Positions 1 to 64,000 of a stretch of DNA of 64,000 bases are shown here, piece after piece (the stretch's first letter is position 1; each line of letters starts with the position of its first letter). A model generated the notes under the pieces. It was not told where the DNA came from, did not search any database, and saw only the letters and a list, made by a program, of their open reading frames with translations. The stretch is from Halorussus limi. Its GTDB lineage: Archaea; Halobacteriota; Halobacteria; Halobacteriales; Haladaptataceae. The stretch covers positions 1 to 64,000 of the forward strand of contig NZ_CP096660.1 in the NCBI RefSeq assembly GCF_023238205.1. Reading direction: 5' to 3'. A program made the translations under genes and the position numbers.

Positions 1-4
1 CTCT

Positions 5-46
5 CGTTTGCGAATGCGTTACCGTTTCCGTAAACGGAACCGTAAA
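5..46. repeat. 6-bp phased CGNWWN block, copy 1
   Basis: CG dinucleotides fall at 5, 11, 17, 23, 29, 35 and 41, exactly every six bases, separated by variable, mostly A/T four-base fillers (TTTG, AATG, TTAC, TTTC, TAAA, GAAC, TAAA). This is the first of a family of such blocks around the ParA gene. It may extend left beyond the window. The consensus CGNWWN is its own reverse complement in the shifted register, so no strand is assigned. The block ends just upstream of alternative in-frame starts of the ParA gene at 46 and 64. Confidence 0.85.
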
Positions 47-90
47 TGTACTTTCTCCCACAGATGTCTGACGAAGGATTAAGTGAGTTG

Positions 91-112
91 TTTGCGTTTG
101 CGCAAACGCAAA
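91..112. promoter_or_regulatory. 22-bp perfect palindrome of phased units before parA
   Basis: The half-site TTTGCGTTTGC at 91-101 is followed immediately by its exact reverse complement, giving a 22-bp perfect palindrome with no spacer. CG dinucleotides at 95, 101 and 107 keep the same six-base spacing as the neighbouring phased blocks. It ends two bases before the preferred ATG of the ParA-like gene (115), which is where an autoregulatory operator or a partition-protein binding site would be expected. The operator role is inference. Confidence 0.7.
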
Positions 113-114
113 TT

Positions 115-1005
115 ATGTCTCGGTCCATTCGCGCCTGCACCTTCCTCGACAAGGGAGGAACGGGCAAGACCACGACGGCGGCCCACCTCGGCGTCGCGCT
201 CGCCGAGCGAGGCAACGACGTGTTGCTCATCGACCTCGCTGGCAAACAGGGCGACCTCGTCAAGCACTTCGGCCGGTGGGAGACGGTCGAACGCCAGATC
301 GCCGAGGACGACGACTGGCCGAACATCTCGACGGTCTTTCAGGACCAGTGGGGCGCCATCGCCGAGAAGTTGGGCGACGCCGCGGTGGACGACCTGATTC
401 TGGAGACCGACGAGGGCGTCGACCTGATTCCGGCCCATCCGGGACTCGACAGTCTCGACGCCGAACTCGGCAACATCGACGACGCTCACGACCGCTACTC
501 CCGACTCGACTCGTTTCTGGACGAGTACATCGAACCGCTCGGCTACGACGCCGTCCTCATCGACCTGCCGGGCCTGACGAACAACGTCAGCTACAACGGC
601 CTCTGGGCCGCCCGGAACGTCATCGCCCCGGTCGAGATGGGGCCGTTCGAGTCCGAGCAGGCCGAGGCGCTCCGGGCCGACCTCGACAAAATCGGCGCGA
701 ACTTCGACGTGGACGTGAAACTCGCCATGGTCCTCCCGAACAAGGTCGACACCCGCACGAAACTCGCGGAAGAGTACCTCGACGCCTTCGAGGAGGCCTA
801 CCCAGAGGCGTTCGTCTCCTCGCACGTCCCCGTGAGTCAGGACATCCGGAACGCAGCGGAGTCGGGGCGGACCGCGTTCGCGCTGGAAGAACCGTCAACG
901 ACCGCCGAACGCGCGCGAGAAGCGTTTCTAGAGAACGCCGAGACGCTGGTCGAGCGGCTGGACGAGTCCGAACGCGCCGCCCCGGCGGGAGGTGAACTCG
1001 CGTGA
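115..1005 (+). CDS. ParA/Soj-family partition ATPase
   Basis: A ParA/MinD-type P-loop ATPase of 296 residues that would use ATP-driven dimerisation on DNA to position a chromosome, plasmid or other cargo. The deviant Walker A motif KGGTGKTT is at residues 13-20, with the signature lysine K13, followed by the IDLAGKQGDL switch region and the hydrophobic IDLPG Walker B strand. The reading frame is open back to 46, but the ATG at 115 is preferred because the ATPase fold begins there and the preceding 24 codons run through the 22-bp palindrome. It overlaps the next gene by four bases (GTGA), so the two are translationally coupled. No helix-turn-helix precedes the ATPase, so this is a short ParA (type Ib-like). 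Confidence 0.85.
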   Translation: MSRSIRACTFLDKGGTGKTTTAAHLGVALAERGNDVLLIDLAGKQGDLVKHFGRWETVERQIAEDDDWPNISTVFQDQWGAIAEKLGDAAVDDLILETDEGVDLIPAHPGLDSLDAELGNIDDAHDRYSRLDSFLDEYIEPLGYDAVLIDLPGLTNNVSYNGLWAARNVIAPVEMGPFESEQAEALRADLDKIGANFDVDVKLAMVLPNKVDTRTKLAEEYLDAFEEAYPEAFVSSHVPVSQDIRNAAESGRTAFALEEPSTTAERAREAFLENAETLVERLDESERAAPAGGELA

Positions 1006-1394
1006 GCGACCCCGACCTCGAAGAACTCCGCCAGCAGACCCAGCGCACCGACCGACTCGCGGAACCCGACGCCCGAGACGACGGCACCGACGACCTGCTC
1101 GAAGACCTGGTGGACGCGCTCGCGGCCATCGACTCGGGCGAGCAGGCCAAGACGTTCGCGGCCAGAGACGAGTCGGTGACCGCGCTCCTCTCGACGCTCG
1201 ACGACCGCCAGCACGACCTCGAAGCCGTCGGCACCGCCTTGCAGGGCGCGCTCGGTCGCGAAATCGAGACCGACTCGCTCGACCGGAGCGAAATCGTCCG
1301 CCTCGCGGTCCGACTCGGTCTCCGCGAGGCCGCCCCCGAGTACCTAGACCTGCTCGCCGACGCGTCCGGCGAGTACGCGCGCCGAAACGTCTGA
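1002..1394 (+). CDS. Small acidic partner of ParA, candidate partition adaptor
   Basis: A 130-residue acidic protein whose GTG start overlaps the ParA stop codon. I do not recognise a named family. The C-terminal half holds an SEIVRLAVRLGLREA-type helix followed by another helix, which resembles the helical part of ribbon-helix-helix proteins. The N-terminal half is Asp/Glu/Gln-rich and probably helical. Short ParAs usually pair with a small DNA-binding protein encoded directly downstream, so a centromere-binding or cargo-adaptor role is a reasonable inference. A six-base phased block begins 15 bases after its stop codon. Confidence 0.7.
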   Translation: MSDPDLEELRQQTQRTDRLAEPDARDDGTDDLLEDLVDALAAIDSGEQAKTFAARDESVTALLSTLDDRQHDLEAVGTALQGALGREIETDSLDRSEIVRLAVRLGLREAAPEYLDLLADASGEYARRNV

Positions 1395-1408
1395 GCGGTC
1401 ACTCAGGC

Positions 1409-1456
1409 CGTTTGCGGCATCGTTTACGCAAACGTTTCCGTTTTTGTTAACGTGAG
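1409..1456. repeat. 6-bp phased CGNWWN block, copy 2
   Basis: CG occurs at 1409, 1415, 1421, 1427, 1433, 1439 and 1451, and the missing 1445 position is TG, the expected product of a C-to-T change. The spacing is exactly six throughout. The block starts 15 bases after the stop of the small ParA partner gene. Confidence 0.85.
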
Positions 1457-1574
1457 TGCTTCTGTTCGCGCTTTCGGCGACGATGCCGTGTTTCATCCGA
1501 ATTTCATTTTGGTCTGACTCCGGGTCCGATTTCGTTTCTCTCGCTTCTCGCCGCCGGGGTTTCCATCCTGAATA

Positions 1575-1616
1575 CGTTAGCGCATACGGAAACGATACCG
1601 TAAACGGATACGGAAA
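1575..1616. repeat. 6-bp phased CGNWWN block, copy 3
   Basis: CG dinucleotides at 1575, 1581, 1587, 1593, 1599, 1605 and 1611 give seven consecutive units. The next position (1617) is CA. Fillers are TTAG, CATA, GAAA, ATAC, TAAA, GATA and GAAA. The region from 1395 to 1826 contains no convincing gene and is occupied mainly by copies 2, 3 and 4. Confidence 0.85.
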
Positions 1617-1700
1617 CAGATTTGTCACCGCGGTGTCGATGCTTGCCCGGGGGCGCTGGTGAGTCACGCGTCGGAGAGTAGGCCGATAGCCGGACTCTGA

Positions 1701-1742
1701 CGGAAACGTTTGCGTAAACGGTAACGCAAACGAAATCGCAAA
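1701..1742. repeat. 6-bp phased CGNWWN block, copy 4
   Basis: CG dinucleotides at 1701, 1707, 1713, 1719, 1725, 1731 and 1737 give seven consecutive units, with CA at 1743. It is the third block between the ParA operon and the next gene. The order of fillers differs from copies 1 to 3, so the blocks share phase and composition rather than an exact sequence. Confidence 0.85.
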
Positions 1743-1795
1743 CAATGAGTCGGCTTCTGTCCGAACGTAGTTCTATTCTGACATGCGGCGTAGAG

Positions 1796-1803
1796 TTTGA
1801 TAA
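1796..1803 (+). promoter_or_regulatory. TATA-like box for the gene at 1827
   Basis: TTTGATAA is centred 27 bases before the GTG at 1827, the usual distance between an archaeal TATA box and a leaderless start codon. This argues against the longer TTG start at 1797, which would lie inside the box. Confidence 0.5.
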
Positions 1804-1826
1804 CGGATGGCGACGTATTACTGGTC

Positions 1827-2216
1827 GTGACCGACGACGCGCCGACGTTCGACATCCCTCGGCGGCCAGAGCGTGTCTATCCCCACGACGGCGGGGTCGA
1901 ATACGAGGGCGGTACCGTCTTTCGGCTCTCGCCAGACCCCGAGGCTTCGGAGGCCGAGCTGGCATCGCTCGTGGAGCGGGTCTTGGACGGCGACCGGTAC
2001 ACCTACGGCGACTGGTTCGAACTCCCCGCGCCCGTCTATCTAGTCCACGACGAGCGCCACTCGACGGCGTTCCGGGTCGTGATTCGCGGCGGGAGCGTGG
2101 AGTTTCACGTCCTGCCGGACACCGCCGCGGAGGCGCTGCGCGGGATGTACTCGCGGCTCTGCGACGCGGGCGACGTCGGCTGGTGCGTCGCCTGCGAGAC
2201 GACGCGGCCGGAGTGA
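1827..2216 (+). CDS. Hypothetical haloarchaeal protein
   Basis: A protein of about 129 residues, acidic, soluble and without a signal peptide. I do not recognise the family. The sequence reads as a compact alpha/beta domain: an extended N-terminal half (VYPHDGGVEYEGGTVFRL), a helix, then a strand-rich region ending with a Cys pair (WCVAC) near the C terminus. The frame is open from a TTG at 1797, but the GTG at 1827 is favoured by the TATA-like element. It lies alone between the phased blocks and a winged-helix gene on the same strand. Confidence 0.65.
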   Translation: MTDDAPTFDIPRRPERVYPHDGGVEYEGGTVFRLSPDPEASEAELASLVERVLDGDRYTYGDWFELPAPVYLVHDERHSTAFRVVIRGGSVEFHVLPDTAAEALRGMYSRLCDAGDVGWCVACETTRPE

Positions 2217-2250
2217 GGGTTCCGTATCGATTTTCGAGCGGGCGCGGTAG

Positions 2251-2260
2251 CTTTTTATCG
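2251..2260 (+). promoter_or_regulatory. TATA-like box for the gene at 2283
   Basis: CTTTTTATCG is centred about 27 bases before the ATG at 2283, consistent with a leaderless transcript. Confidence 0.55.
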
Positions 2261-2282
2261 CCGCCGCGATACCCCCACAGTA

Positions 2283-2951
2283 ATGACCCTCCCCACGACC
2301 GACGACGCCCAGTTGCGGACGAGTGACACCGAACAGGAGATGTGGGACCTCGCCGAGGGCGGCAACCCCGCCGAGGCCCGCCGGGCGTACCCGAGCGGGT
2401 GGCTCTGGCTGACCGGCGAGGAGTCGGTCCGGTCGCTGCTCGCGGCGCTCCTCGACGCCGACACCGAGGCGCGCTACGGCGTCGACGACCTCGCCTCGCG
2501 TTCCGACCTCGCCGAGACCGAAGTCGAGGAGGCCATCGACGCGCTCATCTCGCTCGGCGTGCTGGTCGCCGACGAGGGCGCGTACCGCGTCAACGACTGC
2601 GCTATCGTCTACCACGCGGCCGCGGAGCTGTCGGCCGCCGTCGAGGCGACCGGCGCACCAGACGACGAGTCCGGGTTCGAGTACCTCGCGCGACTCGAAT
2701 CGGTGCGGCTGATGCTCGACGCCCTGCTGGAGGTCGATCCGGACCGGTCGCTCGCACAGGAAGACATCCATCGACTCAGCGGCGTCTCGCGCAAGCGCGT
2801 CTGGCATCACGTCGAGAAGTTAGTCGACCTCGCGGTGGTCGAGGAGTCGGGTGACGAGTACGTCGTGGGTGCCGCTTCCCCCGTCGTTCGGTGGGTGCAG
2901 TCGCTCGACGCGGCGGTCGTCGGCGCGACGCTCGCCCCCTCTCACCCCTGA
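2283..2951 (+). CDS. Tandem winged-helix transcriptional regulator
   Basis: A soluble 222-residue protein with two predicted winged helix-turn-helix modules. The first is around residues 45-110 (SVRSLLAALLDADTEARYGVDDLA, then LAETEVEEAIDALISLGVL). The second is around residues 140-200 (ESVRLMLDALLEVDPDRSLAQEDIHRLSGVSRKRVWHHVEKLVDLAVVEES, here only partly recognisable as a MarR/ArsR-like fold). Such proteins bind DNA as dimers and read a ligand or act constitutively; the effector is unknown. It has its own promoter. Its 3' end faces the PadR gene on the opposite strand, a convergent arrangement. Confidence 0.75.
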   Translation: MTLPTTDDAQLRTSDTEQEMWDLAEGGNPAEARRAYPSGWLWLTGEESVRSLLAALLDADTEARYGVDDLASRSDLAETEVEEAIDALISLGVLVADEGAYRVNDCAIVYHAAAELSAAVEATGAPDDESGFEYLARLESVRLMLDALLEVDPDRSLAQEDIHRLSGVSRKRVWHHVEKLVDLAVVEESGDEYVVGAASPVVRWVQSLDAAVVGATLAPSHP

Positions 2952-3005
2952 TTCGGCGCTCGCTTTCCGTGGCTCCGGTGGACGGCCGATTCGCGCGAAC
3001 GCCGG

Positions 3006-3299
3006 TCAGGCGGTCGCTTCCTGCGGTAAGTCCACGTACTGAGTCTCCCACTCCCGGCGGGCCTCGATTTCCCGGGTCCCCCGGCGGGTGAGGGTGTAGT
3101 AGTTGGTCCGTCGGTCGCGCTGGCCCTTCTCCACGAACCCCTTGTCCACGAGCGTATCGAGGTTCGGGTAGAGTCTTCCGTGGTGAATCTCTTTCTCGTA
3201 GTACGATTCGAGTTCGTCCTTGATAGCGAGGCCGTGTGGCTCGTCCAGTCCCGCGATGACGTAGAGCAAGTCCCTTTGGAATCCTGTCAGGTCGTACAT
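3006..3299 (-). CDS. PadR-family transcriptional regulator
   Basis: A 97-residue winged-helix protein of the PadR type, usually a dimeric repressor. The diagnostic pattern is clear: FQRDLLYVIAGLDEPHGLAIKDELE at the N terminus, a short helix containing YYEKEIHHGRLYPNLDTLVDKG, and a wing with NYYTLTRRG. PadR proteins of this short haloarchaeal class commonly regulate stress or membrane genes; the target here is unknown. The start codon is ATG at 3299, with a purine-rich AAAGGGGAGA just upstream that could serve as a weak Shine-Dalgarno. The next gene leftward is convergent. Confidence 0.88.
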   Translation of the reverse strand: MYDLTGFQRDLLYVIAGLDEPHGLAIKDELESYYEKEIHHGRLYPNLDTLVDKGFVEKGQRDRRTNYYTLTRRGTREIEARREWETQYVDLPQEATA

Positions 3300-3401
3300 C
3301 TTCTCCCCTTTTAGACCGAAATTTCCGTATGGGCAAAAGGATGATGGCCGTTACGACGCCCCGGACCTGTCACGGCCGGAAGATAGCAAAACCGCCCGAC
3401 G

Positions 3402-4136
3402 CTATCGGTTTGCGTCCGTTAAGCATTCCATACTCACGGACTCGAGCCACGTGTCCGCGACCGCCGACTCGTCGGTTCTATTCGCGCGAGGTATGGCAAC
3501 TATTCGCACTTCGTCGCCGTCCGACACGGCGTCGGTCAGGTCGTGTTCGAGCAGGACCGGTAACTCCGTCTCGCCGGTCGGGTCGCGCACTCGAACTTCC
3601 CGCGCGTCCACGTATTCGCTGGCCTCCGGCGCGAACGAGAGGTAGCCGACCGAACTGCACCGCGGGCACTTGGCGTGGGACCGGAACTCGCGGCCGGGTT
3701 GGGCGACGTGGCGCGTGACTTCCTCGCACTTGGCGCATCGGAACCCCGCGCGGACGACTTTCGGACGGAGCGGCCCCGTCTCGGCGACGACGCCGCGCGT
3801 GGTGTGGAGTTCGTTCAGGTGAGTCGCGCGAATTTCGTCCAGCGCCACTTCGCTCTCGGCGGGCAGGTCGCTGACCCGGAGGTACACGTCCCGCATCTCG
3901 CGGTCGGTTTCGTCGGCGAGGAAGCGCCCGAGCGCGGCCTTCCCGGCCCGGAGCGCCTCGTCGGGGTTCGCCAGCAGGGGCCGGACGAACTGGTAGTCGT
4001 GGCCGAACCGCTCGCAACTCACCGACAGCGCGCGCTCGTCGGGGTACCGCTCCACGAACCGGCGCACCGACTCGCCGCGGTCGCGGTACACGTACTCGTA
4101 CCACTTTTCCGTCAAGTCGCCGCTTCGCACTGACAT
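3402..4136 (-). CDS. MCM N-terminal-domain protein lacking the AAA+ ATPase
   Basis: A 244-residue protein that matches only the N-terminal half of the MCM replicative helicase. It has a helical A domain (residues 10-90), the OB-fold segment with ATHLNELHTTRGVVAETGPLRPKV (104-127) and a zinc motif with C134, C137, C157 and C160. The DNA-binding OB fold ends near residue 220. No Walker A, Walker B or arginine finger follows, so it cannot be a helicase alone. It may bind single-stranded DNA, assemble with full MCM, or descend from a virus or plasmid replication gene. The ATG at 4136 is the natural start. The opposite-strand dehydrogenase gene is 296 bases away across a phased block. Confidence 0.8.
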   Translation of the reverse strand: MSVRSGDLTEKWYEYVYRDRGESVRRFVERYPDERALSVSCERFGHDYQFVRPLLANPDEALRAGKAALGRFLADETDREMRDVYLRVSDLPAESEVALDEIRATHLNELHTTRGVVAETGPLRPKVVRAGFRCAKCEEVTRHVAQPGREFRSHAKCPRCSSVGYLSFAPEASEYVDAREVRVRDPTGETELPVLLEHDLTDAVSDGDEVRIVAIPRANRTDESAVADTWLESVSMECLTDANR

Positions 4137-4238
4137 GGACGTCCCTTCTCGCGTTCCGGTCTTTGTTACACGCCTCCTGTCGGGCGAAGGTTCCGGTTAG
4201 CGTCGGCCTTCGAACGTCTGGTTCGGGCGACCTCCGAT

Positions 4239-4310
4239 CGTTATCGTTTGCGCTTTCGAATTCGTTTACGAAATCGTACACGAATTCGAATCCGGAATCG
4301 TTTCCGAAGT
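4239..4310. repeat. 6-bp phased CGNWWN block, copy 5 (longest)
   Basis: CG dinucleotides at every sixth base from 4239 to 4305 give 12 consecutive units without a break. Fillers are mostly A/T (TTTG, CTTT, AATT, TTTA, AAAT, TACA, AATT, AATC, GAAT, TTTC and others). The block lies in the 296-bp divergent gap between the MCM-like gene and the hydroxyacid dehydrogenase, 123 bases upstream of the dehydrogenase ATG. Reading frames across it produce an Arg-X dipeptide ladder, which explains spurious basic ORFs here. Confidence 0.88.
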
Positions 4311-4398
4311 CCCTTCGTCACCGTTCGGTCTCCCTTTGAGCGTGGTCGGGCCGCAGAAACGACCCTTCTCGGTGCCGGCAGGCGTTCATTTTGGACCC

Positions 4399-4408
4399 GT
4401 AATTTATG
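4399..4408 (+). promoter_or_regulatory. TATA-like box for the dehydrogenase gene
   Basis: GTAATTTATG is centred about 29 bases before the ATG at 4433, in a locally AT-rich stretch. Consistent with a leaderless promoter. Confidence 0.5.
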
Positions 4409-4432
4409 TCGCCTCGCGTGCCATGAGATACC

Positions 4433-7400
4433 ATGTCTTCTCCCCCCGCGGACGGCCCCGACTTCGAGTCCTACCGTGACTCGCTCGGTATCGACGCGCC
4501 CGACGACCCGGACCACGCCGCCCTCGCGGACGACCTCCGGCGGGCCTGCGAGGGCGAGGTACGCTTCGACGAGTACAGCCAGATTCTCTACGCGACCGAC
4601 GGGAGCATCTACGAGGCGCGCCCGGCGGGCGTCGTCTTCCCGACCGACGGCGCGGACGTGCAGGCCGCGGTGGAGGTTGCGGCCGACCGCGGCGCGCCGG
4701 TCCTGCCCCGCGGCGCGGGGTCGTCGCTCGCGGGCCAGACGGTCGGTCCCGGTTGCGTGGTCCTCGACCTGTCGCGACACATGGACGCGGTCCTCGACGT
4801 GAACCCGGACGCCCGGCGCGCGACGGTCCAACCCGGCGTCGTTCAGGACGACCTCGACGTCGTCCTCGAAGAGTACGGTCTGAAGTTCGCGCCCGACCCC
4901 GCGTCCTCCAACCGCGCGACGGTCGGCGGCGGCATCGGGAACAACTCGACGGGCGCCCACTCGGTCCGGTACGGCATCACCGACGCCTACGTGGAGGAAG
5001 TCGAGGCCGTCCTCGCAGACGGAAGCCGGATTCGCGCCCGCGAAATCGAACTCGACGGCGCGGCGTGGGACGACATCGTCGCGGGCGACGACCGCGAGGC
5101 CCGCCTCTACCGGACGGTCCGGGCCATCGTCGAGGAGAACGAGGACGAAATCGAGGAGCGATACCCGAACCTCAAGCGGTCGGTGTCGGGTTACAACATC
5201 CACGAATGCGTTTACGTTAACGAAAGCGGAAACAAATGCGTAAACTTGTCCAAACTGTTCGTCGGCGCGGAGGGCACGCTGGGAGTCGTCACCGAGGCGA
5301 CCCTCTCGCTGGTGTCGAAACCCGACGACACCGCGCTGGCGCTCTACTGCTTCTCGGACCTGCTGTCGGCGATGGAGGCGGTGCCGGTCGCGCTCGACTA
5401 CGACCCGAGCGCGGTCGAACTCATGGACGACGAGGTGTTCCGATTGGCGCGCGAGTCCGCCGAGTACGCGGAGTACGCCGACCCGATTCCCGACGACGCC
5501 GCGGCCGCGCTGATGTTGGAGTTCGACTCGGAGGTCCACGACGACTTGGCGGACGCCGTCGCCGAAACGAACGCCGAGTTCGTCCACGCGGGAGCGGCGT
5601 TCGACGTGTTGGAGGCCTACGACGACGACGCGCAGGCGAAGCTCTGGAAGCTCCGAAAGGCGGCGATTCCGCTGTTGATGAGCATGGAGGGCGACCCGAA
5701 GCCCTACCCCTTCATCGAGGACGCGTCGGTTCCCCCCGAGGAGTTGGCCGAGTACGTGCAGGGGTTCGAGGGCGTGCTGGAGGCCCACGACACATCGGCG
5801 GCGTACTTCGCCCACGCCGGGAGCGGCACGCTCCACGTCCGGCCGGTGCTGAACCTGAAGGAAGCGGCGGGCGTCGAGAAGATGCAGTCTATCGCCGAGG
5901 ACGTGACCTCGCTCGTGTTGGACCACCGGGGGTCGTTCTCGGGCGAACACGGCGACGGCCTCGCTCGGACGCAGTTCAATCCGAAGCTGTACGGTCCCGA
6001 GTTGTGGAGCGCGTTCAAGCGACTCAAGACCGCGTTCGACCCGGACTGGCGCATGAACCCCGGCAAGGTGGTGTTTCGGGACGCGCCCGACGACGTCGGA
6101 CCGACCGATTCCGACCGCGGGGTCGGGACCGACATGCGCGAGAACCTGCGGTACGGCCCGACCTACTCGTCGCTCGAACCCGCCACCGCGCAGGACTTCT
6201 CGGCGGAGGGCGGCTTCTCGCACCTCGTGGAACTCTGTAACGGGTGTGGCACCTGCCGCCAGACCGACTCGGAGGTGATGTGTCCCTCCTACCGAGGGAT
6301 GAACGACGAGATGGCGACGACCCGGGGCCGGGCGAACATGCTCCGGGCCGCGATTTCGGGGGAGCTACCGCCCGACGAAATCCACAGCGAGCGCTTCCAG
6401 AAGGAGGTACTCGACCTCTGCTTGGGATGCAAGGGCTGTCAGAGTGACTGCCCTACGGGTGTGGACCTCGCCAAACTCAAGGCCGAGGTCAAGCACCGCT
6501 ACCACGAGGAGGAGGGCGCAGGCCTTCGAGAACGTCTGTTCGCCGATGTGGACCGACTCGCGCGAGTCGGGTCCAAACTCGCGCCCGTCTCGAACTGGCT
6601 GGCCGACCTACCGGGCGCCGGCGTCGTCGCCGAGAAGACCCTCGGTATCGCCCGCGAACGCGACTTCCCGTCGTTCGCCAATCAGTCGTTCGAGTCGTGG
6701 TTCGCGGCCCGCGGCGGCCCGCGGATTTCCGCCTCCGAGGCCGCCGACCGGGTTCTGCTCGTCCCGGACACCTACACCAACTACGTCTACCCCGCGACGG
6801 GCCGGGCCGCGGTGCAGGTCCTCGAAGCGGCGGGCGTCCGCGTCGAAGTGCCCGACGCCGACCCGAGTGGCCGCCCGGCCTACTCCGAGGGGTTCCTCGA
6901 CGTTGCCCGGGAGCGCGCGGCGTCGAACGTAGAGACTCTCGCGCCCCGCGTCCGCGACGGCTGGTCGGTCGTGTATCCGGAACCCTCCGACGCCGCGATG
7001 GTGCAGGACGAGTACCGCGACCTCCTGTCGGAGTCGCCCGAGGCCGACCTGCTCGCCGAGAACGCCTACGGCGTATGCGAGTACCTCGACCTGACCCGAC
7101 GCGACGACGCCGTCGACTTCGACGCGCCCGACGCCCGACTCGCCTACCACGGCCACTGCAACCAGAAGGCGCTGGGCACCGCCGACCACGCCGCCGCGGT
7201 CCTCGCCCGGGCGGGCTACGAGGTGGCGGCGCTCGACTCCGGGTGCTGTGGCATGGCCGGTAGCTTCGGCTACCACGCGGAACACTACGACCTCTCTCAG
7301 TCCATCGGCGCCATCTTGCGCGACCGGATTTCGGAGGCCGACGCCGACGAGGTGGTCGCGCCCGGCGCGTCCTGTCGCTCGCAACTGGAGTCCGAACGGC

Positions 7401-7447
7401 CGACCCACCCCGTCGAGAAGTTGGCCGCGGCGCTCCCGCACCGGTAA
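4433..7447 (+). CDS. GlcD/GlcF fusion: FAD- and Fe-S-dependent D-2-hydroxyacid dehydrogenase
   Basis: A 1004-residue flavo-iron-sulfur enzyme that would oxidise a D-2-hydroxyacid (lactate, glycolate or similar) and pass electrons to the respiratory chain at the inner face of the membrane. The PCMH-type FAD-binding domain spans about residues 55-290 (PRGAGSSLAGQTVG is the pyrophosphate-binding stretch), the FAD-oxidase C-terminal domain about 290-545, two ferredoxin-type Cys clusters begin at C602 and C663, and two cysteine-rich CCG domains follow (C938-C939 in GCCGMAGSFGY). This is the usual fused bacterial/haloarchaeal arrangement. Oddity: residues 257-271, just before the SKLFVGAEGTLG motif, are encoded by a six-base phased block and lengthen a loop that is normally short. 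Confidence 0.9.
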   Translation: MSSPPADGPDFESYRDSLGIDAPDDPDHAALADDLRRACEGEVRFDEYSQILYATDGSIYEARPAGVVFPTDGADVQAAVEVAADRGAPVLPRGAGSSLAGQTVGPGCVVLDLSRHMDAVLDVNPDARRATVQPGVVQDDLDVVLEEYGLKFAPDPASSNRATVGGGIGNNSTGAHSVRYGITDAYVEEVEAVLADGSRIRAREIELDGAAWDDIVAGDDREARLYRTVRAIVEENEDEIEERYPNLKRSVSGYNIHECVYVNESGNKCVNLSKLFVGAEGTLGVVTEATLSLVSKPDDTALALYCFSDLLSAMEAVPVALDYDPSAVELMDDEVFRLARESAEYAEYADPIPDDAAAALMLEFDSEVHDDLADAVAETNAEFVHAGAAFDVLEAYDDDAQAKLWKLRKAAIPLLMSMEGDPKPYPFIEDASVPPEELAEYVQGFEGVLEAHDTSAAYFAHAGSGTLHVRPVLNLKEAAGVEKMQSIAEDVTSLVLDHRGSFSGEHGDGLARTQFNPKLYGPELWSAFKRLKTAFDPDWRMNPGKVVFRDAPDDVGPTDSDRGVGTDMRENLRYGPTYSSLEPATAQDFSAEGGFSHLVELCNGCGTCRQTDSEVMCPSYRGMNDEMATTRGRANMLRAAISGELPPDEIHSERFQKEVLDLCLGCKGCQSDCPTGVDLAKLKAEVKHRYHEEEGAGLRERLFADVDRLARVGSKLAPVSNWLADLPGAGVVAEKTLGIARERDFPSFANQSFESWFAARGGPRISASEAADRVLLVPDTYTNYVYPATGRAAVQVLEAAGVRVEVPDADPSGRPAYSEGFLDVARERAASNVETLAPRVRDGWSVVYPEPSDAAMVQDEYRDLLSESPEADLLAENAYGVCEYLDLTRRDDAVDFDAPDARLAYHGHCNQKALGTADHAAAVLARAGYEVAALDSGCCGMAGSFGYHAEHYDLSQSIGAILRDRISEADADEVVAPGASCRSQLESERPTHPVEKLAAALPHR
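5203..5244. repeat. 6-bp phased CGNWWN block, copy 6, inside a coding region
   Basis: CG occurs at 5203, 5209, 5215, 5221, 5227 and 5239, with CA at 5233, so seven units with one altered. The block lies in frame in the dehydrogenase gene and encodes residues 257-271 (HECVYVNESGNKCVN), a surface loop by comparison with GlcD-type enzymes. The low GC of this stretch contrasts with the surrounding codons. Confidence 0.85.
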
Positions 7448-7518
7448 ACTTCGTTATCTTTCCTGATAACTGTCGGATAGGTTTAAAACTGTGGAGTGAG
7501 TTACGACCAACTAACGAA

Positions 7519-7797
7519 ATGCAACCGATGGAAGCCGCCTACGTCGTACTCAGCGCGGTCCTCGTCGTCGCGGGTCTCACGCTCGTCGCCAAGTCGGCCC
7601 GCGCGTACCTCGAAACCGAGAGTCGCTCGATGCTCCTGCTGACTATCGGGTTCTCGCTCGTTGTCGCGGCCGCAGTCGCGACCACCTTCAGCGCGTTCAT
7701 GACCAACTTCACCCAGAGCAGGGTCCTGCTCACGGTCAACTACGCGGTCACGACGCTCGGCTACGTCTTCATCGTGACCAGCGTCCGGGCGCAGTAA
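7519..7797 (+). CDS. Small three-helix membrane protein
   Basis: A 92-residue protein with three predicted transmembrane segments (about residues 5-24, 37-59 and 68-87) and short polar linkers. I cannot assign a function. Similar small haloarchaeal membrane proteins are often encoded next to winged-helix regulators or redox genes, and a comparable gene lies at 57936. It follows the dehydrogenase on the same strand after 71 bases that contain an AT-rich stretch, which suggests its own promoter. Confidence 0.7.
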   Translation: MQPMEAAYVVLSAVLVVAGLTLVAKSARAYLETESRSMLLLTIGFSLVVAAAVATTFSAFMTNFTQSRVLLTVNYAVTTLGYVFIVTSVRAQ

Positions 7798-7876
7798 CGC
7801 CGGATTTCTCTCCCGCTCCTTTTGCCATCCTGCCGACTCGCAAACCTACTTGCCGGGCGACGCCGACGGTGTACCC

Positions 7877-8647
7877 GTGACAGACACCTCCGAGTTCAGG
7901 CGACGCCTCCGCGACGGCGACCCCGTGGTCGGCCACTGGCTCTCGGTCGGCCACCCGGCGGTCGCGGAGGTCTGCGCCCGCGACGCCGACTTCGCGGTCG
8001 TGGACACCGAACACGCGCCGACCGACCTCGAAACCGTGGCGAACGTGGCTCGCGCAATCGAATCCGCGGGGGACGCGGTTCCGCTGGCCCGCGTCGCGTG
8101 GAACGACCCCGTGCGAATCAAGCGCGCGCTCGACACCGGCGTTTCCGGTGTCCTCGTGCCGATGGTCGAGTCGGCCGAGGAGGCCCGCGAGGCGGTCGAA
8201 GCGACGCGCTACCCGCCCGAGGGCGTCCGGGGAATCGCGGGGTCGCGCGCCAACGACTACGGCCGGGACCTCGCCGCGCAGGTCGAGGGCGACGAGCGGA
8301 CGCCCGTGACCGTCGTACAGGTCGAGTCCGAGCGAGCGGTCGCTAACGCGGGCGACATCGCCGCGGTCGAGGGCGTGGACGCCCTTCTCGTCGGCCCGGC
8401 CGACCTCTCGGGGTCGCTGGGCGTCTTCGGCGAGTACGAGTCCGAGACCTTCCGCGAGGCGGTCGAGTCGGTCCTCGACCGGGCCCACGCGGCCGACGCG
8501 CCGGTCGGCACGCTGGCGACGAACGACGACGAGATTCGGCTCTGGGCCGACTACGGCTACGACTACCAAATCGTGGGCACCGACGCGGGCTACCTCGCTT
8601 CGGGGGCCGAGCGGGCCCGGAGCGCCTACGAGGACGCGATGCGATGA
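7877..8647 (+). CDS. HpcH/HpaI-family class II aldolase
   Basis: A TIM-barrel enzyme of about 256 residues in the HpcH/HpaI aldolase family, which cleaves or forms 2-keto-3-deoxy or 4-hydroxy-2-oxo acids in a metal-dependent reaction. Family landmarks are the GHWLSVGHPAVAEV opening strand, FAVVDTEHAP (metal-ligand and general-base region), GVLVPMVESAEEAREAVEATRYPP, GVRGIAGSRANDYG and VDALLVGPADLSGSLG. The GTG at 7877 gives a start that matches the family; the frame extends to 7850 without a better codon. Its stop overlaps the ATG of the following PLP enzyme (ATGA), so the two are co-translated. The true substrate is not evident. Confidence 0.88.
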   Translation: MTDTSEFRRRLRDGDPVVGHWLSVGHPAVAEVCARDADFAVVDTEHAPTDLETVANVARAIESAGDAVPLARVAWNDPVRIKRALDTGVSGVLVPMVESAEEAREAVEATRYPPEGVRGIAGSRANDYGRDLAAQVEGDERTPVTVVQVESERAVANAGDIAAVEGVDALLVGPADLSGSLGVFGEYESETFREAVESVLDRAHAADAPVGTLATNDDEIRLWADYGYDYQIVGTDAGYLASGAERARSAYEDAMR

Positions 8648-9915
8648 CCGGCGACTCGCCCGAAATCGCGAGCGACTCTCGCGACCTGACCTGCTACCGG
8701 TGCGGTGCGAACGCGGCGTTCCCCGACCGCAAGCGGTGCGACTGCGGCGAACCGCTCTGGTTCGACACCGACGCCGCGGCCGAGGCGTTCGCGTGGCCCG
8801 ACGCGGGAACCGGCGTCAGTCGCTACGCCGACCTCCTCCCCGTCGAAACTGGGGGCGACTCCCGGACCGACGGCGGCGTGAGCGCGGCCGCCGGCTCGAC
8901 GCCGCTCGTCCGCGCGTCGGGCCTCGACGCCGACGCGGGGTGCCGACTCTGGCTGAAAGACGAGAGCGAGAACCCGACGGGGAGTTTCAAGGACCGGGGG
9001 AGCGCGGTGGGCGTCGCGTGGGCCGCGCGGGCGGGCCGCGAGTGGGTCGGAACCGTCTCGCACGGCAACATGGCGATGAGCGTGGCCGCGAACGCCGCGG
9101 GGGTCGGCGGCAGCGGGTCGCCCCGCGCGCTGGTCCTCGTTCCCGACGACATCTCCGAGGAGCGACTCGCCGCCATCGCGCAGTACGACCCCGAACTCGT
9201 CCGGGTCGCGGGCGACTACGGCCGCCTCTACCGCGAGACGCTCGACGCCGACGCGCCGGTCGAGTTCGTCAACTCCGACACGCCCCTGCGCGTGGCCGGC
9301 CAGAAGACCACGGCGCTCGAAATCTGCGAGGCGTTCGCCGCGGAGACGCGCACTCGGACGAAGCGCGCGCCAGACGCCATCGTCCTCCCGGTCAGCAGCG
9401 GCGGCCACGCCAGCGCGACGTGGAAGGCCCTGCGCGAACTCCGGACCGCCGGCCTCTTCGCGGCGGCCGACCTCCCGCGCCTCTACTTCGTGCAGGCCGC
9501 GGCCTGCGACCCCATCGCCGCGGCGTACCGCGATGGAAACGACTCGGTGATGCCCGCGGACGACGCCGGCGACACCGTCGCCTACTCCATCGCCAACGCC
9601 GACCCGCCGAGCGGGACCCGGGCGCTCGCGGCGGCCCGCGCGACCGACGGCGCGGTCCTGTCGGTCCCGGACGACGAGATTCTCGACGCGAAGGCGACGC
9701 TGGCCAGCGAGGCGGGGTTCTGCGTCGAACCGGCCTCGGCGACGACGCTCGCCGGAATTCGGCGACTCGCCGACTCGGGCGAACTCGACGCCGACGACGA
9801 CGTAGTCGCGGTGCTGACCGGCACGGGGTTCCGGGAACTGGACGCCGGGAGCGCGACCACCGAGACGGTCGCGCTGGGGGACCTGTCCGAGCGCCTGCGG
9901 GCGCTCACCGCGTAG
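8644..9915 (+). CDS. thrC: Threonine synthase-like PLP enzyme
   Basis: A 423-residue fold-type II PLP enzyme. The N-terminal zinc-ribbon-like segment (CYRCGA and RCDCGE) is typical of archaeal threonine synthases. The PLP lysine is in ENPTGSFKDRG around residues 108-118, the phosphate-binding stretch is in SSGGHASATWKA, and a late GTG motif precedes the C terminus. Threonine synthase converts O-phosphohomoserine to threonine in the cytoplasm. Because haloarchaea often carry several paralogues and this copy is coupled to an aldolase gene, another beta-elimination or replacement reaction is possible. The gene tail overlaps the oppositely oriented small gene by 11 bases. Confidence 0.82.
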   Translation: MTGDSPEIASDSRDLTCYRCGANAAFPDRKRCDCGEPLWFDTDAAAEAFAWPDAGTGVSRYADLLPVETGGDSRTDGGVSAAAGSTPLVRASGLDADAGCRLWLKDESENPTGSFKDRGSAVGVAWAARAGREWVGTVSHGNMAMSVAANAAGVGGSGSPRALVLVPDDISEERLAAIAQYDPELVRVAGDYGRLYRETLDADAPVEFVNSDTPLRVAGQKTTALEICEAFAAETRTRTKRAPDAIVLPVSSGGHASATWKALRELRTAGLFAAADLPRLYFVQAAACDPIAAAYRDGNDSVMPADDAGDTVAYSIANADPPSGTRALAAARATDGAVLSVPDDEILDAKATLASEAGFCVEPASATTLAGIRRLADSGELDADDDVVAVLTGTGFRELDAGSATTETVALGDLSERLRALTA

Positions 9916-10132
9916 ACTCCGAGTCGGACGGCGGGTCGCGCGGTCGGTTCCCCGGCGGGTCCCGCGACCGACCCGCGGCGACGAGCGATCCGACCGCGAG
10001 GACGAACAGGTAGAAGGTGACGACTCGCCCGGCCCCCCAGACGAGGTGGCCGTCGCCGAACAGCGGTTCGACGAGTCGGACGACCGGATACACGAGCGTT
10101 TCGAGGCCGAACGCGCCGTCGCCGAACAGCAT
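9905..10132 (-). CDS. Small membrane protein, second gene of a pair
   Basis: A protein of about 75 residues with one or two hydrophobic segments (LVYPVVRLVEPLFG and VTFYLFVLAVGSLVAAG) and a charged, proline-rich tail. No family recognised. The frame is open from a GTG at 10138 that would overlap the stop of the upstream gene as GTGA; the ATG two codons later is the alternative. Either way, it is coupled to the gene at 10135-10314. Its 3' end overlaps the threonine synthase-like gene. Confidence 0.55.
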   Translation of the reverse strand: MLFGDGAFGLETLVYPVVRLVEPLFGDGHLVWGAGRVVTFYLFVLAVGSLVAAGRSRDPPGNRPRDPPSDSESTR

Positions 10133-10134
10133 CG

Positions 10135-10314
10135 TCACACATACGACGGCAGAAAGAGGATTCGGTAGACCGGCGACGCGTAGATGTCCACGACTTCGGG
10201 GAGCAAGCCACCGAGCGCGAGGAACCCGAACACGGCGAGGGACGTTCTGGACGCGAGCGCGGTTCGGAGCGAGCGGAGGGCGGCCACGTCCGTAACCTCT
10301 TCGGCGTCAGACAA
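10135..10314 (-). CDS. Small membrane protein, first gene of a pair
   Basis: A 59-residue protein starting at a TTG (MSDAEEVTDVAALRSLRTAL...) with a single long hydrophobic segment, SLAVFGFLALGGLLPEVVDI, followed by a short amphipathic end. It is immediately followed by, and overlaps, the gene at 9905-10132, so the two probably form a membrane-protein pair. The start was chosen because the acidic N terminus is typical for haloarchaea and the frame further upstream is not codon-like. Function unknown. Confidence 0.5.
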   Translation of the reverse strand: MSDAEEVTDVAALRSLRTALASRTSLAVFGFLALGGLLPEVVDIYASPVYRILFLPSYV

Positions 10315-10324
10315 AAAGGCCGAG

Positions 10325-10564
10325 CTACTCGTCGGCGAAGCGAATCTCCTCGATTTCCCGGCGCTCGCCGTCCGGGCCGTCGTCTTCGTACTTGTAGCGG
10401 ACCTCCGACTCCTCGTCCTCGGCGACTCGATGCGAACCGTCGCAGAACGGGTAGTCCTCCGAGAGGCCGCAGAGGCAGACCGCAATGTCGCCTTTCTCGT
10501 CGTCGAGGTCGCTCTCGTCCAGTCGGAGCGGTCCGGTCGCCTCGTGCGTGACTTCGCGGGCCAT
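10325..10564 (-). CDS. CDGSH iron-sulfur domain protein
   Basis: A 79-residue protein with the 2Fe-2S binding pattern C-X-C-X8-CDGSH: C30, C32, C41 and H45. One His ligand makes the cluster redox-active and pH-sensitive, and such proteins act in electron transfer or Fe-S trafficking. The ATG at 10564 is preferred over a GTG two codons upstream. It has no membrane anchor, unlike eukaryotic mitoNEET. The neighbouring genes (Old Yellow Enzyme-type oxidoreductase upstream, small membrane pair downstream) share its strand and may be read together. Confidence 0.88.
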   Translation of the reverse strand: MAREVTHEATGPLRLDESDLDDEKGDIAVCLCGLSEDYPFCDGSHRVAEDEESEVRYKYEDDGPDGERREIEEIRFADE

Positions 10565-10589
10565 GCCCACCGGTAGGAACCGAACGGTC

Positions 10590-11912
10590 TTAATCCCCGT
10601 TTTCGCGCGCCCGGTCGTACGCGCCGTCCCGCGCGAGTTCGCCGCGCTCGGCCAGCACCTCGGGCGTCCGGCAGACGCCGTTCGCGCCCGTGACCTGCGG
10701 CACCGTGCAGTTGTTGCAGTTCTCGCAGACGGCCGCCGCGCGCTCCGCGTCCAGAATCCGGGCGGGGAGTCGCGGTTCGGCGTAGAACGGGCGGCCCATC
10801 CCCACGGCGTCGCAGGCCGGCGGCCCGCCGTCGTCCCCCAGTAGCCGGTCCATCTGCTCGCGCGAGCGAATCCCCCCTTCGAGCAGGACCGGAACCGAGA
10901 CCCGTTCGCGGACGCGACGGGCGAGGTCGGCGTTCCACGCGGGTTCGAAGCCGTAGAATGCGCCCTCGATTCTGTTGGCGGCCGCGACCAGCGCGGCCTT
11001 CCACCGACTGCCGAACGCCGCGACGTACCCCTCCCGGAAGTCGGGGTCGCGCCACGCTCGCTCCGGGAACCGCCCGCGGACGATGCTCATGTCCCAGAAC
11101 GTCGAGACCCGGACCGGCACGAAGGCGTCGTAGCCGACTCGGTCGAGTCGCTCACAAATCGCTACGGCGTCGTCGGCGGTGAGGTGGCGGCGGACGAACG
11201 GCGGGGCCTCGGTCTCGGCGGGCACCTTCGCCATCACGGGGAGGTCGCCCGCCCGCGCGCGAATCTCGTCGTAAACCACCTCGAAGAAGCGCGCGCCGTC
11301 GCCGAACTCGTCGTCGCGGCGGTTGTAGAACGGCGAGAGGAACTGCTGGAGGATGCCCATGTTCGCGCCCGCGAGGTGGACGCCGTCGTAGCCGGCGTCG
11401 GCGGCGTTGGCCGCCGCGCGCCCGAAGTCGGCCACGAGGTCGTACACCTCGTCGGTCGAGAGGACGCGGGGGTCGAGTTCGAGGAACCCCAACCGGTCGG
11501 CGGCCCGGAGCGGCCACGGCGGCCGCGAGACCGCGAGTTGGTTCAGGTCGGGGTTGGCCCGGCGGTACCCGACGTGCCACGTCTCCATGCTCCGGAGGCC
11601 GCCGTGGTCCAACTGCGCGAAGACGCGCCCGCCGCGGTCGTGAATCGCGTCGGGCACCGCCGACAGACGCGCGGCGAACTCCGGGTCGGCGAGCGGCGTC
11701 ATCGCCGGCGCGACTCGGCCGCCCGCCTCCCGGACGGGGGACGCGCCCTGACAGACCAACCCCGCGCCGGCGGCCGCGGCGGGTTCGAGTTCGTCGACGA
11801 GAGTCTCCGGAGCGTCGGGACCGTCGCCCGCGCATTCGAGGAGTGGGGCGCGGTAGAGCCGGTTCGGTAGTTCGACGCCGCCGATTTCGAGGGGGGCTTC
11901 GAGTTCGGACAC
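10590..11912 (-). CDS. Old Yellow Enzyme-family NADH:flavin oxidoreductase
   Basis: A 440-residue FMN-binding TIM barrel of the OYE/2,4-dienoyl-CoA reductase family. The N terminus (EIGGVELPNRLYRAPL) is the usual FMN-proximal strand, and VFAQLDHGGL and DGVHLAGANMGILQQFLSPFYNRRDDEFG match the substrate-binding and conserved regions. A C-terminal cysteine cluster, CENCNNC plus a later Cys in VCRTP, resembles the 4Fe-4S site of the longer family members, but the extra NAD/FAD domain of dienoyl-CoA reductase is absent. It should reduce activated C=C bonds in enals or enoates. The start is a GTG. The region to the right is AT-rich and non-coding. Confidence 0.85.
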   Translation of the reverse strand: MSELEAPLEIGGVELPNRLYRAPLLECAGDGPDAPETLVDELEPAAAAGAGLVCQGASPVREAGGRVAPAMTPLADPEFAARLSAVPDAIHDRGGRVFAQLDHGGLRSMETWHVGYRRANPDLNQLAVSRPPWPLRAADRLGFLELDPRVLSTDEVYDLVADFGRAAANAADAGYDGVHLAGANMGILQQFLSPFYNRRDDEFGDGARFFEVVYDEIRARAGDLPVMAKVPAETEAPPFVRRHLTADDAVAICERLDRVGYDAFVPVRVSTFWDMSIVRGRFPERAWRDPDFREGYVAAFGSRWKAALVAAANRIEGAFYGFEPAWNADLARRVRERVSVPVLLEGGIRSREQMDRLLGDDGGPPACDAVGMGRPFYAEPRLPARILDAERAAAVCENCNNCTVPQVTGANGVCRTPEVLAERGELARDGAYDRARENGD

Positions 11913-12329
11913 GCTCCCGTCGTGGTTCGACGGGTTTCGGGTAAAGTGTTGGGCCGCGGATGGTCTCGGACGGGAAGCTATTCCGCTCCCGGTTTGCGTC
12001 GCTCCGAGGTTGGCTTGTCGCCGCCGTTCTCAGACGCCTGTATCTTTCTTTCAGCCGTATCTACACACCCCAAAGAACGAATATCATTTCTTCACCGAAA
12101 CACTTTTTAGCCCCTGGGCTGAATTATTACAAGAAGAAAAGTTCCGAAAGTAAATCGGCGCTCTTTTCTATCAGTTCCGCGTAGCTTTTTCTCCGGCGCT
12201 CGAATCCGAGCGGTTCGGGCGCGCTCGTAGGTGTAATCGCTACCGACCGCTTCGTCACCCGCGCGCGGCGACGCCGCGGTCGGCCGACGCGCACCGCCAA
12301 CCAGCCGACTCCCCAGTCTCGATTCAACC
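11913..12329. other. Gene-free gap with an AT-rich core
   Basis: The 417-base gap between divergent genes is markedly AT-rich from about 12030 to 12190 compared with the rest of the window. A short inverted pair, AGCCCC and GGGGCT-like (AGCCCCTGGGCT near 12110), is present. Reading frames here have no haloarchaeal codon bias, so I call no gene. It presumably holds the promoters of the oxidoreductase (minus) and the NUDIX-like gene (plus). Confidence 0.5.
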
Positions 12330-12902
12330 ATGCACGACGACACGCAAGCGACCGACGACGCACCGTCCGCCCAGACGCCGCCCATCGACTCGCTCATCGA
12401 CCCCGAGCGCCTCCGTGACTGCGAGGACGTCCCGTTCACCGAGGAGACGGCGGTCCACGACGACCGCGACCACTGTAACACCGATATCGAGGGCAGAGCC
12501 GTGGTCGGTGTTACCAACGACGCAGGGGAAGTCCTCCTCGCAGTTCACGAGGAGGAGTCCGTCGCCATGCTCCCGCACGCCGGGGTCGAACCGGGGGACG
12601 ACTGGGTCGCGGTCGGCCGCGATACGGTCGAAATCACGACCGAACTCCCCTTCGAAATCGACGGCGTGGCGGTCGTCCGAGAAATCGACCACGTCGTCGA
12701 AGGCGAGGACGAACCGCACGCGACGACCTACGGCGTCGTCTTCCGCGCTTCGCTCGCGTGCGACCCCGAACGTGCAGTCGTCGGGGACCCCAGTCACCCG
12801 GAAAACGAGCATTGGAACGCCGAGTGGTTCGATGCGGTCCCCGAGAACACGCCTCAGGGCGACGGTCTCGTAGAAGACGACATCCGCCTGTTCGTGGACT
12901 GA
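12330..12902 (+). CDS. NUDIX-like hydrolase domain protein
   Basis: A 190-residue acidic protein whose middle part reads as a NUDIX fold: GRAVVGVTNDAGEVLLAVHEEE on the first strands, then a region where the catalytic box should be (VEPGDDWVAVGRDTVEITTELPFEI), followed by VREIDHVVEGEDEPHATTYGVVFRAS and the late strand NEHWNAEWFDAVPENT. The canonical G-X5-E-X7-REUXEEXGU box is not intact, so catalytic activity is doubtful. It may be a binding-only or specialised member. A degraded phased block follows between this gene and the convergent HTTM gene. Confidence 0.65.
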   Translation: MHDDTQATDDAPSAQTPPIDSLIDPERLRDCEDVPFTEETAVHDDRDHCNTDIEGRAVVGVTNDAGEVLLAVHEEESVAMLPHAGVEPGDDWVAVGRDTVEITTELPFEIDGVAVVREIDHVVEGEDEPHATTYGVVFRASLACDPERAVVGDPSHPENEHWNAEWFDAVPENTPQGDGLVEDDIRLFVD

Positions 12903-12962
12903 CGTTTTCTAAAACGCAAACCTGGCCAAAAACGTAAACGTTTGCGTAAATGCAAACGACTC
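12903..12962. repeat. 6-bp phased CGNWWN block, copy 7 (degraded)
   Basis: CG occurs at 12903, 12915, 12933, 12939, 12945 and 12957, all in the same six-base register. Intervening positions are CT, CC, CA and TG, so the block keeps phase but has lost several CGs. It overlaps the last base of convergence between the NUDIX-like and HTTM genes and is non-coding. Confidence 0.7.
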
Positions 12963-13025
12963 GATACGGAACGACTTCGAGACGCTCGCCGTCGGTCGAA
13001 ATCGGCGACTCGAAGCCCCGCTAAG

Positions 13026-14552
13026 TCACGCCGACCCGCACGACTGCTCGTGCATCTTCACCCGGTTCGTCGGGTCCGGGCCGTCGAGTCGAACCGGTTG
13101 CTCGACGTAGTAGAGAGCGACTCGCTCCACGTCGTCCTCGTGGGTCGCGTTCCACCGTTCGCAGAGGTAGTCCGCGAAGTGAGGCCGGAGCGGTTCGGCC
13201 GCGCTCGCCCGGAGGTCCATCATGTACTTGAACCACCTGACGTTCCGATAGCTCGCGGCCACGTCTGGCGGTTCGTCCCACCTGACCGCCCGGCGGTGGA
13301 ACACGTCGGCGCGCTCGCCCGACTCCAGTCGCCCCGGCACGACGTACCACCCGTCGGTCGTCCGGGGTTCGGGCGCGAACATGTCCCACCGGTACTCCTC
13401 CGGGTCCGCCGCCGAACTCACGTCTTCGGGCAGGGCGACGTACCCGAGCGCGGCCGCGTTCCAGACGAGGACGAGCGCGAGCAGGCCCCCGACGACCGGC
13501 GGGCGGGCGCGACTCGCCCACCGGCCGAGGCGGCGTACGCCGCCGGGAACGCGGCGGCGGACGTTCGGGAGCGCGGCGGCGACTCGCGCCGGCGCGTCCG
13601 TCTCGTCGAGCCACTCGCCCAGTCGCGACTCGCGGACCCTCGCGCCCGCGGCGTCCCAGAAGACGCCGGGCAGGAACGGAATCAGCCCCGCGATGGAGAG
13701 CAGCGGGAAGACGGTGATGCGCATCGTCAGCGCCATCCCGAGGTGCATCCCGACGAACAGCGCGGCGAACGCGGCCCGCGCCCATCCGGTCAACAGCAGG
13801 AGTCCGACGGAGGTCACGAGCAGCCCGAGCCACACCCTGTCGAAGGCCCTGAGCAGCGCCGGATACTGCGCCAGCGTCTCGCCGAGTCCCACAGTCAACT
13901 GGTCCAGATTGAACACGTACAGAATCGCCTCGCCGCTCACCCACAGCTCTCCCCGGAGCTTGTAGACCGCGTTCGTGGTGTAGACCAGCACGACCTGAAG
14001 TAGCAGCGCGGCGGACGCGACGCTGGCCACTCGCCCGGACCGCTCGGTCTCCCGACGCGCTCCGTCCCGCGCGCGCCGGAGCGCGTCCACCGACCACCGC
14101 CTCCCCAGCGGCAGGAACGCGCCCCAGAGCAGCAGGCGTCGGAGCATCGAGTCGCCGCCGTTGAGCAGGACGGGGTTCCGGGCGTGGAGCGAGACCACGA
14201 GGACGAACGACACCACCGTGGCCAGTCGCGTCCGGTAGCCGACCGCGAGCGCCACCGCGAACGCTCCGGCGACCAGAAAGAGCAGTCCCACCGCCCACGG
14301 CGACCCGAAGCGGGCGTGAATCGAGACGAGGGCGATACCGCCGAACTGCTCGCGGAGGACCGACCGCGGCAGGACCCCGGCGTCGGTGTAGAACGCCACG
14401 AGGTCCCGCGACCGCAGGTAGAGGTCCGTCAACAGGAGGAGACCGAGCGAGACACGGAGCGCGGCCAGCGCCCGCGGGTCCACGCCGAACCGGCGCGAAA
14501 GCGCACTCCCGGCGCGGTCCCGGAACCCCGCCGCGAACGATTGCACGTCCAT
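13026..14552 (-). CDS. HTTM-domain multi-pass membrane protein
   Basis: A 508-residue membrane protein. The HTTM-type domain spans about residues 15-330 and has at least six hydrophobic segments, including LAALRVSLGLLLLTDLYLR near the start, a pattern related to vitamin K-dependent gamma-carboxylase. The second part (about 365-508) is a soluble domain containing RWDMFAPEPRTTDGWYVVPG, which occurs repeatedly in this family. The haloarchaeal substrate is unknown. Haloarchaea lack the vertebrate clotting targets, and no partner is obvious. The ATG at 14552 is 88 bases from the divergent antiporter-subunit gene, so the two may share a regulatory region. Confidence 0.8.
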   Translation of the reverse strand: MDVQSFAAGFRDRAGSALSRRFGVDPRALAALRVSLGLLLLTDLYLRSRDLVAFYTDAGVLPRSVLREQFGGIALVSIHARFGSPWAVGLLFLVAGAFAVALAVGYRTRLATVVSFVLVVSLHARNPVLLNGGDSMLRRLLLWGAFLPLGRRWSVDALRRARDGARRETERSGRVASVASAALLLQVVLVYTTNAVYKLRGELWVSGEAILYVFNLDQLTVGLGETLAQYPALLRAFDRVWLGLLVTSVGLLLLTGWARAAFAALFVGMHLGMALTMRITVFPLLSIAGLIPFLPGVFWDAAGARVRESRLGEWLDETDAPARVAAALPNVRRRVPGGVRRLGRWASRARPPVVGGLLALVLVWNAAALGYVALPEDVSSAADPEEYRWDMFAPEPRTTDGWYVVPGRLESGERADVFHRRAVRWDEPPDVAASYRNVRWFKYMMDLRASAAEPLRPHFADYLCERWNATHEDDVERVALYYVEQPVRLDGPDPTNRVKMHEQSCGSA

Positions 14553-14639
14553 GATACGCCGCGTTATCAGCTACGACTTGTAAACGTAGCGAAGCGACCG
14601 CCGCCGGGAGTTAAGTCGGAAGTCGTCGTACGGACCGAC

Positions 14640-15119
14640 GTGACGGTCTACGAGACGGACCTCCCCGGCGTGGGTCGCAAGTTCGAGTACGAAATCGACG
14701 GCGACGACCGCCTCGTCGTACTCATCCACCACGACGGCAGGCGCGAGGTGTTCCGGCGACCCTCCGCCGAGGCCGACAGCGAGAAGCTCTTCGAACTCTC
14801 CGACCGGCAGGCTCGCGAGTTCGGCACCCTTCTCGAAGGCGCGTACTTCCAACCCGTCGATTTGGAGCGCGTGCAGGTGCCGCTCGGCGAGGAGATAATC
14901 GAGTGGCACGAGGTCGGTCCCGACTCGTCGGCGGTCGGTCGCTCGCTTGCCGACTCCAACGTCCGGCACGAGACGGGCACGTCCGTCCTCGCGGTTCAAC
15001 GCGCCGACGAGACGGTCGGGAATCCGCCGCCGGAGTTCGAGTTGAGCGCGGGCGACGTGGTCGTCGCGCTCGGCACCCGCGCCGAGCACCGGACGCTGTC
15101 GGACCTCCTGTCGGACTGA
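14640..15119 (+). CDS. KhtT-like TrkA-C domain regulatory subunit of a cation/proton antiporter
   Basis: A 159-residue cytoplasmic protein starting at GTG 14640. The N-terminal half (VYETDLPGVGRKFEYEIDGD...) is the small beta-rich domain of KhtT-type proteins, and the C-terminal half (SAVGRSLADSNVRHETGTSVLAVQRADE, then FELSAGDVVVALGTRAEHRTL) is a TrkA-C/RCK-C domain that binds nucleotides or ions. It overlaps the CPA2 antiporter gene by one base (TGATG), so the two form a channel plus gate operon. The expected job is gating K+ efflux in response to pH, salt or a nucleotide. Confidence 0.85.
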   Translation: MTVYETDLPGVGRKFEYEIDGDDRLVVLIHHDGRREVFRRPSAEADSEKLFELSDRQAREFGTLLEGAYFQPVDLERVQVPLGEEIIEWHEVGPDSSAVGRSLADSNVRHETGTSVLAVQRADETVGNPPPEFELSAGDVVVALGTRAEHRTLSDLLSD

Positions 15120-16306
15120 TGGCGGAGGTCCTCGTGGAACTGGGCGTCGCGTTCACCGCCCTCGCCGTCGCGGGCGCGCTCGCCGCCCGCCTGAACCAGT
15201 CGGTCATCCCGGCGTACATCCTCGCGGGCGTCGTCGTCGGTCCGAACCCGCCCCGGACGCTCGGTCCGGTGGACCTGACGCTGGTCTCGCGCTCGCAGAT
15301 GCTCGACGTGGGCGCGGAACTCGGCGTCGTCCTCCTGCTGTTCTTCCTCGGGTTGGAGTTCAGCCCCGACCGCCTGCTCGCGCGACCGACCCGACTCCTC
15401 GGCGTGGGCGCGACCGACTTCCTCGTCAACTTCGGCGTCGGCGCGGCGCTGGCCGCGCTGTTCGGCTTCCCCCTGTTGACTGCGCTCTTCTTCGCCAGCA
15501 TCGTCTACATCTCGTCGAGTGCGGTGGTCACGAAGTCGCTGGTCGAACGCGGGTGGATAGCCGACCCCGAGAGCGACGTCATCTTGGGCACGCTCGTCTT
15601 CGAGGACCTGCTCATCGCGGTCGTCCTCGCCGTCCTGACCGCGGTCGCCCTCGGAGGTGGCGGCGTCGCCGCGGTCCTCGCGTCGGTCGGGACCGCCGCC
15701 GCGTTCCTGCTCGCGCTCGCGGCCGTCGCGGTCTACGGCACGTCCTACGTCGAGCGCTTGCTCTCGGTCGAGGCCGACGAACTCTTCTTGCTGTTCGCGG
15801 TCGGCGTCACGACGCTCGTCGCGGGCGGAGCGCTCTCACTCGGCGTCAGCGAGGCCGTCGCGGCCTTCTTCGTCGGTATCGCGTTCGGCCGGACCGACCA
15901 CGCCGAGCGCCTCGAAAGCGTTGTCGGCCCGACCCGCGACCTGTTCGCCGCGGTGTTTTTCTTCACCATCGGTCTCTCGACGGACGTGACGACGTTCCTC
16001 GACGTTGGCGCGCTCCTCGCGGTCGCGGTCGTCGCGACCGGTCTCTCGAAGGTGGCCAGCGGTCTCCTCGGCGGCCGCTTCTACGGTCTGAACCGACGCC
16101 GGTCGCTCCGGGTCGGCGTCGGACTGGTCCCCCGGGGAGAGTTCTCGCTGGTCATCGCCTCGCTGGCGACCGCGGCCGGGGCGACCCTCCCGCGGACCGA
16201 GGAACTCGCGTCGTTCACCGTGGGCTACGTCCTCGTGATGAGCGTCGTGGGCACGGTGGCGATGCGCTACGTCGATTCACTAACTGCGTTCGGCGGTGGA
16301 GAGTGA
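15119..16306 (+). CDS. CPA2-family K+(Na+)/H+ antiporter, KhtU/Kef-like
   Basis: A 395-residue integral membrane antiporter with about 12-13 transmembrane segments. Landmarks: the inverted-repeat CPA2 fold, PAYILAGVVVGP near residues 30-41, ELGVVLLLFFLGLEFS, the discontinuous-helix region IVYISSSAVVTKSLVERG, VFEDLLIAVVLAVL with the ED pair of the ion-binding site, and the late PRGEFSLVIASLA. There is no C-terminal RCK domain, so gating depends on the coupled subunit upstream. It should exchange K+ or Na+ for protons across the cytoplasmic membrane, which matters for a salt-in organism. Confidence 0.88.
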   Translation: MAEVLVELGVAFTALAVAGALAARLNQSVIPAYILAGVVVGPNPPRTLGPVDLTLVSRSQMLDVGAELGVVLLLFFLGLEFSPDRLLARPTRLLGVGATDFLVNFGVGAALAALFGFPLLTALFFASIVYISSSAVVTKSLVERGWIADPESDVILGTLVFEDLLIAVVLAVLTAVALGGGGVAAVLASVGTAAAFLLALAAVAVYGTSYVERLLSVEADELFLLFAVGVTTLVAGGALSLGVSEAVAAFFVGIAFGRTDHAERLESVVGPTRDLFAAVFFFTIGLSTDVTTFLDVGALLAVAVVATGLSKVASGLLGGRFYGLNRRRSLRVGVGLVPRGEFSLVIASLATAAGATLPRTEELASFTVGYVLVMSVVGTVAMRYVDSLTAFGGGE

Positions 16307-16339
16307 GAGCGGAGCAGGGCGGACCGGCGGGGCGCCGAC

Positions 16340-16957
16340 CTATTTCCACTTGATGGAGCAACCCCGCGAGGGCATGAACTCCAAGTCCACGTCCTCGCCC
16401 GCCAGCACCGCGTCGATGGCGTCTCGGACGTAGATTTCGGTCGGTTCGTCGTCGGGGTTCAGCGCGTCGTCGAGGCGGCCGTGGTACGCGAGGGTGAACT
16501 CGTGGTCTCGCGACTCCGCCGTCTGCTCGCGGCGTTCGCCGCTCGCGTTCGAGGCGCGTTGCGCCTCGCCGTTTCTGAGCAAGAAGGGGTCGGGCGTGCA
16601 GGCCGCACCGTAGGCCTCGGCGACTTCTTGGGTGTCGTCCCGGAGGTAGGCGTCGTAGCGAACCGCCCCGTCCTCGACGTACTCGACCATCTTCTCGTAG
16701 GAGTCGTCGGGGTATTCGGCCTCGTCGTTCGGGTTCACCCCGACGACCGCCGCGTCGTCGTACTCCGCGGCCACGTCGTTCAGTAAGTCGAACTTGGCCT
16801 GCGCGTACGGGCAGTGGTTGCAGGTGAACACCAGCAGCACGGCGTCGTAGTCGGCGAAGTCCGCGAGCGAGTGGGTCTCGCCGTCGGTACCCTTCAACTC
16901 GAAGTCGGGGACCGGTTCGCCGCGTCGCAACTTCTCCTCGGACTCTTTCATCACCAT
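16340..16957 (-). CDS. Thioredoxin-fold redoxin (AhpC/TSA-like)
   Basis: A 205-residue cytoplasmic protein with a peroxiredoxin-like thioredoxin fold: a DFELKGTDGETHSLADF opening and the active site VFTCNHCPYAQAKFDLL, a CXXC pair at about residues 46-49 rather than the single peroxidatic Cys. The family is usually annotated as thioredoxin family or redoxin protein and reduces disulfides or peroxides using a small thiol donor. Strand continuations VVGVNPND and CTPDPFLLR (containing the cis-Pro-type TP) support the fold. A further Cys near the C terminus (RGCSIKWK) could serve as resolving Cys. It stands alone on the minus strand. Confidence 0.82.
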   Translation of the reverse strand: MVMKESEEKLRRGEPVPDFELKGTDGETHSLADFADYDAVLLVFTCNHCPYAQAKFDLLNDVAAEYDDAAVVGVNPNDEAEYPDDSYEKMVEYVEDGAVRYDAYLRDDTQEVAEAYGAACTPDPFLLRNGEAQRASNASGERREQTAESRDHEFTLAYHGRLDDALNPDDEPTEIYVRDAIDAVLAGEDVDLEFMPSRGCSIKWK

Positions 16958-17039
16958 GCGCGGGCGTTCGCGAGCGGCGGAAAAATAGGTTCCGTCGTCG
17001 CAGCGCCGGAGGGCCGGAAACGCGGCGCTCTCGCCCGGC

Positions 17040-20000
17040 CTACAGCGACAGGTAGGGAATCGTCGCCCGTTCGCTCGCGGAGTAGTCCAGCGCCTCTGAC
17101 TGGTCGGTGCCGTCGGGCGTCACGAGGTCGATGACGTTCGGATTCGCGTCGTCGTCGCGTCCGCCGCCGAAGACGTAATCGCCGGCCTCGGCCTTCACTG
17201 GGCGGATGCGGCCGGGACTGTACCCGTCCTGCCCGAGCAGGAGCGGGACCAGTTGCTTGCCCGAGAGGTTTCCACCCACGGCCGACTTGGGCACCTCGAT
17301 TTTTATCGCGTCTATTGATTGATAGCCCGACAGGCGCACGTCGCGCGTAACCGTCGACCCGTCGGCGGCCTCGACCCGCGGCGCGACGAATCCTTCTGCG
17401 AACACCCGGTACTGGTAGGGGGCCTCGAAGGTCGCGTTGACGCCCTCGCGGGCCTCGGTCGTGCCACCGGAGGCGTCGGGGTCCCGGAGGTAAATCTGGA
17501 CGTTCTGGACCGAAATCGCGTTGCCGCCCCACGGGTTCGTGAGTTCGCCCGCCAGTCGGACGAGGAACTGGTAGCTCTCGTCGGTCTCGTAGACGCCGAA
17601 CGAGTCGATGTCGAACGCGCCGTCGACGAACGCACCGGCCTTCGGGTAGACGTAGCTCCCCGGCCCGTGGTCGTCGTCCGCGGGGTCGTCGAACTCGGCG
17701 ACCGGGTCGCCCACGTCCACGCGAGCGACCGTCTGCCGGGCGACCGAGGTGCCGACCTCGGTCACGTCGCCCGCCGTCGCCGCGACCACCGTGAGTTCGG
17801 TCTCGCCGTCGCCGACCGCGAGGTCGACGGAGAACCGCCCGTCGCTCCCGACTTCTCGCCGGACCGTCTCGCCTGCGGTCTTGACGACGACCTCCGCGCC
17901 GTCGGTCGTTCCCGAGACCGTGACCGTCTCGCTACCGACGACGCTCGGCGGGAAGTCGACGTCGAGGCTCGGCCCGTCGGGACGCTGGCCGTCGGCGTAC
18001 CGCTTCGCGACGAATCCGGGTCGCTCGACCGGTTCGCCCGCGTCGATGGAGTGGGCGAGGCGGACGAACTGGGCCATGCTCCACGCCAGCGGCGTGGCCG
18101 ACCCAGTCCCCGCGCCGAACTCCCAGCCGAACGCGGTGGGTTCGGGCCGGTCCCAGACCTGTTCGGGAATCATCCGGCCGGAGTTGGCGAACCCGGCCAT
18201 CGTCTCCAGCAGGTTCCGGGGTGCGGTCGCGCCCGAGTCGGTGCCCGCGAGCAGTTCGTACTCGCCGCGCTCGCCCGAGAAGATGGGCCAGAGCCGACCC
18301 TTCCCGGAGTTGTCGAGGCTCCAAGGCGCTCCTGCGGGGTACTTGTCGCTCCCGTCCTGCTCGCCGTAGCCGTCGCCGTTGTACCGGTAGAACGCCGGGC
18401 CGTGGGGCGTCTCCACGCGGATGGTGTCGTCCACGACCGACAGCGAGTTGCGTACCACCTCGTCGTCCCACGGTTTGACCCCGAGGCGGACCAGTTCGAG
18501 GAAGCCCGCGTCCACGACGTTGCGCTCGTCGAGTCGCGGCCCGCCGTTGTTGATGTCGAGTAGCGCGCCGTCCTCGGGGTCCCTGTCGTCGTTGATGCGG
18601 AAGTAGTAGGGCGTCTCGTCGTGGGTCTCGGTGCCCGTCTCGGTCGCCATCCAGTCCTCGGTGCGGGCCTGCCACTCGTCGGCCAGCGCGAGGTAGACCA
18701 GCGCGTCGGCGCGTTCGCCCTCGTCGGCCGCGAGTCGGGCGGCGCAGGCGAGACCCGCGATTTCGGCCGCGGTGGTCGAGGGCGAGTACCCCGACTCCTC
18801 CTCCCATCGCTCCTGTCCCGTCGCGGGACCGTTGGCGACCACGTAGTCCGCCGAGCGCGCGACGTTCTCGTAGTCGAAGCCCACCGCGTCGAAGTCCTCG
18901 TCGCGGCGAGACAGGTACTGGTAGGCCATCACCTGCGGGAACGAGATGTTGTCCATCTGCTCGCCGCCCCACCGAGTCCGGCCGTCGAGGAAGGTGTTCT
19001 GCGGGAGGAAGCCGTCCTCGCGCTGCTGGTACTCGTAGAGGTATTCGAGCGCCGCGAGCGCGCTCTCGTCGTCGCCCATCGCCGACAGCGCGGTGTACGA
19101 CTGATAGAGGTCCCGCGACCAGACGTAGTTGTAGCCGTAGTCCGCGGGTTCGTCGGCGACGACCGCCTCGCCCCACGGGACGCTCGGACTCGCGACCCCC
19201 GCGCCGGGGAACCGCTTGGACTCGACCGCTTTCAGGACCATCGCGGCCGCGTCGTACTGCCGCCGGAGGGCGGGGTCGCCCCGGACCGAGTCGGGGGTCT
19301 CGACCGTCTTCAGATACTCGCGCCACCCCTTCGCGTAGTCGGCCCGGACCGCGGAGAACGACGCCGAGAGCGCGCCGGTCGCCTCGTCGGCGGCCGCGCG
19401 CTCGCCGTTGTCCTCGGCGAACCCGAGCGCGACCGTCTCCGTTGCCTGCGGCGCGTTCCCGGCCACCTTCCCGACGAGCGCGACGTTGCCCTCCGCGCTG
19501 TCGTGAGGCGCGAACGCCCCGTCTTCGAACAGCGCCTCCACGTCGCCGCCGACCACGTCGGCGCTCGCGGCCTCGAACCCGCCGTCGGCGGCGAGCGCGA
19601 CTGCCACGTTGTAGGGGTCGCCGTTCTCGTCCAGAATCACGGCCCCGTCGTCGCCGGTGGTGTCGCGGGCCGTCAGATAGCGGTCGCCGCCCTCCCCGCG
19701 GACCCGGGCCGCGTCGCCCTTGCCGCTGTTCGAGAGTGCGGTGTCGGCGACGACGTAAAGGTCGTACTTCTCGGGGCCGCGCGACCGGAAGCGCACGTCT
19801 GCGAGGACGGCGTCGTGGCCGGGGTGGGCGGCGTACTCGACTTCGAGGCTCCACCCGCGCTCGGCGTCTTCGACAGTCTGTTCGAAGACCAGCGCGTCGA
19901 CGTCGGCCATCTCGGTCGTCCGTTCGATTGGCGACTCGTCGTCGTCCTTCCTGCTCCGGTCGAACGTCCGGGCGGCGTACCCCGAGTCCGGGTCGGCCAC

Positions 20001-20285
20001 CACGAAATCGAGCGTCCGGAGATTCAGCAGGTCGATTCGGGGGAATCGGGCCTGCGTCAGCGCGCCCTCTGTCAGGGTGAACCAGACCCGAGAGGGGTCG
20101 TCCTCGCCGTGGTCGGCGACGGTGCCGACGCCGTACTGCTCGCCGGTCGTCCAGTGGGCGGTGTCACCTCCGGTCGGCCGCGCGGAGGCCGCGCTCGCCC
20201 CGACCAGCGGGAGCGTCGCGCCCGCGCCGACCGCCTTCAGTACGTCTCGTCGCGACTCGCTCGGAATCCAGTCGTATTCTGGCAC
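17040..20285 (-). CDS. Tat-exported GH15 glucoamylase/glucodextranase
   Basis: A 1081-residue secreted enzyme starting at GTG 20285. Residues 1-35 form a Tat signal (ESRRDVLKAVGAGATLPLVG, cleavage after ASA). The N-terminal glucodextranase N-type beta-sandwich spans about 40-320, the GH15 (alpha/alpha)6 barrel about 330-745, with the catalytic-acid motif RWEEESGYSPST and the late motif GWEFGAGTGSATPLAWS, then a glucodextranase B-like beta domain (about 770-855) and a C-terminal DOMON/CBM9-like domain (about 860-1081) containing SVQNVQIYLRDP. It should release glucose from alpha-1,4 or alpha-1,6 glucans outside the cell. The full multidomain length matches haloarchaeal and bacterial glucodextranase relatives. 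Confidence 0.9.
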   Translation of the reverse strand: MPEYDWIPSESRRDVLKAVGAGATLPLVGASAASARPTGGDTAHWTTGEQYGVGTVADHGEDDPSRVWFTLTEGALTQARFPRIDLLNLRTLDFVVADPDSGYAARTFDRSRKDDDESPIERTTEMADVDALVFEQTVEDAERGWSLEVEYAAHPGHDAVLADVRFRSRGPEKYDLYVVADTALSNSGKGDAARVRGEGGDRYLTARDTTGDDGAVILDENGDPYNVAVALAADGGFEAASADVVGGDVEALFEDGAFAPHDSAEGNVALVGKVAGNAPQATETVALGFAEDNGERAAADEATGALSASFSAVRADYAKGWREYLKTVETPDSVRGDPALRRQYDAAAMVLKAVESKRFPGAGVASPSVPWGEAVVADEPADYGYNYVWSRDLYQSYTALSAMGDDESALAALEYLYEYQQREDGFLPQNTFLDGRTRWGGEQMDNISFPQVMAYQYLSRRDEDFDAVGFDYENVARSADYVVANGPATGQERWEEESGYSPSTTAAEIAGLACAARLAADEGERADALVYLALADEWQARTEDWMATETGTETHDETPYYFRINDDRDPEDGALLDINNGGPRLDERNVVDAGFLELVRLGVKPWDDEVVRNSLSVVDDTIRVETPHGPAFYRYNGDGYGEQDGSDKYPAGAPWSLDNSGKGRLWPIFSGERGEYELLAGTDSGATAPRNLLETMAGFANSGRMIPEQVWDRPEPTAFGWEFGAGTGSATPLAWSMAQFVRLAHSIDAGEPVERPGFVAKRYADGQRPDGPSLDVDFPPSVVGSETVTVSGTTDGAEVVVKTAGETVRREVGSDGRFSVDLAVGDGETELTVVAATAGDVTEVGTSVARQTVARVDVGDPVAEFDDPADDDHGPGSYVYPKAGAFVDGAFDIDSFGVYETDESYQFLVRLAGELTNPWGGNAISVQNVQIYLRDPDASGGTTEAREGVNATFEAPYQYRVFAEGFVAPRVEAADGSTVTRDVRLSGYQSIDAIKIEVPKSAVGGNLSGKQLVPLLLGQDGYSPGRIRPVKAEAGDYVFGGGRDDDANPNVIDLVTPDGTDQSEALDYSASERATIPYLSL

Positions 20286-20434
20286 GCTAAAAGCAACGAT
20301 GTATTACTACTTCATTCTTACCGCCGAACGAGTGGAAACTGAAACGCGACCGCGGGAAAGAAACGTCGAAATTCGCCGCCTCGGTCTCGTCTCGGCGAAC
20401 TACCGTCGCACTCGACGTTTGTGCCGGGACTCGA

Positions 20435-21481
20435 TTACCGGGGCGACGCGACGAGTTCCTCCGGCGGGCCGCCCGGCAGTTCGTCTCGGTCGTGGGGTAG
20501 TTCGAAGTCGATGGCCGGACCCTTCGGCACGATGCGCTTGGGGTTGAGGTCGGCGTGACTCCGGTAGTAGTGTTCCTTGATGTGGCTCATGTTCACGGTC
20601 TGGGCGACGCCCGGCGTCTGGTAGAGGTCCCGGAGGTAGGGCCAGAGGTTCTCGTAGTCGGAAATCTGGCGGACGTTGCACTTGAAGTGGGTGTGGTACA
20701 CCGCGTCGAACCGGACCAGCGTGGTGAACATCGCAACGTCGGCCTCCGTGAGTCGGTCGCCACAGAGGTACCGCCGGTCGTCCAGCAGGTCGTCGTAACG
20801 GTCGAGCGCGTCGAACAGTTCCGTGACTGCCTCGTCGTACGCCTCTTGGGTGCCCGCGAACCCGGCGCGGTAGACGCCGTTGTTGATGGGGTCGTAGATG
20901 TCCTCGATGGTCTCGTCGACCTCGTCGCGGTAGCCCTCGGGGTAGAGGGTCACGTCGTGCTTGGCCACCGCGTCAAACGCGGTATCGAGCATCCGCATTA
21001 TCTCCTCGGACTCGTTGTTCACGATGGTCTCGCGTTCGGTGTCCCACAGCACGGGCACCGTGACCCGGCCCGTGAAGTCGGGGTCGGCCGCGACGTAGGT
21101 CTCCCGGAGGTAGTCGAAGCCGTTGACGCGGTCCTCCGTACACCCCTCTTTCTCGGGACTGAACTCCCACCCGTCGTTCTCGCGGTAGGGGTCCACGACC
21201 GAGACCGAGATGGCGTCCTCCAAGCCCTTGAGCGCGCGGATGACGAGCGTCCTGTGGGCCCACGGGCAGGCCAGCGAGACGTAGAGGTGGTAGCGCCCGG
21301 CCTCGGCCGGGAACTCGGTGTCGTCTCGGAGTTCGCCTCGCTCCCCGCCCGAACGCTCTGAGTCGCCCCGCGACTCGCCGACCCAGTTCCGGAAACTGGT
21401 CTCCTGTCGGTCGAAGTTCCCCTCCTCGTCGGTGGATTCGTAGGCGCCGGTCCGCCACTCGCCGTCCACGAGCATGTTCAT
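20435..21481 (-). CDS. Glutathionyl-hydroquinone reductase-type (Xi class) GST
   Basis: A 348-residue protein with the N-terminal thioredoxin fold and C-terminal all-helical domain of Xi-class glutathione transferases (YqjG/ECM4). The catalytic Cys is in YHLYVSLACPWAHRT, followed by TVPVLWDTERETIVNNESEEIMRM and the C-terminal signature DRLTEADVAMFTTLVRFDAVYHTHFKCN. The bacterial enzymes reduce glutathionyl-hydroquinones. Haloarchaea use gamma-glutamylcysteine rather than glutathione, so the thiol partner probably differs, which is inference from known physiology. The extra stretch of about 30 residues rich in Glu, Arg and Ser (about 38-52) before the Cys is unusual but typical for halophiles. 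Confidence 0.9.
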   Translation of the reverse strand: MNMLVDGEWRTGAYESTDEEGNFDRQETSFRNWVGESRGDSERSGGERGELRDDTEFPAEAGRYHLYVSLACPWAHRTLVIRALKGLEDAISVSVVDPYRENDGWEFSPEKEGCTEDRVNGFDYLRETYVAADPDFTGRVTVPVLWDTERETIVNNESEEIMRMLDTAFDAVAKHDVTLYPEGYRDEVDETIEDIYDPINNGVYRAGFAGTQEAYDEAVTELFDALDRYDDLLDDRRYLCGDRLTEADVAMFTTLVRFDAVYHTHFKCNVRQISDYENLWPYLRDLYQTPGVAQTVNMSHIKEHYYRSHADLNPKRIVPKGPAIDFELPHDRDELPGGPPEELVASPR

Positions 21482-21562
21482 GACGCTTCGGAATAGGTCT
21501 CGAAGCGCAAAAGGACCACTGCTCGCGGCAGTCGCGGCCCGAATCGGAGTTCGCCGACTCGC

Positions 21563-21910
21563 TCAGCGGAGGTGCGACGAAAACGCGACGAGGACGACGA
21601 CGCTCCACGTCACCAGACCGACGCCGTAGAACAGAAGTCGCACACGTCCCGAGACGCCCGAACCCGACCCCGGCCAGATTCCCATGTCGTCCACCATCGC
21701 GCCGAGTCCCGCGTTCTCCGCGAAGGCGCTCCCCGAGGCGCTGACCTGCCCGGCGGTTCCGCCGCCGAGCGCGATACAGAGGACGCCCGCCCCGGCGAGT
21801 GCCAGCACGAGCGCACCCGACCGCGTGAGTGCGGACGCTCCGCCGACCGTGAGGAGTCCCAGAAGTCCGGCGTCCAGCGCCAGCGGTCTCAATAATCTCC
21901 GATAACTCAT
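21563..21910 (-). CDS. Small membrane protein
   Basis: A 115-residue protein starting at ATG 21910, with three or four hydrophobic segments (LALDAGLLGLLTVGGASAL, LVLALAGAGVLCIALGG, FYGVGLVTWSVVVLVAF) and a glycine/serine-rich loop (GIWPGSGSGVSGR). I do not recognise the family. It lies between the GST and the HTH-10 regulator, all on the minus strand, with gaps of roughly 80-100 bases, so it may be a separate unit. Confidence 0.6.
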   Translation of the reverse strand: MSYRRLLRPLALDAGLLGLLTVGGASALTRSGALVLALAGAGVLCIALGGGTAGQVSASGSAFAENAGLGAMVDDMGIWPGSGSGVSGRVRLLFYGVGLVTWSVVVLVAFSSHLR

Positions 21911-22013
21911 GTTCAATCCCCGACTGTCTGGCTCCGACTTATCAACCTTCGGTATTCGAGCGTCTACCGCCGAATCGCCGCGTTCCGAAGTCCGTACAGC
22001 GTCGGCAAACGCG

Positions 22014-22733
22014 CTACCGCTCCCCTCCCACGAAACTCTGGGCCAGTTCCGCCTCCGCCCGCCGGAGTCGATACGAGAGCGTCGAGCGCGGCAGGTCGAG
22101 TTCCTCGGCCAGTTCCGCCACGGTAATCTCGCGGGGCGTCTCGTAGTAGCCTCGCTCCACCGCGGCCGCCATCGCCTCGTAATGGGTGTAGGGGAGCGCG
22201 GGCCGCCCGCTGTAGGCCGAGAGCCACGCCGACTCGTCGGTCACTTGCCGCAGGTCGAACCGGACGCCCGCGCCCGCCGCGGTTCGAATCACGTCCGAGA
22301 GTTCCCCGAGGTTGGCGTCGCTCGGCATCAGGACGTGCCACTCGTAGCGCGGGCCGTGGCGCTCCGTGGCGAAGAGGACGCCGGGACCCAGATACTCCAG
22401 CGCGAGGTGGGGTATCGACCGGCACCCCTCCGTCCGGGTCCACCCGGTGAACAGGATTCGCGTGGAGGGGTCCCGGTGGAGCGCCTCGACTCGGAGGTCC
22501 CGGCCGCAGCCGTCCGCCCCGAAGCAGTCGGCGGCGTGGCCCGACTCGGCGTAGGCCGCCTCGGCGCGCTCCAGTGCCTCCGTCGGGCCGGTCAGGCGGT
22601 CCACCCGCCAGCAGTGGTCCGGTACGACCGCACAGGCCAGCGAGTGTCCGTAGAGGTCCGAGTGGGCGCGAAACGCGTCCGCGACCGGGTCGGCGCCGCC
22701 CTCGTACTCCAGCGCGAACGAAAAGGCGCGCAT
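22014..22733 (-). CDS. HTH-10 (Bat-type) transcriptional regulator
   Basis: A 239-residue haloarchaeal regulator. The last about 55 residues are the HTH-10 domain of the bacterio-opsin activator family (YYETPREITVAELAEELDLPRSTLSYRLRRAEAELAQSF). The first about 170 residues are the family's alpha/beta sensor-like domain, with Cys-rich ADCFGADGCGRDL. Such proteins control diverse metabolic and phototrophy genes; the ligand and target are unknown. A second HTH-10 protein is encoded at 61576-62268, and the two differ outside the helix-turn-helix. Confidence 0.85.
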   Translation of the reverse strand: MRAFSFALEYEGGADPVADAFRAHSDLYGHSLACAVVPDHCWRVDRLTGPTEALERAEAAYAESGHAADCFGADGCGRDLRVEALHRDPSTRILFTGWTRTEGCRSIPHLALEYLGPGVLFATERHGPRYEWHVLMPSDANLGELSDVIRTAAGAGVRFDLRQVTDESAWLSAYSGRPALPYTHYEAMAAAVERGYYETPREITVAELAEELDLPRSTLSYRLRRAEAELAQSFVGGER

Positions 22734-22770
22734 ACTCTCCGTTCGGCGCGCGCCAAGTTAGGAGTGGGTG

Positions 22771-22929
22771 CTACTCGTCTTCGTCCCTGCGCTCGATGGT
22801 CAACTTGCGGCCGTTCTCCCGGCCGCGTTCGAGGACGAGTCCGGCCGATTCTCGCTTTCTCGCGTCGACCGTCTGCTCGAACCGGCAGTCCGAGCAGACG
22901 ACGGTCACGAGGTGTTCGGCGTCAGTCAT
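22771..22929 (-). CDS. Small Cys-pair protein
   Basis: A 52-residue basic/acidic protein, MTDAEHLVTVVCSDC then a charged tail, with one CXXC pair that could share a metal with a second copy in a dimer. The ATG at 22929 is chosen over the longer frame because the upstream codons lack bias. Family unknown; many haloarchaeal genomes carry such short zinc-finger-like genes. It is on the opposite strand to the oxidase subunit I gene that follows. Confidence 0.5.
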   Translation of the reverse strand: MTDAEHLVTVVCSDCRFEQTVDARKRESAGLVLERGRENGRKLTIERRDEDE

Positions 22930-23162
22930 CGGCGTTCCGCTTCGGACTGGAATCTGCCGTCCCGGTCGCGCCGACGTGACCGACCGCCACACGGGTCCGC
23001 GGTCGGTTCGCGCCGACTCTGGTCGCAACGAAGACCTGTCCGTCGGCGTCGGCGGAGGAATCGCCGGACGACAGCCCGGTTTTCCCCGATCCGACGCTCC
23101 GCCGAGGCGAGTTGGCGCACGCCAAGCGAGAAGACACGTATCTCTCGGCCTTGTCTTGGAGT

Positions 23163-24932
23163 ATGGTCGAAGCAGGGCAACTCGTACTCACCGCCATCAT
23201 GGGCGTAGTGTTGTTCGCCGTCGCCGCGTACATACTCCGAATCGAAGACTGGCGGTCGTACACGCCGCTGACGGGGGGCGGTGGCGGTGCCTACCGCGAG
23301 GGTGCAGAGACGACTCACGCGGAGAAACCCGGCGGACTAGCCCGCTGGTTGACGACTGTAGACCACAAGGACATCGGTATCCTCTACGGTATCTACGGCC
23401 TCACCGCGTTCGCGTGGGGCGGTATCAACATCATCCTGATGCGGACCGAACTCATGACGCCGGACTCCGTCATCATCGGGGCGAACTTCTACAACTCGCT
23501 GCTGACCTCTCACGGTATCACGATGCTGTTCCTCTTCGGGACGCCGATTCTCGCGGCGTTCGGTAACTACTTCATTCCGCTGCTCATCGGCGCGGACGAC
23601 ATGGCGTTCCCACGAATCAACGCCATCGCGTTCTGGTTGCTGCCGCCCGGCGCGCTCCTCATCTGGTCCGGGTTCTTCTTCGCACCGCTGGGAATCGGCA
23701 TCGAACCGTCTCAGACGGCGTGGACGATGTACACGCCGCTGTCGGTCGAACAGACCAACCCCGGCGTGGACCTGATGCTGCTCGGCCTCCACTTGACCGG
23801 CGTCTCGGCGACGATGGGTGCGATAAACTTCATCGCGACCATCTTCACCGAGCGCGGCGAGGAGGTGGGGTGGGAGCGCCTCGACATCTTCTCGTGGACG
23901 ATGCTCACTCAGTCGGGACTCATCCTGTTCTCGTTCCCGCTGCTGGGGAGCGCACTGGTCATGCTCCTGCTCGACCGTAACTTCGGCACGATGTTCTTCG
24001 CCGTCGAAGGCGGCGGACCGCTGCTCTGGCAGCACCTGTTCTGGTTCTTCGGCCACCCCGAGGTGTACATCCTCGTGTTGCCGCCGATGGGACTGGTCAG
24101 CCTCATCTTACCTAGATTCGCGGGCCGGAAGCTGTTCGGGTTCAAATTCGTCGTCTACTCGACGCTGGCCATCGGCGTCCTCTCCTTCGGTGTGTGGGCC
24201 CACCACATGTTCTCCACCGGCATCGACCCCCGGATTCGCGGGAGTTTCATGGCGGTGTCGCTGGCAATCGCCATCCCGAGTGCGGTCAAGACGTTCAACT
24301 GGATTACCACGATGTGGAACGGGAGACTCCGGTTGACCACGCCGATGCTGTTCTCTATCGGTTTCGTCCAGAACTTCATCATCGGGGGCGTCACCGGCGT
24401 CTTCCTCGCGTCGATTCCGGTCGACCTCGTGCTGCACGACACCTACTACGTGGTCGGGCACTTCCACTTCATCGTGATGGGTGCCATCGCCGTCGCCGGA
24501 TTCGCGGGCATCTACTACTGGTTCCCGCTGTTCACCGGTCGGATGTACCAGCGCACTCTCGGCAAGTGGCACTTCTGGCTCACCATGATCGGGACGAACA
24601 TGGTGTTCTTCTCCCTGCTCATCCTCGGCTACGGCGGGATGCCCCGGCGCTACGCCACCTACCTCCCGAAGTTTCAGGACCTCCACGTCGTCGCCGGAAT
24701 CGGGACGTTCGTCCTCGCGTTCGCCCAACTCATCTTCGTCTGGAACATCGTGACCTCGTGGATGGAGGGCCGCCGCGTCGAGAGCGGCGACCCGTGGGAC
24801 CTCGAAGAGGACGGCCTGAAGACCAAGGAGTGGGCGTGGTTCGAGCGCAAGCGCGAGACGGCCCTCACCGACGGCGGCGACGAGGGCGTCACCGACGGCG
24901 GGGGAGATCCGACCGCCGACGCCGACTCGTAG
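23163..24932 (+). CDS. Haem-copper cytochrome oxidase subunit I, stand-alone
   Basis: A 589-residue, 12-or-more-helix haem-copper oxidase subunit I that reduces oxygen to water while pumping protons. Landmarks: LTSHGITMLFLFGTP (low-spin haem His), DDMAFPRINAIAFWLLPPGAL, HLFWFFGHPEVYILVLPPMG (CuB His, Tyr and D-pathway Glu region), VWAHHMFSTGID (CuB HH pair) and VLHDTYYVVGHFHFIVMGA (haem ligands). An N-terminal helix plus IEDWRSYTP precedes the conserved TTVDHKDIG. The ATG at 23163 matches the family's N terminus. No subunit II, III or IV is adjacent, so partners must be encoded elsewhere. Confidence 0.9.
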   Translation: MVEAGQLVLTAIMGVVLFAVAAYILRIEDWRSYTPLTGGGGGAYREGAETTHAEKPGGLARWLTTVDHKDIGILYGIYGLTAFAWGGINIILMRTELMTPDSVIIGANFYNSLLTSHGITMLFLFGTPILAAFGNYFIPLLIGADDMAFPRINAIAFWLLPPGALLIWSGFFFAPLGIGIEPSQTAWTMYTPLSVEQTNPGVDLMLLGLHLTGVSATMGAINFIATIFTERGEEVGWERLDIFSWTMLTQSGLILFSFPLLGSALVMLLLDRNFGTMFFAVEGGGPLLWQHLFWFFGHPEVYILVLPPMGLVSLILPRFAGRKLFGFKFVVYSTLAIGVLSFGVWAHHMFSTGIDPRIRGSFMAVSLAIAIPSAVKTFNWITTMWNGRLRLTTPMLFSIGFVQNFIIGGVTGVFLASIPVDLVLHDTYYVVGHFHFIVMGAIAVAGFAGIYYWFPLFTGRMYQRTLGKWHFWLTMIGTNMVFFSLLILGYGGMPRRYATYLPKFQDLHVVAGIGTFVLAFAQLIFVWNIVTSWMEGRRVESGDPWDLEEDGLKTKEWAWFERKRETALTDGGDEGVTDGGGDPTADADS

Positions 24933-24995
24933 TCCGACGACCGAGCAAACCCCCCAGTCGGGTCGCAGACGCGTCCGGCGGCGACGGGTCGCGTC

Positions 24996-25424
24996 TCACT
25001 CGCCGCCAGCGAACGGCCCGACCTCGTCCACCGGAATCACCGAGTAATCGACCGTGAGGGTGTCCTGCGTGGCCCGAATCTTCCCGACGAACGTCGAGAT
25101 GTCTTCGAGACCGCCTTCGAGGATGAACAGTTCCATGCAGTAGTGGTCGCCGACGTGGTTGTGAACGTTCGAGGTCACGAGGCCGTCGTACTCGTGGCGC
25201 AGTTCCATCATGCGCTGCTCGACGCCCGAGTTCTCGTAGTTGAACAGCACCGTGACGACGCCCATCAGGTCGCGGTCTTCGAGTTTCTTGTCCTCGAACT
25301 CGCCGAGCAGGTTGCGTCCGGCCTCCCGGAACACCTCGCTCCGACCGGTGTAGCCGTGTTCGTCGGCGAACTCGTCGATGCGCTCCAGCAGTTCGTCCGG
25401 CATCGAGATACTGACGACTGTCAC
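24996..25424 (-). CDS. nikR: Nickel-responsive regulator NikR
   Basis: A 142-residue ribbon-helix-helix plus ACT-domain regulator. The RHH segment is [22 protein letters not shown] with [11 protein letters not shown]. All four square-planar Ni ligands can be aligned to the E. coli protein with a one-residue offset: H77, H88, H90 and C96 (in [15 protein letters not shown]). It should repress nickel uptake genes when Ni(II) is present. The start is a GTG (25424). No nickel transporter or hydrogenase/urease gene is in the window, so the target is elsewhere. Confidence 0.93.
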
Positions 25425-25440
25425 GTATTAACCGAGCCAC

Positions 25441-25454
25441 CGGAAAATAATAGC
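25441..25454 (-). promoter_or_regulatory. TATA-like box for nikR
   Basis: On the minus strand, GCTATTATTTTCCG is centred about 24 bases before the NikR GTG. No clear copy of the classical GTATGA-N16-TCATAC operator is visible nearby. Confidence 0.5.
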
Positions 25455-25528
25455 TGTTAGCATTCGAGGCGGGTTTCGGGCCGTCGAGTTGTTAACTCCG
25501 GCGGTAGCGCCCGAAAAGTGGTCCTCCT

Positions 25529-26590
25529 TCATTTCTCCTGTCTTGGCGTGGTGAACGGAATCGTCGCCGCGGTACGCTCCGTCACCGTCGCCGTCCGGAC
25601 GATGAACGCCACGAGGAGCGCCAAGGGAAGCAAGGCGATGGTCACCGTTATCGGTAACAACACGGCCGAGTACTGGGTCAGTCCGGTCCCCGCCCGGGCC
25701 GTGAGCCCGAGCAAGACGAGTATCGAGACCAGTTCCGCGGGGAGTCCGGCGTAGAGCAGGACCCGCGACAGCGACGAGAGTTCCTCCTGCAGGTAGAGCG
25801 ACTTGAAGTACTGGCGCGCCACGTCCACCTTCTGGAGGTGGTCGACCAGATTGTCGAGCGCGGTCATCACGGACTCCGGCAGGTCGTCGCCGTGGCGCGA
25901 CCGAATCTTCCGAACCCGGTGTATCTCTTGGGCGTAGTTGGTGGTCAGCGTCGTCGACAGCACGTCGAACGTGTCCGCGTCCGAATCCCCGAGACGGTCG
26001 AGAACGTCGTCCGCGTGGTCGGTCAGCGACTCCACCACCTCGTCTATCTCCGAGCGCACGTCCTCGCCGACCGGGCCGAACGTCATCCCGCCGATTCGCT
26101 GGGTCTCCCGCCGGGTGTTCTGGAAGAGGAGTTCGAGGAACTTCAGCGGCGTCACCGGCGCGACTTCGCCCGCGTGCTCCTCCACCTCACGGCGGTAGTC
26201 GATGACGCTCTGCATCTCCGACTCCAACTCGCCCGGCGAGTTGAACTCCCGGCCGAGCAGCAACTGATTGATGGAGACGACGACCGTTATCAACGTGAGG
26301 TTGCCGCTGATCAGTCCGCCGAACACGTAGTAAACCGGCTGAGGCCGCTCCATCGGAACCCACCCGAGAGCCTCGACCGAGACGAGTACGATAGCTACAA
26401 TCACCAACAAGCTGGCGGCGATAAGCAGTCGTTGCCCGTCGAGGAGCACCCACTCTCTGAGTCGGTTCTTCTTCGCGGCCAGTCTCGAACCGCCGCCGGA
26501 CCCCTCCGAACTGTCCGACGTTACCGCGTCGTTCGTCGTCGCGCCGCTAGACGTTCTCGTTCCGTCGCTCGATTCCGTCGCTTCGCTCAC
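25529..26590 (-). CDS. Four-helix membrane protein, paralogue A
   Basis: A 353-residue membrane protein with an acidic, Ser/Thr-rich N terminus, a hydrophobic pair at about 50-115 (LLIAASLLVIVAIVLVSVEAL, LTLITVVVSINQLLLGREF), a long soluble helical section (about 120-270) and a C-terminal hydrophobic pair (LVSILVLLGLTARAG, ITVTIALLPLALLVAFIV). It is clearly related to the gene at 39321-40322 in order of segments and in matches such as SVGVNQIVLSHEFGS against VSINQLLLGREFNS. Function unknown. I cannot tell whether it is a channel, sensor or scaffold. Confidence 0.75.
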   Translation of the reverse strand: MSEATESSDGTRTSSGATTNDAVTSDSSEGSGGGSRLAAKKNRLREWVLLDGQRLLIAASLLVIVAIVLVSVEALGWVPMERPQPVYYVFGGLISGNLTLITVVVSINQLLLGREFNSPGELESEMQSVIDYRREVEEHAGEVAPVTPLKFLELLFQNTRRETQRIGGMTFGPVGEDVRSEIDEVVESLTDHADDVLDRLGDSDADTFDVLSTTLTTNYAQEIHRVRKIRSRHGDDLPESVMTALDNLVDHLQKVDVARQYFKSLYLQEELSSLSRVLLYAGLPAELVSILVLLGLTARAGTGLTQYSAVLLPITVTIALLPLALLVAFIVRTATVTERTAATIPFTTPRQEK

Positions 26591-26648
26591 TCGACGTGAT
26601 ACGGCGAGAGAACGGAAAACAGTAGTTGCCGCGGGCTCTCGCGCTCCG

Positions 26649-29600
26649 TCAGCCTCGACGCCGCGCCAGCAGCGCGGCCGCGAGGAGCGCGACCAGCGCC
26701 GTGCCGACGCCGAATCCGGGGACGCCGGGCGCGGCGTTACCGAGACCGTTGTCGTCGGCCTTCGAGACGCCGAGTTTAGCCGTCTGGCCGTTCACGTCCA
26801 CCGTGTAGTTGCCCGCGGCGTCCACGCGCCGGACGAAGGTGACTTCCTTCGTCTCGCCCGCGGGAACGCGAACGGACTTGTTGGCTATCTCCTCGCCGAA
26901 CATCGTCAGCGCGACCGCCTGCTCGCCGGGTTGACCGCCGGTGTTTTCGACGGTCGCGGTGATCTCGACTCGCTCGCCCGCCGAGATGGACGAGGTGTTC
27001 AGCGCCACGTCCGTCACCGCCGTCTCGGCCGGGAGCGTCTCCACGACGGTCAGGTTCCCCGTCGAGACGCCGCCGACCGTCGCCTCGTAGGTGCCGGGCG
27101 ACGGCGCGGTTCCGGTCAGGGTCAGGTCCCTCGTCTCGCCCGGGGGCACCTCGACTCGCTTCGATGCCAGCGCGCTCCCGTCGACCGTGAGGTTGACCGT
27201 CGCGCTCCGGGCCGCGGTTCCGGTATTCCGGACGGTCACGTTCGCCGTCACCTCGTCGCCGGTCGCCACGGTGTCGGCCGAGAGTCCGGTCTCCGTGACC
27301 GACAGCGGCCGGTTCGCGCCGACCGCGAGCGTACCGAGCGAGTCGGTCTTCACTTTCACCCGGTAGCCGTCGGCGGTCGACTCCGAAACAGTCGCGTCGA
27401 GCTTTCGCCATTCGCCGTCGTACTGGTAGACTGCGACGTCCTCACCCGAGGCGAGTGCGCCGAGCGCGGACTGCTCGACGGTGAATTCTACAGACGCGTT
27501 CGCGACCCCGTCCTCGAAGTACTTCGCGTCGAGGCCGAGGTACGCCAGCGACTCGTCGGTCGCGGTCAGCGCCGGAGTGCTCTCGGGCGCGTCGGCGCTC
27601 ACCGCGGTCTGGAAGACGACGTGTGCGTCGTCCCCGGTGGGTTCGACCGTCAGGTGCTCGAAGCGCACGCCGGTCTCGTTGGCGACCGCGCTGGCCGGGA
27701 TGTCGGCCTCCACCGTCCGGCCCTCCTGGGCCTGCCGCACGTCGATGGCCGCGGTGTTCGCGCCGGTCCGCTTCGTCTCGGTCAGAATCGGCGGCGGGCC
27801 GAATCCACCGCCGCCTCCGCCGCCACCGCCGCCTCCTCCGCCGGAGACGGCCTTCTTCTTTGGCTTGACCTCGATTCGGGTCGTCGCGTTGTCGGTGTTG
27901 CCGTCGTCGTCCACGACCGTCACCGAGGCGGTGTACGTGTCGGAACTGCCGTAGGTGTGGGTCGCGGTCCGGTTCTCGCTCGTCGTGTTCGCGTCGATCG
28001 TCCCGTCGCCGTCGAAGTCCCAGCGGAACTCAGTGATGCTCCCTGTGTCCGTCGAGTTACTCGCGTCGAAGGTCACGGACTTGCCTACCCGCGTCTGGTC
28101 GGTCGCCGAGAGCGCGGCGCTCGGCTTGCCGGTGACGCTGATGGCTATCTCGCCGGTCGAGTTCCGGTGGCCCGCCGCGTCGGTCACGACGAGTTCGACC
28201 GTCGCGGACCCCTGCCGGTCGAATCCGCCGAAACTGACGGTCTGGCCCGTCGCCGTACCGACTCTACTGCCATCGCTCCGTCGGAATATCCACTCGTAGG
28301 TCAGCGGCGTACTACGGTCGCTCGCCGAGGCGCTGACATCGAGGGTGCCGCTGACCGACACCTCGTCGCCCTCCTCGACGCTGACCGAGTCGATGGTCGG
28401 CGTCGTCGCGTTCGTGACCGTGACGGTGAGATTCGCCGTGTCCGTCCGACCGTGGCTGTCCGTGACGGTCAGCGTCGCGTTCTTCGTACCGGACGAGTCG
28501 TAGGTCCACGCCACGTTCTGGCCGGTCTCCTCGGGACCGGACCCGCCTCTGAGGTCCCACTCGTAGCTCTCGATGACGCCGTTACCGTCGCTGCTCTCGT
28601 TCGCGCTGAACGTCACCGGCGCGCCCGCTTCGACTTCCGTCGGAGTCGCCGAGGCTCTGGCCTGCGGGTCGTCGGGTTCGACGACTTGCACCGTCTTCGT
28701 GACGTTGGCGGTGTTACCGATTCGGTCGGTGACGGTCAGCGTCACGGTCTTCTCGCCCGCCGAGGAGAAACTCCGTCGGGCGGTGTCGCCGTTCGCCGCC
28801 GTCCCGTTCAGGTTCCACTCGTACTGCGAGATTTCGACGTTGTCCGAACTCGCCGACCCGTTGAAGGTGACCCGTTCTCCGACGACGTGGCTCCCGCCGT
28901 CGCCCTCGCTGGTCACGCTGAAGTCGGCGCTCGGCGCTCGGTCCGGTCTCACCTCGACCGTCGTGGACGCCGACACCGACCGTCCGTCGGCGACCATCGT
29001 CACGCTCACCTGCGCGGTGGTGGAGCTATTGTAGGTGTGCGGGACCTCTCGCGTCGAGGTGTTGGCGTCGATTTGGCCGTCGCCGTCGAAGTCCCAGCGG
29101 TACTCGTTCGCACCCTCGCCGGCGGTGAACGTCACGCTCTCGCCCGCCTCTATCGGGTTCGAACTCGCGCTGAGGCTGGCTTCGAGGTTCTGGCAGTTCG
29201 CGCCGCGCTCGATGACGACCGGCTGACCCATCTGGAGGTCCTTCATCTCGCCGCTCGTGTTATCGTGGCCGGCGTTGTTGCGCACGGCCCACTTCTGAAT
29301 GTCGCCGGTGAACGAGGCGTCGATGGTGACGCTCTCGCCCTGCTCTAAGTTCTGGAACCCGCGGTACGCCCCGCCGTCGGTTCCGTTAGTACCCCAGACC
29401 CAGTCGATGTCGAAGTAGCCGCCGCTGAACTCGCTCAGGGGTTGGGACTCGTATTGGGCCTGCCGGTGGCCGTAGCGGACGTTCCCGTCGGTGTAGTAGT
29501 CGTCCAGTCCCTGCGGGTACATGTCGTCGATGTACGCCCACTCGCCGCTCGGCAGGTTATCGAACGTCCACTCGGCCGTGCCGCCGCCGGGAGCAGGTTC

Positions 29601-30203
29601 GAGGAACCCGTCTCCGGGGCCGTGTTCTCCGTTGTACGGATTGTGCGAGGAGGTGCCGGTCTCCTCGTACAGTTTGTCGTGGCGGACGACGAGGCTCACC
29701 TCGCCGTCGGCGTTCTCGTAGAACCAGAGGTGGCTGTGGCCGTCGTGCGACCAGTTGTACTTCCCGTAGGTGGCGTACTCCCAGCCCTCCATGATGTACT
29801 GGTCGTTGAGGTACGGCGCGTAGTACTCCGTCTGACCCTTCCACGCCCGTTCGGGCCCGGGGTCGGTGTCGTTCCGGTAGCGGTAGTCCATCTGGGACTC
29901 GATGGACTCGAAGCCGTTCCAGTCGGGGTTCTCGAAGTCCCCGTACACGTCGGACTCGGGCGGTCCCTCGTAGTACTCCTGCTCTCGCAACTCGACTTCG
30001 GGGACCATCTTCGGGTGGTCGTAGGAGTACGGACTCACTTCGTAGCAGACCGGCGTCCCGGGCTGTCGTACCGTGTAGACCGGTCCGTCGCCGTGGTCCG
30101 CCCGTGCCGTTCCGACCAGTCCGACGATGCTCGCGGGGAGCACCGACGTGACCAACAACATCGCAAGCGTGATACTCAGTATCGTGGTTTTATCGGCGTT
30201 CAT
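26649..30203 (-). CDS. PKD-repeat cell-surface protein with PGF-CTERM anchor
   Basis: A 1184-residue exported protein. After a Sec-type signal (about 1-36, ending ARA) there is an N-terminal domain of about 300 residues rich in Tyr, Trp and His that I do not recognise. Five PKD-like repeats follow (about 350-800; WDFDGDGQIDANTST is repeated near both ends), then a run of 11 glycines, a PGF-pre-PGF-type domain (about 825-985), two CARDB-like domains and a C-terminal PGFGVGTALVALLAAALLARRR. The last segment is the PGF-CTERM signal for archaeosortase A-dependent lipid attachment. The likely role is adhesion or cell-surface structure. N-glycosylation sequons are frequent. Confidence 0.88.
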   Translation of the reverse strand: MNADKTTILSITLAMLLVTSVLPASIVGLVGTARADHGDGPVYTVRQPGTPVCYEVSPYSYDHPKMVPEVELREQEYYEGPPESDVYGDFENPDWNGFESIESQMDYRYRNDTDPGPERAWKGQTEYYAPYLNDQYIMEGWEYATYGKYNWSHDGHSHLWFYENADGEVSLVVRHDKLYEETGTSSHNPYNGEHGPGDGFLEPAPGGGTAEWTFDNLPSGEWAYIDDMYPQGLDDYYTDGNVRYGHRQAQYESQPLSEFSGGYFDIDWVWGTNGTDGGAYRGFQNLEQGESVTIDASFTGDIQKWAVRNNAGHDNTSGEMKDLQMGQPVVIERGANCQNLEASLSASSNPIEAGESVTFTAGEGANEYRWDFDGDGQIDANTSTREVPHTYNSSTTAQVSVTMVADGRSVSASTTVEVRPDRAPSADFSVTSEGDGGSHVVGERVTFNGSASSDNVEISQYEWNLNGTAANGDTARRSFSSAGEKTVTLTVTDRIGNTANVTKTVQVVEPDDPQARASATPTEVEAGAPVTFSANESSDGNGVIESYEWDLRGGSGPEETGQNVAWTYDSSGTKNATLTVTDSHGRTDTANLTVTVTNATTPTIDSVSVEEGDEVSVSGTLDVSASASDRSTPLTYEWIFRRSDGSRVGTATGQTVSFGGFDRQGSATVELVVTDAAGHRNSTGEIAISVTGKPSAALSATDQTRVGKSVTFDASNSTDTGSITEFRWDFDGDGTIDANTTSENRTATHTYGSSDTYTASVTVVDDDGNTDNATTRIEVKPKKKAVSGGGGGGGGGGGGGFGPPPILTETKRTGANTAAIDVRQAQEGRTVEADIPASAVANETGVRFEHLTVEPTGDDAHVVFQTAVSADAPESTPALTATDESLAYLGLDAKYFEDGVANASVEFTVEQSALGALASGEDVAVYQYDGEWRKLDATVSESTADGYRVKVKTDSLGTLAVGANRPLSVTETGLSADTVATGDEVTANVTVRNTGTAARSATVNLTVDGSALASKRVEVPPGETRDLTLTGTAPSPGTYEATVGGVSTGNLTVVETLPAETAVTDVALNTSSISAGERVEITATVENTGGQPGEQAVALTMFGEEIANKSVRVPAGETKEVTFVRRVDAAGNYTVDVNGQTAKLGVSKADDNGLGNAAPGVPGFGVGTALVALLAAALLARRRG

Positions 30204-30585
30204 CTCACTGCTACCGGTCCGTATTCGCGTATTTCCCTTTGTTATGGACTCTCTGGGCGGTTCTCTGGGGAATGCTACGTGTCGACAGGATGTCCTTTCT
30301 GACGTGACAGGTTCCGTGTACTGCCGCGTAGGCGACGATTACGGAGCGAGTCGAGCAGGTATCGACGCGAGCGAGAAGGACGATTCGGGACCGCTACCGT
30401 CGGTTGCTCCGACTGTCGAATCGAGCGACGGTCGGTCGGGGCCACTCGGTCCGGACTTCACCAGTCCGGAGCCCGGCGGACTGGACTCCACTAGACCGGG
30501 TTCCATCAGACCCCATCTGCGCCGCGGGTGCGACGCCGCCAGCACGCCGGGCGGTCCGGTCGGCGGGAGAGCTCGAAAATTTGGG
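30204..30585. other. Gene-free gap with a perfect 8-bp hairpin
   Basis: The gap holds the promoter of the surface protein on the left. A perfect inverted repeat, TCCGGACT (30450-30457) and AGTCCGGA (30463-30470) with a five-base loop, lies about 116 bases past the end of the beta-helix gene on the minus strand. No T-run follows, so terminator function is uncertain. Confidence 0.45.
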
Positions 30586-31182
30586 TCAGTTCTCGCGCTG
30601 AATCCTGATGTCGTTGTCCGAGATGTCGTTGCCCGAGAGATTCACGTCCGCGCCCGTGGTCGAGACGCCCACGAGGTTGTCCGTGATGGTGCTGTTCTCG
30701 ATAGTGGCCCCGTCGGCGTCCTCCACGCGGACGCCGTAGGCGTTCGAGTAGGACTTCACGTTCCGAACCGTCGCCGAACCGCCGGTCACGAGGATACCCG
30801 AGTGCCAGTCGTCCACCGCGACGTTCCGAATCGTCACGTCCTTCGCGTCGACGACGGCGATGCCCTTGGTGTGGCTCACGCCCCGGCCGTCGATGAGGTG
30901 TCCGTTACCGTCGAAGGTCACGCCGTCCGCGGTAATCTCGATGCAGGCCTTCGAGATGGCGGTCTTCCCGCCGTTCTCGATTTTCTTGGACAGGACGTAG
31001 GTGCCGGGTTCGTCGATGGTCGTGCAGGAATCGACGGTCCGCTGTGCCGCGTCGGTCGAACTCGGTGCGTCGAACGCGCTCGCGCCGGGTACCGCCGCGC
31101 CCGCGAAGGCGACGTTCGCGCCCGCGGCGACGGCGAGCGCGGCGACGAGGACGCCGAACCGGCGAACGTCTCGGAGAGTCAC
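30586..31182 (-). CDS. Secreted right-handed beta-helix (NosD-like) protein, short form
   Basis: A 198-residue exported protein: signal peptide about 1-36 (VLVAALAVAAGANVAFAGAAVPGASA), then the opening VDSCTTIDEPGTYVLSKKI and several beta-helix turns (GVTFDGNGHLIDGRG, DVTIRNVAVDD, ATVRNVKSYSN, ATIENSTITDN). The NosD/CASH-like fold binds or processes carbohydrate or metal-related ligands; the exact role is unknown. It shares its opening and fold with the larger protein at 33728-34786. Number of coils is low, about five, so it may be a truncated or minimal member. Confidence 0.8.
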   Translation of the reverse strand: MTLRDVRRFGVLVAALAVAAGANVAFAGAAVPGASAFDAPSSTDAAQRTVDSCTTIDEPGTYVLSKKIENGGKTAISKACIEITADGVTFDGNGHLIDGRGVSHTKGIAVVDAKDVTIRNVAVDDWHSGILVTGGSATVRNVKSYSNAYGVRVEDADGATIENSTITDNLVGVSTTGADVNLSGNDISDNDIRIQREN

Positions 31183-31350
31183 GCTCTCGGCAACGGGAGA
31201 CGAGTAGTTATACCCACGGTGCAGTTCGACCGCTAACCCGCGCGAACGAAACGGTAAGCGCGGGCTAATCGCTGGGGGTTCGCCGCGAGCGTGTCCTTTG
31301 CTCGCGGGGAACTCGTTCGTCGTCCGCCGGTCTCTCCGTCGGTGTCGCGG

Positions 31351-31494
31351 TCAGCGTCCGTCGGTTCGGCACTCCTCGCAGACGGCCACCTCCGCCGAAA
31401 TCGGCGCCTCGTCGGGACCGACCGGTAGAACCGTTATCGGAACGTACTCTCGGCAGTACGCACAGCGTTCGATGGCCGTAATGTGCGTGTCCAT
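31351..31494 (-). CDS. 47-residue zinc-ribbon protein
   Basis: A short gene reading ATG to TGA with two CXXC knuckles, CAYC at residues 11-14 and CEEC at 39-42, separated by a strand-forming YVPITVLPVG. The spacing is right for a zinc ribbon. Codon bias is haloarchaeal (GC-rich third positions, acidic middle). It lies between the beta-helix gene and the helicase gene. Role unknown; such short zinc proteins are abundant in haloarchaea. Confidence 0.7.
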   Translation of the reverse strand: MDTHITAIERCAYCREYVPITVLPVGPDEAPISAEVAVCEECRTDGR

Positions 31495-31639
31495 GTGGCT
31501 TTCCTCAAACCCCCACTACTCAAATGTTACTCCGGCTGTCAACCTACAGAAATAAATCTTGTGGCCACGTGTTGGAAAAACAACGACAGAATTCAGCCGA
31601 ACGCAAGCCGTTTGTTCGTCGGTCCCGTATCGCCGACCA

Positions 31640-33667
31640 GTGACCGACGCAGACGACGAGACCGACGAACTCGATTCGGGAACCGAGGGCGCTGCCGCGC
31701 GACGGGAGTCCGACGACGCCAGCGACACCGGTACCGACGAAACCAGTACCGACGATATCAGCGACACCGATACTGACGACACCAGCACCGACGACGCCGA
31801 ACCGGTGGACGGGGACGACTCGGCAGACGCAGACGACTCGACGGATACGAACGACCCGGTGGACGTGGAGGACTTCCACGACGCCGTCGAGCAGTACGGC
31901 CGGCCGGTCGTCACCGCCGAGGAGGTGGCCCGCGCGCTCGACCGTTCGCAGGCCGAGACTGACGGCGCGCTGGCGGGTCTCGCGGAGGGCGAGGGCGTCG
32001 AGCGGCTCGACGTGTCGAACGACCCCGTGGTCTGGTATCCGACCGACTGGGGGAAACTCGCCGACCGCGAGCGCGTGGTCGTCTTTCCGAAGCGCCGCGA
32101 ACTGGTCGTGGACCAACCGACCCAGTTCACGCGGGCGCAACTCTCGCAGTTCGCTCACCTCGTGGACACCACGCGCGACGGCGGCTACATGTACGAGATT
32201 CGCCAAGAGGACGTGTGGGCCGCGCCGTTCGACGACTTCGAGAGTCTGCTCGGCACCGTCCGGGACGTGCTCCCCGAGCGGTCGCCCCACCTCGAAGAGT
32301 GGATAGAGGGCCAGTGGAAGCGCGCTCGCCAGTTCGTCCTCCGGACCGACGAGGAGGACGGCTACGTCGTCCTCGAAGCCGCGAGCGAGGACCTGATGGG
32401 CAACGTCGCGCGCCAGAAACTCGACGCGGGCCAGTTGCGCGCGCCCCTCTCGGACACCGAGAGTTGGGTCGCCGAGGAGTCGGTCGCCGAGGTCAAGCGC
32501 GTCCTCTACGAGGCCGGGTATCCGGTCCGCGACGAACGCGACCTCGAAACCGGCGAGGAACTCGACGTCCAACTCAAACTCCGCCTCCGCGACTACCAGC
32601 AGGAGTGGGTCGACCAGTTCGTGGCGACCAAGTCGGGCGTCCTCGTCGGTCCGCCGGGGAGCGGCAAGACCGTGGCCGGGATGGGCGCGATAGAGGCGGT
32701 CGGCGGCGAGACCCTGATTCTGGTGCCGGGCCGGGAACTCGCCAGTCAGTGGCACGACGAACTGCTCGCGCACACGACGCTCTCGCCCGACCAAATCGGC
32801 GAGTACCACGGCGGCGCGAAGGACGTGCGCCCCGTCACGATTGCGACCTACCAGACCGCCGGGATGGACCGCCACCGTCAGCTATTCGACCAGCGCGAGT
32901 GGGGCCTCATCGTCTACGACGAGGTCCACCACGTGCCGTCGAAGGTGTTCCGCCGGTCGGCGGACCTCCAGAGCAAGCACCGCCTCGGCCTCTCGGCCAC
33001 GCCGGTCCGCGAGGACGACAAGGAGGAGGAGATATTCACGCTCATCGGCCCGCCCATCGGCACCGACTGGGACGCGCTGTTCGAGGCCGGCTACGTCCAA
33101 GAACCCGAGGTACAGATTCGCTACGTGCCGTGGGACGACGAGACCTACCGCCACGAGTACGGGAGCGCGGAGGGACACGAGAAGCGCCAACTCGCCGCGA
33201 GCAACCCCGCGAAACTCGACGAGATTCGCCACCTGCGCGCCGAGTACCCCCACGCCAAGACCCTGATATTCGTGGAGTACCTCGACCAAGGCGACCGACT
33301 GGCCGAGGCGCTCAACGTCCCGTTCATCTCGGGCGAGATGCGCCACGCCCGGCGCGAGCATCTGCTTCAGGAGTTCAAGTCGGGCGAGCGCGACACCTTG
33401 GTCGTCTCGCGGGTCGGCGACGAGGGCATCGACCTGCCCGACGCCGAACTCGCCATCGTGGCCTCCGGACTCGGCGGTTCCCGGCGGCAGGGCGCACAGC
33501 GCGCGGGCCGGACGATGCGACCGACCGGCAACTCCCGCATGTTCGTCCTCGCCACGCGGGGGACGACCGAGGAGGACTTCGCGCGCCGTCGCATGCAACA
33601 CCTCTCGGCGAAGGGCGTCCGCGTGACCGAACAGAGCGCGCAAGCGGTCGAGGACCGGCGGCCGTAA
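31640..33667 (+). CDS. XPB/Rad25-type DEAD-box superfamily 2 helicase
   Basis: A 675-residue helicase. After an Asp/Thr-rich acidic N-terminal tail of about 75 residues (many TDD and DTD repeats) come the archaeal XPB N-terminal DNA-damage-recognition-like part, then RecA-like domain 1 with Walker A VGPPGSGKT, motif II YDEVHHVP and motif III LSATPVRED, and RecA-like domain 2 with VVSRVGDEGIDLPDAELAI and RQGAQRAGRTMRP. The family unwinds DNA in repair, usually with the nuclease Bax1. No Bax1 gene is adjacent. The GTG at 31640 is the preferred start. Confidence 0.88.
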   Translation: MTDADDETDELDSGTEGAAARRESDDASDTGTDETSTDDISDTDTDDTSTDDAEPVDGDDSADADDSTDTNDPVDVEDFHDAVEQYGRPVVTAEEVARALDRSQAETDGALAGLAEGEGVERLDVSNDPVVWYPTDWGKLADRERVVVFPKRRELVVDQPTQFTRAQLSQFAHLVDTTRDGGYMYEIRQEDVWAAPFDDFESLLGTVRDVLPERSPHLEEWIEGQWKRARQFVLRTDEEDGYVVLEAASEDLMGNVARQKLDAGQLRAPLSDTESWVAEESVAEVKRVLYEAGYPVRDERDLETGEELDVQLKLRLRDYQQEWVDQFVATKSGVLVGPPGSGKTVAGMGAIEAVGGETLILVPGRELASQWHDELLAHTTLSPDQIGEYHGGAKDVRPVTIATYQTAGMDRHRQLFDQREWGLIVYDEVHHVPSKVFRRSADLQSKHRLGLSATPVREDDKEEEIFTLIGPPIGTDWDALFEAGYVQEPEVQIRYVPWDDETYRHEYGSAEGHEKRQLAASNPAKLDEIRHLRAEYPHAKTLIFVEYLDQGDRLAEALNVPFISGEMRHARREHLLQEFKSGERDTLVVSRVGDEGIDLPDAELAIVASGLGGSRRQGAQRAGRTMRPTGNSRMFVLATRGTTEEDFARRRMQHLSAKGVRVTEQSAQAVEDRRP

Positions 33668-33727
33668 CTCCGCTTACCGGCTCGTACCGACCGAATAACG
33701 AGGTAGCCGGAAGCCGATTCGGTTCCC

Positions 33728-34786
33728 GTGTCTCGTGCGCTCGTCGTCGGAATCGCGCTCTTACTCGCTTCGACTCCGGCCGCGCCGAGCGTCGCCGACG
33801 CCGCCCAGTCCGAACCCGCCACTATCGACTCCTGTGAGACCATCGACGAACCGGGCCGGTACGCGCTCGCGGCGGACCTCCGGAACGTCTCGGCCGGCCA
33901 GTGCATCTCGATTCGGGCGAGCGACGTGACTCTCCTCGGTCGGGGTCACCTCGTGGACGGCCGCGGTGCGTTCGGCTCTGCCGGAGTTTCGGTCGGCGCG
34001 TGGGACCGCCCCGTCTCGAACGTCACGGTCCGAAATCTCACGGTCGCCGAGTGGGACGACGCCGTACGCCTGACCGCGGCCGACCGGGGTCGCCTCGCGG
34101 ACGTGACCGCGACCCGTAGCCGCGTCGGGGTGCGACTCTACGGCGCGAGCCGAAATCGCCTCGCCGACGTGCGCGCGACCGACAACGCGGTCCACGGCGT
34201 CTCGCTACTCGACGACAGCGACGGGAACCGAGCGAGCGACGTCACCGCCGCCAGAAACGCGCTGTTCGGCGTCCACCTCGGCGCGGACTCGTCGAGGAAC
34301 CGCGTCGAGAACGTCACGGCGCGTGCCAACGAGTACGGCGTCACCGTGGTCGGTGCGGACGACAACCGCATCGTCGGTGGCCGCGCTGTGGGCAACCGCA
34401 TCGCTGGGGTCTGGCTCTCGGCCGCCGACGGCAATTCGGTCGCGGACCTCCGACTCGACAACCGGTTCTACGGCGCGTTCTTGGCCGACGGCGCGGCGAA
34501 CAACTCGCTTCTGGGAAATCGCGCTATCGGGAACCCAGTCGGGTTCCGCCTCCGGAACAGCGACGGGAACCGATTGCGGGACAACACCGCCCGACGTAAC
34601 CGCGACGGATTTCTACTCATCGAGAGCGACCGGAACGCCGTCGTCGGGAATCGCATCGTGGGCAACCGCCGGGGCGTCTCGCTGCTGGCCTCGGACGACA
34701 ATCGCGTCGAGGGGAACGACTTCCGGCGCAACCGGCGGACCTTCGTGGTCGCGCGAGGGAGCGAGAACAACAGTGTTCCGGAGTGA
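33728..34786 (+). CDS. Secreted right-handed beta-helix protein, long form
   Basis: A 352-residue exported protein starting at GTG, with a signal peptide (about 1-25) and the opening IDSCETIDEPGRYALAADL that closely matches the short gene at 30586-31182. It is followed by about 11 beta-helix turns with the NXXDXRAXXN-type pattern (for example GNRASDVTAARNALFGVHLG, NRIVGGRAVGNRIAGVWL). It is a NosD/CASH-type carbohydrate-binding or sugar hydrolase-like fold without a recognisable catalytic set. It ends close to a promoter for the CsaA gene. The paralogue lies on the other side of the helicase. Confidence 0.82.
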   Translation: MSRALVVGIALLLASTPAAPSVADAAQSEPATIDSCETIDEPGRYALAADLRNVSAGQCISIRASDVTLLGRGHLVDGRGAFGSAGVSVGAWDRPVSNVTVRNLTVAEWDDAVRLTAADRGRLADVTATRSRVGVRLYGASRNRLADVRATDNAVHGVSLLDDSDGNRASDVTAARNALFGVHLGADSSRNRVENVTARANEYGVTVVGADDNRIVGGRAVGNRIAGVWLSAADGNSVADLRLDNRFYGAFLADGAANNSLLGNRAIGNPVGFRLRNSDGNRLRDNTARRNRDGFLLIESDRNAVVGNRIVGNRRGVSLLASDDNRVEGNDFRRNRRTFVVARGSENNSVPE

Positions 34787-34935
34787 GACTGTCCCGTCCG
34801 GATAGAAACCTATATCGTTGTCTTAGCACGCTACGAAGTCTTTTAGCGAATGTATATATTGCCGGACTCCGAGCGTCACCAGTCGCTCTCGTCCGTTCCG
34901 GAGACGGACACGACTCTCCGCGCGCCGAAACTCGA

Positions 34936-34945
34936 CGTTTAAGTC
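34936..34945 (+). promoter_or_regulatory. TATA-like box for csaA
   Basis: CGTTTAAGTC is centred about 27 bases before the ATG at 34968, the standard leaderless distance. Confidence 0.55.
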
Positions 34946-34967
34946 ACGCGGCCTTCTACCACGTGGC

Positions 34968-35288
34968 ATGCCAGACCTGTTCGAGACGACGTTCCGCGTC
35001 GGCGAAGTCCTCGACGCCGAGGCGTTCCCCGAGACGAACAAACCCGAGATGGCGAAGCTGCGAATCGACCTCGGCGACGAGGAGGTCCAGTCGGTCGCTC
35101 AGACCGGGTACAACTACGACCCCGCCGACCTCGTGGGTCGGCAGGTCCTCTGCGCGACGAACCTCGGGTCGGTGCGCATCGCGGGCGAGAAGTCGGAGGT
35201 GCTGACCGTCGGGGTCCCGGACGAGGAGGGCCACCCGGTCCTCGTCGGACCCGACGAGGACGTGCCGTTGGGCGGCGAGTTGTACTGA
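34968..35288 (+). CDS. csaA: CsaA-like tRNA-binding-domain protein
   Basis: A 106-residue OB-fold protein of the CsaA/EMAPII type. Diagnostic strands are FRVGEVLDAEAFPETNKPEMAKLRIDLG, VGRQVLCATNLGSVRIAGEKSEVLTVGVPDEEG and the C-terminal VPLGGELY. It binds tRNA and, in Bacillus, has been described as a chaperone for export. It may work in tRNA quality control. The adjacent genes give no further hint. Length and motifs are complete. Confidence 0.88.
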   Translation: MPDLFETTFRVGEVLDAEAFPETNKPEMAKLRIDLGDEEVQSVAQTGYNYDPADLVGRQVLCATNLGSVRIAGEKSEVLTVGVPDEEGHPVLVGPDEDVPLGGELY

Positions 35289-35316
35289 CTCCCGCGCTGA
35301 GAGAACGAGTCGGTCG

Positions 35317-36519
35317 CTACTCGCTCCCGAAGGCGTGTTTCTTGACCTTCGCCGCCCACTGGGGCCACTCGCGCCGCTGCTCTACGTCTATCTGCGCGTC
35401 GCCCGACATCGCCTTGATGGCCTTCGCGTCGGCCCTGTTCCAGACCGCGCCGTCCTCGTGGAACAGGCCGTTGATGATGCCGCGCTTGCGCATGTACCGG
35501 ACGTAGGCGGGTTTCACCATCAGCGACCAGAAGAAGTTGCCGACGCCGTGCTGGTGGATGACCGGCGCGATGGAGGCGTAGTCGGGTTGCCACTGTTCGA
35601 CCGTCTCGTTGCTGCCCCACCCGTAGTTGGCGATGCGCTGCCACTCGGTCAGGTAGACCGGCATGTCGAGGTCCTCGCTGAGTTGGACCGCGTTCGGGAG
35701 AAGGTCGTGGTAAACGTCCTCGTTACTCGGGAAGTTGTAGTGGAACTGGAGCAGGTCCGCGCCCCAGTCTACGTAGTCGGCGTTGTTGGCGAGACTGGTC
35801 GACCCGACCGTCAGCGGGACCGACCCCCGATTCTTCGCCATCGTCTCGAACATCCCGCCGGCGAAGTTCTTCATGTCGGCGAGCCACCCCGGTTCGTTCA
35901 TCGCCTCGATGGCCAGCAGGCGGTCGTCGTCCTTCCAGCGGTCCATGAACCACCGGACGAACTCCCGCGGTTTGTCCCACTTCGACTCGTTCTGGACCAC
36001 GTCGCTGGCCGGCGACTGGACCGGCGGCGCGGTCAGCGGGTCGGTGTCGTGGAGGTTCTTCTCGGTCGGTTCCTTCCCGACGCTCTCGAACAGACCGAAC
36101 AGCACCTCTATGCCGCGGTCGTCGGCGGTGGTCAGGAAGTGTTCGATGGACTGCTCCAGTTTTCGGGAGTCCTCCAGCCACTGCTCGTAACTGACCCACG
36201 TCCGGACCGCGTTGAGGTTCACCTGCTCGGCGTAACCGAGGTCGCGTTCGATGACGCTCTCGTCGTACCCGTGCCACATCTGGAACGTGTTCCACGCGCG
36301 GGAGGGGACGTAGAGGGCACCGCGAACGTCGACCGGTTCGACGTTGGACTGGGCCATCTCCTCGGGGGTGGTCTCGGTCGCGGTGGGGGTCGTTGACGGG
36401 GGTGCGTCGCGCTGGTCGCCGCTACTGCGCTGTCGCTGGGAGTCCGTCGGGGCGGCGCAGCCTGCAATCCCCGCAATTCCCGCTACCGAACTGGCTCGTA
36501 AGAACCTCCGACGATTCAT
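35317..36519 (-). CDS. GH5-like (mannanase-type) Tat lipoprotein
   Basis: A 400-residue exported lipoprotein-like enzyme: Tat motif RRRFLRASSVAGIAGIAGC with a lipobox Cys at residue 21, a Ser/Thr/Gln linker (22-60), then a (beta/alpha)8 glycoside-hydrolase barrel. The acid/base Glu is in LAIEAMNEPGW and the nucleophile Glu is in PVYLTEWQR, the pairing of clan GH-A. Family 5 (mannanase or related endo-hydrolase) is the best match from the FHYNFPS and strand pattern; the substrate cannot be fixed. It joins the GH15 enzyme as evidence of external polysaccharide use. Confidence 0.8.
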   Translation of the reverse strand: MNRRRFLRASSVAGIAGIAGCAAPTDSQRQRSSGDQRDAPPSTTPTATETTPEEMAQSNVEPVDVRGALYVPSRAWNTFQMWHGYDESVIERDLGYAEQVNLNAVRTWVSYEQWLEDSRKLEQSIEHFLTTADDRGIEVLFGLFESVGKEPTEKNLHDTDPLTAPPVQSPASDVVQNESKWDKPREFVRWFMDRWKDDDRLLAIEAMNEPGWLADMKNFAGGMFETMAKNRGSVPLTVGSTSLANNADYVDWGADLLQFHYNFPSNEDVYHDLLPNAVQLSEDLDMPVYLTEWQRIANYGWGSNETVEQWQPDYASIAPVIHQHGVGNFFWSLMVKPAYVRYMRKRGIINGLFHEDGAVWNRADAKAIKAMSGDAQIDVEQRREWPQWAAKVKKHAFGSE

Positions 36520-36627
36520 TGGACCGATTCACGACACCGCCTTGTGTAAAAGTGTACCTACGTTGTGCGATAAGTCGGGCCTGAGAAACTGTGTAACGCG
36601 GTGTTTCTGTGAGTTCGCCAATAGACG

Positions 36628-36948
36628 CTATCTCGCTCCTCGGAGGACGATTTCAGCGTCGCATTCGGGGCAGACGTCTCTGCTGGCGTCGAACTCGGTC
36701 TCGCAGAACGAGCAGAGATGTTCGTCGGGGCCCGCGGATGCGCTCGCGTCTGTCTCGTCACCCGATTCGCCGTCGGAGGGGGAGTCGTCCGTCGCGGTGG
36801 TCGACCGCTTCACGGGTCGGGTGTCGCCGGAAGCGCCGTCGGCGGGTCCGGAGTGGTCGTCGTTCGTGCGCTCGTCGCCGCCTCGTAGTTCGCTCGTGAT
36901 ATCCTTGAGCAGGTCCATGCCATCGGGTTCTCTGGACCACGTTTCCAT
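36628..36948 (-). CDS. Zinc-ribbon protein with a long disordered linker
   Basis: A 106-residue protein: a short N-terminal helix (DLLKDITSELRGG), about 50 residues of Asp/Ser/Gly/Thr-rich low complexity, and a C-terminal zinc ribbon with CSFC and CPEC pairs (near residues 79-97). It probably binds one zinc ion and could be a small regulator or adaptor. The gene is alone between the GH5-like gene and the small membrane-protein gene, with a gap of about 100 bases on each side. Confidence 0.7.
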   Translation of the reverse strand: METWSREPDGMDLLKDITSELRGGDERTNDDHSGPADGASGDTRPVKRSTTATDDSPSDGESGDETDASASAGPDEHLCSFCETEFDASRDVCPECDAEIVLRGAR

Positions 36949-37138
36949 TGTTATGGCCTCCCTTATCCGCCGTAAGCGCCACCTTCGGCGGGTTTGGCAC
37001 TGCCTATACGGTCGTCCGTTCCGCGAAACGGTCCATACGCGAGCGGCGGCGTCGGCGAAACGGAGACGACGCGAGCGGTTAGCGCCCGAAATGGGAGACG
37101 GCCCGAGTTCGATTTCGGATGGGTCAGCGAGGACCGGT

Positions 37139-37447
37139 TTACGCCAGTCGGTCGAGCGTCAGGGCGGCGCGGCGGGCCGCGTACAGCGCCAGCAGGGGGA
37201 GCGTACGGGCCGCGGCGACGACCGCCGCGGCGGCCGCGAGCAGGGCGAGGGGGTTCGCGGGCAGGCTACCCAACAGGACCGCGAGCGCGACAGTGGCGGC
37301 CGTCGCGCCCGCGGCGAAGGTCGCTATCGCTGCGCCCGCGACCACCGCGCGGGCGGCGTAGTCGCCCGCGGCGTCGCGGGTTCGAGTCGCCGTCGTCCGG
37401 AGGGTCGTTCTCGTCGGCAGTTTCGCCGTGTAGTTCGTGTATCGCAT
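37139..37447 (-). CDS. Ala-rich small membrane protein
   Basis: A 102-residue protein with an Arg/Thr-rich N terminus and two or three very alanine-rich hydrophobic segments (VVAGAAIATFAAGATAATVALAV, PLALLAAAAAVVAAA). Family unknown. It follows the gene at 37520-37825 on the same strand by 72 bases, so the two may share a transcript. Confidence 0.55.
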   Translation of the reverse strand: MRYTNYTAKLPTRTTLRTTATRTRDAAGDYAARAVVAGAAIATFAAGATAATVALAVLLGSLPANPLALLAAAAAVVAAARTLPLLALYAARRAALTLDRLA

Positions 37448-37519
37448 CGGTCTGAGTCGGGTGAGTGTCGGTCGTGAACGGTGCGTGTCGCTTCGTCGCT
37501 CTCTCCGTTGGACTCCGCG

Positions 37520-37825
37520 CTACGCCGAGCGGTCGGTCTCGACGGCCGAGACCGCGCGGACGCCGAACTGGTCGGCGACCGCCTCGCGGACGGCGTCGCG
37601 TTCGTCGTCCACGGTCTCCTCGACGTGGACTCGGAGTCGAACCGAGGCGTCCACGCGGAGGTCGTTGAGCGTCGGGGTGACGCCCGAGATGTCGACGACT
37701 TCGGTGCGGTCGACCGCGGCGTTGCGGTCGAGGACGGTCGCGATGCCGTCCTGCAGGGTGCCGTCGCCGCCGCGCGGGACGTGAACTTCGAGGTCTGCTG
37801 TCGCGTCGATGACGAGTGCGTTCAT
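37520..37825 (-). CDS. Small alpha/beta hypothetical protein
   Basis: A 101-residue acidic soluble protein starting at ATG 37825 (the longer frame adds a His/Asp/Thr-rich stretch without bias). It reads as a compact alpha/beta domain: ALVIDATADLEVHVPRGGDG, then GIATVLDRNAAV, and a terminal RLRVHVEETVDDERDAVREAVADQFGVRAV. No family recognised. It is the first gene of a probable pair with the small membrane gene to its left. Confidence 0.55.
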   Translation of the reverse strand: MNALVIDATADLEVHVPRGGDGTLQDGIATVLDRNAAVDRTEVVDISGVTPTLNDLRVDASVRLRVHVEETVDDERDAVREAVADQFGVRAVSAVETDRSA

Positions 37826-38196
37826 TGTCGTGTGGTCGTGGTCGGTGTGGTCGTCTGCTGTGCGGTCGTTCGTGCGGTCGCGCAATCGCGGTGAGCGTCG
37901 CGCGTTCTGCGGTCGGAGCGGTTCGGCCGGCGGTCCCGATTCGGGGCGCGGTCCGCCCCGCGGACGCGAGACGGACGGCTCTGGGCGGAGATGTCTCTCC
38001 GAGTCGGGTGCCGACGCGCGGAGACGTGCCGGGCTACCGAGTCGGTGCGCCGGAGAAGGACGTGGCCGAACGGACCACGCTCCCGACGCACGGCGCTCGC
38101 TTCCGAGTCGTAGCGTCGAGAGGAAGCGAGCCGACCCGGCGTTTCGGTCGGCGCGACCTCGGAGGCCGATTCCTCGGGGGTCGCGTCCGGAACGCC
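37826..38196. other. Gene-free GC-rich stretch
   Basis: The 371 bases hold several overlapping ORFs that translate to arginine- and serine-rich peptides with no acidic bias, the usual sign of shadow frames. I see no repeat or hairpin of note. It probably carries the promoter of the gene at 37825 on the minus strand. Confidence 0.45.
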
Positions 38197-38376
38197 TTAC
38201 GCGGTCGGGGTGGTCCGTTCGAGGCGATAGGTAATCTCGCCCACGTCGCCCACCTTCCCGGCGCGCTCGCGCATCGCCGGAGTCTTCCCGGCGAAGCCGT
38301 CGAGCGCCGGGGCGCCGGAGCCCACGTTTTCGGCGTCGCTACCGAAAACGCGTGCCCGGAGTGGTGGACAGACCAT
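38197..38376 (-). CDS. Possible 59-residue protein
   Basis: An ORF from ATG 38376 to TAA 38197 encodes about 59 residues, with haloarchaeal composition in its second half (DAENVGSGAPALDGFAGKT... KVGDVGEITYRLERT). Codon third positions are G/C-rich. No homologue recognised, and no promoter is clear. An internal ATG (about residue 35) is an alternative start. It could also be the remnant of a longer gene. Confidence 0.35.
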   Translation of the reverse strand: MVCPPLRARVFGSDAENVGSGAPALDGFAGKTPAMRERAGKVGDVGEITYRLERTTPTA

Positions 38377-38553
38377 GGGTGAATCACCTCGCGCGCCCAG
38401 TCGTCTGGGCGGCCGAAGTAATGCTTGCTATTATCGGTTATCTATTAAAACTGACTGAACTATGTTGTCAATTGTCATGGTGTCGGTGCCGGAGTCACAC
38501 CCGGAGTCAACTTTTATGCTTGATACTGTCTAACAAGAACGTACGAGCCGACA

Positions 38554-38994
38554 ATGATGGCCGAAACAGCCTATCTGGCGAGCGCGTTCGTGACCGGGGC
38601 GCTCCTGCTCGCGGTCTGGGCGCTCGTGGCCCGGACGGAGGACTGGCGGAGCTACGACCCCGCGCCCGCCGAGGACGGACGCGGTCGGAGGCGGTCGGAC
38701 GACGCCGAGGAACCGGTCGCGGCGTGGGCGGCGGGGTTCTTCCTGCTGGTGCTGGTCGTCGCCGGCGGCGCGGTCCTGCTGGTCAGCGACCCGGCGTTCG
38801 CCGCCGCGGTCGGCGACTGGGTCGCGCTCGCCGCCGCGTTCGGCGCGCTCCTCCTCGGATTCCTCGTCTGGGGGACGTACAGTTCCGCGCGCTTCCGGGG
38901 TCTTCAGAGCGCGCAGGCCGCGCTCCTGAGCGCGTGGGTGTTCGGGTCGCTGTTCGTCGCGGTCGTCGCGGCGAAACTCGTCCTCGCGGGGTGA
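38554..38994 (+). CDS. Membrane protein with oxidase-subunit-I-like N-terminal module
   Basis: A 146-residue protein with three or four hydrophobic segments. Its first 37 residues (a transmembrane helix then RTEDWRSYDP) match the N-terminal extension of the oxidase subunit I at 23163 (helix then RIEDWRSYTP). The middle is Asp/Arg-rich and the rest is Ala/Leu/Val-rich membrane sequence. It is followed after eight bases by a C2H2 zinc-finger membrane protein. The pair is probably part of, or an accessory to, the respiratory block that begins at 42392. Function unknown. Confidence 0.65.
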   Translation: MMAETAYLASAFVTGALLLAVWALVARTEDWRSYDPAPAEDGRGRRRSDDAEEPVAAWAAGFFLLVLVVAGGAVLLVSDPAFAAAVGDWVALAAAFGALLLGFLVWGTYSSARFRGLQSAQAALLSAWVFGSLFVAVVAAKLVLAG

Positions 38995-39002
38995 CGCCGG
39001 GG

Positions 39003-39296
39003 ATGACCGCGACCGTTCCGGAGTCGGACGTGCGCGTCCCCGACGGCGAGACGCCCGTCCGGTGCCCGCACTGCCAGCGCCCGTTCCGGACCGAGCGTCT
39101 GCGTGCGCTCCACGTCGGCGATTTTCACGGCGGGGACTGCACCGACGGCCAGCGCGAGGCCTACGACGACGCCCTCGAAGCGGAGCGCGAGGACCTGTTC
39201 GTCTACCACCTGAAGGTCGTCGCCGGTCTCGTGGCGGTCTACGCCTTCTTCTTCCTGACGTACCTCGCGGTGTCGATGATGCAGGTTCCGGGGTGA
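39003..39296 (+). CDS. C2H2-type zinc-finger membrane protein
   Basis: A 97-residue protein: CPHCQRPF...ALHVGDFH, a C2H2 zinc-finger-like motif at about residues 21-41, an acidic linker and one C-terminal transmembrane helix (LKVVAGLVAVYAFFFLTYLAVSM). The finger would face the cytoplasm. Genes of this kind are seen beside haloarchaeal cytochrome oxidase genes; here the oxidase cluster starts 3 kb to the right. It could tether or assemble a copper-oxidase component, but this is inference. Confidence 0.7.
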   Translation: MTATVPESDVRVPDGETPVRCPHCQRPFRTERLRALHVGDFHGGDCTDGQREAYDDALEAEREDLFVYHLKVVAGLVAVYAFFFLTYLAVSMMQVPG

Positions 39297-39320
39297 GCGT
39301 CGGTTCCGGACCGCGTCTCG

Positions 39321-40322
39321 TCACCGACGCGCGTTGCCGTCCGACTCGAACTTCGACGCTTCGACGAACGGTCCGAACGCGGCGGTCCGGCGCGCGATGG
39401 TCGCCACTCGGAGGATGTACGCCGCGAGGACCGCGAGCGGTACCAGCGAGGTGACGACTATCGCCGCGGCGACCCCGACCAGCACTGGCTTCGAGAGCGT
39501 CAGCCACGCGACGTCCCGGTACGTGAAGATGCCGACCGCGGCCACCGCTATCGACGGGATACCGGTGTAAATGAGGAGCCGTGACAACCGGGCCAGTTGC
39601 CGCTCGACCACCACCGTCTTGAGGTACTGCCGGCCCGCGTCGATTTCGGTGAACAGTTCCTCTACCCGGTACAGTTTCGCGGACGTCTCGTCCCGGAGCT
39701 CCGCGCCGAACTCGTCTCTCACGCGCCGCGTCTCGTAGAACTGCACGGAATCGTCGTACGCGAGTACCGTCAACAGCGTTTTGAGCATGGTGTCTCCGTC
39801 TTCGGTCAACTCGTCGCTCGTCCGCTCGGCCTCCGCGACCACCGAACGGACGTACGCTTCGACTTCGTCGGGAACCTCGCCGTCGGACTCCCACTCGTTT
39901 CGGAACGCTCTCCCCGTCTCCGCCACGGCGTCGAGGAGCGTCCGGAAGAACTCGGCGGCCCGCGGTGAACTGACCTCCGTCTCCGTCCGGCGCTCGACGC
40001 GCTCCCGGAACTCGACGACCGCTCGCCGGCGCTCGTAGAGGTCCTCTATCGACCCGAACTCGTGCGAGAGGACGATCTGGTTGACCCCCACCGATATCGG
40101 AACGAGCGTCAGTAGCCCGTTGACCGTGCCGTTGAGGAACCAGAGAACCCGACTCGGCGTCGTCACCGTGGCGAGGTCGAGGAGACCGGCCGCGACGAAC
40201 GGAACGGCGACGACGGCGAGCAGCACGACCGTCACTGCCGTCCTGCGGCCGGTCAAGAGGAACCACCGTCTCGCGCCGCCGGCTTCGCGACTCGTAATCG
40301 TCCCGCGGTCCGTCTCGCTCAT
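39321..40322 (-). CDS. Four-helix membrane protein, paralogue B
   Basis: A 333-residue membrane protein paralogous to the one at 25529-26590. It has the same layout: N-terminal helix pair (VTVVLLAVVAVPFVAAGLLDL, VNGLLTLVPISVGVNQIVLS), a long soluble helical part, and a C-terminal helix pair (IPSIAVAAVGIFTY, IVVTSLVPLAVLAAYILRVA). The soluble part carries YETRRVRDEFGAEL..., matching the other copy in register. It lacks the acidic Ser/Thr tail of the first copy. The ATG at 40322 is preferred over a TTG-type extension. Confidence 0.72.
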   Translation of the reverse strand: MSETDRGTITSREAGGARRWFLLTGRRTAVTVVLLAVVAVPFVAAGLLDLATVTTPSRVLWFLNGTVNGLLTLVPISVGVNQIVLSHEFGSIEDLYERRRAVVEFRERVERRTETEVSSPRAAEFFRTLLDAVAETGRAFRNEWESDGEVPDEVEAYVRSVVAEAERTSDELTEDGDTMLKTLLTVLAYDDSVQFYETRRVRDEFGAELRDETSAKLYRVEELFTEIDAGRQYLKTVVVERQLARLSRLLIYTGIPSIAVAAVGIFTYRDVAWLTLSKPVLVGVAAAIVVTSLVPLAVLAAYILRVATIARRTAAFGPFVEASKFESDGNARR

Positions 40323-40380
40323 CGACTCACACCCAACACGCCGCGGCATTTCAAGATTTGCGCGGACGCGGGCCGGACGC

Positions 40381-41583
40381 CTACGCCGGGTCGAAGACGT
40401 ACAAGTTGTCGTCGCCGTCCTGTCGCTTCGTGACCGTCAGGAGCGCGCCGTCGGCGACCGTGAGGCCGCCGACCGGCGTTCCGGGGAGTTCGCGCTTCCA
40501 CGCTCGCTCCGGTTCACCGCCGAGGAGTTTACCGCCCTTACCGAGGGGATACGCGGCCAGATAGCCGCCGTTCGAGTCGCCGTCGTACTCCCCGCCGACG
40601 TAGAATCGGTCGCCCGCCGCCGCGGGACCGGCGACGTATTTTCCGGACCGGGACCAGCGAGGGTCGCCGTCGCTGGCGTTCAACGAGGTGAGCGTCGAGA
40701 GGTTGGTCCCGACTACGTCGGTCTTCGCGGCCACGAAATCGTTCGCGGTGAATTCGGCGCGCCAGCGGTTCGACCCGGCGTGCGCGCCGTTCCTGAGCTT
40801 GTAGACGTAATCGCCGAACACCGAGACGACGACCGACCCGCCGTCCACGACCGCGACGTCCTGCACGCCGCCCGCGACGCGGCGTCCCCACAGCGGGTAG
40901 AACGCTTCGCCGTCTTGGTAGAACTCGTAGACGTGGCCGCCCTTCGTGCCGACGACGACGGTAGAGCGTCCCGCGCAGAGCGACGCGACCGGTCCCAGCA
41001 CGTTGCGGGTCTTCGCTACCGACCCGTCGAGTCCGAGGACGCAGACGCGTCCGGTCGCGTCTCCGGCGTAGAGGCGGTCTCCCGTGTGACTCGGGAGGAC
41101 TGCGGCTTTCACCGGACCGCGGGTTTCGACCGACCACTCGGCCTTGCCGGTCGCTGCGTCGAGTGCCCAGAGGCCGCGCTCGTCGCCCGCGCCGACGTAG
41201 ACGGTCCCGTCGCGGACGGTCGGCGGCGCGGTCCACGAGTGGTCGGACGCCGAAAACGACCAGAGTTTCTCGCCGGAGTCGAGGTCCAGCGCGACGAGGT
41301 TCTCCATCGTGGACGCGAAGACGCGGCCGTCGGCGACGACCGGTCGGCCCCTCGGCCACGGAATCGTCGCGCTCCAGCGCTTCGAGACGCCGTTTCGGGG
41401 AGCGGCGGCGTCCCGACTGTACGCGGTCGAGTACCGGTCGTAGTCGGGATATCGCCACTCGGTCGTCTCGGCGGTTCCGGGCGAGAACGCCGACTCAGAG
41501 TATCGGAGTTCGGCGCACCCGCCGACGGTTCCGGTGCACCCCGCGGCGAGTCCGGCGAGGAACCGGCGTCGAGAGGAGGGCAT
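40381..41583 (-). CDS. PQQ-propeller Tat lipoprotein (BamB-like)
   Basis: A 400-residue exported protein: Tat motif SRRRFLAGLAAGCTGTVGGC with a lipobox Cys at about residue 24, then a PQQ-type eight-bladed beta-propeller with repeating motifs such as GTVYVGAGD, GLWALDAATGKAEWSV and DRLYAGDATGRVCVLG. The fold occurs in BamB-like scaffold proteins and in quinoprotein dehydrogenases. No catalytic Ca/PQQ residues could be seen, so a scaffold or binding role is more likely. The ATG at 41583 is preferred over the upstream frame. Confidence 0.8.
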   Translation of the reverse strand: MPSSRRRFLAGLAAGCTGTVGGCAELRYSESAFSPGTAETTEWRYPDYDRYSTAYSRDAAAPRNGVSKRWSATIPWPRGRPVVADGRVFASTMENLVALDLDSGEKLWSFSASDHSWTAPPTVRDGTVYVGAGDERGLWALDAATGKAEWSVETRGPVKAAVLPSHTGDRLYAGDATGRVCVLGLDGSVAKTRNVLGPVASLCAGRSTVVVGTKGGHVYEFYQDGEAFYPLWGRRVAGGVQDVAVVDGGSVVVSVFGDYVYKLRNGAHAGSNRWRAEFTANDFVAAKTDVVGTNLSTLTSLNASDGDPRWSRSGKYVAGPAAAGDRFYVGGEYDGDSNGGYLAAYPLGKGGKLLGGEPERAWKRELPGTPVGGLTVADGALLTVTKRQDGDDNLYVFDPA

Positions 41584-41689
41584 GGCCGAACGATTACGCC
41601 ACCGACACAAAATCGTTGTGACACTCCGAAATCGCGCGAAATATTCCGGTCGCGCGCCGCAGGTGCCGCCGCGCGCTCCGTTACAGTCG

Positions 41690-42331
41690 CTACTCTGATG
41701 GCGTTATCTTCCCGTTGTTCAGGTACACCGACGCGGGGCCCGTGACGCTGAACTCGACCATCTCCGTGCTGAACTCGTAGGCGTCGGCCCCTCGTTTCGG
41801 GCCGACGTGGCCGTAGGCGGACGTGCCCGCCACGCGCTCCTCCTCCGAAGAGGTCAGTTTCCCGACCCAGTCGTCCGCGGTGAACTCGTAGGCGGCCACG
41901 CCGCCGCCGTCGCTCCTGATTTCCAGCACGTCCGACCCCGGACCGCCGGGGATGTCGTCGGCGGTGACGGCGTCGGGGAGCGGCGGGTAGTCGTCGTCAG
42001 CGATGTCCTCGCCGTCCCGCGCGATGCTCGCCGGGCCGTTCAGACTGAGCGCCGTCAACTCGCCGGTGTACTCGAAGGTGTCCGTCCCGCGCTCGGGCCC
42101 GACCCACCCGTATCCGCGCGTCCCGTCTACCGTGTCGGTCCGGGAGTTTTCGGTCTTCGACAGCGACCCGCTGACTGTGAATTCGTAGACGGCGACCCCG
42201 CCGCCGTCGCTCTCGACGGTGAGTTCGCGGCGGGTCTCCGTCGGTGCGTCTCGTCGCAGGCCCTCGACTCCGAGGAGTCCCGCGGCGGCCCGTTTCACGA
42301 ACCTGCGTCGCGTTCGCGGTCCCCGACCCAT
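41690..42331 (-). CDS. Tat-exported protein with an internal domain duplication
   Basis: A 213-residue protein with a Tat signal (GPRTRRRFVKRAAAGLLG), an extended part, then two copies of a beta-rich module. Copy 1 has SDGGGVAVYEFTVSG...GYGWVGPERGTDTFEYTG...LNGPASI, and copy 2 has SDGGGVAAYEFTADD...YGHVGPKRGADAYEFST...VTGPASV. Each module is about 65 residues, linked by a Pro/Asp-rich stretch. Family not recognised. The conserved GWVGPERG-type loop may form a binding site. It lies at the edge of the oxidase cluster, and its role is unknown. Confidence 0.65.
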   Translation of the reverse strand: MGRGPRTRRRFVKRAAAGLLGVEGLRRDAPTETRRELTVESDGGGVAVYEFTVSGSLSKTENSRTDTVDGTRGYGWVGPERGTDTFEYTGELTALSLNGPASIARDGEDIADDDYPPLPDAVTADDIPGGPGSDVLEIRSDGGGVAAYEFTADDWVGKLTSSEEERVAGTSAYGHVGPKRGADAYEFSTEMVEFSVTGPASVYLNNGKITPSE

Positions 42332-42391
42332 GTTCGGTTCCACGACGACCGGCGGGTTAACGCTACGGAACTGACAGCCTGCGGAGGGTAC

Positions 42392-42655
42392 TCAGAGTAT
42401 CGAGTACGCCGCGGCCGTCGTCAGCGCGAGCGCCGCGAGCAGGCCGACGAACATCGTGAACGTCACCGAGCGGGGTTCCCACTTGAGGTGCTGGTAGTAC
42501 CACGCGACCATCAGCGCCTTCACGAACGAGAGGCCGATGATTATCCAGAAGGCAGTCCAGTAGGCCAGTCCGCTCGACTGCTCGACCACGACCTGCGCGG
42601 TCGCGAAGACGAACAACACGACGTAAATCGCGGTGTACAGTTTGAGTCGGGTCAT
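42392..42655 (-). CDS. Cytochrome c oxidase subunit IV (prokaryotic type)
   Basis: An 87-residue protein with three transmembrane segments matching the bacterial/archaeal subunit IV family: YTAIYVVLFVFATAQVVVE, AFWIIIGLSFVKALMVAWYYQHLKWE (the signature) and FTMFVGLLAALALTTAAAY. It follows the fused subunit I-III gene by 36 bases on the same strand. It stabilises CuB during assembly in bacterial homologues. Confidence 0.88.
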   Translation of the reverse strand: MTRLKLYTAIYVVLFVFATAQVVVEQSSGLAYWTAFWIIIGLSFVKALMVAWYYQHLKWEPRSVTFTMFVGLLAALALTTAAAYSIL

Positions 42656-42691
42656 AGTTTTGTCGGTGATTTTGTCAGGCGGTTTCGGTCG

Positions 42692-45223
42692 TCACAGGAT
42701 GTAGAACAGCGGGAACAGGAACAGCCACACGATGTCCACGAAGTGCCAGTACAGTCCGAAGTACTCCACCGGTTCGTCGTCGCCGTCGAGGTACGCCCCG
42801 TTCCACGCGCGTACGAGGAGATACAGCGTCACCACCAGTCCCGCGACGACGTGGAGGCCGTGGAGACCCGTGGTCAGGTAGAACGTCGAGGAGGCGACGT
42901 TCGTCCCGATGTCCCACCCGTGGGGGAACGCCTCGGTGTGGACGTGGAACAGGTGGAGCCACTCCAAGGCCTTGTTCACGAGGAACGCGACCCCGAGGAC
43001 GAACGTCGTCGCGAGCGACCCGACCAGCCCCCAGCGACTCCTCTTCTCGGCGGCCACGAGCGCGAGGACGACCGTGAAACTGCTCGTGAGCAGGATGTAG
43101 GTGTTGATGAGTCCCGGCAGCGGGACGTGGGCCTCAGGAATCAGGTGGTGCCAGTTCGTCCACCCCTCGGCGACCCGGATGAAGGCGTACGAACCGACGA
43201 ACGCGCCGAACAGCACCACGTCGCTCGCGAGGAATATCCAGACGCCGAGTTTCGTGTTCTCGATGGCCTCGAACGGCCAACTCTCGCCGAACGGACCGGT
43301 CGGCGCGTGGAACGTCTCGTTCGCCATCCGGACCAGCGCGGCGAGGCCGCCGAGCAGGCCGCCCGCGGTCAGCGCGACGTAGAACCCGCCTTCGACTCCC
43401 GCGGGGTAGCTTCCCTGCTGGAGGCCCGACAGGCCGAGCAGGAGGACGAACGACGCGACGCCGACCGCGAACGGCCAGACGCTCGCGTGGCTCTCGGGTT
43501 CGTCGTCCTCCCGGACCTGCACCGCACCGGTGCCGCCGTCGGCCTCTACTTCGCCCCCGTCCGCGGCCCGACCGGGACCCCGCCGGAACTCCAGCGACCC
43601 GCTGGAGAAGGAGGGCTTGCCGGGGAAGTTCTCGAGGGGCGGCGGCGAGGGTATCGCCCACTCGGTCGTGGTCGAGTACTGCCACGGGTTGTCGTCGGCG
43701 TCCTCGCCGGTCCAGAGGCTCCGACTCAGGTTGTAGAACATCACGAGGAACGACGCGCCCAGGAGGAACCCGCCGACGGTGGCGAGTCGGTGCCACCCGA
43801 CGAACGCCTCGGGGTAGACGAAGTCCCGGCGCGGGGTCTCCCACGCGACGAACATCGGGAAGTAGAGCAGGTTGAACCCGACGAAGTAGAGCGCGAAGTG
43901 GACCTTCCCGAGGAACTCGTCGTACATCTTGCCCGTCATCTTCGGGTACCAGTAGTAGAGACCGCCCACCAGCGCGGTCACGCCGCCGACCATCACGTAG
44001 TGGAAGTGCGCGACGACCCAGTAGGTGCCCCGGAACTCGTAGTCCAAGACGACCGCCCCGAGGAAGACGCCCGTGATGCCCCCGAGGATGAACAGCACCA
44101 GCGCGCCGAACGAGAAGAGGAACGGCGTCGTGAAGCGCACTTTCCCCTTGACGAGGGTGTAGATGAGCGCGAACACCATCAGGTCGAAGGGCAGCGAGAT
44201 GCCGATGGTGGTCGCCATGAACAGCGTCTTTATCTGGAGGTTGATGCTCGTCAGGAACATGTGGTGCATCCAGACGAGGAAGCTCTGGAGCGCGACCAGC
44301 ACCATCGCCGCGATGAACCACTTCCGGCCGACGAGGCGCTTTCCGGTGAACGTCTGGAAGCACTCGGCCATCACGCCGAGCGCCGGGAAGAAGACGATGT
44401 ACACCTCGGGGTGGCCGAAGAACCAGAACAGGTGCGCCCAGAGCAGCGACCCGGCGTGACCGGTCGCCGCGAAGTACTGGGTGCCGAACAGGCGGTCGGC
44501 CGAGAGAATCATCAGCGCCGCCAGCAGGGCGGCGAACGCGAACAGCATCATCCACGTCGTCAGGAGGATTGTCCACGTGAACAGCGGCATGCGCCGGAGC
44601 GTCAGTCCCTCGGCGCGCATCCGGTGCATCGTCGTCAGGAAGTTCACCGACCCGACCGTCACCGACGCGGTGAACATCACGAGCGCCAGCACCGCGGTGC
44701 TCGCGCCGATGTTCGGCGTGTACACCGGGAGGTTGAGCGGCGCGTACATCGTCCACCCGCCCGCGAAGGTGCCGCCTTGGAAGAACGACACTCCGAGCAG
44801 AATCCCCGAGAAGAGGTAGAGCCAGTACGACAGCGCGTTGAGTCGCGGGAACGCGAGGTCCTTCGCGCCGATCTGAAGCGGGACGACGTAGTTCGCGAAC
44901 CCGAACGCGAACGGCGAGAGGAACCAGAACACCATGATGAGACCGTGGGCCGAGACGGCCTGATTGTACTGGAGCGGTTCGAGGAGCGTCGCGCCGGGCG
45001 TCCACATCTGGGCGCGAATCAGCAGGGCCATCACGCCCCCGAACACGAGGAAGAAGAGCGCGGTGACGGTGTAGAGGACGCCGATGTCCTTGTGGTTGGT
45101 CGTGACCAGCCACCGCTTGACGCTGGCCGGGTCCGGCAGGTCGTGGTGGTGGTCTGCCCCGTGGGTCGCGTCGGCGTACCCTCCGTCCGGTTCGGTGTCC
45201 GCGTCGTCGGTCGGGGCGCTCAT
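42692..45223 (-). CDS. Fused cytochrome c oxidase subunits I and III
   Basis: An 843-residue fusion of haem-copper oxidase subunit I (about 25-590) and subunit III (about 620-843), as in the haloarchaeal/SoxM-type enzymes. Subunit I has LWAHLFWFFGHPEVYIVFFP, the CuB HH pair VWMHHMFLTSIN and VVAHFHYVMVGG. Subunit III has WIFLASDVVLFGAFVGSYAFIR and LHGLHVVAGLVVTLYLLVRAW. The linker (about 565-610) is Asp/Gly/Glu-rich. The enzyme reduces oxygen and pumps protons across the cytoplasmic membrane. Its ATG overlaps the stop of subunit II (ATGA). Confidence 0.93.
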   Translation of the reverse strand: MSAPTDDADTEPDGGYADATHGADHHHDLPDPASVKRWLVTTNHKDIGVLYTVTALFFLVFGGVMALLIRAQMWTPGATLLEPLQYNQAVSAHGLIMVFWFLSPFAFGFANYVVPLQIGAKDLAFPRLNALSYWLYLFSGILLGVSFFQGGTFAGGWTMYAPLNLPVYTPNIGASTAVLALVMFTASVTVGSVNFLTTMHRMRAEGLTLRRMPLFTWTILLTTWMMLFAFAALLAALMILSADRLFGTQYFAATGHAGSLLWAHLFWFFGHPEVYIVFFPALGVMAECFQTFTGKRLVGRKWFIAAMVLVALQSFLVWMHHMFLTSINLQIKTLFMATTIGISLPFDLMVFALIYTLVKGKVRFTTPFLFSFGALVLFILGGITGVFLGAVVLDYEFRGTYWVVAHFHYVMVGGVTALVGGLYYWYPKMTGKMYDEFLGKVHFALYFVGFNLLYFPMFVAWETPRRDFVYPEAFVGWHRLATVGGFLLGASFLVMFYNLSRSLWTGEDADDNPWQYSTTTEWAIPSPPPLENFPGKPSFSSGSLEFRRGPGRAADGGEVEADGGTGAVQVREDDEPESHASVWPFAVGVASFVLLLGLSGLQQGSYPAGVEGGFYVALTAGGLLGGLAALVRMANETFHAPTGPFGESWPFEAIENTKLGVWIFLASDVVLFGAFVGSYAFIRVAEGWTNWHHLIPEAHVPLPGLINTYILLTSSFTVVLALVAAEKRSRWGLVGSLATTFVLGVAFLVNKALEWLHLFHVHTEAFPHGWDIGTNVASSTFYLTTGLHGLHVVAGLVVTLYLLVRAWNGAYLDGDDEPVEYFGLYWHFVDIVWLFLFPLFYIL

Positions 45224-46017
45224 GCGACTGCCCTCCGCACGTTCGGCGCGCCCGCCGCGTTCGGCGCTTCCGGCGGTGCGTCGAGCGCGGAGCTATTCGA
45301 ACTCGACGCGTTCTCGTACCACGACCGGTACTCGTCGGGTTCCATCACCACGACCTCAGCGGTCATGTACGAGTGGCCGGCGCCGCACAACTCGAAGCAT
45401 CGGGCCTCGTAGCTCCCCGTCTCGTTCGCGAGGAACCACGTGTCCGTCGTCTGCCCCGGAATGGCGTCGGTCTTCACCCGTAACTCCGGCACGCCGAACG
45501 TGTGAAACACGTCCTCGGAGGTCACGCTGAGGTGAATCGTCTGCCCTTCGGGCACGCGCAGGGTGTTGGACGTGTGTCCGTTCGGGTAGACGAACTCCCA
45601 TCCGAACCGGAAGCCGACGACTTCGATTTCCACGTCTTCCTCGCCGTCACCCGGCGGATTCTTCTCGACGTACAACAGGGTTCCGTAGGTCCACGCGATG
45701 AGCGACACCACGATTATCGTACTCAGTCCGAACGAGAGGAACAGTTTCCGACCCCCGCCGCCGCCCGACGGGAGTTCGCCGACCCTCGGCGCGTCGTCGC
45801 CCCGCGCGTCGCCCGCCGGCACATCGTCGTCCCGGTACTTGTAGGCGTTGTACACCATGTAGCCGACGACGACGACGCCCACGAGCGTCCCCAACACCAG
45901 AAACACCGTGAATATCTGACGGAACACCTCTACCCGCGTCCCCTTCGGTACGATTCCAGACTGGAGCGGTCCGAACACTCCGGCGGGGAGGAACAACTCT
46001 CCGACCGACGGGTTCAT
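45220..46017 (-). CDS. coxB: Cytochrome c oxidase subunit II
   Basis: A 265-residue protein with two N-terminal helices (about 30-55 and 95-115) and a C-terminal cupredoxin domain with the dinuclear CuA ligands in CFELCGAGHSYM (C-X3-C-X3-H-X2-M) and an upstream His (FHTFGVPELRV). It accepts electrons from a cupredoxin donor such as halocyanin and passes them to subunit I. The ATG at 46017 is the first suitable start. It precedes the fused subunit I-III gene and overlaps it by four bases. Confidence 0.92.
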   Translation of the reverse strand: MNPSVGELFLPAGVFGPLQSGIVPKGTRVEVFRQIFTVFLVLGTLVGVVVVGYMVYNAYKYRDDDVPAGDARGDDAPRVGELPSGGGGGRKLFLSFGLSTIIVVSLIAWTYGTLLYVEKNPPGDGEEDVEIEVVGFRFGWEFVYPNGHTSNTLRVPEGQTIHLSVTSEDVFHTFGVPELRVKTDAIPGQTTDTWFLANETGSYEARCFELCGAGHSYMTAEVVVMEPDEYRSWYENASSSNSSALDAPPEAPNAAGAPNVRRAVA

Positions 46018-46113
46018 GCTACGTGACAACAATCTTCATGCACTTATCGGTTTCCCACAAACTTTCGTGATGTAACGGGAACGCTTTTGCATTGTCGAAT
46101 GGTATCGTATCAC

Positions 46114-46644
46114 ATGAGTGGGGACGAATCAGAGTTCACGACCGAACTGACCGAAGACGTAACCGAGGGGACGGAACCGGACTTCGACCACTTGTGGGGA
46201 ATCGTCGTCGACGGCTTCATCGGTGCGGTCGGCGGACTGGTGGGAACCGGCGCGTTGACCATCGGTCTCCTCATCGCCGCGTCGCTGAACGCGTTTCAGA
46301 TAGAGAGCTTCGGAACGCTGGCCGAACTGACGGGGTTCAACGCCGTCCTGCCGCTGAGTCCGACCGCGGTCGGCTACGTCCTGTTCCTGTTGACCGGGAT
46401 GGTGATGTGGCCGCTCCTGTTCGCCTCCATCGGAGCGTACCTGCCGGGCGACAAGTACGCTACGAAGGGCGTCCCGTTCGGATTCGTTCTGTGGACGGGG
46501 TTCGCGCCCGCCTTCTACGAGGGGTACACCGGACTGGCGATGGTGCTCTACTTGGCGCTGACCCTCGGCGCGCACTTCTCGTACGGGTTCACGCTCGGGG
46601 CCGTCTTCGACTACCTCGGCGACCGCCCGCAGACGCTGGTGTGA
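46114..46644 (+). CDS. Four-helix membrane protein beside the cox cluster
   Basis: A 176-residue protein with an acidic N terminus and four transmembrane segments (FIGAVGGLVGTGALTIGLLIAAS, VGYVLFLLTGMVMWPLLFAS, GFVLWTGFAPAFYEGYTGLA, ALTLGAHFSYGFTLGAVFDYL). It is divergent from coxB with a 96-base gap that holds both promoters. Proteins of this type accompany haloarchaeal cox genes. I recall them annotated as DUF6789, though I am not certain. Function unknown. Confidence 0.7.
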   Translation: MSGDESEFTTELTEDVTEGTEPDFDHLWGIVVDGFIGAVGGLVGTGALTIGLLIAASLNAFQIESFGTLAELTGFNAVLPLSPTAVGYVLFLLTGMVMWPLLFASIGAYLPGDKYATKGVPFGFVLWTGFAPAFYEGYTGLAMVLYLALTLGAHFSYGFTLGAVFDYLGDRPQTLV

Positions 46645-46913
46645 GTCGAGGCGGGGTCTCGCACTTCGACTCCTACCTCTTTTTCCGCACGCGACTAGCC
46701 CGGAGGGCACTCTCTGGCCCTAAACCGGCGAGTAATCAAGCGCCGGAACGGTGCTGGCGAGGTTCGGTCTTTAGCCAATTCCCTATATCGTAATACAGTT
46801 TATCTGCTATGGCTCGAACAACCGCCGATTCGCCGTGGGGACAACAGTCCACAGCGGACCGTTATCTCCACGGAACCATAAGTAATAAGAAAGAACTGCC
46901 GAGAAGGGCGTGT
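46645..46913. other. Gap between cox cluster and recombinase leader
   Basis: The gap holds a short T-run (CTCTTTTTCC near 46679) that could terminate the upstream gene, and two TATA-like boxes: CTATATCG (about 46784-46791) and AAGTAATAAG (46880-46889). The second is 29 bases before the ATG at 46914. Confidence 0.45.
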
Positions 46914-47024
46914 ATGGTGGTCTTGAAATCGCGGTTCCGCTCGTCGCACGGGCTTGTCCCCCGGATTCGGCGCGACGGTCGCCGTCCGACCGATGACGCG
47001 TCGGCGAGAGGTGGGAAAGCGTGA
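46914..47024 (+). CDS. Possible 36-residue leader peptide of the recombinase gene
   Basis: A short ORF starting at ATG 46914 encodes a basic peptide (MVVLKSRFRSSHGLVPRIRR...) and ends with a TGA that overlaps the GTG of the recombinase-like gene (GTGA). Because the best TATA-like box is 29 bases before this ATG, a leaderless transcript would begin here, and the recombinase would be translated by coupling. The peptide is Arg-rich and could bind DNA, or be only a leader. Confidence 0.4.
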   Translation: MVVLKSRFRSSHGLVPRIRRDGRRPTDDASARGGKA

Positions 47025-48283
47025 CCGAATCGGCCGACGACCCGTTCGCGGACGTGCGCTGGACGACCTGCTCGCTCGACGACTTCCGGGACCTCTACTG
47101 GGAAATCGTCGCCCCGCGACTCCGTGCGGAGGGTCGGGACCCCGAGACCGACCGGCCGACCCACCGCTGGTTCCGCGAGGAGGGACTCCGGGCCTTCCTC
47201 GCGGCCCTCCGCCGCCACCACGGCCGCTCGTTCGGCGATTTCTGGCGCGAGGACCTCGGACTCGGCGGTGACGAGGGCTACGACTGGGCGACCGACCACG
47301 ACGAGACGCGCGATGCGCTGGAGACGTTTCTCGACCGGCGTCGTCGTCGCCACTCGCTCCGCGAATCGACGATAGAGGCCAAGCGCAGGCGGTTGAACGC
47401 CTACGTCCTCGCCTACCGCGAAGCGAACGACACCGGCGACCTGCTCTCGCCGGTCGCCCGCGATTCGGAAACCCCGACTCACGAGGCAGTTCACGCCTGT
47501 TACGCCGCCTTCGACTGGATAAACGCCCGGGAGTACAGCGCCAGAACGAAGGCCCGCGTCCGGAGCGTCGTCGACGGGTGGTACCAGCACCTCGTCGGCC
47601 GCCGACTCGCCGCGGTGAACCCGGCGACTGGTCTCTACGACGAGTTCAAGTGGCAGGTCGAGTCGTCGGACCCCTCTCCGCTCTCTCACTCTCACGTGCG
47701 CGCTCTCGTGCGCGCGGCCGACTCCCCTCGCGAGCGTCTGCTGGTCGTCGCGCTCGCGGCGTGGGGACTCCGGGCGAACGAGGTCGCCAGCCTCCACGTC
47801 TCCCAGTTCGTCCGGGACGTGGGCGAGGACGAGGCCCCCTACGTCACCTTCGCCGAGCGCAAGAACGGGCCGGGCGAGGTAAACCTCGTCTACGGTCTCG
47901 ACGCGCTCGACGCCAGACTCGACGAACTCGCCGCTCGCGAGGAGTGGTCGGGTTACCTCTTTCCCTCCTCCCGGGGCGCGGACCCCCACGCGACCCGCGA
48001 AACCGTCTGGTCGTGGTTTCGAGAGTTGGCCGAGCGCGCGGACCTGCCCGAGAGAATCGACGGCGAGCGCCCGAGTCCACAGCTCTGTCGGCGCTACTGG
48101 TACGACACGTACACCTCCGTCCTCGAAGCGGTGCTGGAGGGGTTGGAAGACATCGCCGCCGAGCAGGGGAGCGACGACCCGCGCGTCGTCCTCTCGAACT
48201 ACCTCTCCGAGGAGCGTTCGCGGAAAGTTCGGCGGGAGTTCATGCGGTCGGAACTGGCCGAGGCGTTCGAGGGCAGCGTGTAA
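47021..48283 (+). CDS. Divergent tyrosine recombinase/integrase-like protein
   Basis: A 420-residue protein with an N-terminal SAM-like core-binding region (about 70-210) and a C-terminal catalytic-like domain. Recognisable landmarks are the box I arginine R251 in AAWGLRANEVASLHVSQF, a lysine K281 in AERKNGPGEV, the box II region SPQLCRRYW with R357 but Gln in place of the usual His, and a candidate nucleophile Y394 in VVLSNYLSEER. The second conserved His/Trp is not present. The gene is not flanked by an obvious att site, tRNA or other mobile genes. It could be a domesticated recombinase. Confidence 0.62.
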   Translation: MTESADDPFADVRWTTCSLDDFRDLYWEIVAPRLRAEGRDPETDRPTHRWFREEGLRAFLAALRRHHGRSFGDFWREDLGLGGDEGYDWATDHDETRDALETFLDRRRRRHSLRESTIEAKRRRLNAYVLAYREANDTGDLLSPVARDSETPTHEAVHACYAAFDWINAREYSARTKARVRSVVDGWYQHLVGRRLAAVNPATGLYDEFKWQVESSDPSPLSHSHVRALVRAADSPRERLLVVALAAWGLRANEVASLHVSQFVRDVGEDEAPYVTFAERKNGPGEVNLVYGLDALDARLDELAAREEWSGYLFPSSRGADPHATRETVWSWFRELAERADLPERIDGERPSPQLCRRYWYDTYTSVLEAVLEGLEDIAAEQGSDDPRVVLSNYLSEERSRKVRREFMRSELAEAFEGSV

Positions 48284-48393
48284 ACTCTATTCCGATATAC
48301 TCAATCCCGTCCGCGCGCGTTCGGTCGAGAGAAAACGAGTCCGGTTGTTTCGGTACAGTACGTCGGCGCGCGTCGGTCGTCGAGGTCCGTCGG

Positions 48394-48594
48394 TCAGGCG
48401 TCGTTCATCCGCTTGGCCGTCGTCTCGCCACACTTCATGCACTCGGTGACGCGGTAGGGTTCCCGCGAGAACTCGGTGTTCTCCTTCTTCTTGCTCTCGG
48501 TCTGGATTTCGATGGTCACGTCGTGGGGTGTCGACTCTTCACATTCCTCGCACATTTCGGTGGTCTCGGCGAACGTCGAATTTTGGGTTGCCAT
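48394..48594 (-). CDS. Zinc-finger protein, small haloarchaeal family
   Basis: A 66-residue acidic protein with CEEC (residues 15-18) and CMKC (about 52-55), spaced for a zinc ribbon, separated by a strand (VTIEIQTESKKKENTEF). I recall a haloarchaeal family (DUF7835) of this pattern. Likely cytoplasmic; function unknown. It is on the opposite strand to the integrase-like and membrane genes around it. Confidence 0.7.
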   Translation of the reverse strand: MATQNSTFAETTEMCEECEESTPHDVTIEIQTESKKKENTEFSREPYRVTECMKCGETTAKRMNDA

Positions 48595-48832
48595 TTGTCT
48601 TCACCCACATCTTCGGAATCCTTCCCTATCAACCGGTAACTCGGTTGAAACGCGTTCCGCGAATTCGAACGGTTGCAACCCCAGTCAATGCGGGATTTTC
48701 TCGCTCGGTGCCGGGCTTTCTGAACCGTTCTCACTTCGTTCGGACCGTTTTGTTCGTCCGACGTTCGTGCGTATCGCCGGCCGAGTTGGAGGTGGCTTTA
48801 CCCTTTTAGGCCCACCCGACGTACCGGACTTC

Positions 48833-50140
48833 GTGTCCGACGACGTTTCCACCGGCGATTTCCCCGGTCGGCGACGGAACGCTGTGCTCGCGTGGGCCGC
48901 GATGCTCGCCATCGCCGCGGCCGCGGCAATCAGTGCAATCAGTGGCGACTACCTCTGGACGGGACTCGGCCTCGCCGCCGTCGTGGTCGCGGCGATACCG
49001 GCGGTCGCGTACCGCCGATGGTCGGCGGCGCTGCCGTGGGAGGTGGTCGCGTTCCTCGCGGTCCCCTACGCGCTCCAGTCGCTCGACCTCTTCCTCCCGC
49101 GGTCGATTGCGACGTATCTGGTCGTCCCGGCGCTCGCGCTGGCAGTCGCGGTCGAGTTCGACGCCTTCACCGCGGTCGAGATGTCCCCCGGATTCGCCGT
49201 CGTCTTCGTCGTCACCGCGACGATGGCCGCTGCGGGCACGTGGGCGGTGGTCCGATGGGTCGCCGACTTGGCGTTCGACACGCAGAACCTGCGGGGTCTC
49301 TACAGCGTGATGTGGTCGCTGGCCGCCGCGACGGGAATCGGCGTCGTCGCCGGCGTCGCTTTCGCCGTGTACTTGCGCCGAGTGGACCGCGAACGACTCG
49401 GGTTTCGGACCGATGACTCGCGCCAGCGCCCGTCGCCGCGCTCGCCGCGGAGCGGGCCGTCTCGGGCCGACGACGGGAACCGGAACGTCGGTGGAACTGA
49501 CCTCCGCGGCCGATTCGGACTGTCCGAACGACGCCAGCGGCAGGTCGTCCGGGGGTTGCAACTCGCACTCGCCGCCGTCCTCATCGTGGGACTCGTCCAG
49601 CGGAGCGTCGGCGTCGTGGTCAACGCCGGCGTCGCCCTCGCGGTGACGGGACTCCCCGGTCTGCTCGAACACGATTACGGACTGCCAATCGACACGGGCC
49701 TGACGCTCTGGATTGTCGTTCCGGTGTTCCTCCACGCCATCGGGTCGTTCGGTCTCTACGACGCCATCGGACTCTGGGACAACCTCACACACACCCTCTC
49801 GTCCTCGCTGGTCGCCGCCGTGGGGTACGCGACGGTCCGGGCCTTCGACGTTCACGACGCCGAGGTCTACTTCCCCCGGAAGTTCGTCGCCGCGTTCATC
49901 CTGATATTCACGATGGCGTTCGGCGTTCTCTGGGAACTGCTGGAGTTCGGTATCGACGGGTTCGCGTCCCAGACCGGGATGGAGAGCATTCTCGCCCAGC
50001 ACGGTCTCGCCAACACGATGACCGACCTCGTGTTCGATTGTCTGGGTGCGTTCGTGGTCGCGGTCTGGGGCGGGGCGTACCTCGCCGGGGTCTCGCGGTC
50101 GCTCGCCGACCGGATGACCGCCGACGGCGAGTCCGAGTGA
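48833..50140 (+). CDS. Multi-pass membrane protein with a C-terminal YjdF/DUF2238-like domain
   Basis: A 435-residue membrane protein starting at GTG 48833. The first part (about 15-190) has five or six transmembrane segments. A linker rich in Arg/Ser/Asp (190-245) follows, then four or more segments (about 255-420). The second half carries LYDAIGLWDNLTHTLSSSLVAAVGYA and TMAFGVLWELLEFGIDGF, which resemble the conserved motifs of the YjdF inner-membrane family. Function unknown. The stop is 50 bases from the next gene on the same strand. Confidence 0.68.
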   Translation: MSDDVSTGDFPGRRRNAVLAWAAMLAIAAAAAISAISGDYLWTGLGLAAVVVAAIPAVAYRRWSAALPWEVVAFLAVPYALQSLDLFLPRSIATYLVVPALALAVAVEFDAFTAVEMSPGFAVVFVVTATMAAAGTWAVVRWVADLAFDTQNLRGLYSVMWSLAAATGIGVVAGVAFAVYLRRVDRERLGFRTDDSRQRPSPRSPRSGPSRADDGNRNVGGTDLRGRFGLSERRQRQVVRGLQLALAAVLIVGLVQRSVGVVVNAGVALAVTGLPGLLEHDYGLPIDTGLTLWIVVPVFLHAIGSFGLYDAIGLWDNLTHTLSSSLVAAVGYATVRAFDVHDAEVYFPRKFVAAFILIFTMAFGVLWELLEFGIDGFASQTGMESILAQHGLANTMTDLVFDCLGAFVVAVWGGAYLAGVSRSLADRMTADGESE

Positions 50141-50190
50141 GTCCTGCCAGTAGTTCTCTAAACCCCGTCGCCGTAGAACGGGGGACACTC

Positions 50191-50598
50191 ATGACCGACG
50201 TTCAGCACCCGTTCTCGAGCGACCGAATAGCGGCCGTCGCCGACGAACGCGGCGTGGACGAGACGGACCTCGACCGAGCGCTCGCCGACGTGCAGGACGC
50301 TATCTCGCGCGGTACCGGCGACGAGTACGAGTACTCCTCCCAGCACAACTACGGATGGCGCGACGAGGAGGCGTACTACCTCTACGGCGACGGCATCTGG
50401 GAGACGCTCCGCGGGGAACTCTCGCTGTCCGAGACGGTCGCCGATGCCGCGCGCGAGGTCCACCGTCGCAAGATGGTGGCGTCGGCCGAGGAGCGTGGCG
50501 AACGAGAGTCCTTCGAGGAGATGCTGGCCGACGAAACCGAACCGCTGGTAGTCGTGGACACCGCGAGCGACCCGCCGCTCTACGGGCAGGACGTGTAG
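50191..50598 (+). CDS. Small acidic hypothetical protein
   Basis: A 135-residue soluble protein starting at ATG 50191. It is mostly helical by composition (IAAVADERGVDETDLDRALADVQDAIS, ETVADAAREVHRRKMVASAEERGERESFEEMLA) with a central aromatic stretch (EYEYSSQHNYGWRDEEAYYLYG). I do not recognise a family. It lies between the membrane protein and the convergent flavoprotein gene. Confidence 0.6.
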   Translation: MTDVQHPFSSDRIAAVADERGVDETDLDRALADVQDAISRGTGDEYEYSSQHNYGWRDEEAYYLYGDGIWETLRGELSLSETVADAAREVHRRKMVASAEERGERESFEEMLADETEPLVVVDTASDPPLYGQDV

Positions 50599-50618
50599 AA
50601 AATCGGCTCGCGTTTCGG

Positions 50619-51173
50619 CTACTCCTCGTCCGGTACGTCGAAGTCGTGGACCGGTTCGCCCGCCTCCTCGCTCATTATCTGAAGCGCGGCCGCGCCGCCG
50701 TCGCCTGCGGAGATGACGGCCTCCCACTTCTGGTCGCGTATCATCGACCCGACCGCGTAGGCGTTCTCGACGCTGGTCCGCATGTTGAGGTCCACGTCCA
50801 CCAGACCGTCGTCGGTCGTCTCGCAACCCAACTGCTCGGGGAGTTCGGTGTCGGTTCCGGTCGCGAAGACGACGTACTTCGCGTCGTACTCGTCGTCGTC
50901 GGTGGTGAGGATGAACGCGTCTCCGGCGTTCTCTACGTCCGTGACCTCCTCGCCGACGCGGAGGTCGGCGTCGAAGTTCTCGACCTGTTCGCGCGCGTCC
51001 TCCATGAACTCGCTACCGCGTATCTCGTCGATGCCGAGGTAGTTGTACACGTGAGCCTTGTGCATCCACGTCTCGTCGGTGTCGAACACGACCGTGTCGA
51101 GGTCGTTTTTCGCGGTGAACAGTCCGGCGCTGAGTCCGGCGGGTCCGCCGCCGACGATTGCGACTTTAGGCAT
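50619..51173 (-). CDS. Short thioredoxin-reductase-like FAD protein without CXXC
   Basis: A 184-residue flavoprotein of the NAD(P)/FAD-dependent pyridine nucleotide-disulfide type. The FAD-binding Rossmann motif MPKVAIVGGGPAGLSAGLFTAKN is at the start, and ATGTD plus the second dinucleotide region (NAYAVGSMIRDQKWEAVISAGDGGAAALQI) form the rest. The family's dithiol CXXC is absent, and the protein is shorter than a full thioredoxin reductase, lacking most of the NADPH domain. It may use an unusual electron donor or bind FAD for sensing. The ATG at 51173 is the natural start. Confidence 0.75.
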   Translation of the reverse strand: MPKVAIVGGGPAGLSAGLFTAKNDLDTVVFDTDETWMHKAHVYNYLGIDEIRGSEFMEDAREQVENFDADLRVGEEVTDVENAGDAFILTTDDDEYDAKYVVFATGTDTELPEQLGCETTDDGLVDVDLNMRTSVENAYAVGSMIRDQKWEAVISAGDGGAAALQIMSEEAGEPVHDFDVPDEE

Positions 51174-51251
51174 ACGAAGCGTGTTCGACCTCTTCGCGGG
51201 TAAGTATTGTCGCGGGCGGCGGTTCCTGCCGGTTTCGGCCCAGCTACCCAC

Positions 51252-52256
51252 TCAGAAGTCGTCCAATCGCGTCTGGTCGCCGAGCAGCGGCCGGGCGTCG
51301 TAGCCGTGGTGGGTCGCGAGGTGGTCGGCGAACGCCTCGTCGTAGCCGTGGTGCGTGTAGACCGCTTCGGGGTCCACCGCCTCGACGGTCGCGACCAGTT
51401 CGTCGAAGTCGCAGTGGTCGGTCAGCGGGAAGGTGGCGTCGTACCCGCCGCGGTAGCGGAACGACTCGTCGACGGCCCACCCGGAGAACCCGGCCTTCAG
51501 AGCGCCGTGGCGTTCCGCGAGGTCGGCGACCCAATCGCTCCGCGCGAGGTTGGTCGGCACGACCAGAATCTCGTCGCCCGCGAGTCCGTCGCGCTCTCGC
51601 TCCGCCAGCGACTCGGCCGGGAACGAGAGGTCGGTGGCCGCCTCGATGGCGTCGTTGACGGTCGCCACCGCGTCGTGGACCGCGACCGGTCGGTTGGTCG
51701 CCTGCCGGGCGAGGCGCTGGAGTTTCTGGGCGCGACCCAGCGAGTAGCCGAACAGGACCAGCGGCCGGTCGGGGTTGTCGGCAAGCCAGTCCCGAATCCG
51801 GGCCTGTAACTCGTCCTCCGGCGGGAACCGGTAGTTCGGGTCGCCGTACGTGGTCTCCATCACCAGCACGTCGGCGTCCACCGGTTCGAACCCCTCCAAG
51901 TAGAGTCGGTCGCGGACCGAGAAGTCGCCGGTGTAGAGGTAGCGCCGGGCGGCCCCGTCGGGGCGGGCGGTCCCGTCGTCTTCGACCAGCGCGGCCCGCG
52001 ACCCGACGACATGACCCGACGGGAGCAGCGTCACCTCGTCGGTCCCTTCGCGGAACTCCGGCACCGTCGCGCCGGTCCGGGCCTCGACTAGCGCGGCGGT
52101 CGCGGCCGAACAGACCACCGTTTCCGGAGTCCGCCGGAACGTGTGGTCGGCGTGGGCGTGGCTCACGATGTTCACGTCTCCGACCGCGCTCGACGCGTCG
52201 GCGACGTACGTCCGGCCCGCCGAGATGTGGACGCCGTCCTTCCGTCGAACCGTCAT
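51252..52256 (-). CDS. Metallo-beta-lactamase/beta-CASP nuclease (mRNA 3'-end processing-like)
   Basis: A 334-residue metallo-beta-lactamase fold protein with the HAHADHT motif II (residues 33-39), LPSGHVVGS, YTGDFS and TTYGDPNYR, and a beta-CASP-type insertion (about 140-260). The family includes archaeal CPSF-like RNA nucleases and DNA exonucleases (mRNA 3'-end processing factor). It should cleave RNA or DNA in a zinc-dependent way. No KH domains precede it, unlike archaeal CPSF1. A final HHGYDEAFADH motif matches the C-terminal metal ligand. Confidence 0.82.
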   Translation of the reverse strand: MTVRRKDGVHISAGRTYVADASSAVGDVNIVSHAHADHTFRRTPETVVCSAATAALVEARTGATVPEFREGTDEVTLLPSGHVVGSRAALVEDDGTARPDGAARRYLYTGDFSVRDRLYLEGFEPVDADVLVMETTYGDPNYRFPPEDELQARIRDWLADNPDRPLVLFGYSLGRAQKLQRLARQATNRPVAVHDAVATVNDAIEAATDLSFPAESLAERERDGLAGDEILVVPTNLARSDWVADLAERHGALKAGFSGWAVDESFRYRGGYDATFPLTDHCDFDELVATVEAVDPEAVYTHHGYDEAFADHLATHHGYDARPLLGDQTRLDDF

Positions 52257-52471
52257 CGACGGTTGTGGGGGCCAGAGGGTAATCAGTCTCGCGCTTCGGG
52301 GGTCGGGCGGGAGCGGAGGCCAGTCAGGTAGTGTGGGAGGCCGTGAAGTCGGTCAGACGTACGGTCGGCCGTCGCGCCAGTCAGCGACGCGACCGCTATC
52401 CGAAGGCGTGGTTATAGTCACGGAAAAGAAATATCTACACACCTTTCAAGTGACTCTGTATGTTCTCCTCG

Positions 52472-52760
52472 GTCACGCCGCCCGATTCACCTCGCTCCTC
52501 TCCGCGTCCACTGCTCCGCTCGTCCGTCACCCCGTCGTTTCCGCTGTCCGGTCGACTGGAGGCTCCGCCGTTCGTCACCCCGCGCTTTCCGCTGTTTCGC
52601 CACTGGGGACCTCTGCCGCCCCGTCACCTCGAAATTCCGCCGTCTCACTGCTCCGAGAACTCAATTTCTCGTCACGCCGACGGTTCCGCCGTCCGGACCG
52701 GTGCCGGCACGCGATTCGTCGGTCGCGTCACACCGGGATTTCCGCTGTTTCGCGCCGCGC
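52472..52760. repeat. Degenerate tandem repeat, unit about 48-56 bp, six copies
   Basis: A core of GTCAC-N-CCG-NNN-TTTCCGCTGTTTCG recurs with starts at 52472, 52526, 52574, 52623, 52671 and 52727; intervals are 54, 48, 49, 48 and 56 bases. The best-matching cores are those at 52574 and 52727, and the copy at 52472 is the most diverged. A single related core is at about 53002-53027. Between cores the sequence is C-rich and variable. The stretch from 52257 to 52833 shows no convincing gene. A palindrome, GCGCGAC-GA-GTCGCGC, is at 52757-52772. Confidence 0.7.
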
Positions 52761-52833
52761 GACGAGTCGCGCGGGACTCCCGCGCCGTCCCCCGGGCGAC
52801 CCGCTTTTACCCGTCCGTCCCGTCTCTCCGGGC

Positions 52834-52974
52834 GTGATTCGCCTCCCGATTCGGCGGTGTCCGAACTGCTGGTACGTCGGCCTGACTCGGACGTTCGTCT
52901 CCGAGGAGAGCGACGGCTACCGTTGTCCGCGGTGCGACGCCGAAGTCGAGGCCCCTGACCCCCGACTCGCCTGA
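52834..52974 (+). CDS. 46-residue zinc-ribbon protein
   Basis: A short gene from GTG 52834 to TGA 52974 with two CXXC pairs, CPNC (residues 9-12) and CPRC (31-34), spaced for a zinc ribbon, and an acidic loop (TFVSEESDGYR) between. It lies just after the tandem repeat and before a leftover repeat core. A role as a small adaptor or transcription-related ribbon is possible. Codon bias is haloarchaeal. Confidence 0.65.
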   Translation: MIRLPIRRCPNCWYVGLTRTFVSEESDGYRCPRCDAEVEAPDPRLA

Positions 52975-53027
52975 GATTGCGAAGCGTCCGGCGCGCCTCG
53001 GGCCACACCGGCGTTTCCGCTGTTTCG

Positions 53028-53951
53028 TCACGCGCCGACCGGCGGCCGGGTCGAGTCCGCGGCGGACCCGTTTCCGGCGGACTCGTTGCCCGCGACGAGT
53101 CGAATCTGGGCGGTCGCGTTGCTGTCGAACGCCTGCACCGAGTGGGTGTAGGTCCCCGTCGAGTCCGGAAGCGGGACCGGTGCGACCTGGAACGTCACGT
53201 TCGTCGAGGCGTTCGGCGCGAGTTGGACGACTTGCCTGCCGAGCGTCACGTCGCCGAACTCGTACCGCACGATTTCGGTGCCGTTCTGCTGGCCCGGATT
53301 GGTGACGCGCGCGCTCACGGTGTACCCCTCTCCGAGCGGAACGCGCTCGGGCGCCGAGAAGTTCGTGACCACGAAACTGCTCCGGTCGAGGCCCCGGTCG
53401 GTCGGTTCGTCGGTCCCGCCCGCCGCGGGCGGCGCGGCCCCGACGAAGCCCCTGATTATGGCGGTTCCGAGGCGGTAGTCGAACTGACCGGCCGCGAAGC
53501 GACCGAACGAGACGGTGTACTGCGCGCCGCCGAATCCCGGAGCGCCGCTCCCGAGTCGCTGGAGGAACCGCTCGCCGACGGCCACGCGCAGGTTCGTGAC
53601 GCTCGCGTCCTGTTCGGGGTTCTGGGTCGTGAGCGTCTTGACGAACACCGACCCGGTCCCCTGTCTCACCGTGAGGAGGACTTCCTCGACCCCGACGGTG
53701 GTGTCGCCGACGGTCACCGCGGCGCTCGGTATCAGGATTGACCTGCGACTGTCGTTGCCAGACGCGTTGTCCTCCGCCTGTGCGAGCGCCGCGCCACGCT
53801 CGCCGGCCGCGTCGTCGCTCGCCGCGCCGACGGTCGCCCCATCTGCAGTCGTTGCAGGCAGTGCGGCGACCGCCCCCGCACTTCCGGACGCGACTATCAG
53901 TCCAAGTACGCACAGTACGACTCTCGAACGCCCTGATTTCGCCACTTTCAT
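53028..53951 (-). CDS. Secreted CARDB-like protein
   Basis: A 307-residue exported protein: a signal peptide (about 1-30, VVLCVLGLIVASGSAGAVAA), a linker, a beta-rich domain (about 70-180; VFVKTLTTQNPEQDASVTNLRVAVGERF, VSFGRFAAGQFDYRLG) and a CARDB-like domain (about 195-285; FVVTNFSAPERVPLGEGYTVSARVTNPGQQNGTEIVRYEFG). No C-terminal anchor is present, so it may be released or bound to another surface protein. Function unknown. The gene to the right starts about 290 bases away. Confidence 0.65.
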   Translation of the reverse strand: MKVAKSGRSRVVLCVLGLIVASGSAGAVAALPATTADGATVGAASDDAAGERGAALAQAEDNASGNDSRRSILIPSAAVTVGDTTVGVEEVLLTVRQGTGSVFVKTLTTQNPEQDASVTNLRVAVGERFLQRLGSGAPGFGGAQYTVSFGRFAAGQFDYRLGTAIIRGFVGAAPPAAGGTDEPTDRGLDRSSFVVTNFSAPERVPLGEGYTVSARVTNPGQQNGTEIVRYEFGDVTLGRQVVQLAPNASTNVTFQVAPVPLPDSTGTYTHSVQAFDSNATAQIRLVAGNESAGNGSAADSTRPPVGA

Positions 53952-54245
53952 TCCGCACGCTCTACCCCGCCCGCCGAAATAAACGCCGCCAACTGTTCAT
54001 ACCGTTCACACCTCTCGACGAGACGCCGCGGAAATCGACCGCGAGGGAGCGTCTCCCCGTTTACTCACGACTCGTTGTGTCGAATTAGATACCAGATTCC
54101 GGTCGCGCAACTCGAAGTTGCACGCGGGAAACAGCGCGAGGAAAACGTCCGCCGTCGTGACAACGAATCGGTAACGTGTGAATTGGTGACAACAATCACG
54201 TGGTATTAATCTGACTTCTGTCTCACCCCGACCGGGGGAAATTTC
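53952..54245. other. Intergenic region before the gluconate-dehydrogenase-like genes
   Basis: The gap of about 294 bases between divergent genes has a locally AT-rich 3' part. GTATTAATC at about 54203-54211 is a possible TATA element about 38 bases before the GTG at 54246. I see no ORF with haloarchaeal bias. Confidence 0.4.
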
Positions 54246-55217
54246 GTGCCAGAACAACCGAACGACGAGGAGGAACCGCGGTTCGACTTCACCCGACGCT
54301 CGTTTCTGGGCAACAGCGGGCTTGCCGGCGGCGCGATGATGCTCGCCGGGCAGGCCATCGAGACGGCGAGGGGCGAAGACGGCGACCGGAGACCTTCGCA
54401 GTCGGAATCCGGCGGAGACGTGGGCGTGGACGAAGAGGGCTTGGAGTTCTTCGACATCCCGCAGGCCAGACTGGTACAGGCGATGGCCGCGCGCATCATG
54501 CCGTCCGACGAGGTGGGTCCGGGCGCGGTGGAACTCGGCGTCGTCTACTTCATCGACGAGCAACTCAACAGCGAGTACGGCGTCGCCGCCGACTGGTACA
54601 TGGAGAAGCCGTTCGTGAACCGCTACGACGGAGCGAAGCCCAATCAGGGGTGGCAGTCGCGGCTCACCCCCGCCGAGGTCTACGAGAACGCCCTCGAGTG
54701 GATAGAGGAGTACACCAGCCAGCGGTACGGCAAGAGCTTCCTCGACCTCTCGGACGAGCAGAAAGACGAGGTGCTGCAGGCGCTCGACGACAACGAGGTC
54801 GACACGTTCCGGTCCATCCAACCGGAGGAGTTCTTCAGGCTCATCCGGTTCAACACCATCGAGGGGATGTACTGCGACCCGATGTACGACGGCAACCGGA
54901 ACATGGACGGGTGGCGCATGAAGCGGTTCCCCGGTTCGCCCGGCGCGCTCGGGAGCTACCGGGACCTCATCGACCGCGGCGAGTTCATTCGCATCCCGCC
55001 CCGCGACGTGGAGGACGACGTGGAGTCGCTCGGCGTGGAGTCCGGCAGCGAGTCCTCGGAGGCCGCTCAGTCGAGCCACCGCCACGGCCCGCGGTACGAA
55101 CTCGACGACGGCCCGGACGAGGACGACGAGGGCCACCACGAACGGGGCGGCGGTGACTCCGGCGACGGTCACGACGACGGGTCCGGTGACTCCGACGGCG
55201 AAGGAGGTGGACACTGA
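54246..55217 (+). CDS. Gluconate 2-dehydrogenase subunit 3-like protein
   Basis: A 323-residue exported protein starting at GTG: a Tat motif (TRRSFLGNSGLAGGAMMLAG) followed by a gluconate-2-dehydrogenase subunit 3-type domain (about 60-230; LVQAMAARIMPSDEVGPGAVELGVVYFIDEQL, FFRLIRFNTIEGMYCDP). The C-terminal 70 residues are Asp/Glu/His/Gly-rich, probably disordered. Subunit 3 helps export and activity of the partner GMC flavoprotein, whose gene overlaps the stop by one base (TGATG). Confidence 0.85.
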   Translation: MPEQPNDEEEPRFDFTRRSFLGNSGLAGGAMMLAGQAIETARGEDGDRRPSQSESGGDVGVDEEGLEFFDIPQARLVQAMAARIMPSDEVGPGAVELGVVYFIDEQLNSEYGVAADWYMEKPFVNRYDGAKPNQGWQSRLTPAEVYENALEWIEEYTSQRYGKSFLDLSDEQKDEVLQALDDNEVDTFRSIQPEEFFRLIRFNTIEGMYCDPMYDGNRNMDGWRMKRFPGSPGALGSYRDLIDRGEFIRIPPRDVEDDVESLGVESGSESSEAAQSSHRHGPRYELDDGPDEDDEGHHERGGGDSGDGHDDGSGDSDGEGGGH

Positions 55218-56992
55218 TGGCTCAGCGACTCGACCCAGTGGACGTGGTGACGGTCGGCGCGGGTTGGACCGGGAGCATCGTCGCCAAGGAACTCGCGGAG
55301 GACGGCAAGCAGGTCGTCAGTCTCGAACGCGGCGAGGAGCGGAGTCCGCAGGACTACCTCACGATGCACAACGAACTGCGGTACGCGCTCCGCTACGAGT
55401 TGATGCAGGACCTCTCGAAGGGGACCATCACGTTCCGGAACACCCCCGACGAGCAGGCCCTGCCGATGCGCCGACTCGGGTCGTTCCTCCTCGGCAAGGG
55501 AGTCGGCGGCGCGGGCGTCCACTGGAACGGCCAGACGTGGCGCTTCCTACCTTACGACTTCCAGATTCGGTCGAAGACCATCGAGCGCTACGGCCGCGAC
55601 AAGATTCCCGAGAACATGCTCCTGCAGGACTGGGGCATCACCTACGAGGAACTCCGGCCCTACTACCTCGAATTCGAGAAATTGTGTGGCATCTCGGGCA
55701 ACGCGGGCAACCTCGAAGGCGAGATTCAGGACCAAGGCAACCCCTTCGAGGGTCCGCGCGCGGAGGACTACCCGACGCCGCCGATGAAGACCACGCCGCC
55801 GCTGGAGCGGTTCATGGACGCGGCGGCGGACCTCGGCTACCACCCGTTCATGTCGCCGTCGGCGAACCTCTCGGAGGCGTACACCAACCCCGACGGCGTC
55901 TCGCGCGGGGCGTGTCAGTACTGCGGGTTCTGCGAGCGGTTCGGCTGCGAGTGGGGCGCGAAGGCCGACCCGACCGTCACCGCCCTGCCGGTCGCCAAGG
56001 AGACCGGCAACTTCGAACTCCGGACGCAGGCGGAGGTCCGCAGGCTGATATACGACCCCAAGAGAGGTCGGGTGACGGGCGTGAAGTACGTCGACACCGT
56101 CACGGGCGAGGAGTACATCCAACCGGCCGAGACCGTCGCGCTCACGGCCTACGTCCTCCACAACGTCCGACTCCTGTTGCTGTCGGACATCGGCGAACCC
56201 TACGACCCGGAGAACCCCGAGGACAGCGGTAACGTCGGGAAGAACTACTGTTACCAGAACTTCGGCGGGAGCGCGACCGGATTCTTCGACGACGAGGAGT
56301 GGAACCTCTACATGGGAGCGGGCGCGCTCGGCGCGACAGTCGACGACTTCAACGGCGACAACTTCGACCACACCGGACTCGACTTCCTCCACGGCGGCGA
56401 GATATACATCACCCAGACCGGTCGCCGGCCCATCGTCAACAACCCGGTGCCGCCGGGCGTCGAGCGAAACTGGGGGTCGGAGTTCAAGCAGGCCAGCGTC
56501 GACTACTTCAACAGTTCGCTGTCCATCTCCGCGCAGGGCGCGGTCCTCCCGTACGTGGACAACTACCTCGACCTCGACCCGACGTACACTGACGAGTACG
56601 GCGACCCGCTCCTCCGGATGACGTTCAACTGGAAGGAGCAGGACCGGCGACTCGCGGAGTACACCGGCGAGAAGTGCCGCGAGATAATGGAGGCGATGGA
56701 CCCCGACGAGATGAGTTACAGCAGCACGGTCATCGGCGAGGGCGGCGACTACGACATCCGGCCCTACCAGTCCACCCACAACACCGGCGGTGCCATCATG
56801 GGGCCGAACCCGGACGTGTCGGTCGTGAACAGCTACCTCCAGTGCTGGGACGCAGAGAACCTGTTCATCCCCGGCGCGTCGGCGTTCCCGCACAACAGCG
56901 GCTACAACCCCACGGGGACCGTCGGTGCGCTCGCGTTCCGGGCGGCCGACGGCATCAAGCAGTACCTCAAACGCCCGCGGATGCTCGACTGA
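55217..56992 (+). CDS. GMC-type FAD oxidoreductase (gluconate dehydrogenase-like)
   Basis: A 591-residue flavoprotein of the GMC family. The FAD Rossmann motif is VVTVGAGWTGSIVAKELAEDG (residues 10-30, partly quoted), followed by GVGGAGVHWNGQTWR, CQYCGFCERFGCEWGAK, which is a Cys cluster in the family, and the C-terminal NTGGAIMG...GASAFPHNSGYNPTGTVGALAFRAADGI with the catalytic His-Asn pair (HNSGYNPTG). It should oxidise a sugar or polyol acid at the outer face of the membrane, exported with its Tat-bearing partner. No cytochrome c subunit gene follows; a cupredoxin gene is convergent. Confidence 0.88.
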   Translation: MAQRLDPVDVVTVGAGWTGSIVAKELAEDGKQVVSLERGEERSPQDYLTMHNELRYALRYELMQDLSKGTITFRNTPDEQALPMRRLGSFLLGKGVGGAGVHWNGQTWRFLPYDFQIRSKTIERYGRDKIPENMLLQDWGITYEELRPYYLEFEKLCGISGNAGNLEGEIQDQGNPFEGPRAEDYPTPPMKTTPPLERFMDAAADLGYHPFMSPSANLSEAYTNPDGVSRGACQYCGFCERFGCEWGAKADPTVTALPVAKETGNFELRTQAEVRRLIYDPKRGRVTGVKYVDTVTGEEYIQPAETVALTAYVLHNVRLLLLSDIGEPYDPENPEDSGNVGKNYCYQNFGGSATGFFDDEEWNLYMGAGALGATVDDFNGDNFDHTGLDFLHGGEIYITQTGRRPIVNNPVPPGVERNWGSEFKQASVDYFNSSLSISAQGAVLPYVDNYLDLDPTYTDEYGDPLLRMTFNWKEQDRRLAEYTGEKCREIMEAMDPDEMSYSSTVIGEGGDYDIRPYQSTHNTGGAIMGPNPDVSVVNSYLQCWDAENLFIPGASAFPHNSGYNPTGTVGALAFRAADGIKQYLKRPRMLD

Positions 56993-57054
56993 GCGAGTCG
57001 AGAGCCAGTCGAGCAGTTCCGCTTCGATTCTCCGTCGTTCTCCCTTCCGTCGTT

Positions 57055-57738
57055 CTATCCCGACCCGGTGGTCGTCTCGCCGCCTCCCGCAGTCGTTTCG
57101 CCACCCGCCGCGGTCGTCTCGTCGCCGAACCGCACCGCGCCGACCATGCGCTCGGGATGCACGACGCAGAGGTAGTCGGCTATCTGCGGAACGGCGACGA
57201 ACCGGAACGTCTGGTCGGCCCCCTGCTGGCGGATTATCTCGGTCTGCTCGATTCCGTTCTCCGGGAGCGCGGCCGCCCCGGCCGTCCCGGTAGTCGCTGT
57301 CGCCGTCCCCGCGTCGGCGGTGGTGGTCGCGTTCCCGGCGGCCGTGCCCCGCGGGTCGGCGCCCTCCGGCAAGATGACCGGGAGGAAGTTCTCGTCGGCG
57401 TCCCTGAACGCGAAGTTGTGGGGCAGGCCGTCGAGGTTCTCCCACGTGACCTCGTACACCGCGCCGGGTTCGAGTCGGAGCGTCGGATTCGCGATGCCCG
57501 CCACGCCCTCCCTGTCGATGGACTCGGGGGCGCGGCCGTACCAGCCCTGTTCGCGCCCGCCGAACCGGAACGCTCGTTTCGCTGTCGGGCCGCCGGCCTG
57601 CTGCCCGGTTCGAGAGTCCCGACTCGCCGACCCGCGCACCGCGAGGCTTCCGAACGCACTCGCGGTCACCGCCGCGGCCGCGCCGCCGAGTACCGCCCGT
57701 CTGGACCACCCGTCCGAGTTACCTTGGTTCCCCGTCAT
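57055..57738 (-). CDS. Tat-exported cupredoxin (type 1 copper protein)
   Basis: A 227-residue exported protein: Tat motif WSRRAVLGGAAAAVTASAFG, then a cupredoxin domain with likely type 1 copper ligands H107 (LPHNFAF), C191, H194 and M198 (YLCVVHPERM). An Ala/Thr/Gly-rich insert (about 130-160) and a Gly/Thr-rich tail are low-complexity. It should accept and deliver electrons at the cell surface. Because it faces the GMC dehydrogenase gene with 62 bases between stops, it may replace the missing cytochrome c subunit as electron acceptor. That is inference. Confidence 0.82.
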   Translation of the reverse strand: MTGNQGNSDGWSRRAVLGGAAAAVTASAFGSLAVRGSASRDSRTGQQAGGPTAKRAFRFGGREQGWYGRAPESIDREGVAGIANPTLRLEPGAVYEVTWENLDGLPHNFAFRDADENFLPVILPEGADPRGTAAGNATTTADAGTATATTGTAGAAALPENGIEQTEIIRQQGADQTFRFVAVPQIADYLCVVHPERMVGAVRFGDETTAAGGETTAGGGETTTGSG

Positions 57739-57935
57739 TTCCTCTCTACGCACGCCGCTTCGGGGAATAAACGGCCGGTATAGTTCGATTCGGCGAACCG
57801 TTTCGCGCGCTTACAACTCCTGATTTCACTCGAAAAGGCCTGCATTCGACGTTTCAACGACGGAATCCCGCGCCGATGAACCGGCGGGATCGGTGGAACC
57901 GAAGTCGTAAATCCTCGCCGGACCAAACGACACCC

Positions 57936-58382
57936 ATGCTTCCCGACGCGGCGGTGCTGACGCCTCTCGACGCGGGCCACGGCGGGTCCCCCGACCTCGC
58001 CTTCGTGGCGCTCCTCGCGCTGGCGGGTCTCGGGTCTGCGGTCGTCCTCGGTCTCGCGCTGGCCGCGCTCCTCCGGCGGCGCTCGCGGTCGTACCTGCTG
58101 GTGACGCTGGCGCTGGCGACCCTGCTCGCCCGCACCGGGGTCGCCGCGCTGTCGCTGACCGGCGCGCTCGCCGCGGGGTCCCACCACCTCCTCGAACACG
58201 GCCTCGACGCCGCGATGGCCGCACTGGTCGTCGCGGCGGTGTACGACGCCCGGCGAGTCCGCCGGACCGCGGACCGCCGCGACGACTCGCAGTCGCTCAG
58301 GAGCGACGGCGGCGAGGTTCCCGGACGAGACGGACGCGTCGAACGCGGAGAGAGCGCGAGACGCGGGGGTGGAGACCGGTGA
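57936..58382 (+). CDS. Membrane protein coupled to a winged-helix regulator
   Basis: A 148-residue protein starting at ATG 57936, with three or four hydrophobic segments (LAFVALLALAGLGSAVVLGLALAALL, LLVTLALATLLARTGVAALSLTGALA, GLDAAMAALVVAAVYDA) and a basic/acidic tail. The start of the next gene overlaps its end by four bases (GTGA), so this pair is co-translated, a frequent haloarchaeal arrangement of a membrane sensor with a winged-helix regulator. Function unknown. Confidence 0.7.
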   Translation: MLPDAAVLTPLDAGHGGSPDLAFVALLALAGLGSAVVLGLALAALLRRRSRSYLLVTLALATLLARTGVAALSLTGALAAGSHHLLEHGLDAAMAALVVAAVYDARRVRRTADRRDDSQSLRSDGGEVPGRDGRVERGESARRGGGDR

Positions 58383-58891
58383 ACGCGACCCGCCGGACCA
58401 TCGCCGACCACGTCCGGGCGAACCCCGGCGTCCACTTCAACGCGGTCGTCCGGGCGCTCGACCTCGCGCCGGGACAGGTCCAGTACCACCTCAAGCGCCT
58501 CCGCGAGGACGAGTCGGTCGTGACCGACGAGATTCGGGGCCGGACCCACCTCTACCCGCCGGGGTACGACGAGTGGGAGCGGTCGGCGCTCGCGGTGTTC
58601 CGGCGAGAGACCGCCCGCGACCTGCTGGCCCACCTACTCGACGCGGGCGAGACGACGCCCGCCGCCCTCGCCGACGAACTCGGCGTGGCCCGGAGCACGG
58701 TCGAGTGGCACCTCGACAACCTGACGGAAGACGACCTCGTGGAGAAGCGCCGGGAAGGCAACCGGGTCTACCTTGAACCCGCCCGGCCCGCCGCGACCGC
58801 GGACCTGCTCGGCGAGATTACGCCCTCACTCCCCGAGCGCATGGTCGACCGGTTCACGAAGTTGGTCGACGGACTGGTCGAAGAGGACTGA
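58379..58891 (+). CDS. Winged helix-turn-helix transcriptional regulator
   Basis: A 170-residue regulator with two winged-helix modules. The first, about 5-60, has NPGVHFNAVVRALDLAPGQVQYHLKRL, typical of the haloarchaeal ArsR/MarR-like N-terminal unit. The second, about 80-140, has GETTPAALADELGVARSTVEWHLDNL followed by KRREGNRVYLEP. It is translationally coupled to the membrane protein upstream. Likely regulates that protein or neighbouring genes; effector unknown. Confidence 0.82.
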   Translation: MNATRRTIADHVRANPGVHFNAVVRALDLAPGQVQYHLKRLREDESVVTDEIRGRTHLYPPGYDEWERSALAVFRRETARDLLAHLLDAGETTPAALADELGVARSTVEWHLDNLTEDDLVEKRREGNRVYLEPARPAATADLLGEITPSLPERMVDRFTKLVDGLVEED

Positions 58892-58905
58892 TTCGGGGCC
58901 GCGGT

Positions 58906-60753
58906 CTACTGTTCAGCGCTCGCGGTCGCCTCCGGAAGCCGACGCCCGAGGAAGTCGTCGAGCGTCCGGAACAGCCGAATCTTCTGGTCGATGTCCGAGG
59001 AGGCGTGGCCCTCCTCGCCCAGTTCGACGTACTCGAAGATGCCGTCCTCGTCCTGCTCGAAGCCTTCGTCGAGGAGCGCGTCCCGGAACAGTCGGGCCTG
59101 CGAGACGGGCACGCGACTGTCGTTGACGCCGTGGACCATCAGCAGGGGCGCGTCGAGGTTCTCGACGTACTCGATGGGACTGCGCTCGCGGTAGAGGTCG
59201 GGGTTCTCCGCGGGCGTCCCGAGGTACTTCTCCATCAGTTCGGTCCGGTAGTGGGGCATCGTGTTCTCGTACATGTCTTCGAGGTCGGTCACGCCGATCC
59301 ACGCGATGCCCGCGGCGTAGAGTTCCGGATACCGGACCATCTGCCAGTAAGCCGAGTAGCCGCCGTAGGAGCCACCGAAGACGACGATTCGGTCCTCGTC
59401 CACCCAGTCCTCGGCGGCGAGTTGCCGGGTCGCCTCCGCCACGTCATCCTGCTCGCCGCCGCCCCAGTCGTCGTAGAGTCGCTCGACGAACTCCCGGCCT
59501 CGCCCGGTCGAACCGCGGTAGTTGACTTGTAGCACGCTGTACCCACGCGAGACGAGGAACTGGGTGTAGAGGTCCCACGATAGCTTGTCGGAGTGGCGCG
59601 GGCCGCCGTGGGGGTTGACCACGAGCGGCGACGGTCGCTCGCCCGAGTCGTAGAGCAGTGCGCCGATGTCCAGTCCGTCGTGGGACTCGAAGGTGAAGTA
59701 CTCGGCGTCGGCGAACCGGTCTGGGTCGAACTCGCCGTACTCTGCCTCGACCAGCGTCTCGTACTCGTCGGTTTCGAGGTCGTAGACGAGCAGTTCGGGA
59801 CGGCTGTCGGGCGTGGTGTGAATCACGAGTATCCGGTCGTCGTCCACGACCGGGTTCGTCCGGCCCGACTTCGATACGGCGGCGACGCCTTCTGGCAGGT
59901 CCAACTCGCGGCCCTCGCCGGTCTCCACGTCGTAGACGACGGGCACGACCGCGGCGTTCCGCGTGCGCTTGGCGAGGAACCGGTCGCCGCCGGGGAGGAA
60001 CGTCACCGGTTCCTCGTCGGCGTCGAGGTCGCCGAACCACGTCACGGAGTCGGCGTCGAGGTCGTAGACGCCGCACCGCTCGAAGTTCTCGGCGTTGTCG
60101 CCGACGAGCAGTCGGTCCCCGTCGGGACCCCAGTCGGCGGCCCGCGCCTCGGCCCCCGTCTCGCCCACGTCGAGGTTCCGGGGGTCGCTCCCGTCGGCGT
60201 TCGCCACGTACACGTCCACGTTGGCGAACTCGTCGGACTCGTTGGTCGTGTACGCGACGCGCTCGCAGTCGGGCGAGAGTATTCCGCTGCCGGTCGCCCG
60301 CTCGTAGTCGGTAATCTGGGTCGTCTCGCCGAACGCGAGGTCGTGGTGGTAGAGGTTCATCTGGCCGCTCTCGGTGGACGCGACCAGCAGGGTCTCGCCG
60401 TCCTCGCCCACGTCCGAGAGGACCGTCTGGCCGTCGAGTTCGACCACCGGTTCGGTTTCGCCGTCTCGGTCGATGGCGCACACGTCGTTCTGCTCGTCGC
60501 CGCCCTCGTCGTCGTGGTAGAAGATTCGCTCGCCGTCGGCGCTCCACTTGAGGTACCACCGGGCGTTCCGGGGTACCTCGCCGTCGCTGACCTGCCGCAT
60601 CTCGCCGGTCCCGGTGTCCACGAAGTGCAACTCGTTTCGCCCCGAAACGTCGTAGTACAGCGCCACCTCGCCGCCGTCGGGCGACGCGGTCGGGTGGTGG
60701 AAGCTCGGAAGCCCCGCGAGTTCTTCGAGGACGTCTGTGTCTTCGAGTGTCAC
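58906..60753 (-). CDS. S9-family prolyl oligopeptidase/acylaminoacyl peptidase
   Basis: A 615-residue cytoplasmic serine peptidase: an N-terminal beta-propeller (about 25-340; repeats like DERILVIHTT and GPDGDRLLVGDN) and a C-terminal alpha/beta-hydrolase domain (about 355-600). The nucleophile is in FGGSYGGYSAYWQMVRYP (GXSXGG), the Asp in MVHGVNDSRVP, and the His in LGEEGHASSDID. It cleaves short peptides, often after proline or acylated residues. The GTG at 60753 is preferred because a TATA-like box (TTTTTGTACTT on the minus strand, 60774-60784) lies about 26 bases upstream. Confidence 0.88.
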   Translation of the reverse strand: MTLEDTDVLEELAGLPSFHHPTASPDGGEVALYYDVSGRNELHFVDTGTGEMRQVSDGEVPRNARWYLKWSADGERIFYHDDEGGDEQNDVCAIDRDGETEPVVELDGQTVLSDVGEDGETLLVASTESGQMNLYHHDLAFGETTQITDYERATGSGILSPDCERVAYTTNESDEFANVDVYVANADGSDPRNLDVGETGAEARAADWGPDGDRLLVGDNAENFERCGVYDLDADSVTWFGDLDADEEPVTFLPGGDRFLAKRTRNAAVVPVVYDVETGEGRELDLPEGVAAVSKSGRTNPVVDDDRILVIHTTPDSRPELLVYDLETDEYETLVEAEYGEFDPDRFADAEYFTFESHDGLDIGALLYDSGERPSPLVVNPHGGPRHSDKLSWDLYTQFLVSRGYSVLQVNYRGSTGRGREFVERLYDDWGGGEQDDVAEATRQLAAEDWVDEDRIVVFGGSYGGYSAYWQMVRYPELYAAGIAWIGVTDLEDMYENTMPHYRTELMEKYLGTPAENPDLYRERSPIEYVENLDAPLLMVHGVNDSRVPVSQARLFRDALLDEGFEQDEDGIFEYVELGEEGHASSDIDQKIRLFRTLDDFLGRRLPEATASAEQ

Positions 60754-60772
60754 ACTCGAATCGATACGGCAG

Positions 60773-60785
60773 AAGTACAAAAACG
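60773..60785 (-). promoter_or_regulatory. TATA-like box for the S9 peptidase
   Basis: On the minus strand, CGTTTTTGTACTT is centred about 26 bases before the GTG at 60753. It favours that start over the TTG at 60780. Confidence 0.5.
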
Positions 60786-60870
60786 TTGGCAGGAATCCGG
60801 TCCGTCCGATACCCTCCCTCGCTCGCCGCGCGGCCCGAACCGTTTACCTCCCGTCGGTCGTTCTCGGGCT

Positions 60871-61563
60871 ATGCGACACGAAGTCGAATCCGGACCGGCG
60901 TACTCGCTGTTGAACGTCACGCTCGACGACGGCGAGCAACTGCAGGCGGAGGGCGGCGCGATGGTCAGTCACGGCGAGAACGTCTCGATGGACACGAACG
61001 CGACCGGCGGGTTCCTCAAGTCGCTCAGACGGAGCGTCTTCGGCGGCGAGAGCTTCTTCCAGAACACATTCACGGCGACGGGAGGCGAGGGCGACCTGAC
61101 GCTCGCGCCGCCGCTTCCCGGCGACGTGACCCACGAGGAACTGAACGACGAGACGATTTACGTCCAGTCGGGGTCGTACGTCGCGGGCGACACCGCCCTC
61201 GACGTGGACACCGAGTTCGGCGGCGCGAAGACGTTCTTCGGGAGCGAAGGGCTGTTCCTGCTGAAAGTATCGGGGTCCGGTTCCCTGTTCGTGTCGAGTT
61301 ACGGAGCCATCAAGTCGGTCGATTTGAGCGACGGCGAGAGCTACACCGTCGATACGGGTCACATCGTCGCGTTCGAGGCAAGCGCCGATTTCGCGGTCCG
61401 GCGGGTCGCGGGACTGAAATCCACGGTCTTCTCGGGCGAGGGACTGGTCTGTCGGTTCGAGGGACCGGGCCGAATTTGGCTCCAGACCCGGAGCCCCGAC
61501 GCCTTCCTGTCGTGGCTCCTGCCGAAGATTCCCCAGCCGACGTACGCGAACAACAATCCGTAA
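60871..61563 (+). CDS. AIM24/TIGR00266-family protein
   Basis: A 230-residue soluble protein with the AIM24-type fold: VESGPAYSLLNVTLDDGEQLQAEGGAMVSH at the start, the conserved FGGESFFQNTFTATGGEGDLTLAPPLPGDV stretch, and FGGAKTFFGSEGLFLLKVSGSGSLFVSSYGAI near the middle. The family forms a trimeric beta-prism. In yeast mitochondria it helps maintain respiratory complexes, but its prokaryotic role is unclear. The ATG at 60871 fits the family's N terminus. Confidence 0.85.
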   Translation: MRHEVESGPAYSLLNVTLDDGEQLQAEGGAMVSHGENVSMDTNATGGFLKSLRRSVFGGESFFQNTFTATGGEGDLTLAPPLPGDVTHEELNDETIYVQSGSYVAGDTALDVDTEFGGAKTFFGSEGLFLLKVSGSGSLFVSSYGAIKSVDLSDGESYTVDTGHIVAFEASADFAVRRVAGLKSTVFSGEGLVCRFEGPGRIWLQTRSPDAFLSWLLPKIPQPTYANNNP

Positions 61564-61575
61564 TTCGAGCGCCGT

Positions 61576-62268
61576 CTACTCCCACTCGTCCACGAGGATG
61601 GAGAAAATCTTGCGCTCGGCGGTCCGGAGGTGCTGGGAGAACGTCGTGTTGGTGACGCCGAGTTCGGCCGCGACCTCCTCGCCGGAGTTCTCGCGCGGCC
61701 AGTCGAAGTAGCCGCCGGCGAAGGCCGCCTCCAGCACCTCCCGCTGGCGGTCGGTCAACCGGTCCTCGACGGCCTGCTCGAACTCCCGGCGGGTGAACAC
61801 CGGCACGTCGTGGTCCTTCTGGCGGCGCGCGACGACTTCCGCCGACGGGTGGGTGTCCAGAAATCGGTCGACGACCGTCGTGACGCGGTAGATGCTCGGC
61901 ACCTCGGCGACGATGCGGGCCTCGCCTCCGCTACTCCGGAGTTCGCGGGGAATCGCGCCGGCGTCGGTCAGGGTCACGACGAAGTGGTCGGCGGGTTCGG
62001 TGACGAGAACCTCCACGACTCCGCCGTCGTCACCGTCGTTCATCGTCCGGGCCTCAATGCCGTCGTACTCCGCGATGCAGTCGAGGACGGCGTCGGACGT
62101 GGCGCCCGAGAAGCAGTGGAAGATGGCATAGGTGTCGTCGCCGCGCGGGACTATCTGTTCGACCCGCGTCCGGCACTCGAGGCGGTCCGGAATCGCGACC
62201 AGCGGGTACCGGTCGTCGGTGACCCGAAACTCGACCTCGACGACTGCGTCGCTCTCTGTCTCGGACAC
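61576..62268 (-). CDS. HTH-10 (Bat-type) transcriptional regulator, second copy
   Basis: A 230-residue regulator starting at GTG 62268. The N-terminal about 160 residues are a Bat-type sensor-like alpha/beta domain (AIFHCFSGATSDAVLDCIAEYDGIEA). The C-terminal about 55 residues are the HTH-10 domain (FAGGYFDWPRENSGEEVAAELGVTNTTFSQHLRTAERKIF). The longer ORF to 62793 is not supported because its N-terminal extension is unbiased. It may be autoregulated or control the DyP-like gene, with which it is divergent (gap about 70 bases). Confidence 0.85.
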   Translation of the reverse strand: MSETESDAVVEVEFRVTDDRYPLVAIPDRLECRTRVEQIVPRGDDTYAIFHCFSGATSDAVLDCIAEYDGIEARTMNDGDDGGVVEVLVTEPADHFVVTLTDAGAIPRELRSSGGEARIVAEVPSIYRVTTVVDRFLDTHPSAEVVARRQKDHDVPVFTRREFEQAVEDRLTDRQREVLEAAFAGGYFDWPRENSGEEVAAELGVTNTTFSQHLRTAERKIFSILVDEWE

Positions 62269-62340
62269 GGTGGCGTCTTGTCGGACCAACTCGCCGAATT
62301 CAGTTGAACGTTTGGTTACCGGACCGAAGTTTTTCGCTCG

Positions 62341-63864
62341 GTGACCGGTCGGACTAACGTCGCGACGACCGGCGGAACCCCCGGCGGCGCGCTTTCGACG
62401 CCCGAACCAGAACCCCCTTTCGCGTCGCGTCCCAAGGAGTCGCCGATGGAGAACACCGGACCGAGCGAACCCGGGGCGAGCGAATCCGGACCGAGTGACC
62501 CGGAAGCGCGGGAACTCGGAGGGAGCGACGCCGGAGAGCGCGACCCGGGACCGAGCGAAGCGAGCGGACGCGACGCCGGACGGGGCGGCGAGCGCGGCAT
62601 CTCCCGACGCCAGTTCGCCAAGGCCGCGGTCGCAATCGGGGGCGCGTCGGCGCTGTCGGCCTGCATGAGCAGGAGCGACGACCTCGACGTGAAGACCGGG
62701 CCGGACGACCTCTCGACGCTCCCCGCGCGCCAGCACGCGTGGGACGAGTTCCTGAACCGGGACCAGCACGGGAACGTCGTCGCGCCGCGCCACCGCGTCC
62801 TCCTCCTGCTGAACTACGCGGGCGACGGCGCGCCGAGCGACGCGGACCGTAAAACCGCCGAGGCGGCGTTCCGAAGCCTCGAACGCGCCTACAGACGGGG
62901 CAACGACGGCCTGCTGTTCACGGTGGGCTACTCGCCGTCGTACTTCGGACGATTCGACGCCGAACTGCCCGACACCGTCGATTTACGGGAACCGAAGGCG
63001 CTGGCGCCCTTCGAGGACCCCGAGTTCGACTGCCAAGACGCCGTGGTTCACCTCGCCAGCGACCACGCCGAAGTCGTGCTGGCGGCCGAGCAGGCCCTGA
63101 TCGGCGAGAAAACGACGGTCAACGGCGTCGAGATGGCGGCCGACCTCTCGGGGATCTTCGAGCGGGCCGACCGCCGGACGGGGTTCGTCGGCGAGGGCCT
63201 GCCCGCCGACCATCAGGACGTGGACGGAATTCCCGACTCGAAACCCGTTTCCGACGACGCGCCGCTCTACATGGGATTCAAGTCGGGTTTCCAGAAGAAT
63301 CAGGCCAGCGAGGACCGCGTGACGATTCGGGAGGGCCCGTTCGCGGGCGGCACCACTCACCAACTCTCGAAGATAGAACTGAATCTGGAGCAGTGGTATC
63401 AACAGGACAGTCGGTCCCAGCGCGTCGGAAAGATGTTCTGCCCGGTCCACGCCGAGGAGGGCCTCGTGGAGGGCGCGGGCGACAACCTCGGCGACTCCGC
63501 GAAGATGGAGGAGAAGGGCTGTCCCGCCCACGCCGAGGACCACGCCCGGACGAAAGGGGTGGTCGGCCACTCCCAGAAGTCGGCCCGCGCGCGGGACGAC
63601 GACGGGTCGCCGCTGATGATTCGCCGGGACTTCGACTCGACGGACGACGGGCAGGCGGGCCTGCACTTCGTCTCACTCCAGCGCACCATCTCTGACTTCG
63701 TGGACACCCGCGACGCGATGAACGGCGAAGACTTGGCCGAGCGGTCGGCGGTCGGCCAGACGAACAACAACGGAATCCTGCAGTACATGGAAGTCCTGCG
63801 CCGCGGGAACTTCCTGCTCCCGCCGCGGAAGCATCGGTCGCTTCCGACGCCGAACCCGGTGTGA
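62341..63864 (+). CDS. DyP-type peroxidase-like Tat lipoprotein
   Basis: A 507-residue exported protein. After an extended Ser/Pro/Glu-rich N-terminal stretch there is a Tat motif RGISRRQFAKAAVAIGGASALSAC with a lipobox Cys. The mature part resembles the dye-decolourising peroxidase family: LLNYAGDGAPS in the first ferredoxin-like half, GFKSGFQKNQASEDRVTI corresponding to the haem-proximal GXXDG region, and the late LHFVSLQRTISDFVDTRDAMNG. I recall a haloarchaeal group (DUF7405) of this sort. Whether haem ligands remain is not certain. The GTG at 62341 and the ATG at 62446 are both possible starts, the second giving a more typical signal length. Confidence 0.72.
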   Translation: MTGRTNVATTGGTPGGALSTPEPEPPFASRPKESPMENTGPSEPGASESGPSDPEARELGGSDAGERDPGPSEASGRDAGRGGERGISRRQFAKAAVAIGGASALSACMSRSDDLDVKTGPDDLSTLPARQHAWDEFLNRDQHGNVVAPRHRVLLLLNYAGDGAPSDADRKTAEAAFRSLERAYRRGNDGLLFTVGYSPSYFGRFDAELPDTVDLREPKALAPFEDPEFDCQDAVVHLASDHAEVVLAAEQALIGEKTTVNGVEMAADLSGIFERADRRTGFVGEGLPADHQDVDGIPDSKPVSDDAPLYMGFKSGFQKNQASEDRVTIREGPFAGGTTHQLSKIELNLEQWYQQDSRSQRVGKMFCPVHAEEGLVEGAGDNLGDSAKMEEKGCPAHAEDHARTKGVVGHSQKSARARDDDGSPLMIRRDFDSTDDGQAGLHFVSLQRTISDFVDTRDAMNGEDLAERSAVGQTNNNGILQYMEVLRRGNFLLPPRKHRSLPTPNPV

Positions 63865-63894
63865 CGACCTCGAACCTGACGTGAATCCTTCCGA

Positions 63895-64000
63895 TTACGC
63901 GCCCTGAATCACGTCGGTGAGTCCGACGGTTTCGCTGACGACCCACGCGACGAACAGGAGGTACGCCGCCAGCAGCACGTACGACTCGCTCCCGGTCAGC
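63895..64000 (-). CDS. Partial membrane protein (C-terminal end)
   Basis: The last 34 codons of a gene cut by the window edge read LTGSESYVLLAAYLLFVAWVVSETVGLTDVIQGA on the minus strand (only partly quoted as evidence: YVLLAAYLLFVAWVVSETVG). One transmembrane helix and a short tail are visible. The end resembles sodium/calcium exchanger C termini, but this is weak. Confidence 0.45.
   Translation of the reverse strand, partial: LTGSESYVLLAAYLLFVAWVVSETVGLTDVIQGA

Follow-up and report, generated by a model that had tools for sequence, protein, structure and literature searches.

Introduction

The delta/omega system of plasmid pSM19035, a type Ib ParABS system, combines a ParA protein with a small DNA-binding partner and has several separate sites, each made up of 7–10 gapless short units in both orientations and overlapping the par promoters; at least four contiguous heptad units are required for ParA activation by omega (PMC9499535). 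In the parFGH system of TP228 the centromere consists of short degenerate boxes with AT-rich spacers, and the small protein that coats it also represses the par operon (PMC7308502). Among the archaea, the SegAB system of the Sulfolobales pairs a ParA homologue with a small DNA-binding partner and has sites that are enriched near its own genes and mostly intragenic (PMC12284271, PMC5120986), and the AspA-ParBA system of the Sulfolobus plasmid pNOB8 is a plasmid partition system with a ParA ATPase (PMC5120986).

Here we describe a candidate partition locus on replicon C2 (414,603 bp, i.e., 414.6 kb) of the 4.62-Mb genome of Halorussus limi; "the window" denotes the stretch of 64,000 nucleotides from position 1 of C2 that was analysed. 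The locus shares with type Ib ParABS a short Walker-type ParA without an N-terminal DNA-binding domain, a small partner gene directly downstream with a 4-bp overlap, the pair being conserved across haloarchaea, and short repeats in tandem next to the par genes (6/12-bp period at 14 of 14 loci). It resembles pSM19035 in having a ParA with a (predicted) small DNA-binding partner and multiple separate sites of consecutive short units that overlap the par-gene promoters, but the unit is 6 bp (CGTTTN) rather than 7 bp (WATCACW), the arrays span 15–20 kb with one of them inside coding sequence, and the searches made found no sequence homology between omega and the partner protein, here called cbp. 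Short degenerate units and a small coating protein that doubles as operon repressor would also be common to TP228 and the system proposed here, although TP228 has tetramer boxes in a single parH region whereas Halorussus has CG dinucleotides phased every 6 bp. Like SegAB, the locus has an archaeal ParA homologue, a predicted small DNA-binding partner and sites near its own genes; SegAB is however chromosomal, with 13-bp palindromes, one or few per site, and membership of SegAB was rejected, as the PDB search showed no similarity of cbp to SegB and the sites are 6-bp tandem arrays. The likeness to pNOB8 lies in the ParA ATPase and in the proposed role in archaeal plasmid partition, but pNOB8 uses three proteins and spreading from one 23-bp palindrome, as opposed to two proteins and tandem 6-bp arrays.

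Results

The parA gene (115..1005, forward strand) encodes a Walker-type ATPase of 296 aa with its ATPase domain from about residue 11 (Pfam AAA_31, 2e-18; CbiA, 2e-16). The product matches Soj/ParA relatives in the PDB, and its relatives are annotated 'ParA family protein'. Further, distant ParA homologues are found on other replicons (G000 C3:275, C4:242, and C5:61369), two of the three right where their contigs begin. The 130-aa product of cbp (1002..1394, forward strand) is presumed to be a centromere-binding protein. No Pfam family scored above cut-off and no significant family match was found in Pfam or NCBIfam, where weak RHH-like matches have E-values of about 0.7–6.5; Foldseek with a mediocre structure model (mean pLDDT 70) returned no known centromere-binding fold and no PDB fold match, and the cbp profile did not match SegB in the PDB.

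Around this gene pair lie about nine arrays with CG dinucleotides in a 6-bp phase, spanning roughly 15–20 kb. They were located by a phase-aware scan of all 414,603 bp of C2 (block score) and by a strict pattern, CG-NWWN x4-CG (five CGs), with the reversed pattern as control; score and pattern were designed on the window's own blocks, and the relatives provide independent data. The strict pattern occurs 19 times in the 4.62-Mb genome, and each occurrence falls inside 7 kb around parA, from C2 413,043 over the join to 5,228; the reversed pattern gave zero matches in the whole genome. Of the ten C2 blocks with a score higher than 21.5, nine are located from 413,043 to 12,962, again across the join; such coordinates presuppose a circular C2, which is an assumption. 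Lone intergenic CG-phased sites that are weaker or single occur far from parA at C2:125514-125543 (L002) and C2:331481-331516 (L016).

Upstream of parA there is an array at 5..52 (score 25.6), with a counterpart about 110 to 130 bp before parA in relatives, and, at 91..110 just ahead of the start of parA, a short palindromic stretch with CG phasing, TTTGCGTTTGCGCAAACGCA. A like arrangement is seen in Natrialbaceae and H. caseinilyticus, and the stretch is presumably an autoregulatory operator of parA-cbp. Two blocks near the end of C2 (413043-413078 and 413248-413295), found in the C2 scan, adjoin position 1 if C2 is circular. Directly after cbp follows the array at 1409..1452 (scanner end 1492; counterpart at about +1290 in relatives), and then come intergenic arrays at 1569..1617 (scanner end 1622; score 28.0) and 1701..1744 (scanner end 1748; score 27.6). 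The longest array has 12 units (4239..4310, score 49.8) and is intergenic, upstream of glcDF, with a counterpart at about +4.1 kb in relatives. The outermost right-hand array is at 12903..12962 (score 25.5); in G002 and G004 strict matches occur at +12.4 and +13.5 kb from parA. These two genomes also have a few remote sites roughly 100–145 kb from parA.

The commonest letters after CG are TTTN (223/864 units) and NAAA (200/864) among 102 blocks from 14 Halorussus genomes. The array unit occurs in both orientations, reading CGTTTN or CGNAAA, and has one free letter, and the blocks therefore have their phase but little else in common. They are not listed by Tandem Repeats Finder because the units share only phase and CG. 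A tandem repeat unlike these blocks, about seven 15-bp units with consensus GAACCCGGAGCGAGC, occupies positions 62451-62559 of the window.

One array, the sole member of the set clearly inside a gene, lies in the reading frame of glcDF (4433..7447, forward strand), a fusion of an FAD-linked oxidase with an Fe-S/CCG domain (Pfam FAD-oxidase_C, 1.5e-58; FAD_binding_4, 1.7e-38) that resembles NCBIfam YdiJ/GlcD/GlpC with scores below the cut-offs. The original prediction of an in-frame phased block of six CGs and one CA, encoding residues 257–271, proved correct in its positions. The array (5203..5244) has CG at 5203, 5209, 5215, 5221, 5227, and 5239 and CA at 5233, spaced by 6 bp, and corresponds to codons 257–271 just before KLFVGAEGTLG. 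The block is also non-random and kept in frame: it scores 26.3, whereas the best of 3000 synonymous-codon resamplings with the gene's own codon usage reached 20.3 (codon-null p ~3e-4, the floor of the test), and the highest score elsewhere in glcDF is 9.6. The GC content of third codon positions is 0.62 in the loop and 0.92 in the remainder of the gene. Structure prediction of the GlcD part from a six-row alignment reached a mean pLDDT of 31.

Thirteen further Halorussus genomes have a parA orthologue (86–97% identical). Each of them has 6–9 blocks with scores of 14 or more at a distance of up to 20 kb, and the positions of these blocks recur. Counting that of the window, there are 12 Halorussus genomes in which no more than about 7 kb separates glcDF from parA, and in every one glcDF contains the block. 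The codon-null p is at the floor of 3e-4 in 11 of these; G007, left out of that count, has a block score of 23.4 and its loop was read separately. Had the orthologues all had the same loop with unrelated codons, this would have told against the original prediction; the relatives with glcDF near parA instead preserve the phase together with the AT-rich codons, which are missing from the copies outside Halorussus and from that of H. marinus (G009). The H. marinus glcDF is 106 kb distant from parA, and its loop is made up of ordinary GC-rich codons with no block (codon-null p 0.70); the genes between parA and glcDF are retained, and the gene pair after glcDF moved along with it. In H. pelagicus (G005) glcDF is missing from its usual place. 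The array at +4.1 kb persists in both genomes. Loop-free trees place H. marinus beside G006, nested among block bearers, which favours loss of the block after glcDF had moved, as a single event; AU tests did not reject the alternative that H. marinus never had it (p 0.08 for protein, 0.11 for DNA).

Of the genomes without the parA orthologue, G010 has no such blocks. In G017 tblastn found no parA-cbp orthologue, the gene order being otherwise kept, and glcDF nevertheless has an eroded, enlarged block, which speaks against the partition role proposed below; the phased blocks in this genome (L107) are at 9826-9909 (glcDF) and 18371-18424, 9.3 kb on. Strict matches among genomes without a parA orthologue number six in G001, four in G012 (62% complete), and four in G017; the five sites listed for G001 are chiefly CGCATC-type hexamer repeats on contigs C1, C2, C4, C5, and C7.

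The parA-cbp pair is also found on plasmids or contigs of Natrinema, Natronococcus, Natronorubrum, Haloterrigena, Haloplanus, Halobacterium, Halocatena, Halorubrum, Halarchaeum, Haladaptatus, and Halococcus. The cbp gene directly follows parA in Halorussus, Natrialbaceae, Haloplanus, Halobacterium, Halocatena, Halarchaeum, Haladaptatus, and Halococcus. In Natrialbaceae, CG arrays of up to 14–19 units lie directly after cbp, and in other genera arrays with the words CTATAG, CGTATA, or ATATGG are found at corresponding places. Every locus tested for period, drawn from Halorussus and nine or more further genera, showed a 6/12-bp periodicity (p≤0.01) on one or both flanks of parA-cbp. The count was 20 of 28 flanks, against 1 of 84 tests at the control lags 5/10, 7/14, and 8/16; the p values are rough, as they derive from mononucleotide shuffles. 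In all loci compared, the cbp motif KTxxx[R/W]D has R together with CG words and W together with CG-less words, and two or more switches are needed on the ParA tree; the association was spotted post hoc and is a lead. It suggests that lineages may co-evolve cbp with a new array word.

Discussion

The block in glcDF is very probably one of about nine partition-site (centromere, parS-like) arrays, which are candidate targets of cbp, and the one among them that is dual-coded. We infer that cbp binds the arrays and that they serve in partition. In the mechanism that we propose, cbp would bind the tandem 6-bp units CGTTTN/CGNAAA and coat each array, the coated arrays over roughly 15–20 kb would jointly make up a cargo complex, and ParA-ATP on the nucleoid would move this complex at division. 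The analogy with the omega heptads of pSM19035 and with parH of TP228 is the reason for proposing that cbp would cover consecutive units and offer them to ParA. Through the arrays at the start of parA, cbp would also act as repressor of its own operon, and their position suits such autoregulation. One array would occupy a tolerant loop of glcDF, the protein having taken the array-dictated residues CVYxNxNGNECVN; the 6-bp phase suits a reading frame because G-NNNN-C makes up two codons (GNN NNC). We lean towards a still broader view, namely that there is a haloarchaeal partition family with 6-bp-phased arrays as centromeres, whose word shifts with a residue of cbp, and that the Halorussus arrays have come to extend over about 15–20 kb, one of them overwriting enzyme codons, so that the centromere would shape a protein and be kept or lost with distance from parA.

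It is conceivable, if unlikely, that the arrays are only operators, with no part in partition, by which cbp or some other regulator keeps parA-cbp and nearby genes repressed. Arrays do overlap the parA start and lie upstream of glcDF and other genes, and the small partners of ParA are often autorepressors, such as ParG (PMC7308502). However, about nine arrays over 15–20 kb do not match the promoters of one regulon, one array is placed about 750 bp into coding sequence and another 12.8 kb away, and it is linkage to parA, not the host gene, that determines whether glcDF has an array.

Roughly half as much weight can be given to the arrays being iterons of a replication origin, or a DNA-structure or nucleoid element, that is independent of ParA. 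Replication origins and partition loci are often close neighbours, and both Haladaptatus halobius and Halobacterium sp. DL1 have an orc1/cdc6 gene close to parA-cbp. On the other hand, in each lineage examined the arrays directly adjoin the parA-cbp pair, on large as well as small plasmids, and the array word tracks a residue of cbp.

For the array inside glcDF, the original prediction was that a mobile or templated element had been inserted where GlcD-type proteins usually have a shorter loop. The loop is indeed long relative to the solved bacterial and mitochondrial relatives, whose alignments stop there, but not relative to haloarchaeal orthologues, which have loops of 21–22 codons. Block-free loops have 22 codons in G009, G018, G029, G031, G032, and G035 and 21 codons in G020, G021, G022, and G033, and the loop has 22 codons in 11 of the 12 parA-linked Halorussus copies, including that of the window genome. 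As loops without a block are equally long, the glcDF block arose by substitutions, not by insertion. An inserted element, which we rate as extremely improbable, would accord with blocks being alike at several places and with the longer loops of G003 (+8 codons, +24 nt) and G017 (+14 codons, +42 nt), both gains being multiples of six; yet there is no extra DNA relative to the empty-site orthologues with the same 22-codon loop, loop length is equal in nearly all linked and most block-free copies, and the block sequences differ among themselves while holding recurring positions in relatives. Extra codons in multiples of the unit, for which the original prediction proposed a check, are absent from 11 of 12 linked loops, and loop growth is seen only in G003 (4 hexamers) and G017 (7 hexamers), where it looks like later local expansion. 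Near-perfect 12-bp tandem duplications are seen in the intergenic arrays of G006 (L101, 11723-11830, GGAAACGATAGC) and in a Natronorubrum array (L128, 11237-11374, CTTACGTTTGCG), and duplication of 12-bp units is a plausible route of array growth. The more general part of the original prediction, that block sequence can arise at new sites, holds: in kind the glcDF block belongs with the window's other blocks, and such sequence can settle inside a gene. Least credible of all is that the phase is a by-product of the amino acid sequence and codon usage of the loop, since the residues alone score moderately (null means 9.5–18.9 in linked genomes) but synonymous-codon resampling refutes such chance, the observed score exceeding all 3000 resamplings in every linked genome tested, with rare AT-ending codons chosen in the loop and the identical phase found in intergenic DNA.

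The nature of centromeres and their layout on archaeal chromosomes and plasmids is an open question (PMC5120986), and no description of a haloarchaeal plasmid centromere was found in the limited collection of literature that was searched. Given a sequence code, a candidate protein to bind it and two comparisons offered by nature, the moved glcDF of H. marinus and the missing parA-cbp of G017, the question of the archaeal centromere becomes testable in culturable haloarchaea. If the centromere reading is true, the dual-coded array would be an unusual case of a segregation site that dictates part of the sequence of an enzyme, and the shifting array words may offer a system for studying the co-evolution of protein and DNA.
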